Virus record (IMG/VR): IMGVR_UViG_3300020180_000007
Coordinates: 1 to 36,949 of that record
Direction: 5' to 3' (one strand)
From: a virus
Length of the DNA: 36,949 nucleotides
Shown here: piece by piece, positions 1-36,949 of the stretch
How positions within the stretch are numbered: position 1 is the first letter of the stretch
How the letters are laid out: every line of letters starts with the position of its first letter
The notes under the pieces: model-generated
Told to the model about the DNA's origin: nothing
What the model saw: the letters and a program-made list of their open reading frames with translations, nothing else
Database searches by the model: none
Program-made: the position numbers and the translations under genes

Positions 1-60
1 AGGCAAGCCCCACCGCATCTGCGGCATGTGCAGATGCTTCGACTGGGGCCGGTCGAGGAC
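1..60. repeat. Terminal direct repeat (left copy; right copy 36890-36949)
   Basis: The first 60 bases are identical to the last 60 bases of the window. The related paralogue copy at about 36420-36479 differs at two positions, so the end copy matches the start specifically. Joining the ends restores an open reading frame that begins at 36813 and ends at 412. This fits a circular or terminally redundant phage genome assembled once around, with about 36,889 unique bases. Confidence 0.9.
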
Positions 61-412
61 CAGATGCCCGCATTGCGGCGCCATCTGGGGAGTCGGACTC
101 GAGCCCCACATCGCGAGCGAGGCGATGAAGGAAGTGATCCGGTCCGGCGTGCTCGCGCGAATCATCGCGGTCGTTGAAGGCCACCCACGCCAGCCCAGGG
201 TCGGCTTGTGGGTCACCAAGTCGTGGGGCGGGATGTCCATCGTCTTTCCGACGAGGCATTTATGGGGCTGCCTAGCTCCTGCTCCGGGGTGGACGAAGCC
301 GCGGTGGTTTGCCTCCGACTGCGTGCTGGCGGCCAGCACGCAGGAGCGATTCCTGCTCCTGCAGGACATCGTCGAGATCGGGCCGCCCGCTGAGTTCGGT
401 GGTGCGGGATGA
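1..412 (+). CDS. Zinc-ribbon protein, copy B (3' part; gene starts at 36813 across the join)
   Basis: The frame is open from base 1. Joined to 36813-36889 it gives a protein of 162 residues. It contains a CxxC...CPHC four-cysteine zinc-ribbon followed by about 110 residues with no recognised fold. The upstream gene (36295-36816) is a clear paralogue: the cysteine region and the C-terminus (QERF.LLQDIVEIGPPAE) are nearly identical, while the segment encoded around 150-330 differs strongly. It overlaps the next gene by ATGA. Function is unknown; a small DNA- or protein-binding role is possible from the zinc ribbon. Read alone, the window gives only a truncated version with a possible internal ATG at 26. 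Confidence 0.8.
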   Translation, partial: GKPHRICGMCRCFDWGRSRTRCPHCGAIWGVGLEPHIASEAMKEVIRSGVLARIIAVVEGHPRQPRVGLWVTKSWGGMSIVFPTRHLWGCLAPAPGWTKPRWFASDCVLAASTQERFLLLQDIVEIGPPAEFGGAG

Positions 413-729
413 AGCGAAAGCCCGTCGAGGTCACGTGGGAGCAGCTGGTCGCAACGATCGAGGGTCAGCGGCCAGAACTGCTGCGCGTCGCGTGTGTCGA
501 AGGTAGGAGCGATATCGCCTGCGCGCAGCTCGTCGTCGAGGCGCTCTGCCGCCGCGAGTTCGACGACGTCAAACGTTACTACTGCGTGGCGGGTCCGGAT
601 GGGGCGGGTCCGGATGGGGCGTGGTTCGCCTACCGCGTCGAGCTTGGTAACCGAGTCTTTGTCGGTCCGACTGCGTGCGCCGCGGCACATGCGTACGCCG
701 CTGGAATCGACCTTAGAGGTGACACATGA
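409..729 (+). CDS. Hypothetical protein, 106 aa
   Basis: The start ATG overlaps the stop of the preceding gene (ATGA), indicating translational coupling in the early operon. The product is soluble-looking, with no signal peptide or membrane segment. A 15-bp direct repeat in the gene gives a duplicated GPDGA peptide near residues 63-72. No family is recognised. The gene ends in another ATGA overlap with the DnaA-like gene. Its position between zinc-ribbon genes and replication genes suggests early expression, which is inferred only from layout. Confidence 0.7.
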   Translation: MKRKPVEVTWEQLVATIEGQRPELLRVACVEGRSDIACAQLVVEALCRREFDDVKRYYCVAGPDGAGPDGAWFAYRVELGNRVFVGPTACAAAHAYAAGIDLRGDT

Positions 730-1076
730 CCACTGCAACAGGGGCCCAGGGCCTCCCCGCGACCCAACTCGATCAATGGGGGGGGATCTACCCCCACCCC
801 ACACGCGTCGTCCGTGCCGTCTGTGAGCTGGACGGCATCACGTGCAGTGACCTCCTCAGTCAGCACCGGTGGCCGGAGCTGATTGCGGCTCGCGAATCGA
901 TCACTGGATGCTGCCGAGAGCTGGCCCAGGCATCGTTCCCCGACATCGCCCGAGCGATGGGTCGCCGGTCTCACTCAGCGACGTGGGATCAGTACCAGAG
1001 GTGGCTGCGGCGACCAGCCCGGGAACGACGCGATCTGGTGGTGCGAGTGCTCGCACAGATTGAGGGGGTGGCGTGA
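726..1076 (+). CDS. Orphan DnaA C-terminal (domain IV) DNA-binding protein
   Basis: A 116-residue protein whose middle (about residues 42-95) matches the DnaA domain IV pattern: a helix with RESITGCCRELA followed by SFPDIARAMGRRSHSAT, aligning with the DnaA signature SLPEIGRAFGGRDHTTV. No AAA+ ATPase region is present, so it can bind DnaA-box-like DNA but not assemble as an initiator. In the family this helix-turn-helix reads DnaA boxes at oriC. It lies immediately upstream of, and overlaps, the replication initiator-like gene that holds the repeat cluster. Likely roles are origin recognition, competition with host DnaA, or gene control. The family call is good; the role is inferred. Confidence 0.8.
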   Translation: MTTATGAQGLPATQLDQWGGIYPHPTRVVRAVCELDGITCSDLLSQHRWPELIAARESITGCCRELAQASFPDIARAMGRRSHSATWDQYQRWLRRPARERRDLVVRVLAQIEGVA

Positions 1077-2218
1077 ACGACACCAGGATCAGGCTCACGG
1101 ACAAGCTCAATTTGCTGGCGAATGCTCGGTTCTCCGGGGTCATGGAACGGCGCCTCAAGGCCGGCAAGACGACCGTGAATCCGTGCGTGGCACTGGCGGT
1201 CATGTTCGCGCTGGTCAACCGGTCCGACATGGACGGGGTGTGCCATCCATCGCTCGAGCTGATCGCCGTCGAGAGCCAGGCGAACATCAGGACCGTGCAG
1301 CGGGTGATCGGAGTCTTCGAGGCTGAGGGACTGGTCCGGGTCGAGCGACGACACCACCAGGCCGGAGCGGCGAAACCGCGCTCGACCAACGTCTACACGA
1401 TCGACTGGAAAACACTCGACGAGTGCCGAGATGGCGGGAGCAGGTCACGTGACAGTGTGTCACCTGATCGAGCACCCACAATCGGTGAGTCACACGTCAC
1501 AGAGTCATCAGATCACACGACAGCCACGACACGATCACACGACAGCCACGACACGATCACACGACAGCCACGACGGCGCTCTAAGGTAGAACCTCCCAGA
1601 GAACCTCCCATAGAACCCCCCCCAGCCCCCACGGGGGGAGAACAGCGGGGGGGGGGAGGTGAGCACACCAGCAGCCAGCCGCACCGAGACTCCGCCCTCG
1701 CGATCCTCGAGTCCTACCCGCCGACCAGGAACGACGTGTACGACCGCGATGTTGAAGCGATTGCCCAAGCGATCGAACGCGAGCAGTCGATGCCGGAGCG
1801 GTTCACGTGGCAGGAGATCCAGGCCGCTGCGGCCGCGGTTCGGAAGGCGGCTCCCGCGAGCCCGATGTACGCGAGGAACTGGGCCAAGCACCGTGGGTAC
1901 TTCGCCGCGGCGCTCCAGGCCAGGGCGGTGGCAGAAGCCACGGCCATGGCCCAAATTCAACGCGGCGCCATGGTCGGCCGCGACAAGGCGGACCGAGCAG
2001 CCGCGGACCGCGAGCGTGAGCGAGTCGATGGGGTGCTCAGCTCGTTGACGGCTGAGGAGATCGAGCGATTCCGGGTGCTGGCCATCGACCAGGCGACCCC
2101 GTTCCAGCGGCGGCTCCTGGAGGTCGCGGATCCAGCCAAGTCGCGCTTGCTGCGACTCGCGATCGTGACCCTCGCTGACCAGTGGCGACACGAGACCGAA
2201 CAGCGAGGTGCGGCATGA
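1073..2218 (+). CDS. Replication initiator-like protein with N-terminal HTH and internal repeats
   Basis: It starts at GTG 1073, overlapping the stop of the DnaA-like gene (GTGA); 381 residues. Residues 10-100 look like a winged helix-turn-helix of the kind found in phage and plasmid replication proteins (a CHPSLELIAVESQANIRTVQ helix pair, then RVIGVFEAEGLVRVERR). Residues 115-205 are a low-complexity Ser/Thr/His then Pro/Gly linker. Residues 210-381 are helical and charged. The linker is encoded by three 22-bp direct repeats and by long C and G runs. This arrangement resembles lambda O, where the origin lies inside the initiator gene. No helicase or polymerase motif is present. The initiator role is inferred from domain type, repeats and neighbours. 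Confidence 0.65.
   Translation: MNDTRIRLTDKLNLLANARFSGVMERRLKAGKTTVNPCVALAVMFALVNRSDMDGVCHPSLELIAVESQANIRTVQRVIGVFEAEGLVRVERRHHQAGAAKPRSTNVYTIDWKTLDECRDGGSRSRDSVSPDRAPTIGESHVTESSDHTTATTRSHDSHDTITRQPRRRSKVEPPREPPIEPPPAPTGGEQRGGGGEHTSSQPHRDSALAILESYPPTRNDVYDRDVEAIAQAIEREQSMPERFTWQEIQAAAAAVRKAAPASPMYARNWAKHRGYFAAALQARAVAEATAMAQIQRGAMVGRDKADRAAADRERERVDGVLSSLTAEEIERFRVLAIDQATPFQRRLLEVADPAKSRLLRLAIVTLADQWRHETEQRGAA
1511..1574 (+). repeat. Three 22-bp direct repeats inside the initiator gene (candidate origin iterons)
   Basis: Copies begin at 1511, 1533 and 1555, with unit gatcacacgacagccacgac plus ac; the third lacks its last two bases. The copies are identical. The period of 22 is not a multiple of three, so the repeats do not encode a repeated peptide, which argues for a DNA-level function. 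The 70 bp upstream (1443-1510) add many GTCAC/GTGAC half-sites in both orientations. The position inside a replication gene fits an iteron origin. Confidence 0.7.
1616..1656 (+). other. Long C-run/G-run tract able to fold into a hairpin
   Basis: Eight C (1616-1623) and five C (1626-1630) are followed by six G (1633-1638) and ten G (1647-1656). The tracts can pair with each other. They lie in the linker of the initiator gene just 3' of the direct repeats. They could be an origin structure or simply a slippage-prone coding tract; an assembly error in run length would shift the frame. Confidence 0.5.
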
Positions 2219-2427
2219 GCGCGATCAATCACAACCGCCGCTGCGTCCGATGCCGCAAGCGAGTAACGCGGTTGGAGAACACCTGCTTCGGATGCGGCCA
2301 CGTGGTCTGCGCCGAGTGCGTCGAGGAAGGCGACCACTGGCTCGACGGGCGGCACGACACGACACGCATGCCATTCGAGGAACGACGAAACGCGCGGTTG
2401 CAATGGTCGCATCAGGTGGCACCATGA
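2215..2427 (+). CDS. Small cysteine-rich zinc-binding protein, 70 aa
   Basis: ATG 2215 overlaps the preceding stop (ATGA), which fixes this start over the longer open frame from 2182. The protein has three CxxC pairs: CVRC at 10-13, CFGC at 23-26 and CAEC at 31-34, with a histidine (H28) between them, and a second one (H37) just after. This spacing resembles compact RING or treble-clef zinc modules. The C-terminal half is charged and carries no motif. It sits in the coupled early operon between the initiator-like gene and the methyltransferase. Function unknown; a DNA- or protein-binding adaptor is plausible. Confidence 0.75.
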   Translation: MSAINHNRRCVRCRKRVTRLENTCFGCGHVVCAECVEEGDHWLDGRHDTTRMPFEERRNARLQWSHQVAP

Positions 2428-2495
2428 CTCCGTCCTGCGTCTCGCCATGCGGCACCGTGAAGCACGAGCAGATGATGATTGGCGGCACGCCATGA
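2424..2495 (+). CDS. Micro-ORF, 23 aa, bridging the zinc protein and the methyltransferase
   Basis: ATG 2424 overlaps the upstream stop and the ORF's own stop overlaps the methyltransferase start at 2492; both junctions are ATGA. The peptide contains CVSPC. Without it there would be a 64-base gap in an operon that otherwise has none, so translation through this ORF may couple the methyltransferase to the upstream genes. Its short length gives no other support. Confidence 0.45.
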   Translation: MTPSCVSPCGTVKHEQMMIGGTP

Positions 2496-3658
2496 CCGCG
2501 CCAGCCCCGCTCCGCATCATCGTCGGCGATTGCCGCGAGGTTCTGCGCTCGCTCGATGCCGAGTCGGTGCAGTGCTGCGTCACGTCGCCGCCGTATTGGA
2601 AGCTGCGCGACTACGGGACCGCAATGTGGGAAGGTGGCGACGAAGCGTGCAACCACTCCCCGGAACAGCGGGGCGGCGGAACCGCAAGTGCTAAAGACTG
2701 CCCGTGCGGTGCGGTCCGAGTTGACTACCAGCTCGGGCTGGAATCCACACCAGAGCAGTACGTCGCTGGAATGGTCGATGTGTTCCGCGAGGTGCGCCGC
2801 GTGCTGCGAAACGACGGCACGCTCTGGTTGAACCTCGGAGACACATACAACGCCTACAACGGCGGAGCCGGTCCAGGCTCGAAGTTGAGTAAGAACAAAA
2901 CAGAACAACGGCCAAAACTTCCAACAGGGTTTGGGCTGCAAGACAAGTCATTAAAGCCAAAGGATCTGATCGGCATCCCCTGGAGGGTTGCACTGGCATT
3001 GCAGGCCGACGGATGGTGGCTGCGACAGGACATCATCTGGTCGAAGCCGAACCCGATGCCGGAGTCTGTGACTGACCGATGCACGAAGGGACACGAGTAC
3101 GTCTTTCTGTTTGCAAAGTCGAAGCGGTACTACTTCGACGCAAAGGCGATCTCCGAGACGGCTGTCACTCCAGACACGGCTGCGTGCAATCAGTGGGGAC
3201 GGCCAGAGGACACACCATTGGGTCAGCGTCCCAACAAGAGGCCCGGACGAAGGGTAAACCCGATCGGCGGCAAAAAGTACAACGACAGTACCAACCCACA
3301 ACACCGGACCAAGAGCAACGACGATTACACGTCGAACGGCCGACGAAACCGCCGCTCCGTTTGGACTATCGCGTCGCAACCGTGCAACGAGGCGCACTTT
3401 GCCACGATGCCGCCCGAGCTGGCGAGGCTCTGCATTCTCGCCGGATGCCCTACGGGCGGGACCGTGATCGACCCGTTCAGTGGCGCGGGGACGACGGGAC
3501 TCGTCGCATCGAATCTCAACCGCAAGTACGTCGGAATCGAACTGAACCCTGGGTATGCGGCAATGTCGCGGCGACGGATTCAGGAGTCGGCTCCGCTTTT
3601 CATCGGACCACAAACACCAACGATGAACAATGACAACAACCACGCCCACTGTGGCTGA
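2492..3658 (+). CDS. Site-specific DNA methyltransferase (N4-cytosine/N6-adenine, beta class)
   Basis: 388 residues from ATG 2492, coupled to the micro-ORF; the open frame extends upstream but gives an implausible N-terminus. The catalytic motif IV TSPPYW is at 31-36 and the S-adenosylmethionine motif I DPFSGAGTTG at about 327-336. The order IV then I defines the beta class. A CxH...CPC cluster between them (about residues 53-73) may bind zinc, as in related phage enzymes. TSPPY is common in m4C enzymes but also occurs in m6A enzymes, so the base cannot be assigned. No restriction endonuclease gene is nearby, so it is an orphan, probably protecting phage DNA from host restriction. Confidence 0.92.
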   Translation: MTAPAPLRIIVGDCREVLRSLDAESVQCCVTSPPYWKLRDYGTAMWEGGDEACNHSPEQRGGGTASAKDCPCGAVRVDYQLGLESTPEQYVAGMVDVFREVRRVLRNDGTLWLNLGDTYNAYNGGAGPGSKLSKNKTEQRPKLPTGFGLQDKSLKPKDLIGIPWRVALALQADGWWLRQDIIWSKPNPMPESVTDRCTKGHEYVFLFAKSKRYYFDAKAISETAVTPDTAACNQWGRPEDTPLGQRPNKRPGRRVNPIGGKKYNDSTNPQHRTKSNDDYTSNGRRNRRSVWTIASQPCNEAHFATMPPELARLCILAGCPTGGTVIDPFSGAGTTGLVASNLNRKYVGIELNPGYAAMSRRRIQESAPLFIGPQTPTMNNDNNHAHCG

Positions 3659-4145
3659 CCTGCTCGCGATCGACCCATCCTCGACCTGCACCGGCTACGC
3701 CATATGGCGAGACGGTCACATCGCGGAGATCGGTCGCATCACACCCGGACGCACACGCGACCACTACCTCGACCGCGTCGAAGCAATCACAGGGGAGGTC
3801 GCGGCCCTGCTCGTCGAGTGTGCGCCGCAGCACGCTGTCATCGAGGTGCCCAGTGGACGACGCGGAAAGGGATCTGAGCGAGGAGCCACCGGCCATCTCG
3901 CGATCTACGGAGTAGCAGTCGGCGCCGTGCTGCAGACCCTCCGGGCGAGGCCAGAGGTGTGCCTGACGTGCGTAGATGAACGCACCTGGACGCGTGGTCG
4001 GCCCCAGCGGCAACGGGTCGCTCTGGCGGTCGCGACGTCGCCCACGTACGACCCGAGGCAGGATCCAGGCGCGGACGTCGCCGACGCGATCGGCCTGGGG
4101 CTGTGGTGGCTCGCCCACCAGTCCGTCGGGGACACGTCAAGGTGA
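3630..4145 (+). CDS. RuvC-like Holliday junction resolvase
   Basis: 171 residues with an RNase H-like fold signature. The four expected acidic residues are visible: D15 in LAIDPSSTCTGYA, E72 in AVIEVPSG, and D149 and D152 in GADVADAIGLGLWW, the DxxD spacing of RuvC. The length is close to bacterial RuvC. The start overlaps the end of the methyltransferase gene by 29 bases. In phages such enzymes cut branched recombination or replication intermediates before packaging. It acts in the cytoplasm on DNA, probably alongside host recombination proteins, since no phage recombinase was seen. Confidence 0.88.
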   Translation: MTTTTPTVADLLAIDPSSTCTGYAIWRDGHIAEIGRITPGRTRDHYLDRVEAITGEVAALLVECAPQHAVIEVPSGRRGKGSERGATGHLAIYGVAVGAVLQTLRARPEVCLTCVDERTWTRGRPQRQRVALAVATSPTYDPRQDPGADVADAIGLGLWWLAHQSVGDTSR

Positions 4146-4420
4146 ACGGATTCAACATCATGCACCAACGCCTCCACCCAAACGACCAGGTAGTGGTTGA
4201 TTTTTTCCTCCGCTTCGCGCGAGAGCGTGGGACCGCGCCGACACAGGCGGAGATCATGCAAGCCACCAACCGGCGCTCTCGGGCGGGCATCTCGCACGTC
4301 CTCAACCGACTCGCTGCTGCGGGAGTGCTGGAGCACTTCCCAGCACGGCAGCCCGCGTATGTGCTCAATAGGCAAAGATGGGATGAAGTGGGTTTGTCAC
4401 AACCACCAAGCACACAATAG
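4142..4420 (+). CDS. Winged-helix DNA-binding protein (LexA N-terminus-like)
   Basis: The start is taken as GTG 4142, whose GTGA overlaps the resolvase stop; ATG 4160 is an alternative. 92 residues. The core, ARERGTAPTQAEIMQA followed by RAGISHVLNRLAAAGVLEH, is a winged helix-turn-helix resembling the LexA DNA-binding domain. No autoprotease domain is present, so it is not a complete LexA. It may regulate the early operon or the following cassette. A gap of about 80 bases to the next supported start follows. Confidence 0.7.
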   Translation: MNGFNIMHQRLHPNDQVVVDFFLRFARERGTAPTQAEIMQATNRRSRAGISHVLNRLAAAGVLEHFPARQPAYVLNRQRWDEVGLSQPPSTQ

Positions 4421-4500
4421 GACGAATGCCCAGCATGATGCTAAGACGGAGCTGCCAAGTACTGCACTCAGGGAACCTCAACCGCGCACGGAGGCGCCTC

Positions 4501-4953
4501 ATGCTCACACTGGTCGTCACACTTGCAATCGCCGTGTCTGCCACGGATCTGGGCACAAGGTCGCCGGACATTGGGGACCAGTTTCCGCCCCTATCTACCG
4601 TGGCGCAACACCTCGGTGAAAAAACGTGGTGGGTCATGCTGGAGTCAGACCGCGGCGAGAAAGTCCGCGTTGAGGGCGACTGGTCGGACCGTGGCCGCGA
4701 CCTGTACGCGGGCACCATCGCCGAGGGCGCGACTCGCGCCCAAACCGACCCAAACAGCCCCATCAACCAGTGCCGGCAAGCGGCAATCGACACGTGCGGG
4801 CAGGGGTCGGTCTGCTGGGTGCGGGTGACCGTGATCGGCGGGGGGACGTGTGAGTTCGCGTGCGCAATCCCCGGCCAGACATGTCCGCCAATGCCTCGGA
4901 TTCTCGGTCTTCCCAGCGGCCCGGTGGTGTCGCCCGGCAAGGGCGGCGGCTGA
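4501..4953 (+). CDS. Secreted cysteine-containing protein, 150 aa
   Basis: ATG 4501 is chosen because GGAGG (4490-4494) lies six bases upstream and the first residues (MLTLVVTLAIAVSA) form a signal peptide with an AxA-like cleavage site; the open frame from 4426 lacks this. The mature part has seven cysteines (at CRQAAIDTC, VCW, CEFACAIPGQTC), suggesting disulfides in the periplasm or outside the cell. No catalytic motif is recognised. It is the first gene of a membrane/secreted cassette up to 6043, so a lysis or envelope role is possible but unproven. Confidence 0.7.
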   Translation: MLTLVVTLAIAVSATDLGTRSPDIGDQFPPLSTVAQHLGEKTWWVMLESDRGEKVRVEGDWSDRGRDLYAGTIAEGATRAQTDPNSPINQCRQAAIDTCGQGSVCWVRVTVIGGGTCEFACAIPGQTCPPMPRILGLPSGPVVSPGKGGG

Positions 4954-4954
4954 G

Positions 4955-5275
4955 ATGACGCCAATGCACGCCGCGGAGCCCAAGGCCAGCGCCGCGCTGG
5001 CGTGGATCAGCACGATCGGCGGCGGAGCGGTGCTCGCCACGGTCGTGAGTGCCGCAGTGTGGATGACCAGCGTGCATCGGCAGCTCGGTTCCATCGACAC
5101 GACTCTCCGATATTTCATGGACAGTATGAACGAGCGGAAGATCCAGCACGAAGCGCTGCTGAGATCGACCGGCGAGTATCGCCAGGCCAACGATCGCCGC
5201 GTTGGCGAGGTCGAATCCCGCGTGTCGATCCTCGAGGACCGATCACTCTTCCGGCCGCGTGAGGAGGGTCGATGA
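4955..5275 (+). CDS. Membrane-anchored coiled-coil protein (candidate holin or lysis accessory)
   Basis: 106 residues. One hydrophobic segment at about 12-36 (ALAWISTIGGGAVLATVV) is followed by a charged helical stretch to the C-terminus that could form a coiled coil. This N-terminal membrane span plus helix layout is seen in some phage holin accessory proteins, but no family-specific motif is visible. It is followed by a second small membrane protein and a lipoprotein, which supports a lysis cassette. It overlaps the next gene by ATGA. ATG 4964 is an alternative start. Confidence 0.6.
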   Translation: MTPMHAAEPKASAALAWISTIGGGAVLATVVSAAVWMTSVHRQLGSIDTTLRYFMDSMNERKIQHEALLRSTGEYRQANDRRVGEVESRVSILEDRSLFRPREEGR

Positions 5276-5496
5276 ACCGCCACCTGATCGCCTACATCCG
5301 GTCCGGCAAGACGACCGCATTCGGCGCGGTGGCGCTGGCAATCGGCGTCGAGCAGGCGTTGAGCGACTCCCCCAATTGGGGCATGGTCGCGGTCATGCTG
5401 ATCGTTGCCGGCATCGGGTTCCTGTCGCGCGACGCCGACGTGTCGTCGCAGCAGTCCGGAATCCGAGTTGAGCCACCCAAGGAGCCAACGCCATGA
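5272..5496 (+). CDS. Small membrane protein (holin-like), 74 aa
   Basis: ATG 5272 has GGAGG four bases upstream (gaggagggtcg) and overlaps the previous stop. Two hydrophobic segments, at about residues 15-28 and 36-52, are separated by a short polar turn, and the C-terminus is polar and proline-rich. Size and topology fit a small phage holin with two spans. No endolysin was found next to it, so the call rests on size, topology and neighbours only. Confidence 0.6.
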   Translation: MNRHLIAYIRSGKTTAFGAVALAIGVEQALSDSPNWGMVAVMLIVAGIGFLSRDADVSSQQSGIRVEPPKEPTP

Positions 5497-5852
5497 AGGT
5501 CCTCGCGGTTCTCGTGCTCGTTTTCGCCGCGGGTTGCGGCGCGGCGTCGAAGGCGTCGCCGACGCAAGAGTGGGCTGCGGCACAGGACGTGGTGACCGTC
5601 ACCCGACAGACCATTCTTGACATGCACGAGTGGAAGGCAGTCACCGACGAGCAACTCATTGCCATCGATCCCATTGTCCGCACCGCTCAGTCCTCGCTGG
5701 ACGTGGCTGCGGCGTCCCTGCCTGACGGCGGACCAGCATTCGAGCAGGCGATGACGACACTCTGGATCGCGCTGGCCGAGCTGGCGACACAGGACAGAGC
5801 ACGCATTGAGGCCGCAGGCGCGCGGTCTAGGAGTCTCACGTGGACCCAATGA
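5493..5852 (+). CDS. Predicted lipoprotein, 119 aa
   Basis: ATG 5493 with AAGGAG eight bases upstream. The N-terminus MKVLAVLVLVFAAGCG is a lipoprotein signal peptide with cysteine 15 as the lipidation site. The mature part is helical and lacks the proline richness of Rz1-type outer spanins. In this context (two small membrane proteins upstream) it could be a spanin-like lysis protein or a superinfection-exclusion lipoprotein. The sequence does not decide between these. Confidence 0.65.
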   Translation: MKVLAVLVLVFAAGCGAASKASPTQEWAAAQDVVTVTRQTILDMHEWKAVTDEQLIAIDPIVRTAQSSLDVAAASLPDGGPAFEQAMTTLWIALAELATQDRARIEAAGARSRSLTWTQ

Positions 5853-6043
5853 CAATCGCAGGCCTCGTGTTTGCTGGCATCAAGTTGGCGGAATCGCTGG
5901 CAGCGAGCGGTCGCCGCATCGAGCGGCCTGAGGACATCACGCCGGCAGAGATCGAGCAGATCAAGATCGCGGCGGCGGTCAGCGTGGGCGCGTGGGATGC
6001 ACGCGTGGCCCAGGCGCGAAAGCATGAGGATGACACACAATGA
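5840..6043 (+). CDS. Small hypothetical protein, about 67 aa
   Basis: GTG 5840 has GGAG at 5830-5833, six bases upstream; ATG 5849 overlapping the previous stop is the alternative start. The N-terminal 20 residues are moderately hydrophobic and the rest is acidic and helical (RPEDITPAEIEQIKIAAAVS). No family is recognised. It ends in an ATGA overlap with the decoration-like gene, so it is in the same transcription unit. Confidence 0.6.
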   Translation: MDPMTIAGLVFAGIKLAESLAASGRRIERPEDITPAEIEQIKIAAAVSVGAWDARVAQARKHEDDTQ

Positions 6044-6477
6044 CCGCAGTAGTCGTCACATCAGACGCGGTGCTGCTTGACGCTGCAACCGCTGCTCCCA
6101 GCAACATGCCGCGGCCGCTGGCTGGACAGGATTTCAACGCAGGCGGTCTGGTCGTAGGTCTCGGCCCCGACGGCCGCGCCTTCTCCAGCGACTGCCGCGC
6201 AAGCGGTGTGGTGACAACTGTGCTCGGCATCACCCTTCACCCGGCGCAAGAAGGATGCCCAGTATCAGTCGCGACCTCAGGCAATGTCACGCTTTCTGCG
6301 GGCGATGTCATGGTCGTCGGCGATGTCTACTTCGGAGGCCGCGGCCTCACGGCCGGCAACCTGGTCCCGGACGCAGACCTCGGCTCAGGGGACCTTTCGC
6401 AGGTGGTTGGAATCGCCGTCACCACGCGCAAGATCAGAGTGCGACCTTGGAACACCGACATTGCGAGGACGGCGTGA
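6040..6477 (+). CDS. Capsid decoration/cement-like protein
   Basis: 145 residues of beta-rich, glycine-rich sequence. The pattern (LAGQDFNAGGLVVGLGPDG, then VVTTVLGITLHPAQEGCPVSVATSGNVTLSAGDVM, then DLGSGDLSQVVGIAVTTRKI) matches the layout of small phage capsid stabilising proteins, with repeated short beta elements ending in a statement of G(I/V)A. It lies before the terminase rather than after the capsid gene, where a second decoration-type protein is encoded (14196-14543). Family assignment is by pattern only. Confidence 0.55.
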   Translation: MTAVVVTSDAVLLDAATAAPSNMPRPLAGQDFNAGGLVVGLGPDGRAFSSDCRASGVVTTVLGITLHPAQEGCPVSVATSGNVTLSAGDVMVVGDVYFGGRGLTAGNLVPDADLGSGDLSQVVGIAVTTRKIRVRPWNTDIARTA

Positions 6478-7229
6478 GTCGCTTCACCTCACGCACCAGC
6501 ACGGTGGCGCAACACGCGTCGATCACTCTTGGAATCGACGTCCGGGGAATCGCCGCTGCCACAGCAGCCGCAACGACTATCACCGAGCCGCGGGTGCTGT
6601 CGTTCTTGCAGGAGGCGATCAATCGCGAGGGCAAGTCAGAGGCTGGCCGCTCAGCCCGTGAGATTCGCGATGCGCTGCCGGTCAAGCTGAAGTACATCCG
6701 CGCCCGCATCAAGTGGCGCAACGCCGACAAGACGGGGCAGGTCGGTCGCCTCCGTTTCCTCGGGCTCGGCAGAATGAAGGGCTCGGGCTTCATTCGCCCA
6801 CGACACATGCGGCCGGAATACTCCGTCACCGCACCAGCGCGGACCGATCGAGGGCAGTTCGCGCGCTCCGGTGGACTGACCAGCGCGGGCAAGATCAGGA
6901 GTGGTCGGGGCGTCACCTTCGGGGTGGGCGGTCTGATGGCCGGGTCTCAAAGACAAAGCGTGCCTCGCAGCTTCGTGGCGTCGATTGAAGCAGGACCCAC
7001 CTTCATCCCGCCGTGGGCCCGCGGTTTCAAAGCACCAAAATCGCACGTCTTTCAGAGGGCCGGAAGGACACCGCTGCCGATCACAAAAGTCGAGGGCGTC
7101 ACCGTGGGCGCCGTCGCTAGCCGCATCGGCCAACCAGACAGGGCCGCAGCACGACTCACCGAGCGGGCTCGGGCCGCGTTCATCGGGCGGCTTGAGCGCG
7201 AAATGAAAACAAGGGCCGCAAAGACATGA
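6474..7229 (+). CDS. Minor tail protein Z-like (tail completion) protein
   Basis: GTG 6474 overlaps the previous stop (GTGA), giving 251 residues; the longer open frame is a shadow. The first half has a helical basic region (RSAREIRDALPVKLKYIRARIKW). The second half contains RSFVASIEAG followed by HVFQRAGRTPLPITKVEGVTVG, which matches the C-terminal pattern of lambda GpZ-family proteins (phenylalanine-rich strand, vFxRxGkxxLPI, then xGps). In lambda GpZ connects tail to head. Here the gene is upstream of the terminase, an unusual position for the family. Confidence 0.55.
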   Translation: MSRFTSRTSTVAQHASITLGIDVRGIAAATAAATTITEPRVLSFLQEAINREGKSEAGRSAREIRDALPVKLKYIRARIKWRNADKTGQVGRLRFLGLGRMKGSGFIRPRHMRPEYSVTAPARTDRGQFARSGGLTSAGKIRSGRGVTFGVGGLMAGSQRQSVPRSFVASIEAGPTFIPPWARGFKAPKSHVFQRAGRTPLPITKVEGVTVGAVASRIGQPDRAAARLTERARAAFIGRLEREMKTRAAKT

Positions 7230-7360
7230 ACACCGCCGCCGAGCCGACAGCAGGCCGAAGTTCGTGGGTCCCTCCTAGCCGATCCCTTTGCATGCGGTGC
7301 GTGGAGTCGCACAATTCTCACACACGCACCACGATTGCAAGCGTGTCGTCGTCCTGACCC
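7230..7360 (+). promoter_or_regulatory. Intergenic region before the terminase genes with an inverted repeat
   Basis: 131 bases without a gene at the boundary between early and structural genes. An 8-bp inverted repeat, GGTGCGTG (7296-7303) and CACGCACC (7323-7330), encloses 19 bases. The region could hold a late promoter or the packaging site (cos or pac), which usually lies next to the small terminase gene. No convincing -35/-10 pair was found. Confidence 0.4.
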
Positions 7361-8251
7361 ATGCAGCAGCCGTTTCTGACGCTCGCCCAGGCAAGCAAAG
7401 CGTGCGGTCTTGGAGAGCGGCAATTCCAGCGGGAGACCCGCGAGTGCGACGACGCCCTCGTGCAGATCGGGCCGCGCGGACAACGGACGGGGTACTCCCC
7501 CGAAGTCGTCGCCGATGTCTGGCGGTCGAGGATCGGTCGGGAGCAAACGAAGTGGCTCGACGCGTCCAGGCTCGACGACTGGGAGGAGCGGCACGTCCGC
7601 GCCAAGGCGCTGCAGGCGGAGCTGGCCCTCGCGGAGTCGCAGGGCCATCTGGTGCGGGCGGACCGGGTCAGGACGGCGCTGAACCACATCGGCAGCGTGC
7701 TGGCCACCGGCATGGAGCGGATGACCAACGAGGTCGGCCCGCACGCAGCGGCAATCCTCGCCGAGATCCTCGAAGAGACCGAGCGCACAATTGAGATCCA
7801 CCACACCGATCACGCCACAGATGGGGACCTCCCCGGGGACCTGGGCGAGAGCGATGCTGCGCCGCGCGATGAAGCCAGCGATCTACCGCCCGATGCCCCA
7901 GTGGGCCGAGGAGGAGTTCGTGCTGCCGGCGTCGACGCCGGTCTACGGCGCTGCGAAGTACCGTCTGGAAAGACAGCCAGCACACCGGCTGCTCCTCGAG
8001 GCGATCGCGCACAGCGGATACCGCGAGTTCGTGGTGATCGGGCCGAGCCAGTCGGGAAAGACGACCGTGGCGTTCGCGATCCCGTTGCTTTGGCATCTGT
8101 TCGAGCGCGGTCAGACGGTGGTCGCGGGGGTGCCGGATCTGGCACTGGTCAACGATCTGTGGCGAGACCGGATCCTGCCAGCGATCGAAGCGACCCGATA
8201 CCGGGAGTTCCTGCCGTCAAGCGGCGAGGGCACACGCGGAGGATCGGTTGA
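7361..8251 (+). CDS. Terminase small subunit (Nu1-like); 3' end uncertain
   Basis: The first about 145 residues form a small-subunit-like protein: a helix-turn-helix start (LTLAQASKACGLGERQFQRETREC) followed by a long helical segment with conserved-looking EL.LAESQGHLVRADRV and an acidic region. In the family this protein recognises the packaging site and feeds DNA to the large subunit. The frame has no stop until 8251, so as annotated (296 aa) it overlaps the large subunit by about 400 bases. Residues beyond about 170 look like a shadow of the large-subunit gene (Arg/Gly/Pro-rich). Either a true long overlap, a +1 frameshift joining the two subunits, or a base error near 7780-7860 is possible. 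Confidence 0.65.
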   Translation: MQQPFLTLAQASKACGLGERQFQRETRECDDALVQIGPRGQRTGYSPEVVADVWRSRIGREQTKWLDASRLDDWEERHVRAKALQAELALAESQGHLVRADRVRTALNHIGSVLATGMERMTNEVGPHAAAILAEILEETERTIEIHHTDHATDGDLPGDLGESDAAPRDEASDLPPDAPVGRGGVRAAGVDAGLRRCEVPSGKTASTPAAPRGDRAQRIPRVRGDRAEPVGKDDRGVRDPVALASVRARSDGGRGGAGSGTGQRSVARPDPASDRSDPIPGVPAVKRRGHTRRIG

Positions 8252-9833
8252 GAGCCGAGTCGACTTCCTCAACGGCGCCGTGCTGCGATTCATGACGGCG
8301 GGTTCAAACGACAAGGGGCGCGCGTCCTTCACCGCGGCAGCGCTGGTTGTGACCGAGGCCGAGGGCTTCGAGTTCTCCTCGGCGAAAAGCCGTGAGGCGA
8401 ACAAATTGGCGCAGCTCAAGGCCCGTCTCCGCGCGTCTCACGCGCTGGGCCGCAGCTACATCGAGTGCACCGTCACGACCGAAGAGGGTCTCGCGTGGCA
8501 GGAGTACCAGGCCGGAACCGCAAGCCGCATCGCGATCCCATGCCCCGCGTGCCAGCAACTCGTCTGTCCCGAGCGCGAGCACCTCGTTGGATGGCAGGAT
8601 GCAGAGGACGAGGTCTCCGCGATCGAGTCCGGCGCTATCGCCTGCCCGGGCTGCGGAGTGATCTGGACCGAGGCCCAGCGGATCGCCGCCAACCGCGCCG
8701 GTGTCCTGATCCACGCCGGTCAGGAGATCGACGAGAGCGGCAACATTGCCGGCACGCCGAAGAGGACGACGACCCTTGGGTTCCGCTGGAACGCGGCCAA
8801 CAACTGCCTGGTGCCAGTCGCCGAAGCAGCCCGTGAGGAGTGGCTTGCCGCGCGGCATCCCAACCGGGAAAACGAAGAGCGGAAGCTCTGCCAGTTCGTG
8901 TGGTGCCGGGCGTTCAAGCCTGAGAATCAGGGCGAGTCCGACATGCGGGCGACCGACATTCTCGCCCGCGTGTCATCTGAGCCGCGTGGAATCATCCCCT
9001 CATGGGCGACGGTGCTCACCGCCGGGATCGACCTCGGAAAGTGGCTCGCCCACTGGACCGTGATGGCCTGCTCACCTGCCGGCCGCACCCACATCGTTGA
9101 CTTCGGTCAGATTGAAATTCCATCGAACGCCATGACCATCGAGGCGGCACTGATGCTCGGCATGCGAGAGTTCGGCGATCTCTGCGCCGCCGGATGGGCA
9201 ACCGACACCAGCGGCAAGCGTCGCAGTCCTGCGCTCACATTCATCGACTCGGGATCGTGGCCTGACGCCGTGTACCAGTTCGCGACCGAGCAGGGCCCGA
9301 TGTTTCGCGCCGCGAAGGGTGTGGGTGTGGGGCAGTACGACAGCGGCAGCGGCGGCACCTCGGGCCGCGGCTACCACGCCCCGAAGACGACAGGCGCAGT
9401 GGTCGTCCAGATCGGCGACGGGTGGCATCTGGCCAGGCTCAAGGCCAGTGGAGTCCTGCTGGTCGAGGTGAACGTCGACCAGTGGAAGGGATGGGTGCAC
9501 GATCGCATCCGTACTCCACCAGGCCAGGAGGGCTCCCTGTCACTCTTCGCGGGTGAGCAACGTCAACTCATGCCGTTTGCCCGGCACTTGACGGCAGAAT
9601 CTCGAATCGAGGAATTCAACCCTCGGAAAGGAATGGTGGTGCGATGGGAAGCCAGATCGAAAGCGAACCACTGGGGCGATGCGACGATGCTGGCAGCCGT
9701 CGCGGCAGGCGCGCTCGGAGTCCGGGTCACACCACGGAGCCAGGGCGCGCAGGTGGTGGCGCGGAAGAGCCATCAAGGGCGTCCCGCATCCCAGCCACGG
9801 AAGAAGGTGAGCGGCGGCTGGCAGCGCCGGTAG
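7854..9833 (+). CDS. Terminase large subunit (GpA family)
   Basis: 659 residues from ATG 7854; TTG 7791, ATG 7821 and ATG 7869 are other starts. The ATPase Walker A GPSQSGKT is at about 63-70 and a Walker B-like LVVTEAEGFE follows. A CPAC...CPGC zinc motif typical of GpA proteins lies in the middle. The C-terminal nuclease half contains GIDLGKW and LTFIDSGSWPDAVYQF. The length is close to lambda GpA (641). The protein packages DNA into the procapsid and cuts it. It is followed with no gap by a small zinc-ribbon gene. Confidence 0.93.
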   Translation: MLRRAMKPAIYRPMPQWAEEEFVLPASTPVYGAAKYRLERQPAHRLLLEAIAHSGYREFVVIGPSQSGKTTVAFAIPLLWHLFERGQTVVAGVPDLALVNDLWRDRILPAIEATRYREFLPSSGEGTRGGSVESRVDFLNGAVLRFMTAGSNDKGRASFTAAALVVTEAEGFEFSSAKSREANKLAQLKARLRASHALGRSYIECTVTTEEGLAWQEYQAGTASRIAIPCPACQQLVCPEREHLVGWQDAEDEVSAIESGAIACPGCGVIWTEAQRIAANRAGVLIHAGQEIDESGNIAGTPKRTTTLGFRWNAANNCLVPVAEAAREEWLAARHPNRENEERKLCQFVWCRAFKPENQGESDMRATDILARVSSEPRGIIPSWATVLTAGIDLGKWLAHWTVMACSPAGRTHIVDFGQIEIPSNAMTIEAALMLGMREFGDLCAAGWATDTSGKRRSPALTFIDSGSWPDAVYQFATEQGPMFRAAKGVGVGQYDSGSGGTSGRGYHAPKTTGAVVVQIGDGWHLARLKASGVLLVEVNVDQWKGWVHDRIRTPPGQEGSLSLFAGEQRQLMPFARHLTAESRIEEFNPRKGMVVRWEARSKANHWGDATMLAAVAAGALGVRVTPRSQGAQVVARKSHQGRPASQPRKKVSGGWQRR

Positions 9834-9847
9834 CGGAGCCCCCGACC

Positions 9848-9994
9848 GTGCTGAGATACATGGGCCCGATCCGTCGGCCGCCGTGCCCACGGTGTCACGC
9901 GCCGCAGACAGTCGGCTACTCGACCAAGGGGCGCACTCGCTACTACCGCTGCGACGCTTGCAACCACCGATTCAAATGCCTTCGAGTTCGGTGA
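9848..9994 (+). CDS. Tiny zinc-ribbon protein, 48 aa
   Basis: GTG 9848 is supported by GGAG at 9835-9838; ATG 9860 is an alternative. CPRC and CDAC pairs enclose a YSTKGRTRYYR strand, the pattern of the zinc ribbon found at the N-terminus of some transposases and in small phage proteins. It contains little else. It lies between the terminase and the connector gene, so it may assist packaging or bind DNA; this is inference from position. Confidence 0.6.
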   Translation: MLRYMGPIRRPPCPRCHAPQTVGYSTKGRTRYYRCDACNHRFKCLRVR

Positions 9995-10018
9995 GCGGCG
10001 CCGTGTGAAAATGCAAGT

Positions 10019-10039
10019 CGTTACCCGCAGCGGGTAACG
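10019..10039. promoter_or_regulatory. Perfect 21-bp dyad before the head connector gene
   Basis: Arms CGTTACCCGC (10019-10028) and GCGGGTAACG (10030-10039) pair perfectly around one base. No T-run follows, so it looks more like a protein-binding operator or an mRNA processing/attenuation site than a terminator. It lies in the only gap (9995-10079) between the terminase and head genes. Confidence 0.6.
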
Positions 10040-10079
10040 AGGTCATTGATTCACATCACGGTCACGGCACGATCGCAAT

Positions 10080-10295
10080 GTGCCAGTCCCCACGGACCAA
10101 GAGATCCTCGACGGCCTTCGAACGGCGTTCCACGCCATCGTCGTTGGCCAGGCGCAGTCATACTCGGTGAACGGCCGGACCTTCACGGCCCACAACGTCT
10201 CCACGCTGGAGACCGCCATCTCCGCCTATGAGCGCCGCGTCAGCTCCGGCACTCGCCGGATGTTCGCGGCCGGCACCTTCCGGGGTTCGCGCTGA
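10080..10295 (+). CDS. gpW-like head-tail connector protein
   Basis: 71 residues from GTG 10080, close to lambda gpW (68). The sequence LRTAFHAIVVGQAQSYSVNGRTFTAH followed by STLETAISAYERRV matches the family pattern: helix, short beta hairpin with GR, then helix. In lambda gpW joins the portal to the tail after packaging. It lies directly before the portal gene, its usual place, and the stop overlaps the portal start (TGATG). Confidence 0.8.
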   Translation: MPVPTDQEILDGLRTAFHAIVVGQAQSYSVNGRTFTAHNVSTLETAISAYERRVSSGTRRMFAAGTFRGSR

Positions 10296-11860
10296 TGGCC
10301 AAACGGAAGGCCAAGCCCGTCTTGCTCACGCTCGCAGCCCGAGTGAAGCGAGCGCAGCAGCAACTGCTCCTCGAAGAGACGCAGCTCCGCCGCGACGCCC
10401 TGAAGATGCGGCGCGTCGCGCTGTCGACCTACCGCAGCGCCGAAAAGAACCGCACCAACAGGGACTGGCGAACCAAGCCGTCGAGTGCTGACAGCGCGAT
10501 CCTGCCAGACCTCTCGACTCTGGTCGAGCGGGCCCGAGCAGCCACCCGCGACGACTGCCTCGCCGCGTCGATCAAGCGAGCATTCGTGCGCAACGTCGTC
10601 GGCAAGGGGATCGGCTGCTACCCGGCGACCCTGGCAATCGGCGGCAGCGAGCTGTACGACACACAGGTCGGCCGAGCGTTCTGGGATTGGTCGTCGCGGC
10701 GCGAGCTCTGTGACATGGAGCGCCGCCGCTCCTTCGCGCAGGTCCAGCGCTGGGCGGTCGGCGAGATGATTGAAGCCGGTGACGCCTTCATCGTCATGTC
10801 GGAGGTGACTCAGCCCGACTGGTCCAAGCGACTCGTGCTCCAGCTCGTCGAGAGCGAGCAGCTCGATCGCTACAGGATCACCCACCACGACGACGACGAC
10901 GACATCACCCGCGACGTTCGTGGCGGCGTCGAGGTCGACCAGTATGGGGCCGCGGTCGCCTACTGGATTCACCCGCAGAATCCCCACGACTTCCGGGGCC
11001 GGCAGAGTGGCTTGCGCGTCACCGGCAACGACAGCGTCCGGATCATGGCGGACCGCGTCTGCCATGTCGCGGACCCAGAGCGTGCCCGCCAGACCCGCGG
11101 CGTGACCCGCTTCGCGCCGTCCCTCGGGCGATTGAGAAACCTCGACGACTACGACTTTGCGCAGGTCCTCGCGGCGAAGGCAGAGGCCTGCATCGGTCTG
11201 GTCATCAAGAGCCCGACAACGACACCGAATCTCCTTGGGATGGCTCAGCCGGTCGATGAGGACGGCGGCGCAACTCGCAAGGACACCGACGGGAACGACG
11301 AGCTGGCCATGCAGCCGCTCATGGTGGCGCGGCTCAACGAGGGAGAGGATATCACCGCCTTCACGCCGACCCGCCCGGGCGGCATGTACGAGCCCTTCCA
11401 TCGCACGCAGGCTCGCGTGATCGCCGCAGGCACCGGGATCTCATTCGACCAGGCGATGCGCGACTTCTCGCAGGGCACCTACTCGAGCCAGAGACAGGGC
11501 ATGCTCGAGGACCAGCGCGAGTACGAGCCGCTCCAGCAGCTCGTCATCGACTGTCTCTGCCGGCCGGTCTACGAGGCGTGGCTGAAGATCCAGGCGTGGA
11601 ACTTCGCGCTGCCAATCAGCGCGGCGAACCTGCTCGACCGGTGGTCGGTCTGGTCCTACGCAGACTGGCGACCAGATGGCTGGGCGTGGATCGATCCGAA
11701 GAACGAGGCCGATGCCACCACGCTCGAGCTCGATGCTGGCCTGACAACGAAGGCCCGCGTGCTCGCACGACGCGGAGAGGACTACCGCGAGATCGCACGA
11801 GAGCGAGCCGAGGAGATCGAGTTCGAGCGATCCCTCGGCCTACCCGGAACGATGCCATGA
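10295..11860 (+). CDS. Portal protein (lambda family)
   Basis: 521 residues, similar to lambda GpB (533). The N-terminal TYRSAEKNRTNRDW and SADSAILPDLSTLVERARAATRDD, the central FVRNVVGKGIGCYP, and the FDQAMRDFSQGTYSSQRQGMLEDQREYE segment are characteristic of lambda-family portals. The dodecameric portal forms the DNA entry channel at one capsid vertex. It is coupled to the connector upstream (TGATG) and to the protease/capsid gene downstream (ATGA). Confidence 0.93.
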   Translation: MAKRKAKPVLLTLAARVKRAQQQLLLEETQLRRDALKMRRVALSTYRSAEKNRTNRDWRTKPSSADSAILPDLSTLVERARAATRDDCLAASIKRAFVRNVVGKGIGCYPATLAIGGSELYDTQVGRAFWDWSSRRELCDMERRRSFAQVQRWAVGEMIEAGDAFIVMSEVTQPDWSKRLVLQLVESEQLDRYRITHHDDDDDITRDVRGGVEVDQYGAAVAYWIHPQNPHDFRGRQSGLRVTGNDSVRIMADRVCHVADPERARQTRGVTRFAPSLGRLRNLDDYDFAQVLAAKAEACIGLVIKSPTTTPNLLGMAQPVDEDGGATRKDTDGNDELAMQPLMVARLNEGEDITAFTPTRPGGMYEPFHRTQARVIAAGTGISFDQAMRDFSQGTYSSQRQGMLEDQREYEPLQQLVIDCLCRPVYEAWLKIQAWNFALPISAANLLDRWSVWSYADWRPDGWAWIDPKNEADATTLELDAGLTTKARVLARRGEDYREIARERAEEIEFERSLGLPGTMP

Positions 11861-14112
11861 ACACAACAACCCACATCAACGCCGGAATCCCATCGGTGCA
11901 CGCGATCCGATTGCGAGCATGTGGCGGCGCCGCTGGCCTCCAGGTCGATCGAATCGCTGGTGTGATCCGCAACGTGGCCGTCCTCACGGCCGGATTGACC
12001 AAGACCAGTGGCGGCGGCACCCCGCCATTCATGGTTGATGCGGTTGCGCTGCAGCAGATTGCAGACGCGATCAACAATCCAATGTCCCCCGTCCGCTCCC
12101 GCGTGACCCACGTGGAACTGACAGGCGAGGACGAACTCGACCGCGTCGTTGGCGCGTGGTCGAACGCTCGCATCGTCGGCGACCGTGTCGTCGCCGACTT
12201 CACGCTCGGCGCGTATGCAGCGCACTCCCCCACCGGAAATCTGCGGGAGTTCATCCTCGGGTTGGCCGAGGATGCCTCCGCCTGGGCAGGTGTCTCGATC
12301 TACTCGCCTGATGCCACGCTCGCCCCGGCAGACGTCGAGTCTGGTCGCGTCCTGCGGATCGGGACGCTTCGCGCAGTCGACTGGGTCGGCGAGCCTGCGG
12401 GCAACCCCGAGGGGATGCTCAGCGCCGCCACCACCACCACAGAACACCCGGGTGCCGCGTTGGCGCCCTCGACCGGGGCAGCGATGCCCCAAGGAGTTGT
12501 CATGTTCACTTCTGAGCAGATCGCATATCTGCGGACAATCGGGCTCCCCGAGGGCGCGTCCGACGAGGCAGTCACTGCATTCGTCGCCACGCTCACTCCG
12601 GAGCAGACTGCGGCGCTCAGCGCCGCCACCACCACCACCATCGACAGCGGCGCCGCTGCTGCGCCCGTGTCGGCATCCGCCGCCCCGGCAGGTGGCACCA
12701 CCATCTCGTTGGCCCGGCTCTCCGAGCTCAACGAGATTGCGCAGCTGGCCGGTCTCGGCGGCGACTTCGCCACCGAAATGGCCATCACCGGGAAGACCGT
12801 CCCCGAAGCACGCCAGATCGCGCTCGCGCGCAAGCGAGCCACCGGCGCGACCCGCGACCCGATCGCACTCAGCTCCACCGCCGGAACTCGGGTCAACGTC
12901 GGGCGCTACGAGAAGGGCGCTGCCCTCACCCAGGCTGTCAGTGACGCTCTGCTGCTCCGGGCCCGAGGCGGGCACACCCTGCATCGGTTCACCGACGCCG
13001 AGAACGTCTCGCTTGGCGGCCAGATCGTGCTCAGCGCAGACGGTCGCCCAGAGACCCGGCCGGCCCACGAGCTGGCCAGCCGCTTCCGCGGTCGCCAGCT
13101 GATCGAGATGGGCCGCGAATACCTCGTGCAGCTCGGCTGCCACAAGGCCGCCACGCTCTCGCGCAATGAAGTGACCAGCGTGTTGCTTAACAAGCACAAG
13201 TTCCGCCGCTTCACCGAACTTCACGGTGTGGCTCTGTCACACGCCACCGGCGACTTCCCGTTCATTCTCAGTGATGCAATGGGCAAGTCGATTCGCGCGG
13301 CCTACGTGACCGCTCCGCGGACCTGGGATCGGTGGGCCCGTCGCGCCACGGCTCCAGATTTCAAAGCGATCAGTCGCATGCAGCTCGGTGAGGCCCCGAC
13401 CCTTGAAAGCATGGAGCCGGGGGAGGAATACAAGTACGGCACCATGAGCGAATCACAGGAGACCTACCGCCTTGTGAAGTTCGGGAAGGGGTTGTCGTTC
13501 ACCCGTGAAATGATGATCAATGACGACCTCGGTGCGTTCGACCGCATTCCGACGGCGCTGGGTCGCGCTGGTGTCCGGATCGAGGAGACGTCCGCCTACG
13601 CCATCCTGACGGCTAACGCCGCGATGTCGGACGCGGTGAACCTGTTCGCGACGGGACACTCCAACCTCACCACCGGCGTCCCGAGCGTCACCGCTCTGGG
13701 CGCCATGCGTGCGGCACTGCGGAAGCAGACTCCACTGGGCGGCGATTCGTCCAATCCACTGGATCTCGATCTCGCAGTCATCGTCTGTCCTGCGGCACTG
13801 GAGACCGCGCTTCGGCAGCTCGTCGCCAGTGACGTCGACCCCGGCAAGAACAACGCGACCACGAACCCATTCAAGGGCCTTGAGGTCGTGTCGAGCGCTC
13901 GTCTGGATGCGACGAGTGCGACCGTCTACTACGGGTTCGCGTCCTTCGACGACATCGACACCGTGGAGCTGTCGTTCCTCGAAGGCGAAGAGGGGCTGGT
14001 CGTCGAACAGGAAGAGGACTTCGACACCGACACGATCAAGATCAAGGCGCGACACCACGTCGCCGCCAAGGCCATCGATCACCGCGGCATGGTCCGTTCT
14101 TCCGGCGCCTAA
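11857..14112 (+). CDS. Prohead protease - major capsid protein fusion
   Basis: 751 residues from ATG 11857, which overlaps the portal stop; the longer open frame is a shadow. Residues 1-185 resemble S78-type prohead protease domains, with candidate catalytic H85 (RVTHVEL) and S147 (WAGVSIYS). Residues 186-330 are an Ala/Thr/Pro-rich linker and a helical segment that may act as scaffold. Residues about 345-751 are the capsid protein (LHRFTDAENVSLGG through FTREMMINDDLGAFDRIP). Fused protease-capsid genes are known in tailed phages. An internal ribosome site could give the capsid part separately. A 22-bp direct repeat (near 12418 and 12617) encodes the two LSAATTTT stretches in the linker. Confidence 0.85.
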   Translation: MNTTTHINAGIPSVHAIRLRACGGAAGLQVDRIAGVIRNVAVLTAGLTKTSGGGTPPFMVDAVALQQIADAINNPMSPVRSRVTHVELTGEDELDRVVGAWSNARIVGDRVVADFTLGAYAAHSPTGNLREFILGLAEDASAWAGVSIYSPDATLAPADVESGRVLRIGTLRAVDWVGEPAGNPEGMLSAATTTTEHPGAALAPSTGAAMPQGVVMFTSEQIAYLRTIGLPEGASDEAVTAFVATLTPEQTAALSAATTTTIDSGAAAAPVSASAAPAGGTTISLARLSELNEIAQLAGLGGDFATEMAITGKTVPEARQIALARKRATGATRDPIALSSTAGTRVNVGRYEKGAALTQAVSDALLLRARGGHTLHRFTDAENVSLGGQIVLSADGRPETRPAHELASRFRGRQLIEMGREYLVQLGCHKAATLSRNEVTSVLLNKHKFRRFTELHGVALSHATGDFPFILSDAMGKSIRAAYVTAPRTWDRWARRATAPDFKAISRMQLGEAPTLESMEPGEEYKYGTMSESQETYRLVKFGKGLSFTREMMINDDLGAFDRIPTALGRAGVRIEETSAYAILTANAAMSDAVNLFATGHSNLTTGVPSVTALGAMRAALRKQTPLGGDSSNPLDLDLAVIVCPAALETALRQLVASDVDPGKNNATTNPFKGLEVVSSARLDATSATVYYGFASFDDIDTVELSFLEGEEGLVVEQEEDFDTDTIKIKARHHVAAKAIDHRGMVRSSGA
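12491..12504 (+). promoter_or_regulatory. Internal ribosome binding site and start in the protease-capsid gene
   Basis: AAGGAG (12491-12496) is followed after five bases by ATG 12502, in frame with the fusion (residue 216). It would yield a 536-residue scaffold-plus-capsid protein without the protease. Nested in-frame starts are used by lambda (C and Nu3) to make protease and scaffold in different amounts. The site sits exactly at the domain linker, which supports function. Confidence 0.7.
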
Positions 14113-14195
14113 GCACCACAGCAGATGCGTGGGTGGGCGCCGCGAGGCGCGCCGCCCAACACTGATTCACCGACTACAAACGAAAGGATTTGCAG

Positions 14196-14543
14196 ATGAA
14201 CGATTACCGACACGAGGGCCAGCGCATCAATCGCGTTGTCCCCACCGGCGGAGCCACCGGCGGGGACGTCTTTGCCCTCGCCACTGGAGCCACGGGCTTC
14301 CTTGGTGTCTGGCTGGACACCTACGCCGCCTCCGCTACTGGCGTCCTCCTCATCGAGGGCGTGTTTGAATTGCCGAAGGCGACTGGCGCCAGCACCGACT
14401 TTGCCGTCGGCCAGCTGGTGTACTGGGACGACGCCAGCAACCAGATCGAGCACACCGCGACCGGCAACGTTCGCGCTGGGCGGTGCGTTGAATTGACGAC
14501 CACCTCGGCGACGACCTGCCTGGTCAAGATCAACCTTCCCTGA
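14196..14543 (+). CDS. Head decoration protein (DUF2190-like)
   Basis: 115 residues. ATG 14196 is preceded by GAAAGGA seven bases upstream. The sequence (INRVVPTGGATGGDVFALATG, LLIEGVFELPKATGASTDFAVGQLVYWDD, VRAGRCVELTTTSATTCLVKINLP) matches the DUF2190 family of small beta-rich proteins found just after capsid genes in phages, thought to trim or stabilise the capsid surface. The gap from 14113 to 14195 separates it from the capsid gene, and a strong hairpin follows it. Confidence 0.8.
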   Translation: MNDYRHEGQRINRVVPTGGATGGDVFALATGATGFLGVWLDTYAASATGVLLIEGVFELPKATGASTDFAVGQLVYWDDASNQIEHTATGNVRAGRCVELTTTSATTCLVKINLP

Positions 14544-14557
14544 TTCACTCTCCTCCA

Positions 14558-14589
14558 CGGACCGAGGCGCGGACACGCACCTCGGTCCG
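14558..14589 (+). terminator. Hairpin after the decoration gene
   Basis: Arms CGGACCGAGG (14558-14567) and CCTCGGTCCG (14580-14589) pair perfectly over a 12-base loop. Only a weak T-rich end (cttgc) follows, so it may be an inefficient terminator that lowers expression of the sugar genes relative to the abundant head proteins. Confidence 0.6.
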
Positions 14590-14594
14590 CTTGC

Positions 14595-15143
14595 ATGCTG
14601 GTCTCCCTCCTGAGCTGCGGTCCTTCGCTCTGCGCGTTCGATGACGCGCGGCGCGGTGATCTCGTCATCGGGGTCAACGGCGCGGCATGTCGGCACGCCT
14701 GCGACTGGTGGAGTATCGGCGACGACCAGACCATCCTGCGGCACTCACTCGACGCCGATGATCCAGTCGTCGGACGTCCGCACGTCTCGACCATGTCCCC
14801 ATCGATGCACCGCATCAAGGAGAGCTATCCGGCGGTGCACGCACATCGGGACTGGATCACATGGGAGCAGCTCCGCGACTCGGTCAGCGCTCCCCATAGC
14901 GGCTGGGATCAGTGGTCCGCCCCTGCGGCCCTGGTCCTCGCCGTGCACCTCGGCGCGACCACGATCGCAGTCTTTGGTGTCGACATGATCGGCTCCGCCG
15001 ACTTCGCCGGCCGGGCCCACAAGCGGTTCAACGAGCAGCGATGGGTCCGTGAGCGAAGGTCATGGGACAGTGCCTTGACTCTGTGCGGCGCCGCCGGCGT
15101 GACCGTGCATCGGTCACCTCTGTCGGAGGAGGTGGCGACATGA
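14595..15143 (+). CDS. MAF/DUF115-like sugar transferase-type protein
   Basis: 182 residues. The N-terminus SLLSCGPSLCAFDDARRGDLVIGVNG has the GPS motif and strand order of the MAF_flag10/DUF115 family, some members of which attach nonulosonic acids to flagellins. The C-terminal half has ALVLAVHLGATTIAVFGVDMIG, also typical of that family. The next gene makes an activated sugar of just this class, so the two likely act together: one makes a CMP-sugar, the other transfers it. A target among virion proteins or the host envelope is inference. It is shorter than cellular MAF proteins. No clear ribosome site precedes ATG 14595. Confidence 0.6.
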   Translation: MLVSLLSCGPSLCAFDDARRGDLVIGVNGAACRHACDWWSIGDDQTILRHSLDADDPVVGRPHVSTMSPSMHRIKESYPAVHAHRDWITWEQLRDSVSAPHSGWDQWSAPAALVLAVHLGATTIAVFGVDMIGSADFAGRAHKRFNEQRWVRERRSWDSALTLCGAAGVTVHRSPLSEEVAT

Positions 15144-15832
15144 GCGCAATCGCCGTCGTCGTCGCGCGCGCAGGAAGCAGCAGGGTGCCAAGGAAGGCAC
15201 TGCGGACGTTTGCGGGCACGACGCTGGTGGGCTGGGCCGTGGAGCGTCTCCTTGATTCAGAGGCGTTCAGGGAGGTCTACGTCGGATCAGACGGGGACGA
15301 GATCCTGGCCGAGGCTGAGCGGCACGGTGCGATCGCGATCAAGCGCGACGACTACCACTGCGACGAAACCCGGTGCTCGGCGAACGAGATGATCGGCGAC
15401 ATGATGGATCGTCTCTCCGACGTCAGTCTGTCTGAGACGGTGTGCTGGGCCCACCCGACAAACCCACTGGTCCTGCCATCCACCTACGCCCGGGCCGTCG
15501 AGGTCTTCGAGAGTGACGAGACCGACGCAGACTCCCTGGTCTCGGTGGGCCCGGTGCAGCGACACGCATGGTTCCGCGGCCGGCCCCTCAATCACGATCC
15601 ACGCAGCCCACGGCACCAGCTTGCGGGCGAGCTCGAACCCATCCAGTTTCAGGACGGCGCGATCTTCATCCAGACCAGAATGGCGATGGCGCAGAACTGT
15701 TACTTCCACGGAACGACTCCACTGCTCTTTGAAATCGATTCGACGGAGGGCTTCGACGTTGACACCGAAGCGGATCTGCGGATGGCCGCCTTCTTGCTCG
15801 CTGAGAGGGAGGCCGCATGTCATTCTCGTTGA
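15140..15832 (+). CDS. CMP-sugar cytidylyltransferase (acylneuraminate/pseudaminate/Kdo type)
   Basis: 230 residues from ATG 15140, preceded by GGAGGAGG and overlapping the previous stop. The nucleotide-binding motif ARAGSSRVPRK is at 9-19, HPTNPLVLPSTYARAVEVF follows in the middle, and the C-terminal IDSTEGFDVDTEADLRMA is the family's metal/sugar region. Enzymes of this fold use CTP to activate nonulosonic acids or Kdo as CMP-sugars in the cytoplasm. The sugar substrate cannot be told. No genes for making the sugar are present, so it would draw on host precursor. It is placed among virion genes with a MAF-like partner. Confidence 0.85.
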   Translation: MSAIAVVVARAGSSRVPRKALRTFAGTTLVGWAVERLLDSEAFREVYVGSDGDEILAEAERHGAIAIKRDDYHCDETRCSANEMIGDMMDRLSDVSLSETVCWAHPTNPLVLPSTYARAVEVFESDETDADSLVSVGPVQRHAWFRGRPLNHDPRSPRHQLAGELEPIQFQDGAIFIQTRMAMAQNCYFHGTTPLLFEIDSTEGFDVDTEADLRMAAFLLAEREAACHSR

Positions 15833-16170
15833 CCGCCCACAACACCACTTACCTCTACCACTTCGGGGAGGCCGTGACGTTCCGGCGTCCGGGCATGGCG
15901 GACCGCGACATCGTCGCCGTCGTCAACCGCGGCGAGCCGGTGGCGATGCAGGAAAACGGCCTGCTGCTCACCGCACAACTGACCGTATGGGTGCGCAACT
16001 CACAGACCTCGACCACCGACGACACATACGGCGGCATCAGCGCCACCGAGCTGGACACCACCCGCGACACACTGTCACTCCCGCTTCGCGCGGGCGGTCT
16101 CGCCACCGAGCGACGCATCATCGCCATCATCGAACAGGACGCCGGCGGGCTCCTCCTGGGGGTCGCATGA
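15817..16170 (+). CDS. Head-tail joining protein (candidate)
   Basis: 117 residues; GGGAGG lies four bases before ATG 15817, inside the end of the cytidylyltransferase gene. Beta-rich sequence with FGEAVTFRRPGMADRDIVAVVNR at the start. Size and order (after decoration protein, before a gpU-like gene and the tail tube) fit a gpFII-like or similar head completion protein. No diagnostic motif was recognised; the call rests mostly on gene order. Confidence 0.55.
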   Translation: MSFSLTAHNTTYLYHFGEAVTFRRPGMADRDIVAVVNRGEPVAMQENGLLLTAQLTVWVRNSQTSTTDDTYGGISATELDTTRDTLSLPLRAGGLATERRIIAIIEQDAGGLLLGVA

Positions 16171-16643
16171 CGCTCCCCGTCTATGAGCGGATCATGGCCC
16201 TGATGGCCGAACGAGTGGCACGCTGCACACCGGCCAACGGCTACGAGTTCGAGGTCACGGCGGTCCTCCGGCGCAAGATCGGCGACACCCCGGCCTACCT
16301 GCCCGGGACCGTCGAACTCACTCTCGACACCATCACCCGCATCACCGGCATCGACGCAGGGCTGTCCCCGTGGGTCGAATGTCAGGCCGAGATCAAGGTG
16401 TCGATCAGCGTGCCTGCAAGCGCAACCGGAGACCCGGTCGAGTCCACCTGCGCAGTCGCCGAGCGCGACGTGCACGCGGCCATCGGAGTCGAGGATCGGC
16501 TCGGCCTCTGTGATCTCCTCACCCTCGACGCGATCAACCGCTATGAGGGGGTGCCCGGTGAAGTCGCAGGCATGTCGCTCACGTACAGCGCCAACTTCAT
16601 GATGAACGAATACGACCTCACAAAGGGCCGCACTGATGGCTAA
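16167..16643 (+). CDS. Tail terminator-like protein (candidate gpU-type)
   Basis: 158 residues from ATG 16167, which overlaps the previous stop; the longer open frame is a shadow. It has an N-terminal helix (PVYERIMALMAERVARC) followed by beta-rich sequence with ECQAEIKVSISV. This alpha-beta layout and the position immediately before the tail tube gene fit a tail terminator, which stops tube growth and joins the tail to the head. It overlaps the tube gene by eight bases. Confidence 0.6.
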   Translation: MTLPVYERIMALMAERVARCTPANGYEFEVTAVLRRKIGDTPAYLPGTVELTLDTITRITGIDAGLSPWVECQAEIKVSISVPASATGDPVESTCAVAERDVHAAIGVEDRLGLCDLLTLDAINRYEGVPGEVAGMSLTYSANFMMNEYDLTKGRTDG

Positions 16644-17574
16644 TCCAATGATCACCCGCCGGAGAGTCCTCCACGTCATCCAGGAGGCGACCGCAGGAAC
16701 GGCCGAGAGTATCGGCGCGGCCCCATACACCACGCTCGCAATCGAGAATCCCTCGTTCACGCGCTCCGTTCCCTTCGAGGCTCGAGAGGGGCTCGGGGGT
16801 TTCGGCTCCATTCGCGGCACACCTGGCCAGCAGGCAGGGACCATCTCATTCACGACGCCGCTGTTCGGCACGGCGTCAACCACGTGGGCCAGTGTGCTGC
16901 TCCCTGCGTGCGGTCTCTCACTCCTGACCGGAGGGTACAGGCCCACCTCACTGCCGCCCGGCGCGGTGGGCGCAACATCGAAGACGCTGTCCATGTACTA
17001 CTCCGAGGACGGCAGGCGTCACGTGATTCGCGGCGCGATGGGCAATCTCACCATCCGCGGCTCCGCGGGCCAGAGAGCTGTCGCAGAGTGGAGCTTCACC
17101 GGGCGGCTCGACACGCCGACCGACGTGGCTCTGCCCACGTACAGCCAGCCCACGGCCCTGCCGATCCGAGTGGCCGCGGCAGCGCTCACCATTGCCAGTT
17201 TCGCGCCCAAGGTCGCCGACTTCTCGCTCACGCTCGGCAACGACGTGCAGCTCCGCGAGGACATCAGCTCAGCCGCAGGCATCCTCCACGCCTACGTCGC
17301 CAACCGTGCAATCGCGGGCACGCTCAACCAGGAGGCGGAACTGGTCGCCACGTACGCCCCGATGGCCGACTACCTCACGGCGACCGTGCGGGCACTGTCA
17401 CTGACGCTCGGGGCCTCTGGAAATCAAGTGGCCATCAGCGTGCCCGACATGCAGCTCACCGACGTCCAGAGCGCAGACCGAAACGGCAAGCTGCACGACA
17501 TTCTCTCCTGGGTCGCTCTCCGCGACGACCTCTCCGGCGACGGCGACGACGAGATCACCATCGCCCTTTCCTGA
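16636..17574 (+). CDS. Major tail tube protein
   Basis: 312 residues of beta-rich sequence, with tube-protein-like segments SVPFEAREGLGGFGSIRGTP near the start and a repeated pattern of LTIRGSAGQRAVAEWSFTG and ADFSLTLGNDVQLREDISS. Comparable siphovirus tube proteins show this two-strand-sheet rhythm. The gene is followed by a CCACA repeat, a strong ribosome site and the frameshifting chaperone pair, the invariant order tube - chaperone - tape measure. Confidence 0.75.
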   Translation: MANPMITRRRVLHVIQEATAGTAESIGAAPYTTLAIENPSFTRSVPFEAREGLGGFGSIRGTPGQQAGTISFTTPLFGTASTTWASVLLPACGLSLLTGGYRPTSLPPGAVGATSKTLSMYYSEDGRRHVIRGAMGNLTIRGSAGQRAVAEWSFTGRLDTPTDVALPTYSQPTALPIRVAAAALTIASFAPKVADFSLTLGNDVQLREDISSAAGILHAYVANRAIAGTLNQEAELVATYAPMADYLTATVRALSLTLGASGNQVAISVPDMQLTDVQSADRNGKLHDILSWVALRDDLSGDGDDEITIALS

Positions 17575-17575
17575 C

Positions 17576-17624
17576 CCACACCACACCAGACCACACCACA
17601 CCACACCACACCACACCAGACCAG
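17576..17624 (+). repeat. CCACA microsatellite between tail tube and chaperone genes
   Basis: About ten units of a 5-bp ccaca repeat, with two to three copies carrying ccaga, fill the gap after the tail tube stop. The chaperone's ribosome site AGAAAGGA follows directly. Length changes here would alter only the untranslated spacer, so it could tune chaperone translation, or it is a neutral replication-slippage tract. Confidence 0.8.
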
Positions 17625-17634
17625 AAAGGATCCG

Positions 17635-18033
17635 ATGCTGCGAGGTTGTGACCCAAGTCAGACGTTCGAGTTCCGCCCCCCTGATGGTGGGGGCATCGTG
17701 CTGCACTGCAGGTTCATTCGCGCCATGGAGCGGTGGGAGCTCGGTGAGCGAGTCGACGCCTTCATTTTGGCTCAGACGGAGCCGGATCTCCGCAGGGCAC
17801 TGGGTGATGCTCTCAGGTTCGTCATCACCACGGCCGAGAACGTGCCGGGGCACGAAGGCTCCTGTGGACCAGAGGCACTCGTCGACCTGCTGACCGCCCA
17901 TCAGGTCACGGCATGGATCGGCGGCATCGTCACTGCCCAGGGGGTGTCGGAATCCATGCTGGGAAAATCAGAATCGGCGCGGCTTGGCGCTGCGGCGCCG
18001 TCTGCGGAAAGTGTCGCGCCCGTCGGTGCGTAG
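17635..18033 (+). CDS. Tail assembly chaperone, G-type (0 frame)
   Basis: 132 residues with AGAAAGGA before ATG 17635. It lies between tail tube and tape measure, the fixed position of the G protein. Sequence is alpha-helical in the middle (RRALGDALRFVITTAENV) with a disordered Ala/Ser tail after the slip site. In siphoviruses G and the frameshifted GT coat the tape measure during tail assembly and are absent from the virion. The slip site lies at codon 111, 22 codons before the stop. Confidence 0.8.
   Translation: MLRGCDPSQTFEFRPPDGGGIVLHCRFIRAMERWELGERVDAFILAQTEPDLRRALGDALRFVITTAENVPGHEGSCGPEALVDLLTAHQVTAWIGGIVTAQGVSESMLGKSESARLGAAAPSAESVAPVGA
17961..17967 (+). promoter_or_regulatory. Programmed -1 frameshift site GGGAAAA
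   Basis: The heptamer reads G GGA AAA in the 0 frame, the X XXY YYZ form required for -1 slippage, and differs by one base from lambda's GGGAAAG. The 0 frame starts at 17635 and the open frame that continues to 18311 is in the -1 register. Slippage joins 111 codons of G to 114 residues of the T frame, giving a 225-residue GT protein. Confidence 0.9.
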
Positions 18034-18311
18034 ACGCGCCGACGCCGGAGTCGCCGCTCGAGATCGAGTGCCCGCTCTGCGGCGGAGATGGGTGTGACGG
18101 GTGCAAGGACGGGCGGATGGTCATCAGCGAGTGCCCCAAACGGATCGCGGGTGAAGCGTTCGAGGTGCTCGAGATGGCCGACTGGGCGAGGCGAGGAAAG
18201 TGGCCAATCGGTGGCGGGATGAAGGACGAGACGTTGTTCACGGTGACCCACATTCAAGCGGCAAACACGGCGAGGGCGGCCTTCCAGTCGCCGCTCAGCC
18301 TCGAGGAGTGA
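17967..18311 (+). CDS. T-frame extension of the tail assembly chaperone (GT), made by -1 frameshift
   Basis: 114 residues in the -1 frame after the slip site, without a good start codon or ribosome site of its own. It begins with a cysteine cluster (CGAVCGKCRARRC, then CPLCGGDGCDGC) that looks like two zinc knuckles, and ends in a helical region. In lambda the T part binds the tail tube protein while G binds the tape measure. Zinc-binding T domains occur in some phages. The tape measure gene follows after three bases. Confidence 0.8.
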   Translation: MRIGAAWRCGAVCGKCRARRCVDAPTPESPLEIECPLCGGDGCDGCKDGRMVISECPKRIAGEAFEVLEMADWARRGKWPIGGGMKDETLFTVTHIQAANTARAAFQSPLSLEE

Positions 18312-18314
18312 TCG

Positions 18315-19292
18315 GTGGCGACCACGGTGCAGGGAGTCGACGTCGTAACGAGGGTGGTCGACCAGACCGCCGCCGGTGCCGCGTCGGTCAAGCGGTCGAT
18401 GGCGAGCATGGGGAAGGACACGGAGGACAGCCTCGCCCGGGCCGGCAAACAATGGTCCAACGGACTGGCTGGCGCGATGATCTCAGGCTTGGCCGCCTCT
18501 GGCATCGACCGTGCGCTCGAGCAGATCATCGAGGGCGTGAATGTCGGGCAGACCGGCACCCAGATCGGGTTGACCATCGGGCAGTCGATCGTCGACGCGT
18601 TGCGCTCCGTGCCGGTCGCCGGAGCGATCGGGCAAGCGATGACCAGCATGAGCCCCAGCGCCTGGCTGATCGGATTCCAGGGCCGTCGCGACAAGCAGCA
18701 GCAGGATGGGGAGAGGCGACAGGCAGGTCAGGATCAGGCGGACGACAACCAGCAGCGGATTCGCGATCGCCTGCGTGACGACACGATCACCGACGAGGAG
18801 CGCAAGCGCAAGGAGTTCGATCAGCAGCTGGGGCCAGCGCTGCGAGGCGCGCGCCCCAGCGACCAGAAGCGAGTCGCCGAGGAGCTGCGCAAGGAGTTCG
18901 AGGACCGGCAGGCGCGCGACGCCATGAGGCTCGCCGACGAGCAGCGAAGGAAGATGGCGGAGGAACAGCAGCAGGCACAGCAGCGAGAGCAGCAGCGTCG
19001 CGAGGCCGACGATCGGCGTGCATCGGAGCGGCGTGAGCGTGAGATGGAGCGAGAGCGCATGGACGCGGCAAGAGCGGCCAGCGATCGCTCTCGTGCGATC
19101 GCAGCCGCAAGCGACAGCCTGGCGACAGGACAATCCTCGCGATTCTCGACCGGTCGGAATGAAGCGTTCCTCGCTCGCAACGGCAGCCAGTCAGAGGCCC
19201 ACCGTCTGGCTCGACGTCAGATCGATCTGCTGGAGCGGGTGTTGGAGGAGGCGCGGCAGCAGCGTCAGATTCTCCAGGAGGCAGCAAGCTAA
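18315..19292 (+). CDS. Tape measure protein
   Basis: 325 residues from GTG 18315, with GAGGAG six bases upstream. The N-terminal 110 residues include Gly/Ala-rich hydrophobic stretches (LAGAMISGLAAS, IGLTIGQSIVDALRSVPVAGAIGQAM); the rest is a long Arg/Glu/Gln coiled coil (about 120-325). This is the tape-measure pattern and position, although it is short for the family; at roughly 1.5 Angstrom per residue it predicts a tail near 50 nm. The stop overlaps the next start (TAATG). Confidence 0.8.
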   Translation: MATTVQGVDVVTRVVDQTAAGAASVKRSMASMGKDTEDSLARAGKQWSNGLAGAMISGLAASGIDRALEQIIEGVNVGQTGTQIGLTIGQSIVDALRSVPVAGAIGQAMTSMSPSAWLIGFQGRRDKQQQDGERRQAGQDQADDNQQRIRDRLRDDTITDEERKRKEFDQQLGPALRGARPSDQKRVAEELRKEFEDRQARDAMRLADEQRRKMAEEQQQAQQREQQRREADDRRASERREREMERERMDAARAASDRSRAIAAASDSLATGQSSRFSTGRNEAFLARNGSQSEAHRLARRQIDLLERVLEEARQQRQILQEAAS

Positions 19293-20173
19293 TGGCCGTC
19301 ATCAGCGTCAGCCTCAAATGGTCGTCACGCCCGATGGAGTTCGGCGTCAGCGGTTTCACGTTGCGGGATGTCTACGAGGTCCTCATCCAGCATGAAGCCG
19401 GTGTTGATCCCAGGCAGATGATCCGGGACGCGCAGAACGTGGGCACACTCCCTCGCCGCGGTAGCGGTCACCCGCTGATGTCTGGCTTCCGATGCTCGGG
19501 CGGGTCAGCGCGTCCAGGAGCCGGGCCGACCACATGGGAGCTTGACGCCCTGTTCTCCAACAGCTTCTCGCTGGAGAACATTGCGGACCCGACACTGGCG
19601 CCGCCATCTATCGAGTACACCGTCGAGGATTCAATCGAGGAGTTCGACACCGATCTCGACAACGCGCCGGTTGCAACCACCGCCGGCGAGCCGTACGAAC
19701 AGAAGCTTGCGGTGCCCATCTCCGACGTGGTCATCAGCTACGGATTCAACGCCCCGGAAGGCACAATCAACCCGGGGTATTTCGTCGCCCTGGCAAACAA
19801 GGTGAACGCCGCCACCTGGAACGGACTCGCCGCTGGGCGGGTGCTCGTGCTCGGCGCGCCTCGTGTGCCCTACGTCTACGCCACCGACGACACGCCCGCC
19901 TACTGGCAGGTGCAGTTTCGGCTCGGAGTCCGTGCGGCGTTCACCGACCCCGGTGCGCCCGCAGCCAGCGCGTGGTTCGAGCGTCGCCTCAACCAGGGGT
20001 TCAGGCACCTCGACGACGGCGAACTGAAGTTGGCGCTCGACGAGAACGGAATGCCGCTGAATCGCCCGGTGCTTCTGGACGCCGCGGGAGCGATCACAAC
20101 GGTGCCATATTGGAACTACTTCCGGCGGTACGCCGCCGCCGACTTCTCCGGCATCAATCTGGTGCTGCCATGA
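19292..20173 (+). CDS. Tail structural protein (candidate distal tail protein)
   Basis: 293 residues, ATG overlapping the tape measure stop. Beta-rich, with TTWELDALFSNSFSLENIADP, AVPISDVVISYGFNAPEGTINPGY and PYWNYFRRYAAADFSGINLVLP. No motif was recognised. Immediately after the tape measure, siphoviruses encode the distal tail protein, so this is the likely role, based on order alone. Coupled to the next gene by ATGA. Confidence 0.55.
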   Translation: MAVISVSLKWSSRPMEFGVSGFTLRDVYEVLIQHEAGVDPRQMIRDAQNVGTLPRRGSGHPLMSGFRCSGGSARPGAGPTTWELDALFSNSFSLENIADPTLAPPSIEYTVEDSIEEFDTDLDNAPVATTAGEPYEQKLAVPISDVVISYGFNAPEGTINPGYFVALANKVNAATWNGLAAGRVLVLGAPRVPYVYATDDTPAYWQVQFRLGVRAAFTDPGAPAASAWFERRLNQGFRHLDDGELKLALDENGMPLNRPVLLDAAGAITTVPYWNYFRRYAAADFSGINLVLP

Positions 20174-20514
20174 TCACAATCGGCCGCGACAAGAACACGG
20201 GCCAGCGATGGCGCGACGACCTGCGAACCGCCCCACGTTCCGTTGACGTGGGGTCCGGAATCAACGGCATCTACCTGGCCAAGATCACGCTCGTCACCGG
20301 CACGACAAACGCGACCTACGACGCCGAGGCCTACGGCATTCCTGAGATCAACATCACTGGTGCCACGCCAGTGGACCGCGACCCGGACAAGGATTTTCAG
20401 GCCCGCACTGTTGACACCGACTGCACGCTGCGCCGCAAGTACGTCGCGGGTGCTGTCGTCATCACCCTTGAACTGGTCGAGTGGCCAGTCAAGTACGACT
20501 GCGAGCCCGCATGA
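20170..20514 (+). CDS. Hypothetical tail protein, 114 aa
   Basis: ATG 20170 overlaps the previous stop; the longer open frame is a shadow. The sequence is beta-rich and acidic (YLAKITLVTGTTNATYDAEAYGIPEINITG) with a C-terminal CTLRRKYVAGAVVITLELVEWPVKYDC strand pair. It is unrecognised. It lies in the coupled tail operon and ends by overlapping the large cysteine-rich gene, so it is probably a small tail-tip part. Confidence 0.6.
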   Translation: MITIGRDKNTGQRWRDDLRTAPRSVDVGSGINGIYLAKITLVTGTTNATYDAEAYGIPEINITGATPVDRDPDKDFQARTVDTDCTLRRKYVAGAVVITLELVEWPVKYDCEPA

Positions 20515-22577
20515 ATGTCGAGGTGATCCGCGAACGTAAGGAGGTCCTCGTCGGCCGTGCCGAGCTGGTCGTCAACGCACGCGCCGGCGCTCCGTGCTGC
20601 TGTGGTGATGTCGTGTGCGACGATGGGATCCACACGTCCGAGATCACGTCGACGAGCGGATGGTCGCACATGTCAGGCGACACGATCACGGTCATCAACA
20701 ACCGGCCGACGTTCTCCCCCGGCGGCGAGACGCAGTATCTGTCCTGCTTCGTTCTCAGTGACGCCTACTACGCGTGCGGCAGCAACCAGTTCACCGGCGG
20801 TGATCCCCTCCGTGTCGAGTACGACTTCCTCGCCAACTTCGAGACGTGGATCACTCCGCAGCGGGCGTTGAATGGCGATGCCACATTCCCCGCGTGCAAC
20901 GACGCGGAGTGCGGATTCTGGAGCGGCACGACATCAGGATGCGGTCCGAACATCTACGACGAGCCCGAGTGCGCAGGCGGCTGTACGGTCGGGCAGCCGA
21001 CCGCGTACCGCGCGGGCTACTGGAACCCCGGGTATCCGTGTGCGACAGCAGGAGAAAATGCGTGTTGTGTCGACGGCGCCGTGCCTCCCGATTGTTTCAA
21101 GGGCGGTCTCACGCTCTATCAGCAGCGGGTGGCCACGGCTGACTACAAGTGGGCCGCGGACGTGTTCCTCTTCGGCGATGCCGCTCAGATCATCGACGCG
21201 GACGCCACGGATTCGAGCGGCGCAGTGCTCTACGCCGGCCCGACCTCGCTTGCGCGGCAGTTCCTTGGCATCGTCCACCGCGAGGCGCACTACCAATTCA
21301 GCCCGCTCTGCGTCGATCTGCCGAGCGACCTTGATCCCGAGACCAATCTTTCCGAGATCGTGCCTGAGCGGTTCATCGCGATCCGCTCAGGCGTGCCCAT
21401 CTTCGAGTTCCAATTGCGCGAGGCAGCGGCGCGAGCGATCATTACCGAGACTGAGGCTGACGATGCCATCGCGGCTCTCCGATTGCAGGGCGAGTGCGGC
21501 ACGATCAACCAAGGCACGCTCGACGCCACCCGTGCGGTCATGGACGCACTGCGGGAGGCCGGGTGGCTTGCAACGAAGGACCACCGAGGCGACATCGCAG
21601 CGGAGATCAACGCCCTCGCGGCGATCTACGCGCCGATGGCGTCTGCTCGTCCTGGTGGCGTCGATGTCCTGCCCGGCGATCTCGCAATCCTCGGCCCATA
21701 CCGGCTCATCCCATCATGGCCATATGTCGATCCCGACGACGTGTACACCACGGCAGGCGCCGATGCCTTCCAGCTGCCGGCCTACGTGCTCGGCGTCGCG
21801 GAGCCGAACGAGGTGACGGAGGCTGCGGAGCACGCGCTCTGGACAGCGCTGCGCTCGGTGTTCTTCCGCTGCTGGCCGGGCTCATGGGACTTTGCAGCGT
21901 GGACGTGGGTTGAGCCGCTCCGGCCAGAAAACAACTGGGAGGGCGGGCGACGCATCGGCACAAACATTGAGCCATGGACGCAGAGCGGAGTTGAGCCATC
22001 GACGGATTTCTCGTGGGTGACGAACGGAAGCCCGCGAACCTCCGAGTGCGTGGAGCGCGTGTGTGATCCGCCAAACGATGAATACGACTGGATTCTGACG
22101 AACTTCTGTGACGGAGAGTGCGCCATCAGCGCGCTCCCGTTGTGCGATCTGCAGCGTGGGTATGTGTCCTACTTTGGCGACCAGTACGTGTTTGCGTCGG
22201 CGTGGGGGAAGTACAACACCGACTTCACCGCGAGCGTTCCGTGTCACTGCCAAGGGTTCACCACGAGCACGGCGCAGCGAGTGCGCATCAACTGCGACTG
22301 GTCGACGGCGAGCGTGCCGTGGAAGAACGTGATTCGTGCTGATCCAGTTGATCAGGCGTGGATGCCGCGGACGCTCGACATCGGCCTGTCCTCGCAGTAC
22401 CCATGCGTCATGTGTGTGTTCATGCAGATCGAGTTCCCAACGATCACGCCGGACGATCTCTGCCCGCACCATGCGTGCTTCGTCCACACCGACAGTCCCC
22501 CCTCATGTCAGACGCTGTTCGGCTCGAATCCTGACGACGTGATCGCGTCGTCAACAGGGGAGATCTGCACACCATGA
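20511..22577 (+). CDS. Large cysteine-rich tail protein, 688 aa
   Basis: ATG 20511 overlaps the previous stop. About 32 cysteines are spread along the protein, many in pairs (PCCCGDVVC, PECAGGC, NACC, VPCHC, YPCVMC, CPHHAC). Aromatic residues are also frequent. Such cysteine density in a virion protein suggests metal binding or disulfides in a tail-tip or receptor-binding protein that works outside the cell. No signal peptide, enzyme motif or known family was seen. Position after the distal tail gene and before more small tail genes supports a tail-tip role. Confidence 0.7.
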   Translation: MNVEVIRERKEVLVGRAELVVNARAGAPCCCGDVVCDDGIHTSEITSTSGWSHMSGDTITVINNRPTFSPGGETQYLSCFVLSDAYYACGSNQFTGGDPLRVEYDFLANFETWITPQRALNGDATFPACNDAECGFWSGTTSGCGPNIYDEPECAGGCTVGQPTAYRAGYWNPGYPCATAGENACCVDGAVPPDCFKGGLTLYQQRVATADYKWAADVFLFGDAAQIIDADATDSSGAVLYAGPTSLARQFLGIVHREAHYQFSPLCVDLPSDLDPETNLSEIVPERFIAIRSGVPIFEFQLREAAARAIITETEADDAIAALRLQGECGTINQGTLDATRAVMDALREAGWLATKDHRGDIAAEINALAAIYAPMASARPGGVDVLPGDLAILGPYRLIPSWPYVDPDDVYTTAGADAFQLPAYVLGVAEPNEVTEAAEHALWTALRSVFFRCWPGSWDFAAWTWVEPLRPENNWEGGRRIGTNIEPWTQSGVEPSTDFSWVTNGSPRTSECVERVCDPPNDEYDWILTNFCDGECAISALPLCDLQRGYVSYFGDQYVFASAWGKYNTDFTASVPCHCQGFTTSTAQRVRINCDWSTASVPWKNVIRADPVDQAWMPRTLDIGLSSQYPCVMCVFMQIEFPTITPDDLCPHHACFVHTDSPPSCQTLFGSNPDDVIASSTGEICTP

Positions 22578-23101
22578 CCGACACTCGCGGCAAGTCATTC
22601 GTCCGTGCGCAACTGTCGCTCGTGCTGCTCGGGCAGGCGACCGAGGCAGCCTACAACACGAGGCTCAACGGCTGCGACGTGTGCCCGTTTCGACGCGTTG
22701 GCCGGGACGGCTCGTTCGGGTTCTGCGCCGCGTGCAACTGCGGCACACATGAGGCGGCGAGGCTGGAGGTCAAGGCCGCGGTGCCCGGCGCCACGTGCCC
22801 CCGGAACCGGCTGACGTGGGTCGTCTCGCGTGGCACCGGTCCACGGGTCGGGCTCGCGGCCAAGGCTTTGGCCACGATCATCGGCGCCGTCATCCGCGAG
22901 GTCGGACTCGTCGTGCTCCGCGGCGCCTCGCGGTTCACGCCGCTGCCCAAGCGGATCGGATCACAGACCAGAGCGGCTCCCTCCGCGACACCGCCTGCCG
23001 ATCATCCGATCATCCGAGCGGGGCGTCCGCTGCCTCGCAAGTACGCGAGCCCGAATGCGGAAAGTCGGCCGACACAACTTCAAACCAGACCGACCACCTG
23101 A
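22574..23101 (+). CDS. Cysteine-motif tail-region protein, 175 aa
   Basis: Overlaps the previous stop by ATGA. Residues 34-82 hold a cysteine cluster: CDVCPFRR, FCAACNCG and TCPRNRLTW, fitting a small zinc- or iron-binding knuckle resembling rubredoxin-type modules. Residues about 92-118 are moderately hydrophobic (KALATIIGAVIREVGLVVLRG). The C-terminus is basic and disordered. It is not recognised. It follows the large cysteine-rich gene and may interact with it. Confidence 0.6.
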   Translation: MTDTRGKSFVRAQLSLVLLGQATEAAYNTRLNGCDVCPFRRVGRDGSFGFCAACNCGTHEAARLEVKAAVPGATCPRNRLTWVVSRGTGPRVGLAAKALATIIGAVIREVGLVVLRGASRFTPLPKRIGSQTRAAPSATPPADHPIIRAGRPLPRKYASPNAESRPTQLQTRPTT

Positions 23102-23113
23102 GCGAGGACACAC

Positions 23114-23494
23114 ATGCCCACCACTCTCGACATCGGACGCAGCGTGAAGCTGACATCTGACGGCATCACGATCATCGACTATCGGCCGAACCGGGCCACC
23201 CGCACCCTCACTGAAAAGCTGCCTGCAAACACGCAGGGACAGTGCAGCACGACGGCTGCCGCGGTCCCGTTCCCCGCGGCCGTCACATCGCTCGACACTC
23301 TCATCATTATCAACCTGGATGCGGCCATCGCCATCGAGTTTGGCGTCCAGGAAAACGCGGTGTTCCGAAAAGTCATCACTGTGCCCGCTGGACAGGATCG
23401 GATGATCGAGGGATTGTCATGCACCGCGGCGCAGCTCTTCGTCAGATCGGCGTCGGGCACCCCCAAGTACGCGATCATCGGCTCGCAGGCCTGA
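23114..23494 (+). CDS. Hypothetical virion protein, 126 aa
   Basis: GAGG lies six bases before ATG 23114. Beta-rich protein (TRTLTEKLPANTQGQCSTTAAAVPFP, VTSLDTLIIINLDAAIAIEFG), consistent with a small structural protein. Unrecognised. It is separated from the next gene by about 50 bases without a gene. Confidence 0.6.
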   Translation: MPTTLDIGRSVKLTSDGITIIDYRPNRATRTLTEKLPANTQGQCSTTAAAVPFPAAVTSLDTLIIINLDAAIAIEFGVQENAVFRKVITVPAGQDRMIEGLSCTAAQLFVRSASGTPKYAIIGSQA

Positions 23495-23546
23495 CCACAC
23501 ACCCACTGGGCATGACGCCCACGCCCCCCGAAAGGACTCTCCCCTC

Positions 23547-24179
23547 ATGGCCTACCTCACCACCGCCACTACACCAGTCATTCTGGGTCGCCCCATGTCG
23601 GCGGCCCAACCCATCATCGTCACCTCACTGTCGACCGCGCCCGACGTGGCCAACACGGACGCGATCACGCAGACCAGCGCGACCGCGAGTATCCAGATCG
23701 ACGCTGCCGCGATCCTTGCCAGCACGAGCGGCGGCTTCGGGAACGTCCGCCTGCTGGATCTGCGGGACGCGCAGGGGAACATGGCGCTGAACCAGATCGC
23801 ACTCTGGCTGGCCTGGGCGCACACGTCAGAGGTCGACGCGACGACGCCGCCGGTCGTCGCAGTGCTGGGGCGCTGCGCCGCCAAGGACCCGATGGCGGCG
23901 AACCTGTTGCCGGCGGATCTTCAGTCGGCGTTCCCGACGATCCAGCAGGGCAACTGGTGGCGTCCGCTTGTGTCGGTTGATGGCGAGACCGACATCACAC
24001 TGCCTTCAGTGAACGCTGGAGGCGACCAGACGACCGCGAAGAAGCTCAGGCAGGGCGCGGCGGTCCTGATCCCTGTGCGTGGCATCACTCACATTCTGGT
24101 TTCTATTCGCACCGCCGCGGCGTTCACCGGCGCCCCTGCTGCGCTCAAGGCAGTGGTCATGATTCAGGGGGTGGCGTGA
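23547..24179 (+). CDS. Hypothetical virion protein, 210 aa
   Basis: A GAAAGGA ribosome site precedes ATG 23547. The sequence is beta-rich with Ala/Thr-rich strands (VANTDAITQTSATASIQIDAAAI, KLRQGAAVLIPVRGITHILVSIRTAAAF). It resembles fibre- or tip-associated beta-sandwich proteins in composition but has no recognised motif. The stop overlaps the start of the SGNH gene (TGATG), so the two are probably translated together and may form one tail structure. Confidence 0.6.
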   Translation: MAYLTTATTPVILGRPMSAAQPIIVTSLSTAPDVANTDAITQTSATASIQIDAAAILASTSGGFGNVRLLDLRDAQGNMALNQIALWLAWAHTSEVDATTPPVVAVLGRCAAKDPMAANLLPADLQSAFPTIQQGNWWRPLVSVDGETDITLPSVNAGGDQTTAKKLRQGAAVLIPVRGITHILVSIRTAAAFTGAPAALKAVVMIQGVA

Positions 24180-25660
24180 TGACTGACTCCAATGACCTGC
24201 CCCTTGTTGTCGGCTCGGCGACCTTCCGGCGCAAGGTCGGCGACATGGTGCGTGAAAGCGCGTCGGGCGTTCGACGCATCCTCTGGTTGGGCGATTCTCG
24301 ATCCACACAGAACACGTTCTCTTCTGGGGGCGTGACCACGATCCAACTGGCTCTTGGCGGAGTGAACCGCAACCTGCCGGAATCAACGATCGTGTCCGGC
24401 ACCAACACACCTTCATCCCCCCCGTTCATCTCCGGGTACTGGGGCGCAAACATCATTGGTGGGTTGAGCACCTCATTGGTGTGCACTGGTCAAAAGACGC
24501 TTCCCCAGCACGTCTCCTATGCACTGGTGAGACGGACGCCCCCCGTCAGTGGCACAAATGGCATGTACTGTTCCTTTGATCCGCGGATGACGCGAGCCTC
24601 GGGAGCTGGCCACATCGCCGATCGCGGCAGCCGTACGCTCTGGGATATGTCGGCAACCATGGGCCTGGACGCGTTCTGCATCAGGAACCCTCTCAATGAT
24701 CCCACGCTGCAATTGCGGTGGTACCGAAAGACAGTCGGCGCCGTCACCACCTCGTCGGCAACCCTGCTCCAGACCCTCACCGCAACCGGAACCGACCTGG
24801 CAAACGCGGTGTTCGACTGCGAGAAGTTGTCGTTCACCGGGCTGACTGTGCCCCCGCTGGGGGAGATGGGCCTGGGGATGTTCAACACCACCGGCTCAAA
24901 TGCAATCGAGATGATCGGGTTTCGCGCCACCCAGCCCACGAAGCAGTATGGGCTGTGCTCGGTGCCGATGGGCGCGGGCGGGTATGCCTGCACGAGTTTC
25001 GGCACGTCGCATTCGGAATGCTTTCCGATCCTGCGCACGATGGGTCCATACGCGGCCATTGTCATCTCCACGGAGCTGAACGATTGTTTCGGGGCGCTGC
25101 TCCCCGCGGCGACTTTCAAGACCAATCTCCGTGCACTCACAGCGCTGGCCCGGGCATGGGTCAACGACCCAACCATCCCTGTCATCTATCTGCGGTACAC
25201 GCCGCACGGCACCAACTTTGACTCAGCAGCCACCGCAGATCGGACCGCCCTCTGGCAGTCGTATGGAGGAGTCGGCGAGGAGCTGTCGCAGGAGGACCCC
25301 AATTTCGGGATGTGCAACTCGCTTCCATTCCTGGAGGCAACTGGATTCAATCCGACCGATTCCTACTTCACCGGCCTGAGTGATGGTGGGGTGTGGGCAT
25401 CCGCCAGCACCTACACGACGTCGCAGTACGCGCTGCACGGGGGCACCTACTGGCGACCGACGGTGACAACGATCGCGGGCGAAGAGCCGGGCAGTCACGA
25501 GAAATGGCTATGGATCGGCCACTGGGCACCGGCAGACCCGTCGCACCCAAGACCGCGTGCGATGCTGATGTGCGCGGATATGTTCGTCGAGTTTCTGCAG
25601 GAGTGCCGCGGCTTCACGGCTGGGCGTCGCTCCGCTCCCAAGTCGATTCTGCCGCTCTGA
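24179..25660 (+). CDS. SGNH/GDSL hydrolase-like tail protein
   Basis: 493 residues from ATG 24179. Block I GDS is at 38-40 (ILWLGDSRS), a block III-like STELNDC lies near residue 300 and DPSH at 453-456 provides the Asp-His pair of block V, so the catalytic serine, asparagine and Asp/His are all present. SGNH enzymes on phage tails remove acetyl groups from host surface polysaccharides. It is the last gene of the structural operon, a typical place for a host-recognition protein. Its first 40 codons are repeated, inverted, in the gene at 26357-26740. Confidence 0.75.
   Translation: MTDSNDLPLVVGSATFRRKVGDMVRESASGVRRILWLGDSRSTQNTFSSGGVTTIQLALGGVNRNLPESTIVSGTNTPSSPPFISGYWGANIIGGLSTSLVCTGQKTLPQHVSYALVRRTPPVSGTNGMYCSFDPRMTRASGAGHIADRGSRTLWDMSATMGLDAFCIRNPLNDPTLQLRWYRKTVGAVTTSSATLLQTLTATGTDLANAVFDCEKLSFTGLTVPPLGEMGLGMFNTTGSNAIEMIGFRATQPTKQYGLCSVPMGAGGYACTSFGTSHSECFPILRTMGPYAAIVISTELNDCFGALLPAATFKTNLRALTALARAWVNDPTIPVIYLRYTPHGTNFDSAATADRTALWQSYGGVGEELSQEDPNFGMCNSLPFLEATGFNPTDSYFTGLSDGGVWASASTYTTSQYALHGGTYWRPTVTTIAGEEPGSHEKWLWIGHWAPADPSHPRPRAMLMCADMFVEFLQECRGFTAGRRSAPKSILPL
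24188..24308. repeat. Inverted repeat, plus-strand copy (partner 26638-26725)
   Basis: The 121 bases encoding SNDLPLVVGS.TFR...SGVRRILW.GDSRST are repeated at high identity on the minus strand at 26725-26638, with a 33-base (11-codon) deletion in the latter. Both copies lie at the start of a gene and in the same reading frame, so recombination between them would invert about 2.3 kb and exchange the downstream parts of the two genes in frame. Confidence 0.8.
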
Positions 25661-25680
25661 CCCTCCTGGTTCGCCACACA

Positions 25681-25706
25681 CACCCCGGCTGCGTGACGCC
25701 GGGGTG
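25681..25706. terminator. Hairpin between convergent genes
   Basis: CACCCCGGC (25681-25689) and GCCGGGGTG (25698-25706) pair perfectly around an eight-base loop. It sits in the 48-base gap between the end of the plus-strand structural operon and the end of the minus-strand operon, so it can end transcription from both sides. No long T-run is present. Confidence 0.7.
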
Positions 25707-25708
25707 GT

Positions 25709-25921
25709 TCATGCGCGGAGCCGACGTTGGCACAACGCAACGATCTGCTCCGCCACCACTTCCACGCGGCGCGGGTCGCCATCGAGCAGGCGTTGGATGG
25801 TGTTCGTCGAGACGCCGAGCTCGCGCGCTGCCGCGCGGATGCCGAGCCCAGCCTCCTGCATTGCCTCGCGGATTGCGCCACGGTCGATGCTGGTGCAGAT
25901 GTGAGTGTGATCAGTGGCCAT
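25709..25921 (-). CDS. Small helix-turn-helix regulator (Cro/Xre-like)
   Basis: 70 residues. ATG at 25921 is preceded on the minus strand by GGAGG eight bases upstream. The core AIREAMQEAGLGIRAAARELGVSTNTIQRLL is a canonical helix-turn-helix. No second domain is present. It is the last gene of the minus-strand operon, overlapping the end of the gene before it. It could repress phage promoters, but no binding site can be assigned. The open frame upstream of this ATG belongs to the neighbouring gene's other frame. Confidence 0.75.
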   Translation of the reverse strand: MATDHTHICTSIDRGAIREAMQEAGLGIRAAARELGVSTNTIQRLLDGDPRRVEVVAEQIVALCQRRLRA

Positions 25922-26360
25922 GTGCCGACCCTCCACCAGCTCCTCGAGTGACTGCGACGAATCCCACCGCCCTGACCGCCGCGCCGATGGCGAGGTCGAG
26001 GTCTGCAGAGCCACCGCCATAGCCCTTGGCGCGAGCGAAGGCGCGAGCGTCCCGGCGCGAGCCTGACTCGATCACGGCCAGCATGCTCCGGGCGTCCTGT
26101 GGTCGCACCTGTGGTGGCTCATCACCGCTCGCCACACAGCGCATCACCGCGACGTAGCCGCGGCCGATGGCATCAGCGAACGACGCGGGGACTCCAGAAA
26201 GAGGCCGGCTGGTGATCGCCTGGCCGTCGGGCGGAGGGCCGCTCGGCAGGTCGATGATGTATGGCCCGACCCATGGCTCTGCGTCAGGCACGACGCGTGC
26301 GACGATGTCGACGTGCCCGTCTGCGGAAGATCGACACGTGAGGTAAAGGGAGTGACTCAT
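25911..26360 (-). CDS. Hypothetical protein, 149 aa
   Basis: ATG 26360 overlaps the upstream stop (ATGA on the minus strand). The protein starts with a beta-rich region (SLYLTCRSSADGHVDIVARVVPD) and ends in a Gly/Ala-rich helical part. Unrecognised. It is translationally linked on both sides in the minus-strand operon. Confidence 0.6.
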   Translation of the reverse strand: MSHSLYLTCRSSADGHVDIVARVVPDAEPWVGPYIIDLPSGPPPDGQAITSRPLSGVPASFADAIGRGYVAVMRCVASGDEPPQVRPQDARSMLAVIESGSRRDARAFARAKGYGGGSADLDLAIGAAVRAVGFVAVTRGAGGGSAHGH

Positions 26361-26740
26361 CGGTCGTTCCCGTCGCTTCCGAGTCCAGCGGTGATGCGCG
26401 TGACGGTGGCGTCGAACGCGACGATGTCGTCGAGGAGACCGCGGAAGTCGGCGTTGATGTCGGTGTCGGGGTCGGTGTCCATCTTTCCGGCAAGGGAGAG
26501 GACGCGAGCATCATCGGCCGTGGCGATCCCGAGCGCGGTGCGGGCTTCGGCGATGGAGAGGAGGACGCGAGCATCTTCCGCCGTGGCGATCCCGAGGCGC
26601 AGTGCGAGCTTCGGCGATGGAGATGGCAACGTGCTCGGTGTGGATCTGGAATCGCCGAACCAGAGGATGCGTCGAACTCCCGACCGGAAGGTCAGCGAGC
26701 CGACAACGAGGGGCAGGTCATTGGAGAGCCGATCGCTCAT
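26357..26740 (-). CDS. Chimeric protein: inverted copy of the SGNH N-terminus plus repeats, 127 aa
   Basis: ATG 26740. Residues 5-38 (SNDLPLVVGSLTFRSGVRRILW.GDSRST) are nearly the same as residues 4-44 of the SGNH tail protein, minus 11 residues. The rest is different: it contains two copies of LGIATA(E/D)DARVL, from a direct DNA repeat of about 65 bp (around 26493-26630), and an acidic C-terminus. The catalytic GDS is kept but the other SGNH blocks are absent, so it is not an enzyme by itself. It may be a remnant, a decoy or one state of an invertible cassette. Confidence 0.6.
   Translation of the reverse strand: MSDRLSNDLPLVVGSLTFRSGVRRILWFGDSRSTPSTLPSPSPKLALRLGIATAEDARVLLSIAEARTALGIATADDARVLSLAGKMDTDPDTDINADFRGLLDDIVAFDATVTRITAGLGSDGNDR
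26638..26725. repeat. Inverted repeat, minus-strand copy (partner 24188-24308)
   Basis: Reverse-complement copy of the start of the SGNH gene, 88 bases, differing by a 33-base deletion and scattered substitutions. Confidence 0.8.
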
Positions 26741-26822
26741 GTGGTGGTCCAATTCTGCCCATGCGGGGCAGTAAGGTTCGGTCAATCGCCACGCGATCCT
26801 GCCGGAGCGCGTGGCGGGAGGG
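26741..26822 (-). repeat. Intergenic element, copy A
   Basis: 82 bases between two minus-strand genes. A 9-bp perfect hairpin (26787-26795 with 26808-26816) lies just after the upstream gene's stop. A dyad CTGCCC-5-GGGCAG (26755-26771) lies before the ATG of the next gene, followed by AGAATTGGACCACCAC. The same order (stop, hairpin, small dyad, AGAA..GG.C.A.C, ATG) is found in copies B, C and D. Confidence 0.65.
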
Positions 26823-27140
26823 TCAGGCGGCTTTATCGTCGAGTGCCTCGAAGGCGGCCTCGGCGATGGCGTAGGCGGCCTTGCGGCGGTCGGCGACGTC
26901 TTCGGCCTTCTCATGGTCGGCTTCAGCGGCGCGGACTTCGGCCTTGGCGGTCTTGGCGCGTTCGGCGGCCTTGGCGCGGCCGGCGACGTCTTCGGTTTTC
27001 TCGTAGTCGGCATCAGCGGCAAGAGAATCGGTGCGGGCGGTCTTGGCGCGTTCGGCGGCCTTGGCGCGGCCGGCTTCGGCGGCTTCAGCGGCGAGCCCGG
27101 CCTTGGTGTAGTCGACGATAACGGCACCGCGGTTGTTCAT
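26823..27140 (-). CDS. Alanine-rich coiled-coil protein with internal repeats, 105 aa
   Basis: ATG 27140 with AAGGGA shortly upstream. After NNRGAVIVDYTKAGLAAEAAE the protein is built of two copies of a roughly 24-residue unit, GRAKAAERAKTA followed by an acidic half ending YEKTEDVA or HEKAEDVA. It is predicted to be a continuous charged helix. No family is recognised. Such proteins may act as spacers or oligomerising antitoxin-like factors; nothing in the sequence decides. Confidence 0.65.
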   Translation of the reverse strand: MNNRGAVIVDYTKAGLAAEAAEAGRAKAAERAKTARTDSLAADADYEKTEDVAGRAKAAERAKTAKAEVRAAEADHEKAEDVADRRKAAYAIAEAAFEALDDKAA

Positions 27141-27241
27141 GGTGGTCCCTTCTGAGTGCTCCCGGTTCCGCCGGGTCGGTCGCGGCTGAGTGCCGCCCAG
27201 CAAACGCCGCTCGCCCCGGCAGGGGATCGCGGCGGGGAGGG
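27141..27241 (-). repeat. Intergenic element, copy B
   Basis: Contains a hairpin (27205-27234: CGCCGC with GCGGCG, inner CCCC with GGGG) and a dyad CCCGG-5-CCGGG (27161-27175). About 48 bases around the hairpin (27190-27237) match copy D with a single mismatch. The ATG-proximal end is AGAAGGGACCACC. Confidence 0.7.
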
Positions 27242-27604
27242 TCAGTCTGCTTCAGACTCCCGCGTCGGGTCAAGGTCCTCGAACGGGCGTACCAGGATCG
27301 CAGCGTGCGCGGCAACAATCGCCCGCGCTTGCCTCTTCTCCTCCTCTCCTCGCTCCTGATGCGCGAGGCACTCGAAAGTCTTCCAGAAGTACGCTTCGGG
27401 CTTGCGCCCACTCTTTGCCAGGTGCCCGAGGTCCCCCTTCAGAACCGCCGCATTCAGGGCCTTGCGGACCTGCGCCGGTACCCGGGAGGTCACGAGGAGC
27501 ACGCGTTGACATCGCACTTTTTCGACGTGCGACTGGGTTACGGTCATCTTCCCCATCCGCACTTGATCGAAAATGCGCTCACGGTCATTTTGCTGTAATT
27601 GCAT
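27242..27604 (-). CDS. Hypothetical protein, 120 aa
   Basis: ATG 27604. Mostly helical; the segment VRKALNAAVLKGDLGHLAKSGRKPEAYFW resembles a short region seen in small phage-encoded proteins of unknown function, a recollection that was not tested. No catalytic residues stand out. A candidate leader ATG lies 12 bases upstream in another frame and would give a 22-residue peptide. It is flanked on both sides by the repeated intergenic element. Confidence 0.6.
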   Translation of the reverse strand: MQLQQNDRERIFDQVRMGKMTVTQSHVEKVRCQRVLLVTSRVPAQVRKALNAAVLKGDLGHLAKSGRKPEAYFWKTFECLAHQERGEEEKRQARAIVAAHAAILVRPFEDLDPTRESEAD

Positions 27605-27712
27605 GGTCTGGCCATTTCTGCTCCGTGCGGGAGCGTTGAGCGCAGTCCGGTCCTGTCAAGCGCCGCGCGACCCAGCAGGGGAGCGCGGCGGGGTGGGTCA
27701 GGCGCGGGGAGA
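27605..27712 (-). repeat. Intergenic element, copy C
   Basis: Hairpin CGCCGCGC (27661-27668) with GCGCGGCG (27683-27690), dyad GCTCC-5-GGAGC (27620-27634), then AGAAATGGCCAGACC before the start codon. On the minus strand TTGACA follows the hairpin, a good -35 match, but no -10 box was found at the right distance. Confidence 0.65.
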
Positions 27713-28207
27713 TTACCCGGGTCGGCTCCATCCGAGCCGCCCCGCGATGGCCAGGATGTCCGATTCGTGCTCTCGATCCCACCACACACCCACGATCGTC
27801 TGACGGGACCACGCATCCCACTCTGCGCCCGGCACGAGCGCGACGCCTGGGATCGCCCGCTTGTGCTTGATCGGCTCATGGCCGAGGAGCGGGTCCTCGC
27901 CCGGCTCGATCCGCATTCGCCGCACGGACTCCTCCGTGATCTGGGGCGGGCCGGTGTGATCACCCGAACCAGACTGCGTGTACAGTCCAGCCGTGACTCC
28001 TGCCCACACCCACGCGAGGTCAGGTTCGCGCGCCGCGGCGGCGAGCGGGACCTCAACGTATGTGCCCCCGCTGCCGTAGGTCCGGCAGCGATAGTTGTAA
28101 ACGCCCCCCCCGTGCATGTCGCGCACGCGCGGCTCCGGCGTGCCGTCAGACCATGCCCACGTCCCATCGAGCTGTCGCAGCAGTGTGCCGTCCATGGTTT
28201 GGCTCAT
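27713..28207 (-). CDS. Hypothetical protein, 164 aa
   Basis: ATG 28207 overlaps the end of the upstream gene; the longer open frame is a shadow of that gene. Contains YNYRCRTYGSGGTYVEVPLAAAA and a tryptophan-rich C-terminus (GAEWDAWSRQTIVGVWWDRE). No family recognised. It forms a two-gene unit with 28204-28548. Confidence 0.6.
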   Translation of the reverse strand: MSQTMDGTLLRQLDGTWAWSDGTPEPRVRDMHGGGVYNYRCRTYGSGGTYVEVPLAAAAREPDLAWVWAGVTAGLYTQSGSGDHTGPPQITEESVRRMRIEPGEDPLLGHEPIKHKRAIPGVALVPGAEWDAWSRQTIVGVWWDREHESDILAIAGRLGWSRPG

Positions 28208-28548
28208 CGGGCCTGCTCCGCCTGCGCGGCCCGCGCGGCGGCGCGGGCGGACGTTTGCCGCGCCTCGCGCGACGCGGCTGGGCGCTTGAGTCTCGTATAG
28301 CTCCCAGGGCCATAACCCGGGGTCCAGCCGTGCGCGCCGACGCTCATTGCGCCAGCCCGCGTGCTCGCTGAGTACCAATCCGTCCGTCCCTTCGAGATCC
28401 AGTACACAGAGACGATGTATCGGCGCGTCGCCGCGCTGAAATACACGGTGAAATCTACACCGTCCCCACGTTCCCGGCCGTTCCCCTCGCCGTGTACCCG
28501 CTTGGCGTCGGCGGTGTGTACCCAGTGGTGCATGGTCTGGTTGTGCAT
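28204..28548 (-). CDS. Hypothetical protein, 114 aa
   Basis: ATG 28548; ATG 28533 is an alternative. Histidine-rich N-terminus (HNQTMHHWVHTADAKRVHGE), a beta-rich middle (DFTVYFSAATRRYIVSVYWISK) and an Ala/Arg-rich helical tail. Unrecognised. Copy D of the intergenic element lies directly upstream. Confidence 0.6.
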   Translation of the reverse strand: MHNQTMHHWVHTADAKRVHGEGNGRERGDGVDFTVYFSAATRRYIVSVYWISKGRTDWYSASTRAGAMSVGAHGWTPGYGPGSYTRLKRPAASREARQTSARAAARAAQAEQAR

Positions 28549-28645
28549 GTCTGTCCATTTCTGCCCCGTGCGGGGCGTGGTCGGTCGCGGCAGTGTGCCG
28601 CCCAGCAAACGCCGCTCGCCCCGGCAGGGGAGCGCGGCGGGGGGG
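28549..28645 (-). repeat. Intergenic element, copy D
   Basis: Hairpin region 28610-28638 and dyad GCCCCG-2-CGGGGC (28563-28576), followed by GCAGAAATGGACAGAC and the start codon. The hairpin part is nearly identical to copy B, and the start-proximal part to copy C. Confidence 0.7.
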
Positions 28646-28882
28646 TCAGGCGCGGGCGGCCATGTCGGCGCGGGCGGCGGCCTTGGCGGCCACCTGGACC
28701 GCATGCCGGAACGGCCGGTAGGCCATCTGACTCGGATACCACGTGCCAGCAGACACGACGAGGCTGCCGCGATGCGTGCGGCGAGCGAGCCCCTTGGCGC
28801 CGCGGCGCCCAGCCTGGTCGGTCTTCGAGGCGGGAACCTGGTTGCCAGTGGCGTCGACGTAGATGGTCACTGCGTAGTTCAT
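28646..28882 (-). CDS. Hypothetical protein, 78 aa
   Basis: ATG 28882, with GGAGGACAGGA upstream. Beta-rich start (NYAVTIYVDATGNQVPASK), then RRTHRGSLVVSAGTWYPSQM and an Ala-rich helical tail. Unrecognised. A dyad CCCGGC-3-GCCGGG (28900-28914) is just upstream, like those in the repeated element but without its hairpin. It is probably the first gene of a transcript from the promoter near 28.97 kb. Confidence 0.6.
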   Translation of the reverse strand: MNYAVTIYVDATGNQVPASKTDQAGRRGAKGLARRTHRGSLVVSAGTWYPSQMAYRPFRHAVQVAAKAAARADMAARA

Positions 28883-28965
28883 GGCTGGGGTCCTGTCCTC
28901 CCGGCGTCGCCGGGCTCGTGCTCCCGCGTCTGGCGGGCTCAGATCGGCTGCTCACCGATGGACAT

Positions 28966-28993
28966 ACTGTAGCGTGAATCCGCTACACCACAA
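28966..28993 (-). promoter_or_regulatory. Candidate minus-strand promoter with an operator dyad in the spacer
   Basis: Reading the minus strand, TTGTGG (28993-28988) and TACAGT (28971-28966) are 16 bases apart. The spacer is almost filled by a dyad, GTAGCG-6-CGCTAC (28969-28986), so a repressor bound there would block polymerase. It lies about 85 bases upstream of ATG 28882. The rest of 28883-29073 holds only the short dyads at 28900-28914 and 28923-28937. Confidence 0.5.
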
Positions 28994-29073
28994 GGGCGAC
29001 GGTCAATATTTCCGAGAAATCGTCACGACCCGCCCGGAATCGGCTCGGCACCGGTGGATAACTCAGGGACGCA

Positions 29074-29499
29074 TCACCCTCGCGAGACCGCCAGGACGCG
29101 ATATCCACGCTCCGTCGCCCTCGCCCGTGCGTCCTGCTCGGTGGGCGCGACCACTCGCCTGGTGACGCGCTCGCCCCCGCGCTCGAGCGTGAGCTTCCAC
29201 ACCGCCACCGGCTCAGATGCGAGGTCGTCTATCGGTGGCTGGCGGGGTGCCGTCGACACCGTGGCTGTCGCGGCCCGCGCGGACCGTTCCTTGGCCGCGA
29301 TGGCCCGCGACAACCCGTGCAGCACCGACGTGACGGCCAGTGCCAGTAGGCCGATCGCCGCCACAAACAGGACGGCCCCAGGGCTACCGAGCTCATCGCC
29401 GGTGGTGACAGCCGCGTCGTATACCCGCCAGAGCACGTAGCCACAGATCAGGGTGACGCACGCACTCATCGCGGCCAGCAGCAGCAGTCCGATTCGCAT
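29074..29499 (-). CDS. Two-span membrane protein, 141 aa
   Basis: ATG 29499 with GGAGG four bases upstream. Hydrophobic segments at about 3-27 and 40-63, then a soluble C-terminal domain (VWKLTLERGGERVTRRVVAPTEQDARARATERGYRVLAV) with a beta-alpha-beta feel. Unrecognised. A superinfection-exclusion role is possible for a lysogeny-region membrane protein but is only a guess. Confidence 0.65.
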   Translation of the reverse strand: MRIGLLLLAAMSACVTLICGYVLWRVYDAAVTTGDELGSPGAVLFVAAIGLLALAVTSVLHGLSRAIAAKERSARAATATVSTAPRQPPIDDLASEPVAVWKLTLERGGERVTRRVVAPTEQDARARATERGYRVLAVSRG

Positions 29500-29556
29500 C
29501 ACGCCTCCAGTGACAAGCAGTCGTCAGTGAACAACTCAGCCCACGCACGCCGCGAT

Positions 29557-29889
29557 CTACGCCATCTTCCCCTTGCCCTTCGGTTCCGGCTCCCAGACCT
29601 TCAGCTTCGGGCTGCCCTTCAGCGGCTCAGAGCTGACCGACTTGTCCTTGCCGACGCGGTAGCGGGTCGCCGTCACGGGCGCGCGGTCGCCGTCGTGGGA
29701 TCGGGTCTGCTCCGCCACCCAGGCGGTGGCGATCTGCTTCCACTCATCGCGATCAATGCGGCCCGCGTGCCAAACCAACGCCGCGACGACCTTTCCCAGG
29801 CTGTCGGTCGCCGGAACAAGGAGGGCCGCAAGCGCTTCATGCGTGTCTTGCGACACCCGGACGACCTGGCTGGTGTCAGGCTTCTTCAC
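29557..29889 (-). CDS. Ribbon-helix-helix-like regulator, 110 aa
   Basis: GTG 29889 is preferred over ATG 29976, because the latter would leave eight bases between divergent genes. The N-terminal VVRVSQDTHEALAALLVPATDSLGKVVAALV has the strand-helix-helix pattern of RHH repressors and antitoxins. The rest is basic, with a lysine-rich tail (PEPKGKGKMA). The gene diverges from another RHH-like gene, and both share a 95-base control region. It may be a regulator of the minus-strand genes or half of a genetic switch. Confidence 0.6.
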   Translation of the reverse strand: MKKPDTSQVVRVSQDTHEALAALLVPATDSLGKVVAALVWHAGRIDRDEWKQIATAWVAEQTRSHDGDRAPVTATRYRVGKDKSVSSEPLKGSPKLKVWEPEPKGKGKMA

Positions 29890-29949
29890 GTGCGCGGAGC
29901 GTAAACGAATCACTCTTGTTGGTGACGAGACAAAAAGCGCACATGCTTG

Positions 29950-29977
29950 TTGACGTGACGTGCACATGAGGTACATT
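29950..29977 (+). promoter_or_regulatory. Promoter for the plus-strand RHH gene, apparently leaderless
   Basis: TTGACG (29950-29955) and TACATT (29972-29977) are 16 bases apart. The start codon at 29985 is eight bases after the -10 box, so transcription would begin at or next to the ATG, giving a leaderless message, as for lambda cI from PRM. Repeated GACGTG and GTGCAC motifs between the boxes (29951-29964) could be operators. Confidence 0.6.
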
Positions 29978-29984
29978 CCCTGCC

Positions 29985-30284
29985 ATGGCGATGGGAACCG
30001 CGTTTATCCGAATCACCCCCGCAGCTCAGCGAGCGATCAAAAGGCTCTCGAATCAGCAGCAGCGGCCCATGAACCGGGTGATTGACGACGCGATTTGCGT
30101 CTACGACGCGGCGGGATCTCCGATCCTCGACCCGCGTCGGCCAGTGCCAGCGTCGTTGATCCGTGACACCCCAGCAGAAGCGCCATCCAGCGACGGCGCG
30201 CCCAGCCAAGACCCCCAGAACGGGGCGGCGGCTGCCCCAAGCCCCGCCCCTTCCTCGCACCCACACGGGCTGACCAAGCACTGA
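29985..30284 (+). CDS. Ribbon-helix-helix-like DNA-binding protein, 99 aa (candidate repressor)
   Basis: ATG 29985, or ATG 29991. The sequence GTAFIRITPAAQRAIKRLSN followed by RPMNRVIDDAICVYD fits an RHH fold (strand at 4-9, helices at 12-22 and 28-40). The C-terminal half is proline- and alanine-rich and disordered. There is no upstream ribosome site, consistent with the leaderless promoter. It faces the minus-strand RHH gene; the pair is the best candidate for the lysogeny decision in the absence of a CI-type repressor. Confidence 0.65.
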   Translation: MAMGTAFIRITPAAQRAIKRLSNQQQRPMNRVIDDAICVYDAAGSPILDPRRPVPASLIRDTPAEAPSSDGAPSQDPQNGAAAAPSPAPSSHPHGLTKH

Positions 30285-30414
30285 GATCTCGTGGCCGCGT
30301 GAGCGTGGCCTCTTCCAGACCACGGCGTGGCTCACCGCACGCACAAAAAGAACAACGCCCCCACGCCGCGCAAACGACGAGGGGGCAGATACAGACCTGT
30401 ATCAGAGGCCCGCG
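30285..30414 (+). other. Gene-free stretch with inverted repeats
   Basis: 130 bases after the RHH gene. A bulged inverted repeat (GTGAGC at 30299 with GCTCAC at 30330, inner GTGG with CCAC) may end transcription of that gene. A perfect dyad GATACAG-2-CTGTATC follows at 30388-30403. Confidence 0.45.
30388..30403. promoter_or_regulatory. 16-bp operator-like dyad
   Basis: GATACAG and CTGTATC form a perfect dyad around two bases, immediately before the ribosome site of the possible ORF at 30415. It looks like a repressor binding site rather than a terminator. Confidence 0.5.
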
Positions 30415-30813
30415 ATGCGACCATACGCCGAACACAGCACGGAAGCGAGCATGAATGGTGCTGTGCGTAGTGCTTTCGGGCGTTCACCCGACGCCGCGGC
30501 CGAGGCTCGATCAGCCGCATCCATGATCAGCGATCAGCCTCCACCGGAGCCGGCGGAGCATGCTGGCACCCCGACGACCCCTCCTCCCGCAGGGGGCGGC
30601 GGCGTCACAACGCCTCGCCCCCTCACCGTCTCCTTCCACCACCGCCGGCGAACGCGCAGCGCCGGCGGGGTTCCATCCCGCGCAGCAAGCGAGGCCACTC
30701 ATGCGGTTTCTGGCTTGGATCCTGCCCTTTTTCATCGGAGATCAGTTCCCCCCGGACTGACCCTTCTCACGCCGCGTCCGTGGAACACGGACGCGGCGCC
30801 CTATGCGGGGTAG
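30415..30813 (+). CDS. Doubtful ORF, 132 aa, disordered
   Basis: GAGG lies six bases before ATG 30415 and an operator-like dyad is just upstream, but the product is Pro/Ala/Arg-rich with no structure, and the frame runs through the hairpin and into the tRNA. The first 60 codons might be translated. It is listed because the stretch 30415-30700 has no better gene. Confidence 0.3.
   Translation: MRPYAEHSTEASMNGAVRSAFGRSPDAAAEARSAASMISDQPPPEPAEHAGTPTTPPPAGGGGVTTPRPLTVSFHHRRRTRSAGGVPSRAASEATHAVSGLDPALFHRRSVPPGLTLLTPRPWNTDAAPYAG
30701..30760 (+). CDS. Micro-ORF: 19-residue hydrophobic peptide
   Basis: ATG 30701 with GAGG six bases upstream. The peptide MRFLAWILPFFIGDQFPPD is a single short membrane-type helix. 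It lies just before the hairpin and tRNA-Trp. It could be a small toxin-like or regulatory peptide; evidence is only the ribosome site and composition. Confidence 0.35.
   Translation: MRFLAWILPFFIGDQFPPD
30771..30797 (+). terminator. Perfect 12-bp hairpin before the tRNA
   Basis: GCCGCGTCCGTG (30771-30782) pairs with CACGGACGCGGC (30786-30797) over a GAA loop. No T-run follows. It may insulate the tRNA from upstream transcription or act in processing its 5' end, which begins seven bases later. Confidence 0.65.
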
Positions 30814-30875
30814 AGCAGCAGCAGCTCACCGGCCTCCAAGGCCGGAGGTCGCAGGTGCGAGTCCTGCCCCCGCGT
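30804..30875 (+). tRNA. tRNA-Trp (anticodon CCA)
   Basis: 72 bases fold into a cloverleaf. The acceptor TGCGGGG pairs with CCCCGCG (30868-30874), the first pair being T-G. D stem GAGC/GCTC, anticodon stem CCGGC/GCCGG with loop CTCCAAG (anticodon 30836-30838), variable loop AGGTC, T stem GCAGG/CCTGC. The CACCGG.CTCCAA core matches bacterial tRNA-Trp. Oddities: the D loop AGCAGCA lacks the GG pair, the T loop is TGCGAGT instead of TTCGAnT, and CCA is not encoded. These weaken the D loop-T loop contact, so it may be degenerating or need special partners. CCA reads UGG only, so it is not a UGA-recoding tRNA. Confidence 0.8.
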
Positions 30876-30880
30876 TTCAT

Positions 30881-30912
30881 GTCGTCGGCGCTTCGGCGGG
30901 GGCGCCGACGAC
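30881..30912 (+). terminator. Hairpin after the tRNA
   Basis: GTCGTCGGCGC (30881-30891) pairs with GCGCCGACGAC (30902-30912) over a ten-base loop, six bases after the tRNA. It lacks a T-run. It may end the tRNA transcript or mark its 3' processing. Confidence 0.6.
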
Positions 30913-30942
30913 CTCGACCCCCCTCCCCGCAAAAAGGAACAC

Positions 30943-31386
30943 ATGGCATACTCAACCTCAGTCGTCCGGAGTCGCCCTGATTCCGCAGGAGGGCACGTGA
31001 TGGACACCCACTCCACACCGACGCGACTCCGGTCGCTCCCGCGCCCCATCGCCATGATGGATCGTCGACTCACTGACCGGTGCATCGCGGCGATCATCGC
31101 GGCACTGATCGTGATCAGCCTCGTGTCGATCCCCTTTGGCCTCGGGATCGTCGAGATCTCGGGGCTCGCCGGCACGGTCGCCGGGCTCTGCGCCTGCGTC
31201 GTGTCGCTGGTCCTGGCGGCAATCGGCGCCGTGTCTGCGCTGATCGCTGAGGAGGGCCGTCGCGACGGCGTGGTCGCTCAGCCGTCCGGGTGGACCCATT
31301 TCAGCGAGCCGCTGTTCCGCGGGCTCGATGATCCGCATGAATCCCGCAGTGGCCCCGTGAAGCCGGAAGGCGGGTACGAGCTGTGA
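30943..31386 (+). CDS. Two-span membrane protein, 147 aa (or 128 aa)
   Basis: Two starts each have a good ribosome site: ATG 30943 after AAGGA, and ATG 31000 after GGAGG. Two hydrophobic segments lie at about 48-71 and 75-101 (IAAIIAALIVISLVSIPFGLG and LAGTVAGLCACVVSLVLAAIGAV), and the C-terminus is polar. Unrecognised. It begins an operon joined by overlaps through 32142. The double start may give two forms, as in some holin genes, but this is not evidence of lysis function. Confidence 0.65.
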   Translation: MAYSTSVVRSRPDSAGGHVMDTHSTPTRLRSLPRPIAMMDRRLTDRCIAAIIAALIVISLVSIPFGLGIVEISGLAGTVAGLCACVVSLVLAAIGAVSALIAEEGRRDGVVAQPSGWTHFSEPLFRGLDDPHESRSGPVKPEGGYEL

Positions 31387-31619
31387 GCGCACAGACCTGG
31401 GGGGTATGGGTGCAGACGGACTACTCGCCGGATGGCCACTGGCTCACCAGCGGCGTCGTGGCCTGCGACTCGGCGGCGGTGTTCCGCGTCCAGGAGGACG
31501 CTCAGCTCGCCATCGATGAGTTCGTGCGGCAGAGTGGGTGGGCTGTTCCGGGGCTCGCCTGCGAGCCGCGGCCATTCACCTGGGACGCTCAGCCGCGTCC
31601 AGAGGACATCCGCCGATGA
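31383..31619 (+). CDS. Hypothetical protein, 78 aa
   Basis: GTG 31383 overlaps the previous stop (GTGA). A small mixed alpha-beta protein (TWGVWVQTDYSPDGHWL, AAVFRVQEDAQLAIDEFV). It is unrecognised and is coupled by ATGA to the next gene. Confidence 0.6.
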   Translation: MSAQTWGVWVQTDYSPDGHWLTSGVVACDSAAVFRVQEDAQLAIDEFVRQSGWAVPGLACEPRPFTWDAQPRPEDIRR

Positions 31620-31855
31620 CACTCGACACCCAGTCCACCACTGATCGGACGCCCCACGAGCGGGCGGTCGACCTCATCCACGCGCTCTACCAGAGCGGCC
31701 GCCTGCACGGCATGAAGGTCTGCGATGTGCAAGGTCAGTTGCAGCGCAAGTGCGGCCTCAAGATGACCGAGCCGATGGTGATCGGGCTCATCTTCGACGC
31801 CGGCACGAAGCTGGCACTCGTGCGGCGCGCGGAAGCCATGCGGTGCAATTCATGA
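31616..31855 (+). CDS. Hypothetical protein, 79 aa
   Basis: ATG 31616 overlaps the previous stop. Helical sequence (ERAVDLIHALYQSGRLHGMKVCDVQ, then MTEPMVIGLIFDAGTKLALVRRAEA), which could be a small DNA-binding or adaptor fold. No motif recognised. It is coupled to the next gene. Confidence 0.6.
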   Translation: MTLDTQSTTDRTPHERAVDLIHALYQSGRLHGMKVCDVQGQLQRKCGLKMTEPMVIGLIFDAGTKLALVRRAEAMRCNS

Positions 31856-32142
31856 CTGATAGGACGATTCTGACATCCGAGTTGCGTACAGCGCGAAAGA
31901 ACTACGAGTGCGATGCGACTGCGTTGTTTCACGACTACCTATGCAATTCCGGCATGGGGCGGAACGACCTGACGCCGGATCACCAATTACTGCTGGACGC
32001 GGCCGAGGCGGACAAGGGCAGCATCTTGCCCGGGCAAATGTACTACTACCAGTGCGGGGTGGACGACGGCCGCATGTACACATGGAGATCGAGGCCGGGC
32101 ATGCAGAGTGTGTGCCAAGCGCATGAACTGTTTGAGAAATGA
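31852..32142 (+). CDS. Hypothetical protein, 96 aa, related to small metal-binding phage proteins
   Basis: ATG 31852 overlaps the previous stop. It starts ELRTARKNYECDATALF and ends GSILPGQMYYYQCGVDDGRMYTWRS followed by SVCQAHEL. This order (AR-k-xx-C-D near the start, G-xx-Y in the middle, C.xxH near the end) recalls a widespread family of small phage proteins with four metal ligands, although here one cysteine pair is incomplete. Base composition looks lower in GC than neighbours up to about 33100, hinting at separate acquisition. Confidence 0.6.
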   Translation: MTDRTILTSELRTARKNYECDATALFHDYLCNSGMGRNDLTPDHQLLLDAAEADKGSILPGQMYYYQCGVDDGRMYTWRSRPGMQSVCQAHELFEK

Positions 32143-32160
32143 CACGGAAGGACGGACAAC

Positions 32161-32385
32161 ATGGACATGAAAGCCTTTGCTGAGTGGTTGCACGAGATGC
32201 AGTGGCTGACCGGCGGATGCGTGCTGAAGATGAGCTCCGAGGGCGGCGGCATAGCGCTGGAGCTGACGTGGGCGCATGGCCAGGCGATGAGCTACAGCCA
32301 CACCGATTGCGTGGAAGTCGAGTTGCGACAGATGCGCGCAGATGTGCACAAGCAAGTGGTGCGGCAGATGCTCAACCCTGCTTGA
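32161..32385 (+). CDS. Hypothetical protein, 74 aa
   Basis: GGAAGGA precedes ATG 32161. Helix-strand-strand-helix layout (AFAEWLHEMQWLTGGCVLKMS, GIALELTWAHGQAMSYSHTDC). Unrecognised. It belongs to the same short, lower-GC block as its neighbours. Confidence 0.6.
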   Translation: MDMKAFAEWLHEMQWLTGGCVLKMSSEGGGIALELTWAHGQAMSYSHTDCVEVELRQMRADVHKQVVRQMLNPA

Positions 32386-32439
32386 GCCAGTTAGGACGTT
32401 TGAGCTCGAAGGGACGCCGGCACAACAAAAGGAACGACC

Positions 32440-33102
32440 TTGAACCAAGAACAGATTGCCCGAGTGGCCTACGAAGTGAACAGGGCCTATTCCCAAGCGC
32501 TTGGCGACGCAAGCCAGCAGACATGGGAAGACGCGCCGCAGTGGCAGCGTGATTCGGCCATGCGGGGCGTGAAGCTGCACACCGAGAACCCCAACGCCAG
32601 CGCTTCGGCCATCTATGAAATCTTGGTGGCGCAGAAGGTTGCGGATGGGTGGGTCTACGGTCCCAAAAAGAAGATCGACCTCAAGCAGCACCCTTGCATG
32701 GTGCCGTTCGATGATTTGCCCGAGGCGTGGCGGGCCAAGGACTACATCTTCCGAGGCGTCGTTCACGCGCTGGCACATTCGCCCGCCACGGCGGCCACTG
32801 ACGCCGAACTCATTGCCGCTCGCAAGCGATGCGACATCGCCATGATTACGACCACACACCCCCGGATGCTGACCCTCCGTGAAGTCGCAGCCGCGCTCGG
32901 GCTTCGAAACGAGAAATCCGTGAAGGCGCTTGTGAACGAAGGCCACCTGCGCGGCATCAATATCGGCGCAACGCCGGGACGCGCAACCTGGAGAGTCGAG
33001 TCTGACGAGCTGGAGCGATTCATCCTGTGCCGCAGCACTCAAGAGATCGCACGCCGACCCCGGCGCCGCTCACCTTCCCGAGGTGTCACGCAATTCGTTT
33101 GA
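32440..33102 (+). CDS. RyR domain - excisionase-type HTH fusion protein
   Basis: TTG 32440 with AAAGGA seven bases upstream; 220 residues. Residues 3-112 match the RyR (ryanodine receptor) domain: QIARVAYEVNRAYSQALGD, PQWQRDSAMRGVKLH, QKVADGWVYGPKKK, HPCMVPFDDLPEAWRAKD, FRGVVHAL. Residues 143-196 form a MerR/HTH_17-type module (TLREVAAALGLRNEKSVKALVNEGHL...WRVESDELERFI) as in excisionases. RyR domains in phages and bacteria bind nucleotide-like ligands or have unknown roles; here the partner domain suggests a DNA-binding regulator with a sensing module. It lies upstream of the operator and integration operon. Confidence 0.85.
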   Translation: MNQEQIARVAYEVNRAYSQALGDASQQTWEDAPQWQRDSAMRGVKLHTENPNASASAIYEILVAQKVADGWVYGPKKKIDLKQHPCMVPFDDLPEAWRAKDYIFRGVVHALAHSPATAATDAELIAARKRCDIAMITTTHPRMLTLREVAAALGLRNEKSVKALVNEGHLRGINIGATPGRATWRVESDELERFILCRSTQEIARRPRRRSPSRGVTQFV

Positions 33103-33204
33103 GCCACCAATGAAAAACGCCCGCTGCAGCCCGCCACGAACTGGACAGCGTGAGACTCCGCGTGCGGATAAAGACTCATTTCAGGCGGAGCTTCCCCACG
33201 AGGC

Positions 33205-33229
33205 AACTATCCGGAAATTCCGGATAGTT
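33205..33229. promoter_or_regulatory. Perfect 25-bp operator-like dyad before the integration operon
   Basis: Arms AACTATCCGGAA (33205-33216) and TTCCGGATAGTT (33218-33229) pair perfectly around one base. A smaller dyad CAACC-4-GGTTG follows at 33242-33255. It lies in the only long gap (33103-33276) between the RyR gene and the integration operon, so it is the likely control site for the coiled-coil, excisionase and integrase genes. The RyR-HTH protein or an RHH protein could bind it. Confidence 0.65.
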
Positions 33230-33276
33230 CAATCCGAATTGCAACCCTCCGGTTGATCGCCACTGGAGATGCAAGC

Positions 33277-33303
33277 ATGACCAAACCATCAGAAAACGCA
33301 TGA
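33277..33303 (+). CDS. Leader micro-ORF MTKPSENA
   Basis: ATG 33277 has GGAG eight bases upstream, while the next gene has none. Its stop overlaps ATG 33300 (ATGA). Translation of this eight-residue leader would couple the integration operon to its own ribosome site. Confidence 0.45.
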   Translation: MTKPSENA

Positions 33304-33581
33304 CCACACCACAAGCACAAATGAAGCAGCGCCGGCGGCCGTCGTGGAGTCGGGATCAACTGCTCGCCACCGCGATGCGGAAGTTGACGGCCTTGCGACA
33401 GGCGTGCTACGGAGCGGGCGATCAGGCTCGGGCCGCTGAATCGCACCTGATTCGTGCCAGGGAATGCATGGAGACCGTGAATCACGAGATCAATCGCATC
33501 GAGTCGTTCGGGGTTCGCCCCCAGCTCAACCCACCGCAGTTTCCATTCTCGGGGTGGCGCACCAAAAGGATCAATCAATGA
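33300..33581 (+). CDS. Helical protein, 93 aa (paralogue family, member 1)
   Basis: ATG 33300, coupled to the leader ORF. Mostly helical (SRDQLLATAMRKLTALRQACYG, ARAAESHLIRARECMETVNHEI). Its 3' end (PQFPFSGWRTKRINQ) resembles the end of the next gene (PQVPFSGLNTKGVDQ) in DNA and protein. The rest is different. Unrecognised. Confidence 0.6.
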   Translation: MTTPQAQMKQRRRPSWSRDQLLATAMRKLTALRQACYGAGDQARAAESHLIRARECMETVNHEINRIESFGVRPQLNPPQFPFSGWRTKRINQ

Positions 33582-33871
33582 CGACACCATTTCAGGAGTC
33601 GATCGACCGCATCGCCAACCGCGGCGGCGCGGTCGATTCTCGGGACCTGCTCCAATTCACCGAGGCGCTGCGAGACGAGCTGAGCGGCGTTGTGACCAGG
33701 ATCCGACAGCTGGAGATCGATCTGCGGCGAGACCTCGGGTGTAAAGGGGATCGGAGCATGGATCTGGAGTTGCTGGACGAGGTGCTCGATCGTGAGATCC
33801 GTGCCGCGAAGGCGGCAGTCACACCGCAGGTTCCGTTCTCGGGGTTGAACACCAAGGGAGTCGACCAATGA
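33578..33871 (+). CDS. Coiled-coil protein, 97 aa (paralogue family, member 2)
   Basis: ATG 33578 overlaps the previous stop, with AAAGGA upstream. The sequence IANRGGAVDSRDLLQFTEALRDEL then RIRQLEIDLRRDL...RSMDLE...EREIRAAKAAVTP is nearly the same as that of the following gene, so the two are tandem duplicates. A predicted coiled coil suggests dimers. Function unknown. Confidence 0.65.
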   Translation: MTTPFQESIDRIANRGGAVDSRDLLQFTEALRDELSGVVTRIRQLEIDLRRDLGCKGDRSMDLELLDEVLDREIRAAKAAVTPQVPFSGLNTKGVDQ

Positions 33872-34194
33872 CCCAGATCCTGGCTTCGATCGACCGTGCG
33901 GTATCGCGTCGCAACACTGAGGCGCTGCATTTCCTGTGTGTTGATCTCGTGCTGATCGCCAACCGCGGCGGCGTGGTCGACGCTCGGGACCTGGTCCAGC
34001 TCGCCGAGGCGATGCGGGAGGAGATGCTCGTTGTGGATGCGAGGATCCGACAGGTGGAGAGCGATCTGCGGCGAGACCTCAAGTGTGCACAGGATCGGAG
34101 CATGGATCTGGAGTGGCGGGTCGAGGTGCTCGAGCGTGAGATCCGTGCCGCGAAGGCGGCAGTCACACCGACAGTCCAGGAGGAGCAGCGCTGA
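33868..34194 (+). CDS. Coiled-coil protein, 108 aa (paralogue family, member 3)
   Basis: ATG 33868 overlaps the previous stop, with AGGGA upstream. Paralogue of the preceding gene (IANRGGVVDARDLVQLAEAM, RIRQVESDLRRDL, RSMDLEWRVEVLEREIRAAKAA). The N-terminal 25 residues differ. It is followed directly by the excisionase-like gene. A role in integration complexes is possible from position only. Confidence 0.65.
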   Translation: MTQILASIDRAVSRRNTEALHFLCVDLVLIANRGGVVDARDLVQLAEAMREEMLVVDARIRQVESDLRRDLKCAQDRSMDLEWRVEVLEREIRAAKAAVTPTVQEEQR

Positions 34195-34493
34195 TGTCGT
34201 CGAGATCATCCACCATCCAGATCCCGCCCTCCGATTCTCTCCCACTGGAGCTGGCGGTGGAGGACCGCGACCTTCTCATGTGGGACGCGGAGCGGCTGGC
34301 CAGGCACATGCTGGTCAGCGTGACGAAGCTCGCAGAGATGCGACGTGCCGGGCTGATCATCGATCCCGCCATCGAGGTCGGCCGGATCCTCCGGTGGAGC
34401 CGAGCGGAGCTCGAGGCCTGGGCCCTCGCTGGTAGTCCTCCTGCCGACGATTGGCGCCGCATGCGAGCCACCACCGGGAGGACCCGCAAGTGA
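34194..34493 (+). CDS. Excisionase-like (AlpA/HTH_17) recombination directionality factor
   Basis: 99 residues; its start overlaps the previous stop (TGATG). DRDLLMWDAERLARHMLVSVTKLAEMRRAGLI followed by VGRILRWSRAELEAWALAG is the excisionase-type winged helix. Such small proteins bend attP and turn an integrase toward excision. It lies immediately upstream of the integrase and overlaps it (GTGA), so the two are made together. Confidence 0.8.
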   Translation: MSSRSSTIQIPPSDSLPLELAVEDRDLLMWDAERLARHMLVSVTKLAEMRRAGLIIDPAIEVGRILRWSRAELEAWALAGSPPADDWRRMRATTGRTRK

Positions 34494-36298
34494 GCGCGAA
34501 GCGTCGCACCAGAGACGGCAAGGCCTACCGCCTCAGCGGGCGTGAGGACGGCCCCTGGTACGCCGACGCCTACGACCAGCTTCGGCGGCGCTGGATGCGG
34601 CGCTCAACTCGGGTGACCCATCAGCGACCGGCCAATCGGATTGCGTCGCGGTGGCTGGAGGAGGGCGAGGCGATGGCGGCTGGTGCGTCGTCGCAGCCGG
34701 CGGGATCCCGGGTCGACGTCGGAGTCGCCGAAAACGGCACACCGCTGTCACCGATTCTCGCCGCGCTCGCCAAGTTCATCGACGCGAAGCGCCGCTCGGA
34801 GTCAGCCCCATCACCACGGCACCTCCAGGAGACGCGGCGCCGCCTCGAGCGGGTGATCCTCGCTGTCAAGTGGGAGCATGTCGCGGACATCGAGAGGGAG
34901 AAGCTCCTCGAGGGGATCGAGCAGGTGGCCACGGAGTCGGAAGCCACCTTCTCCGCCCGCACAAAGAACGCCTACCGGGCGGCATGGCGCTCTTTCACGT
35001 CGTGGCTCGTGGACACCGACCGTGCCCCGCTCGACCCGCTGCGCCGCCTGGCGAAGTGGCGGGTGGACGGCACCGAGACCTTCCGGCGCCTGGCCTACAC
35101 CCGGGCCGACGTCGCGAAGCTGATTGCCCACACGACCCGCAGCGCTCCGGCGTTCGATCTGCCTGGATCGGATCGGGCGATGCTCTATCTCGTCGCCCTG
35201 GCCACCGGCTTCAGGGTGAGCGAGCTGGCGAGCCTCACCCCCTCCTCCTTTGATCTCGCCGCGCAGACGCCCACGGTCACACTGCGCGGACGGAACGCCA
35301 AGAACAATCGCGACGTCGAGCAGCCGCTTGTGCCTCGAGGACTGCCGGAGATGCGTGTGGTGGTCGAGCGGCTCAGGGTGTGGCTGCGTGACCGCGACAG
35401 GCACACTCCATGCTGGCGGATGGCTGACTGGGCGTACGCGGCGACGATGCTGCGGCTGGACCTGGCTGCGGCCGGGGTCGATCTGCCCCGTGGCGTGTAC
35501 GACCGTGCTGACTTCCATTCGTTGCGTGGCACGCTCGGCACATGGCTGGCCCGTGCCGGCGTCTCGACGCAGTTCGCCCAGCGGATTCTGCGTCACAGCG
35601 ACCCAGCGTTGACGGCCAAGTACTACACCAGGCTCGGCGCCGAGGAGATGGCTTCCGGCCTCGACCAGATTGTCCAGACCCCATTGCTTGAGGAGCAGTC
35701 ACTGATGACCGAGGAGCCGACGATGGCAGCGCGTGGCGAGGAGTGTCGAGGCGATCAGCCAGCACCAGAATCAGCGCATGAGGACGGATCAGTCAGTAGT
35801 GAGCGCTGCGCAATTAGTGCGCAGCCTGACAACGCCCGACGAGTCCCGATACGCCCCGATACGACGAGTGAGGGTTTCGATAGGGGTGCGGCCCCGGGGT
35901 CTGATGATGGTGCACGCGGTTCGCTCGCGAGTCCCGACGAGTCCCGACAAGTCCCGATGAGTCCCGATACGACGAATGCCCCGTCAAGGACTCGAACCTT
36001 GAACCCGCTGATTAAGAGTGCGCGACCTACTGATTCTAACTCAGTGGCCCAGCAGGTCCTTGCGCATGATGATGGCGCCAGCGCTGCGCACATTGTGCGC
36101 AGCGCTGCAACGGACGCGGAAGATCGCCGCGAACCCCCCTTCCTACCCGACGATGAGGTCGATCTCGCTGAGGCCCTGGGGCTGGCGGAGGCTGAACTCG
36201 GGCGACTCATCGAGACCGACCTCGACGCCGTCACCCGCTCCCCCGCCGGAGTGCGGCAGGCAGCCGTCACCCGCTCCGCACGGGGAGGTGAGGCATGA
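34490..36298 (+). CDS. int: Tyrosine integrase with attP in its 3' coding region
   Basis: GTG 34490 with GGGAGGA at 34476-34482, overlapping the excisionase stop; 602 residues. A SAM-like core-binding domain (about 85-190) is followed by the catalytic domain with R242 (TGFRVSEL), H343-x-x-R346 (HSLR), H369 (LRHSDPA) and catalytic Y378 (KYYTRL). Residues 395-602 are an unusual disordered, acidic extension. Within it, residues about 496-510 (NAPSRTRTLNPLIKS) are the antisense translation of a tRNA-Lys 3' half, the attP core, and the preceding PDES/PDTT segments are encoded by 10-bp repeats. Integration would replace the last about 90 residues by host-encoded ones or a stop. Confidence 0.93.
   Translation: MSAKRRTRDGKAYRLSGREDGPWYADAYDQLRRRWMRRSTRVTHQRPANRIASRWLEEGEAMAAGASSQPAGSRVDVGVAENGTPLSPILAALAKFIDAKRRSESAPSPRHLQETRRRLERVILAVKWEHVADIEREKLLEGIEQVATESEATFSARTKNAYRAAWRSFTSWLVDTDRAPLDPLRRLAKWRVDGTETFRRLAYTRADVAKLIAHTTRSAPAFDLPGSDRAMLYLVALATGFRVSELASLTPSSFDLAAQTPTVTLRGRNAKNNRDVEQPLVPRGLPEMRVVVERLRVWLRDRDRHTPCWRMADWAYAATMLRLDLAAAGVDLPRGVYDRADFHSLRGTLGTWLARAGVSTQFAQRILRHSDPALTAKYYTRLGAEEMASGLDQIVQTPLLEEQSLMTEEPTMAARGEECRGDQPAPESAHEDGSVSSERCAISAQPDNARRVPIRPDTTSEGFDRGAAPGSDDGARGSLASPDESRQVPMSPDTTNAPSRTRTLNPLIKSARPTDSNSVAQQVLAHDDGASAAHIVRSAATDAEDRREPPFLPDDEVDLAEALGLAEAELGRLIETDLDAVTRSPAGVRQAAVTRSARGGEA
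35805..36107. other. attP: attP region: dyads and arm-type repeats around the core
   Basis: Two dyads of the form GCTGCGCA-5-TGCGCAGC flank the core: 35805-35825 (8-bp arms) and 36079-36107 (12-bp arms). Between the left dyad and the core are direct 10-bp repeats: about three at 35833-35862 and four in perfect tandem at 35931-35970 (GTCCCGAYRA/GTCCCGATAC). The 10-bp period places them on one face of the helix, as expected for integrase arm sites. A further hairpin ACTGA-7-TCAGT lies at 36029-36045. Confidence 0.75.
35977..36019 (-). other. attP core: 3' half of a tRNA-Lys(CUU) gene
   Basis: Read on the minus strand, 43 bases match tRNA-Lys from position 31 to 73: A, loop CTCTTAA (anticodon CTT), TCAGC, GGGTT, T arm CAAGG-TTCGAGT-CCTTG, acceptor strand ACGGGGC and discriminator A. 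No 5' half follows upstream (the sequence changes to CGCGC), so it is not a tRNA gene. Phages that integrate at tRNA genes carry just such a 3' end to restore the host gene. Confidence 0.85.
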
Positions 36299-36816
36299 AG
36301 AGCACCGCCACGCAGTCTGTCGCGGTGGCCCACGCAGCGGCGAACCCACTCGACGTCGAGACCAACGCCCACGATGCCTCGCCCGGGCCGAAGCCGTCGG
36401 CGAAGTCGGCAGCGCGGCCAGGCAAGCCCCACCGCATCTGCGGCATGTGCCGATGCTTCGAGTGGGGCCGGTCGAGGACCAGATGCCCGCATTGCGGCGC
36501 CATCTGGGGAGTCGGACTCGAGCCACACATCGCGAGCGAGGCGATGGTGGAAGTGATCCGGTCCGGCGTGCTCTGGCGATTCCGCATGGTCGCCGACGGC
36601 ACCATCGGCGTGATGATCGCCGAGTCGACGGGCCGGATGTCCATCGTCTTTCCGACGAGGCATTCAGGGGGCCGCCGATCTGAGGCTTTGGGGTGGACGC
36701 AGCCGAGGTGGTTTTATTCCTCCTGCGAGCTGGCGTCCGGCACGCAGGAGCGATTCCAGCTCCTGCAGGACATCGTCGAGATCGGGCCGCCCGCCGAGAT
36801 CGGTGGTGCAGGATGA
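36295..36816 (+). CDS. Zinc-ribbon protein, copy A, 173 aa
   Basis: ATG 36295 overlaps the integrase stop. An Ala/Pro-rich N-terminus is followed by CGMCRCFEWGRSRTRCPHCG, a four-cysteine ribbon, then about 110 residues of unknown fold. It is a tandem duplicate of the gene that follows (36813 to 412): the ribbon and C-terminus are nearly identical in DNA, but residues about 97-145 differ. It lies after the integrase, and would be near one prophage end. Confidence 0.8.
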   Translation: MKSTATQSVAVAHAAANPLDVETNAHDASPGPKPSAKSAARPGKPHRICGMCRCFEWGRSRTRCPHCGAIWGVGLEPHIASEAMVEVIRSGVLWRFRMVADGTIGVMIAESTGRMSIVFPTRHSGGRRSEALGWTQPRWFYSSCELASGTQERFQLLQDIVEIGPPAEIGGAG

Positions 36817-36949
36817 GGCACGACGTCGAGACCAACGCCCATGATGCCTCGCCCACACCAAAGCCGTCGGCGAAGTCGGCAGCGCGGCCAGGCAAGCCCC
36901 ACCGCATCTGCGGCATGTGCAGATGCTTCGACTGGGGCCGGTCGAGGAC
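36813..36949 (+). CDS. Zinc-ribbon protein, copy B (5' part; continues at base 1)
   Basis: ATG 36813 overlaps the stop of copy A (ATGA). Its first residues (RHDVETNAHDASPTPKPSAKSAARPGKPHRICGMCRCFDWGRSR in outline) repeat the same region of copy A with few changes. The frame runs off the window and continues in the same register at base 1 (through the 60-base overlap), ending at 412. Confidence 0.8.
   Translation, partial: MRHDVETNAHDASPTPKPSAKSAARPGKPHRICGMCRCFDWGRSR
36890..36949. repeat. Terminal direct repeat (right copy)
   Basis: Identical to 1-60; see the left copy. Confidence 0.9.

Follow-up and report, generated by a model that had tools for sequence, protein, structure and literature searches.

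Glycosylation of virions is known from mycobacteriophages (Freeman et al., 2023, cited in PMC13313380 and PMC12619734). According to these two papers, a phage glycosyltransferase and a methyltransferase are used there, with capsid and tail-tube subunits as acceptors. Transferases of the Maf type (PF01973, solved structure 5mu5) act in the cytoplasm, where CMP-ulosonic acid is transferred to a self-assembling surface protein. Maf consists of three domains, the central one of which resembles CstII (PMC11339370); CstI and CstII of Campylobacter jejuni, which use CMP-sugar donors, belong to family GT42. In the CMP-NeuAc synthetase of N. meningitidis, Arg12, Lys21, Asp209 and Asp211 have been shown or cited as important (PMC2901514). 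Here, we describe a phage gene pair that joins a synthetase of this class to a small protein with a predicted Maf/GT42-like fold.

The window, that is, the whole stretch of DNA analyzed, is a viral record of 36,949 bases. Its first 60 bases are identical to its last 60 bases, so the record is probably a complete genome. Since it encodes a terminase, a portal, a fused protease/capsid protein, a decoration protein and an integrase (34451–36298; phrog_1, 8.5e-30), we regard it as a temperate tailed phage of bacteria. The record also carries a tRNA-Trp (cca) gene at 30803–30876 and, at 2447–3658, an N6/N4 DNA methylase (PF01555, 9.6e-49); this temperate phage thus brings a DNA methylase of its own. 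In the head block, all on the + strand, the head maturation protease and the major capsid protein share one reading frame (11842–14112; phrog_4523, 4e-108; PF25209), followed by the head decoration (cement) protein (14190–14543; PF09956, 1.1e-17; phrog_122, 4.9e-18). The gene pair comes next and then a gene at 15817–16170 (+), which is head-tail attachment-like by position and shows weak similarity to its counterparts in L020 and L022. The initial annotation had placed the pair between the decoration and head-tail joining genes: profiles confirm the upstream neighbor, while the “head-tail joining” label of the downstream one found no support in Pfam or PHROGs profile searches.

The second gene of the pair (15140–15832, +) encodes a CMP-sugar (ulosonic acid) synthetase-like cytidylyltransferase of 230 aa. 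It scores 57.1 bits against PF02348 (curated cut-off 22.6), and its sequence matches in the PDB are CMP-NeuAc synthetases (1eyr, E 8.8e-19), with which the profile search agrees. The AlphaFold (AF2) model, obtained with 20 relatives in the alignment, has a pLDDT of 93.9, and Foldseek matched it to the N. meningitidis CMP-NeuAc synthetase 1eyr (E 7.9e-20) and to the CMP-Kdn synthetase 9t4z (TMq 0.82). According to the sequence alignment with 1eyr, R10, K19, D206 and D208 of the phage protein correspond to R12, K21, D209 and D211 of the N. meningitidis enzyme. The CMP-ulosonate-class cytidylyltransferase named in the initial annotation is thus borne out by PF02348, the PDB sequence matches and Foldseek, and chemistry of this class is well supported as a prediction from fold and catalytic residues. 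By class, the substrate should be an acidic ulosonic acid (nonulosonic acid, Kdo or other). The sugar-contacting Gln104 is replaced with His105 in the phage protein, a residue invariant in the subfamily (20/20 members), so the substrate may differ from Neu5Ac. Pseudaminic acid and Kdo were rejected as NCBIfam-based assignments since the scores fall under the cut-offs; for the PseF equivalog TIGR03584, 80 bits were obtained against a cut-off of 205.7. The synthetase has no direct match among 50,697 phage records.

The first gene (14595–15143, +) encodes the 182-aa GPSL protein, which we annotate, from the ORF, the family alignment, AF2, Foldseek and VIA, as a putative small stand-alone GT42/Maf-like CMP-sugar transferase. 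At the sequence level, no Pfam match was found, PHROGs gave weak matches of which none is firm (phrog_2111, without assigned function, at 0.0015), and matches in the PDB were at chance level only. PF01973 was not matched at E 1 by the protein itself but by 2 of 18 relatives (best 0.011). Neither the protein nor its relatives have direct matches among the 50,697 phage records, and a first scan of genome contigs with a narrow alignment found none. The 18 relatives have in common [IL]L[CS]xGPSL, IxVNxA and an Asp; G9, P10, I25, V27, N28, A30, D43 and G128 are invariant in the family alignment. One relative matches the alpha-2,3-sialyltransferase family phrog_4603 (1.2e-4; family best 1.1e-5).

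The AF2 model of the GPSL protein is a single domain with a pLDDT of 85.4, in which the loop of residues 131–150 is poorly predicted. In a Foldseek search of the PDB, CstII chains were the only matches with E<1e-3 (E 4.4e-5, probability 1.00), CstI came next (1.8e-3), and 10/10 matches to E 2e-3 are Campylobacter sialyltransferases. VIA-align ranked Maf 5mu5 first (Z 11.5, rmsd 3.7, 157 aligned), followed by SteA (10.8), CstI (10.7) and the M. jannaschii HPPK 8sd5 (10.3), scores that lie close together; CstII and the P. multocida sialyltransferase also reach Z 10–11. HPPK 8sd5 is absent from the Foldseek matches listed for this model. No invariant His, the candidate general base as in GT42, is present in the family alignment; His142 of the phage protein is in a loop of pLDDT ~55–65 and is missing from several relatives. 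We therefore divide the earlier description of this partner as “MAF/DUF115-like”: the fold stands by both Foldseek and VIA-align, with Maf ranked first by the latter, while family membership does not hold, with no PF01973 match and a single 182-aa domain. The refuting outcome named along with the initial annotation, a partner lacking the MAF-like fold, was thus looked for in the model and not observed. In our models, the GPSL protein is Maf-like in fold and probably in chemistry, not a Maf by family membership.

The two genes together cover exactly the span annotated initially, 14595–15832. They overlap by an ATGA stop/start (15140–15143, +), which makes translational coupling of the GPSL gene and the synthetase likely from the sequence. 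A longer ORF for the synthetase would begin at 15062 (256 aa), but ATG 15140 (230 aa) is preferred because the alignment of the relatives begins at that Met. At its 3′ end, the synthetase overlaps the downstream gene by 16 nt (15817–15832). Selection was estimated by comparing the pair with one sibling, 97–98% identical. The GPSL gene differs by 10 synonymous and 5 nonsynonymous changes (0.074/0.012 per site) and the synthetase gene by 14 and 5 (0.084/0.0095 per site). As the changes are mostly synonymous, both genes are real and under purifying selection.

A hairpin with a 10-bp outer stem, detected by folding against shuffles, lies downstream of the decoration gene (14558–14589, +) and stops 5 nt ahead of the GPSL start codon. 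It is modestly above chance (z −1.86; 9/200 shuffles fold equally well) and is retained in the sibling L002, the sole sequence compared. A terminator was ruled out, as there is no T-run. Such proximity to the start codon would let the hairpin hinder ribosome binding. For the low expression that, in the initial annotation, it may cause, the presence of the hairpin is the one supporting observation. There is no room for it in L011 and L004, whose cassette genes directly abut their neighbors. A simple scan detected no promoter-like site near the pair.

A search for further phages carrying the pair at this position, suggested along with the initial annotation, identified the sibling (L002/L003) and five further lineages (L004, L006, L011, L021 and L049). 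The order is transferase–synthetase in this phage, L011, L021 and L049, and inverted in L004 and L006. The portals of these lineages are 20–42% identical to that of this phage, and in the tree the synthetases of the slot group together (SH-aLRT 88). L049 lies in a 181-kb contig of a Phycisphaeraceae (Planctomycetota) genome, where portal, capsid, decoration, transferase and synthetase genes follow in order; because apparent host genes, judged by eye, flank both sides, it is probably a prophage. GPSL relatives were found in 5/294 Planctomycetota genomes only, so GPSL is not a host housekeeping gene in this phylum.

The pair has companions in the slot: a TylF methyltransferase (L004), Methyltransf_24 (L021, L049) and a sulfotransferase (L011). 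In L016, L020 and L026, the GPSL protein occupies the slot without a synthetase, alone in L020, beside a Nucleotid_trans glycosyltransferase-like gene in L016 and with a gene that is glycosyltransferase-like by reading in L026; GPSL without synthetase is also found in L030 and other phages. Because of these phages, use of a CMP-sugar is not proven family-wide. More generally, the slot, with decoration/capsid genes on one side and head-tail genes on the other, carries variable sugar-tailoring cargo (L004, L011, L016, L020, L021, L026, L049), which comprises methyltransferase, sulfotransferase, glycosyltransferase-like and GPSL genes.

Outside the slot, members of the synthetase subfamily adjoin MptE/GT42-like proteins in phages L072/L074 and L075 and in the bacterium L035. 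The partner in L075 matches PF01973 at 3.4e-8, and the bacterial partners match it at 1.1e-4 (L035) and 1.7e-3 (L038, where one gene lies between partner and synthetase); for these bacterial partners, hhalign against shuffles likewise supports the pairing. Neighbors in L076/L077 and L040 that look GPSL-like by eye did no better than shuffles and were not counted as pairs. The synthetase is present with no recognized GPSL neighbor in L067 and L071/L078/L079. Nothing argues more strongly for a single pathway shared by the GPSL protein and the synthetase than the recurrence of their pairing in several backgrounds.

Other genes were observed around these synthetases. A small cupin-like gene lies directly 3′ of the synthetase in L071, L072, L074, L078 and L079 (Cupin_2, 8e-4, in L072; by reading in the other four). 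HMGL-like (DRE-TIM) aldolases are found near bacterial synthetase relatives, by PF00682 in L041 and L042 and by reading in L038, L043 and L045; in L041, a HAD phosphatase is present as well, and no NeuB match was obtained in the L041 genome. These aldolase-linked loci may provide a CMP-activated ulosonic acid by a route not yet described. In the Pelagibacteraceae L046, L047 and L048, synthetase relatives lie in a conserved neighborhood with two further genes.

Taken together, we think it fairly probable that the pair is a late-expressed two-gene cassette for attaching an acidic 3-deoxy-ulosonic sugar to a virion protein. The free sugar would be supplied by the host, as no recognized synthase gene is present: NeuB was found in none of the eight viral records searched, while the genome holding L049 has NeuB. 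For several of the viral records this absence is weak evidence because they are fragments, the record of this phage being probably complete. The synthetase would then couple the sugar to CTP, giving the CMP-sugar. The GPSL protein, a minimal domain of CstII/Maf-central fold, is expected to bind it through the GPSL/VN/D site and to transfer the sugar, in the cytoplasm, either directly onto a protein or onto a sugar that the protein already carries. The acceptor would be a structural subunit (capsid, decoration or tail) encoded in the same block; a virion acceptor is most likely given the head-block site, the gene overlaps, the lack of a promoter-like site of its own and the glycan-tailoring companions. 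In related phages, the O-methyltransferase, sulfotransferase and glycosyltransferase added in the slot could provide further tailoring, similar to the virion-glycan cassettes of mycobacteriophages. Since the same pair occupies the same slot in distantly related phages, decoration of the virion with a host acidic sugar is probable.

The main rival to virion glycosylation places the modification on the surface of the host: by altering lipopolysaccharide, S-layer or capsule, the pair would serve superinfection exclusion or lysogenic conversion. Modification of host glycans by phage-encoded enzymes is well known. One example is given in PMC6586298. The integrase marks this phage as temperate, so conversion is conceivable, and bacterial relatives of the synthetase lie in apparent surface-polysaccharide clusters beside glycosyltransferases. 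Yet, the two genes are embedded in the head block, overlap each other and the downstream gene, and gave no promoter-like site in the simple scan of their surroundings; at such a location, silence would be expected in the lysogen. The slot is also retained in diverged phages. We consider this explanation rather unlikely. Modification of the phage DNA itself with a sugar built by the pair is far less plausible still, and we give it very little weight. DNA glycosylation is known in phages (as cited in PMC12619734), and this phage encodes the DNA methylase mentioned above. However, the head-block site is far from the DNA genes, and genes for modified-base synthesis were not noticed. No sialyltransferase-fold enzyme is known to act on DNA, which also speaks against this explanation.

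The role of the GPSL protein could also be different: with the same fold but without use of a CMP-sugar, it might, for example, be a pyrophosphokinase of the MptE type or have a binding function, and the synthetase would serve a host transferase. HPPK and SteA lie within ~1 Z of Maf, some phages carry the GPSL gene but not the synthetase, and the family lacks an invariant His, all of which agree with such a role. It is nevertheless improbable: at E<1e-3, Foldseek returns sialyltransferases only, a relative matches the alpha-2,3-sialyltransferase phrog_4603, and the pairing with a CMP-sugar synthetase is repeated in unrelated phages and bacteria.

Our preferred explanation, virion glycosylation, leads to a broader proposal which we advance as possible rather than expected: a group of temperate phages that have diverged from one another, and of which one or more infect Planctomycetota, may keep two enzymes in a fixed head-block slot to coat their virions with an acidic ulosonic sugar taken from the host. 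The enzymes would be an unusually small single-domain Maf/GT42-type transferase and a cytidylyltransferase of the subfamily with the Gln to His replacement, the sugar of which has not been described. Virion glycosylation as such is known from mycobacteriophages; for a CMP-activated acidic sugar placed on particles by a single-domain sialyltransferase-fold enzyme, and for phage-encoded ulosonate transfer to virions, no description was found in the literature searched. If true, the charge and recognition of the particles would change, and glycoengineering would gain, in the GPSL protein, a compact enzyme for protein sialylation. The slot is a marker for locating further virion-tailoring genes, and one member probably has its host in Planctomycetota, whose phages are little studied.

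Compared with the known systems, the phage synthetase has the fold and the Arg, Lys, Asp and Asp residues in common with synthetases of the NeuA/PseF/KdsB types (CMP-NeuAc/CMP-Kdn/CMP-Pse), from which it differs by its ~27% identity and by the His in place of Gln104. The GPSL protein shares its fold with CstI and CstII, but it is 12–14% identical to them, shorter and without a family-invariant His. With Maf it has the transferase-domain fold in common, and a cytoplasmic transfer to a self-assembling surface protein is likewise expected; however, it has 182 aa against 632 in the solved Maf chain, lacks the N- and C-terminal domains, does not match the Maf profile and has no flagellin acceptor in sight. 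The passages on mycobacteriophages in PMC13313380 and PMC12619734 mention no CMP-sugar synthetase or sialyltransferase-fold enzyme, in which those systems differ from this pair, while the virion-glycan enzymes of actinobacteriophages described in the two papers resemble the slot companions reported here.

Follow-up and report, generated by a model that had tools for sequence, protein, structure and literature searches.

What becomes of an integrase when the attachment site through which a phage enters the host chromosome lies within the integrase gene itself? This question is raised by a 36,949-base virus record, called the window here. Its terminase, portal, capsid and replication genes are those of a tailed phage, and it has a 60-bp terminal repeat of the kind that a circular or permuted genome should show, so that the attP form is intact. 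Its integrase contains the Pfam domain Phage_integrase (PF00589, residues 207-382, E 3.2e-17) together with the R, K, H-x-x-R, H and Y of a tyrosine recombinase, and these catalytic residues (R242, K271, H343, R346, H369 and Y379) are invariant among the relatives in an alignment. In the AF2 model of the protein the catalytic part is confident, residues 384-554 are disordered and the C-terminal tail forms a helix of low confidence.

From the sequence of the window, the first-pass annotation had placed a tRNA-Lys-derived core, arm-type repeats and two matching dyads inside the frame of int, next to an excisionase gene, and had concluded that integration would split the integrase. All of these elements were found again (Table 1). 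The core extends from the anticodon loop to the discriminator base of tRNA-Lys(CTT), is read in the int frame as NAPSRTRTLNPLIKS (residues 496-510, approximately 118 codons after Y379) and is identical at 43/43 bases to the tRNA-Lys genes of two Gemmataceae genomes (E 2e-21). Both dyads contain AGCGCTGCGCA, and this length of 11 bp was reached by only one of 30 shuffles. Near the core, Rfam gave matches only to microRNA models of animals, all scoring well under the cut-offs, and these were taken as chance.

Table 1. Features of the integrase region, in positions of the window
Feature	Position	Strand	Basis
Excisionase-like HTH protein, overlaps int start	34194..34493	+	PHROG 66 excisionase, E 2.9e-5
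int, tyrosine integrase, attP form	34490..36298	+	602 aa, GTG start
Left-arm dyad AGCGCTGCGCA..TGCGCAGC, probable arm-type site in int linker	35802..35825		Sequence repeats
Related 10-bp direct repeats, CCCGAYRAGT-like, probable further arm-type sites	35835..35968	+	Sequence repeats
attP core, 3' part of tRNA-Lys(CTT)	35977..36019	-	43/43 match to Gemmataceae tRNA-Lys; attL/attR junction of G018
Overlap region, inferred, 7-bp TTAAGAG = anticodon loop	36012..36018		Window versus both G018 junctions
int tail, 92 codons, cut from int on integration	36020..36295	+	int frame; G018 counterpart
Right-arm dyad inside tail, probable arm-type site	36079..36107		Sequence repeats
Gene after int	36295..36816	+	ATG overlaps int stop (ATGA)

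Several further features of the record were observed. A tandem gene pair (33611-33826 and 33955-34170, 85% identical) lies just upstream of the excisionase-like gene, and two related cysteine-rich genes stand in tandem after int (36295-36816, and 36817-36949 continuing at 1-412); since the terminal repeat falls within the second copy, there is a small chance that a longer array was collapsed in the assembly. The phage encodes a tRNA-Trp(CCA) (30803-30876) and a protein (32440-33102) in which a helix-turn-helix domain stands after a RyR domain, a combination that is unusual in phage. Long inverted repeats of 43 and 64 nt (24187-24325 / 26621-26726, 86-93% complementary), approximately 2.3 kb apart, possibly delimit an inverting or duplicated tail-gene segment.

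The integrated state can be read from a relative. Contig CALMPF010000023.1 of a Planctomycetia genome (G018:C23) contains a prophage whose integrase is 41-43% identical to that of the window, and the junctions described here are those of this relative, in which integration is seen, and not of the window phage itself. The G018 integrase runs antisense into an intact host tRNA-Lys, where its frame ends in ...NASSRTRTLNPLIKSQLLYQLS before the stop codon. A second copy of the core follows approximately 41 kb from the integrase and is succeeded by phage DNA; this end of the prophage matches window positions 35975-36044 at 88.6% over 70 bp. Homologues of the replication, terminase, portal, capsid, excisionase and integrase genes of the window were found between the two core copies; the excisionase-like protein has 40% identity and the same place in both, and a prophage stretch at C23:36634-36713 resembles the tRNA-Trp gene (83.8%). 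Both junctions fall exactly at the core and the relatives have no stop before it, the two points at which the idea of a split integrase could have failed. The stop that the first-pass annotation had placed eight codons after the core, on the assumption of the usual D arm in the host tRNA-Lys, is present, the G018 integrase closing with NPLIKSQLLYQLS within the host gene. When the prophage ends are rejoined, the frame stays open for a further ~88-90 codons after the core and overlaps the next gene, so that the integrated and the rejoined forms differ in length as predicted. Because attP and attB diverge within one to two bases after TTAAGAG, both junctions fit a strand exchange in the anticodon loop, and the overlap region was also deduced from the known sublocation of crossovers in this loop (Islander, PMC4383910).

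With regard to the host, the core extended by the anticodon-stem bases of the host side was matched exactly in no more than four of 84,980 species genomes. Each of these matches is a tRNA-Lys(CTT) gene of Planctomycetia or Gemmataceae, which makes a planctomycete host likely. The core extended by the phage-side GCGC had no exact match in the 84,980 genomes. Searches with the window integrase (tblastn) gave no match among phages at E 1e-5 and only distant recombinases among plasmids, and viral scans with a single protein and with two proteins did not reveal relatives. A search with the major capsid gene led to a fragment of a near-identical phage, which does not include int.

Considering the window and G018 together, we are nearly certain that the whole attP is contained in the 3' part of int, that integration exchanges the 3' end of the gene and that excision restores it. 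In the free DNA, int codes for the full-length integrase, whose C-terminal tail is carried on the disordered linker. Recombination with the host tRNA-Lys swaps strands in the anticodon loop and repairs the tRNA; int receives its stop eight codons past the core, and the DNA encoding the tail comes to lie at the opposite end of the prophage. When the prophage is excised, the full gene is regained. The tail would serve the free form by promoting or stabilising the integration complex, whereas the tail-less enzyme of the prophage would be quieter and would be used in excision together with the excisionase. The structure of the int gene itself would in this way record the direction of the reaction.

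The arrangement is not confined to two phages. Integrases of this family were found in 120 of 392 sampled Planctomycetota genomes (E 1e-10), and the frames run into tRNA genes in 38 of the 56 related integrase frames examined; the targets include tRNAs for Met, Ser, Arg, Lys, Leu and Cys as well as others. A prophage integrase with a new, host-derived 3' end is present in the G018 relative and in many other elements. In 28 elements with a second copy of the core, the rejoined frame reached a median of 67.5 residues beyond the core (range 13-90), whereas the integrated form had a median of 6 residues and the control frames had one of 13. The longest repeat common to both arms lies ~100-207 bases before and 37-90 bases after the core in most of 30 attP forms, typical positions being about -150 and +55, which puts the arms into the region coding for the linker and the tail of the integrase. 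The repeat pair of the window has similar pairs at the same distances in most of the related attP sites.

Two natural forms were found uncut, namely the window and the viral contig L097, which encodes an uninterrupted integrase of 550 codons with the 5' part of a tRNA-Arg inside and the tail motif at its end. The AF2 model of this protein shows a confident recombinase, whose fold matches phage, Tn1549 and Xer recombinases, then a linker modelled as disordered (407-520) and, at 524-548, a two-helix hairpin of high confidence (pLDDT 82-96). In G071:C5 (L048 / L194-L195, ~38-40 kb), a single frame holds an integrase together with a tail-like C-terminus, and no tRNA piece is recognisable inside it. 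In G325:C270 (L165-L166, ~27.7-38 kb), two related integrases stand in tandem; the upstream one has an in-frame tail, as would be expected had it been fused to the end of the adjacent element.

The hairpin corresponds to a motif common to about 23 tails, L..iv.aWp.LP..ir.Ai.alv, for which neither Pfam nor NCBIfam contains a covering family. An alignment of the tails was too variable to be used in a scan of viral sequences. A model built from the tails of the first ten elements picked up further tails that lie in the int frame, and it had almost no other convincing match among ~1600 control segments. These included the tail's own frame, which left the result unchanged, as did four wrong N-terminal residues in one row of an alignment, and the sole convincing control match (G266b) was the element's own tail, in another frame of an automatic join. 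Identity within the motif was 0.41, 0.52 and 0.30 at the first, second and third codon positions, with ~0.28 expected by chance, which indicates that selection acts on the tail protein. In the chromosomes, the motif is present in 106 of the 392 planctomycete genomes. All but one of the ~160 motif places listed lie in frames of at most 313 aa, too short for a fused integrase, and a tRNA piece directly precedes the motif in 22 of the 30 best places (library of 81 tRNAs); the tail is therefore routinely parted from int in integrated elements. The window integrase is homologous to these integrases with the W-P-LP tail and likewise has its attP inside the frame. Its own tail reached only 0.2 bits with the tail model, does not match the motif and was rejected as a member of the conserved tail family; to judge from the sequences, the tails of the window and G018 look like a separate or diverged type.

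The best explanation of these observations, to which we assign a probability of roughly 0.6, is that the tail is a module for the integration phase which would be removed on lysogeny. The tail is supposed to work in the free form because integrase and tail are made as one protein in that state alone, and the conservation of the tail module throughout the family makes some role in the integration phase likely. A contribution to the assembly or stabilisation of the integration complex appears likeliest, and the tail may, as first proposed, control the direction, stability or amount of integrase activity. Several points count against a module of this kind: the window tail is weakly coding, unmatched by the motif and modelled with low confidence; in some relatives the frame closes shortly past the catalytic domain and there is no tail; and one relative, G071, has its tail-like end without an internal tRNA.

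A rival possibility is that the tail is functionless in the window phage, the attP DNA and the GC-rich sequence lacking stops by chance and the loss of the tail being neutral. Codon usage alone marks the window tail as weakly coding and two other frames are open in the same interval, in line with this idea, as are the missing motif and the few relatives that have no tail. However, the G018 relative is likewise open for ~90 codons and runs into the next gene, and most of the family has kept a tail that is conserved as protein. We consider neutrality unlikely on the whole; it possibly applies most of all to the window.

Equally doubtful is a scenario in which the tail destabilises or inhibits the integrase of the free phage, so that integration would yield a stable or active form comparable to the repressor of BPs. 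The G018 tail ends in AA, which would suit a destabilising end, but the ends of the tails vary widely among the elements, no degradation tag common to their C-termini was seen by eye, and the conserved part is the folded hairpin and not the extreme C-terminus. It is rather improbable that the main effect concerns the operon, in which case integration would separate xis and int from the early genes downstream of int and would alter the protein only as a side effect. The overlap of int with the next gene in the window, and those with the next frame in G018 and two other elements, agree with such an effect, whereas most elements have kept the tail without any overlap of this kind; the idea that int is generally coupled to the gene after it was rejected on these grounds. 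Finally, although integration was seen in the nearest relative, with its 41-43% identical integrase, and not in the window phage, a relic tRNA piece with the working attP elsewhere is very improbable, given that G018 uses the same core, that its far end continues as the window does and that arm repeats flank the core.

The integration-phase module can be compared with known systems in which an attachment site interrupts a gene. In the Myxococcus phage Mx8, attP lies inside int, and integration gives the gene a new 3' end and changes the specificity of the enzyme (PMC6070905). The window resembles Mx8 (PMC6070905; AF396866) in having the core in the int frame after the catalytic domain, an excisionase gene that overlaps the start of int and a replaced 3' end. 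In contrast, Mx8 Int reached only 11 bits with the planctomycete family model and had no convincing match to the tail model, and Mx8 is a single experimental case, while the planctomycete integrases form a phylum-wide family with a common tail. Reportedly, integration requires nearly all of Mx8 Int apart from the last 30 residues, and this would be in keeping with a role of the tail.

The "suicidal" integrases of SSV-type archaeal viruses also have the attachment site in int and are split on integration (PMC8371274), but in their case the split parts the catalytic domain from the N-terminal portion and leaves two inactive halves. The catalytic domain of the window integrase ends approximately 115 codons before the core and stays whole with the start of the gene, and the SSV-type domain Phage_integr_3 (PF16795) is absent from this protein, which has only PF00589. 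In mycobacteriophage BPs, the attP lies in a gene that is longer in the virus than in the prophage (PMC4557955). As this gene encodes the repressor and the attP of the window lies in int, the BPs type of integration-dependent immunity does not apply here. In the Islander set of tRNA-targeting tyrosine integrases, where a tRNA fragment restores the target and crossover in the anticodon loop is one usual class, attP lies as a rule beside int and not inside it as in the window, and only Mx8 and SSV are named as integrases that extend across attP (PMC4383910). In a limited literature search we found no report of this planctomycete family; the spread among bacteria and the conserved, removable tail appear new.

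Control over the direction of integration is usually credited to a separate excisionase. In the planctomycete elements, the product of recombination itself changes the enzyme, reversibly and across a large bacterial family. Together with Mx8, these elements represent a milder, bacterial form of the change of int on integration, which is common in planctomycetes. In practical terms, an orphan tail beside a tRNA fragment shows where an integrated element has its far end, and the fusion of int with a tRNA accounts for puzzling tRNA-derived protein ends in databases. We see about an even chance that the conserved, removable helical hairpin of the Planctomycetota integrases would act as a one-gene switch for directionality and memory, on in the free and off in the resident state. 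The occurrence of a common tail peptide in dozens of related elements suggests that a switch between an integrating and a resident form may be built into the integrase gene.
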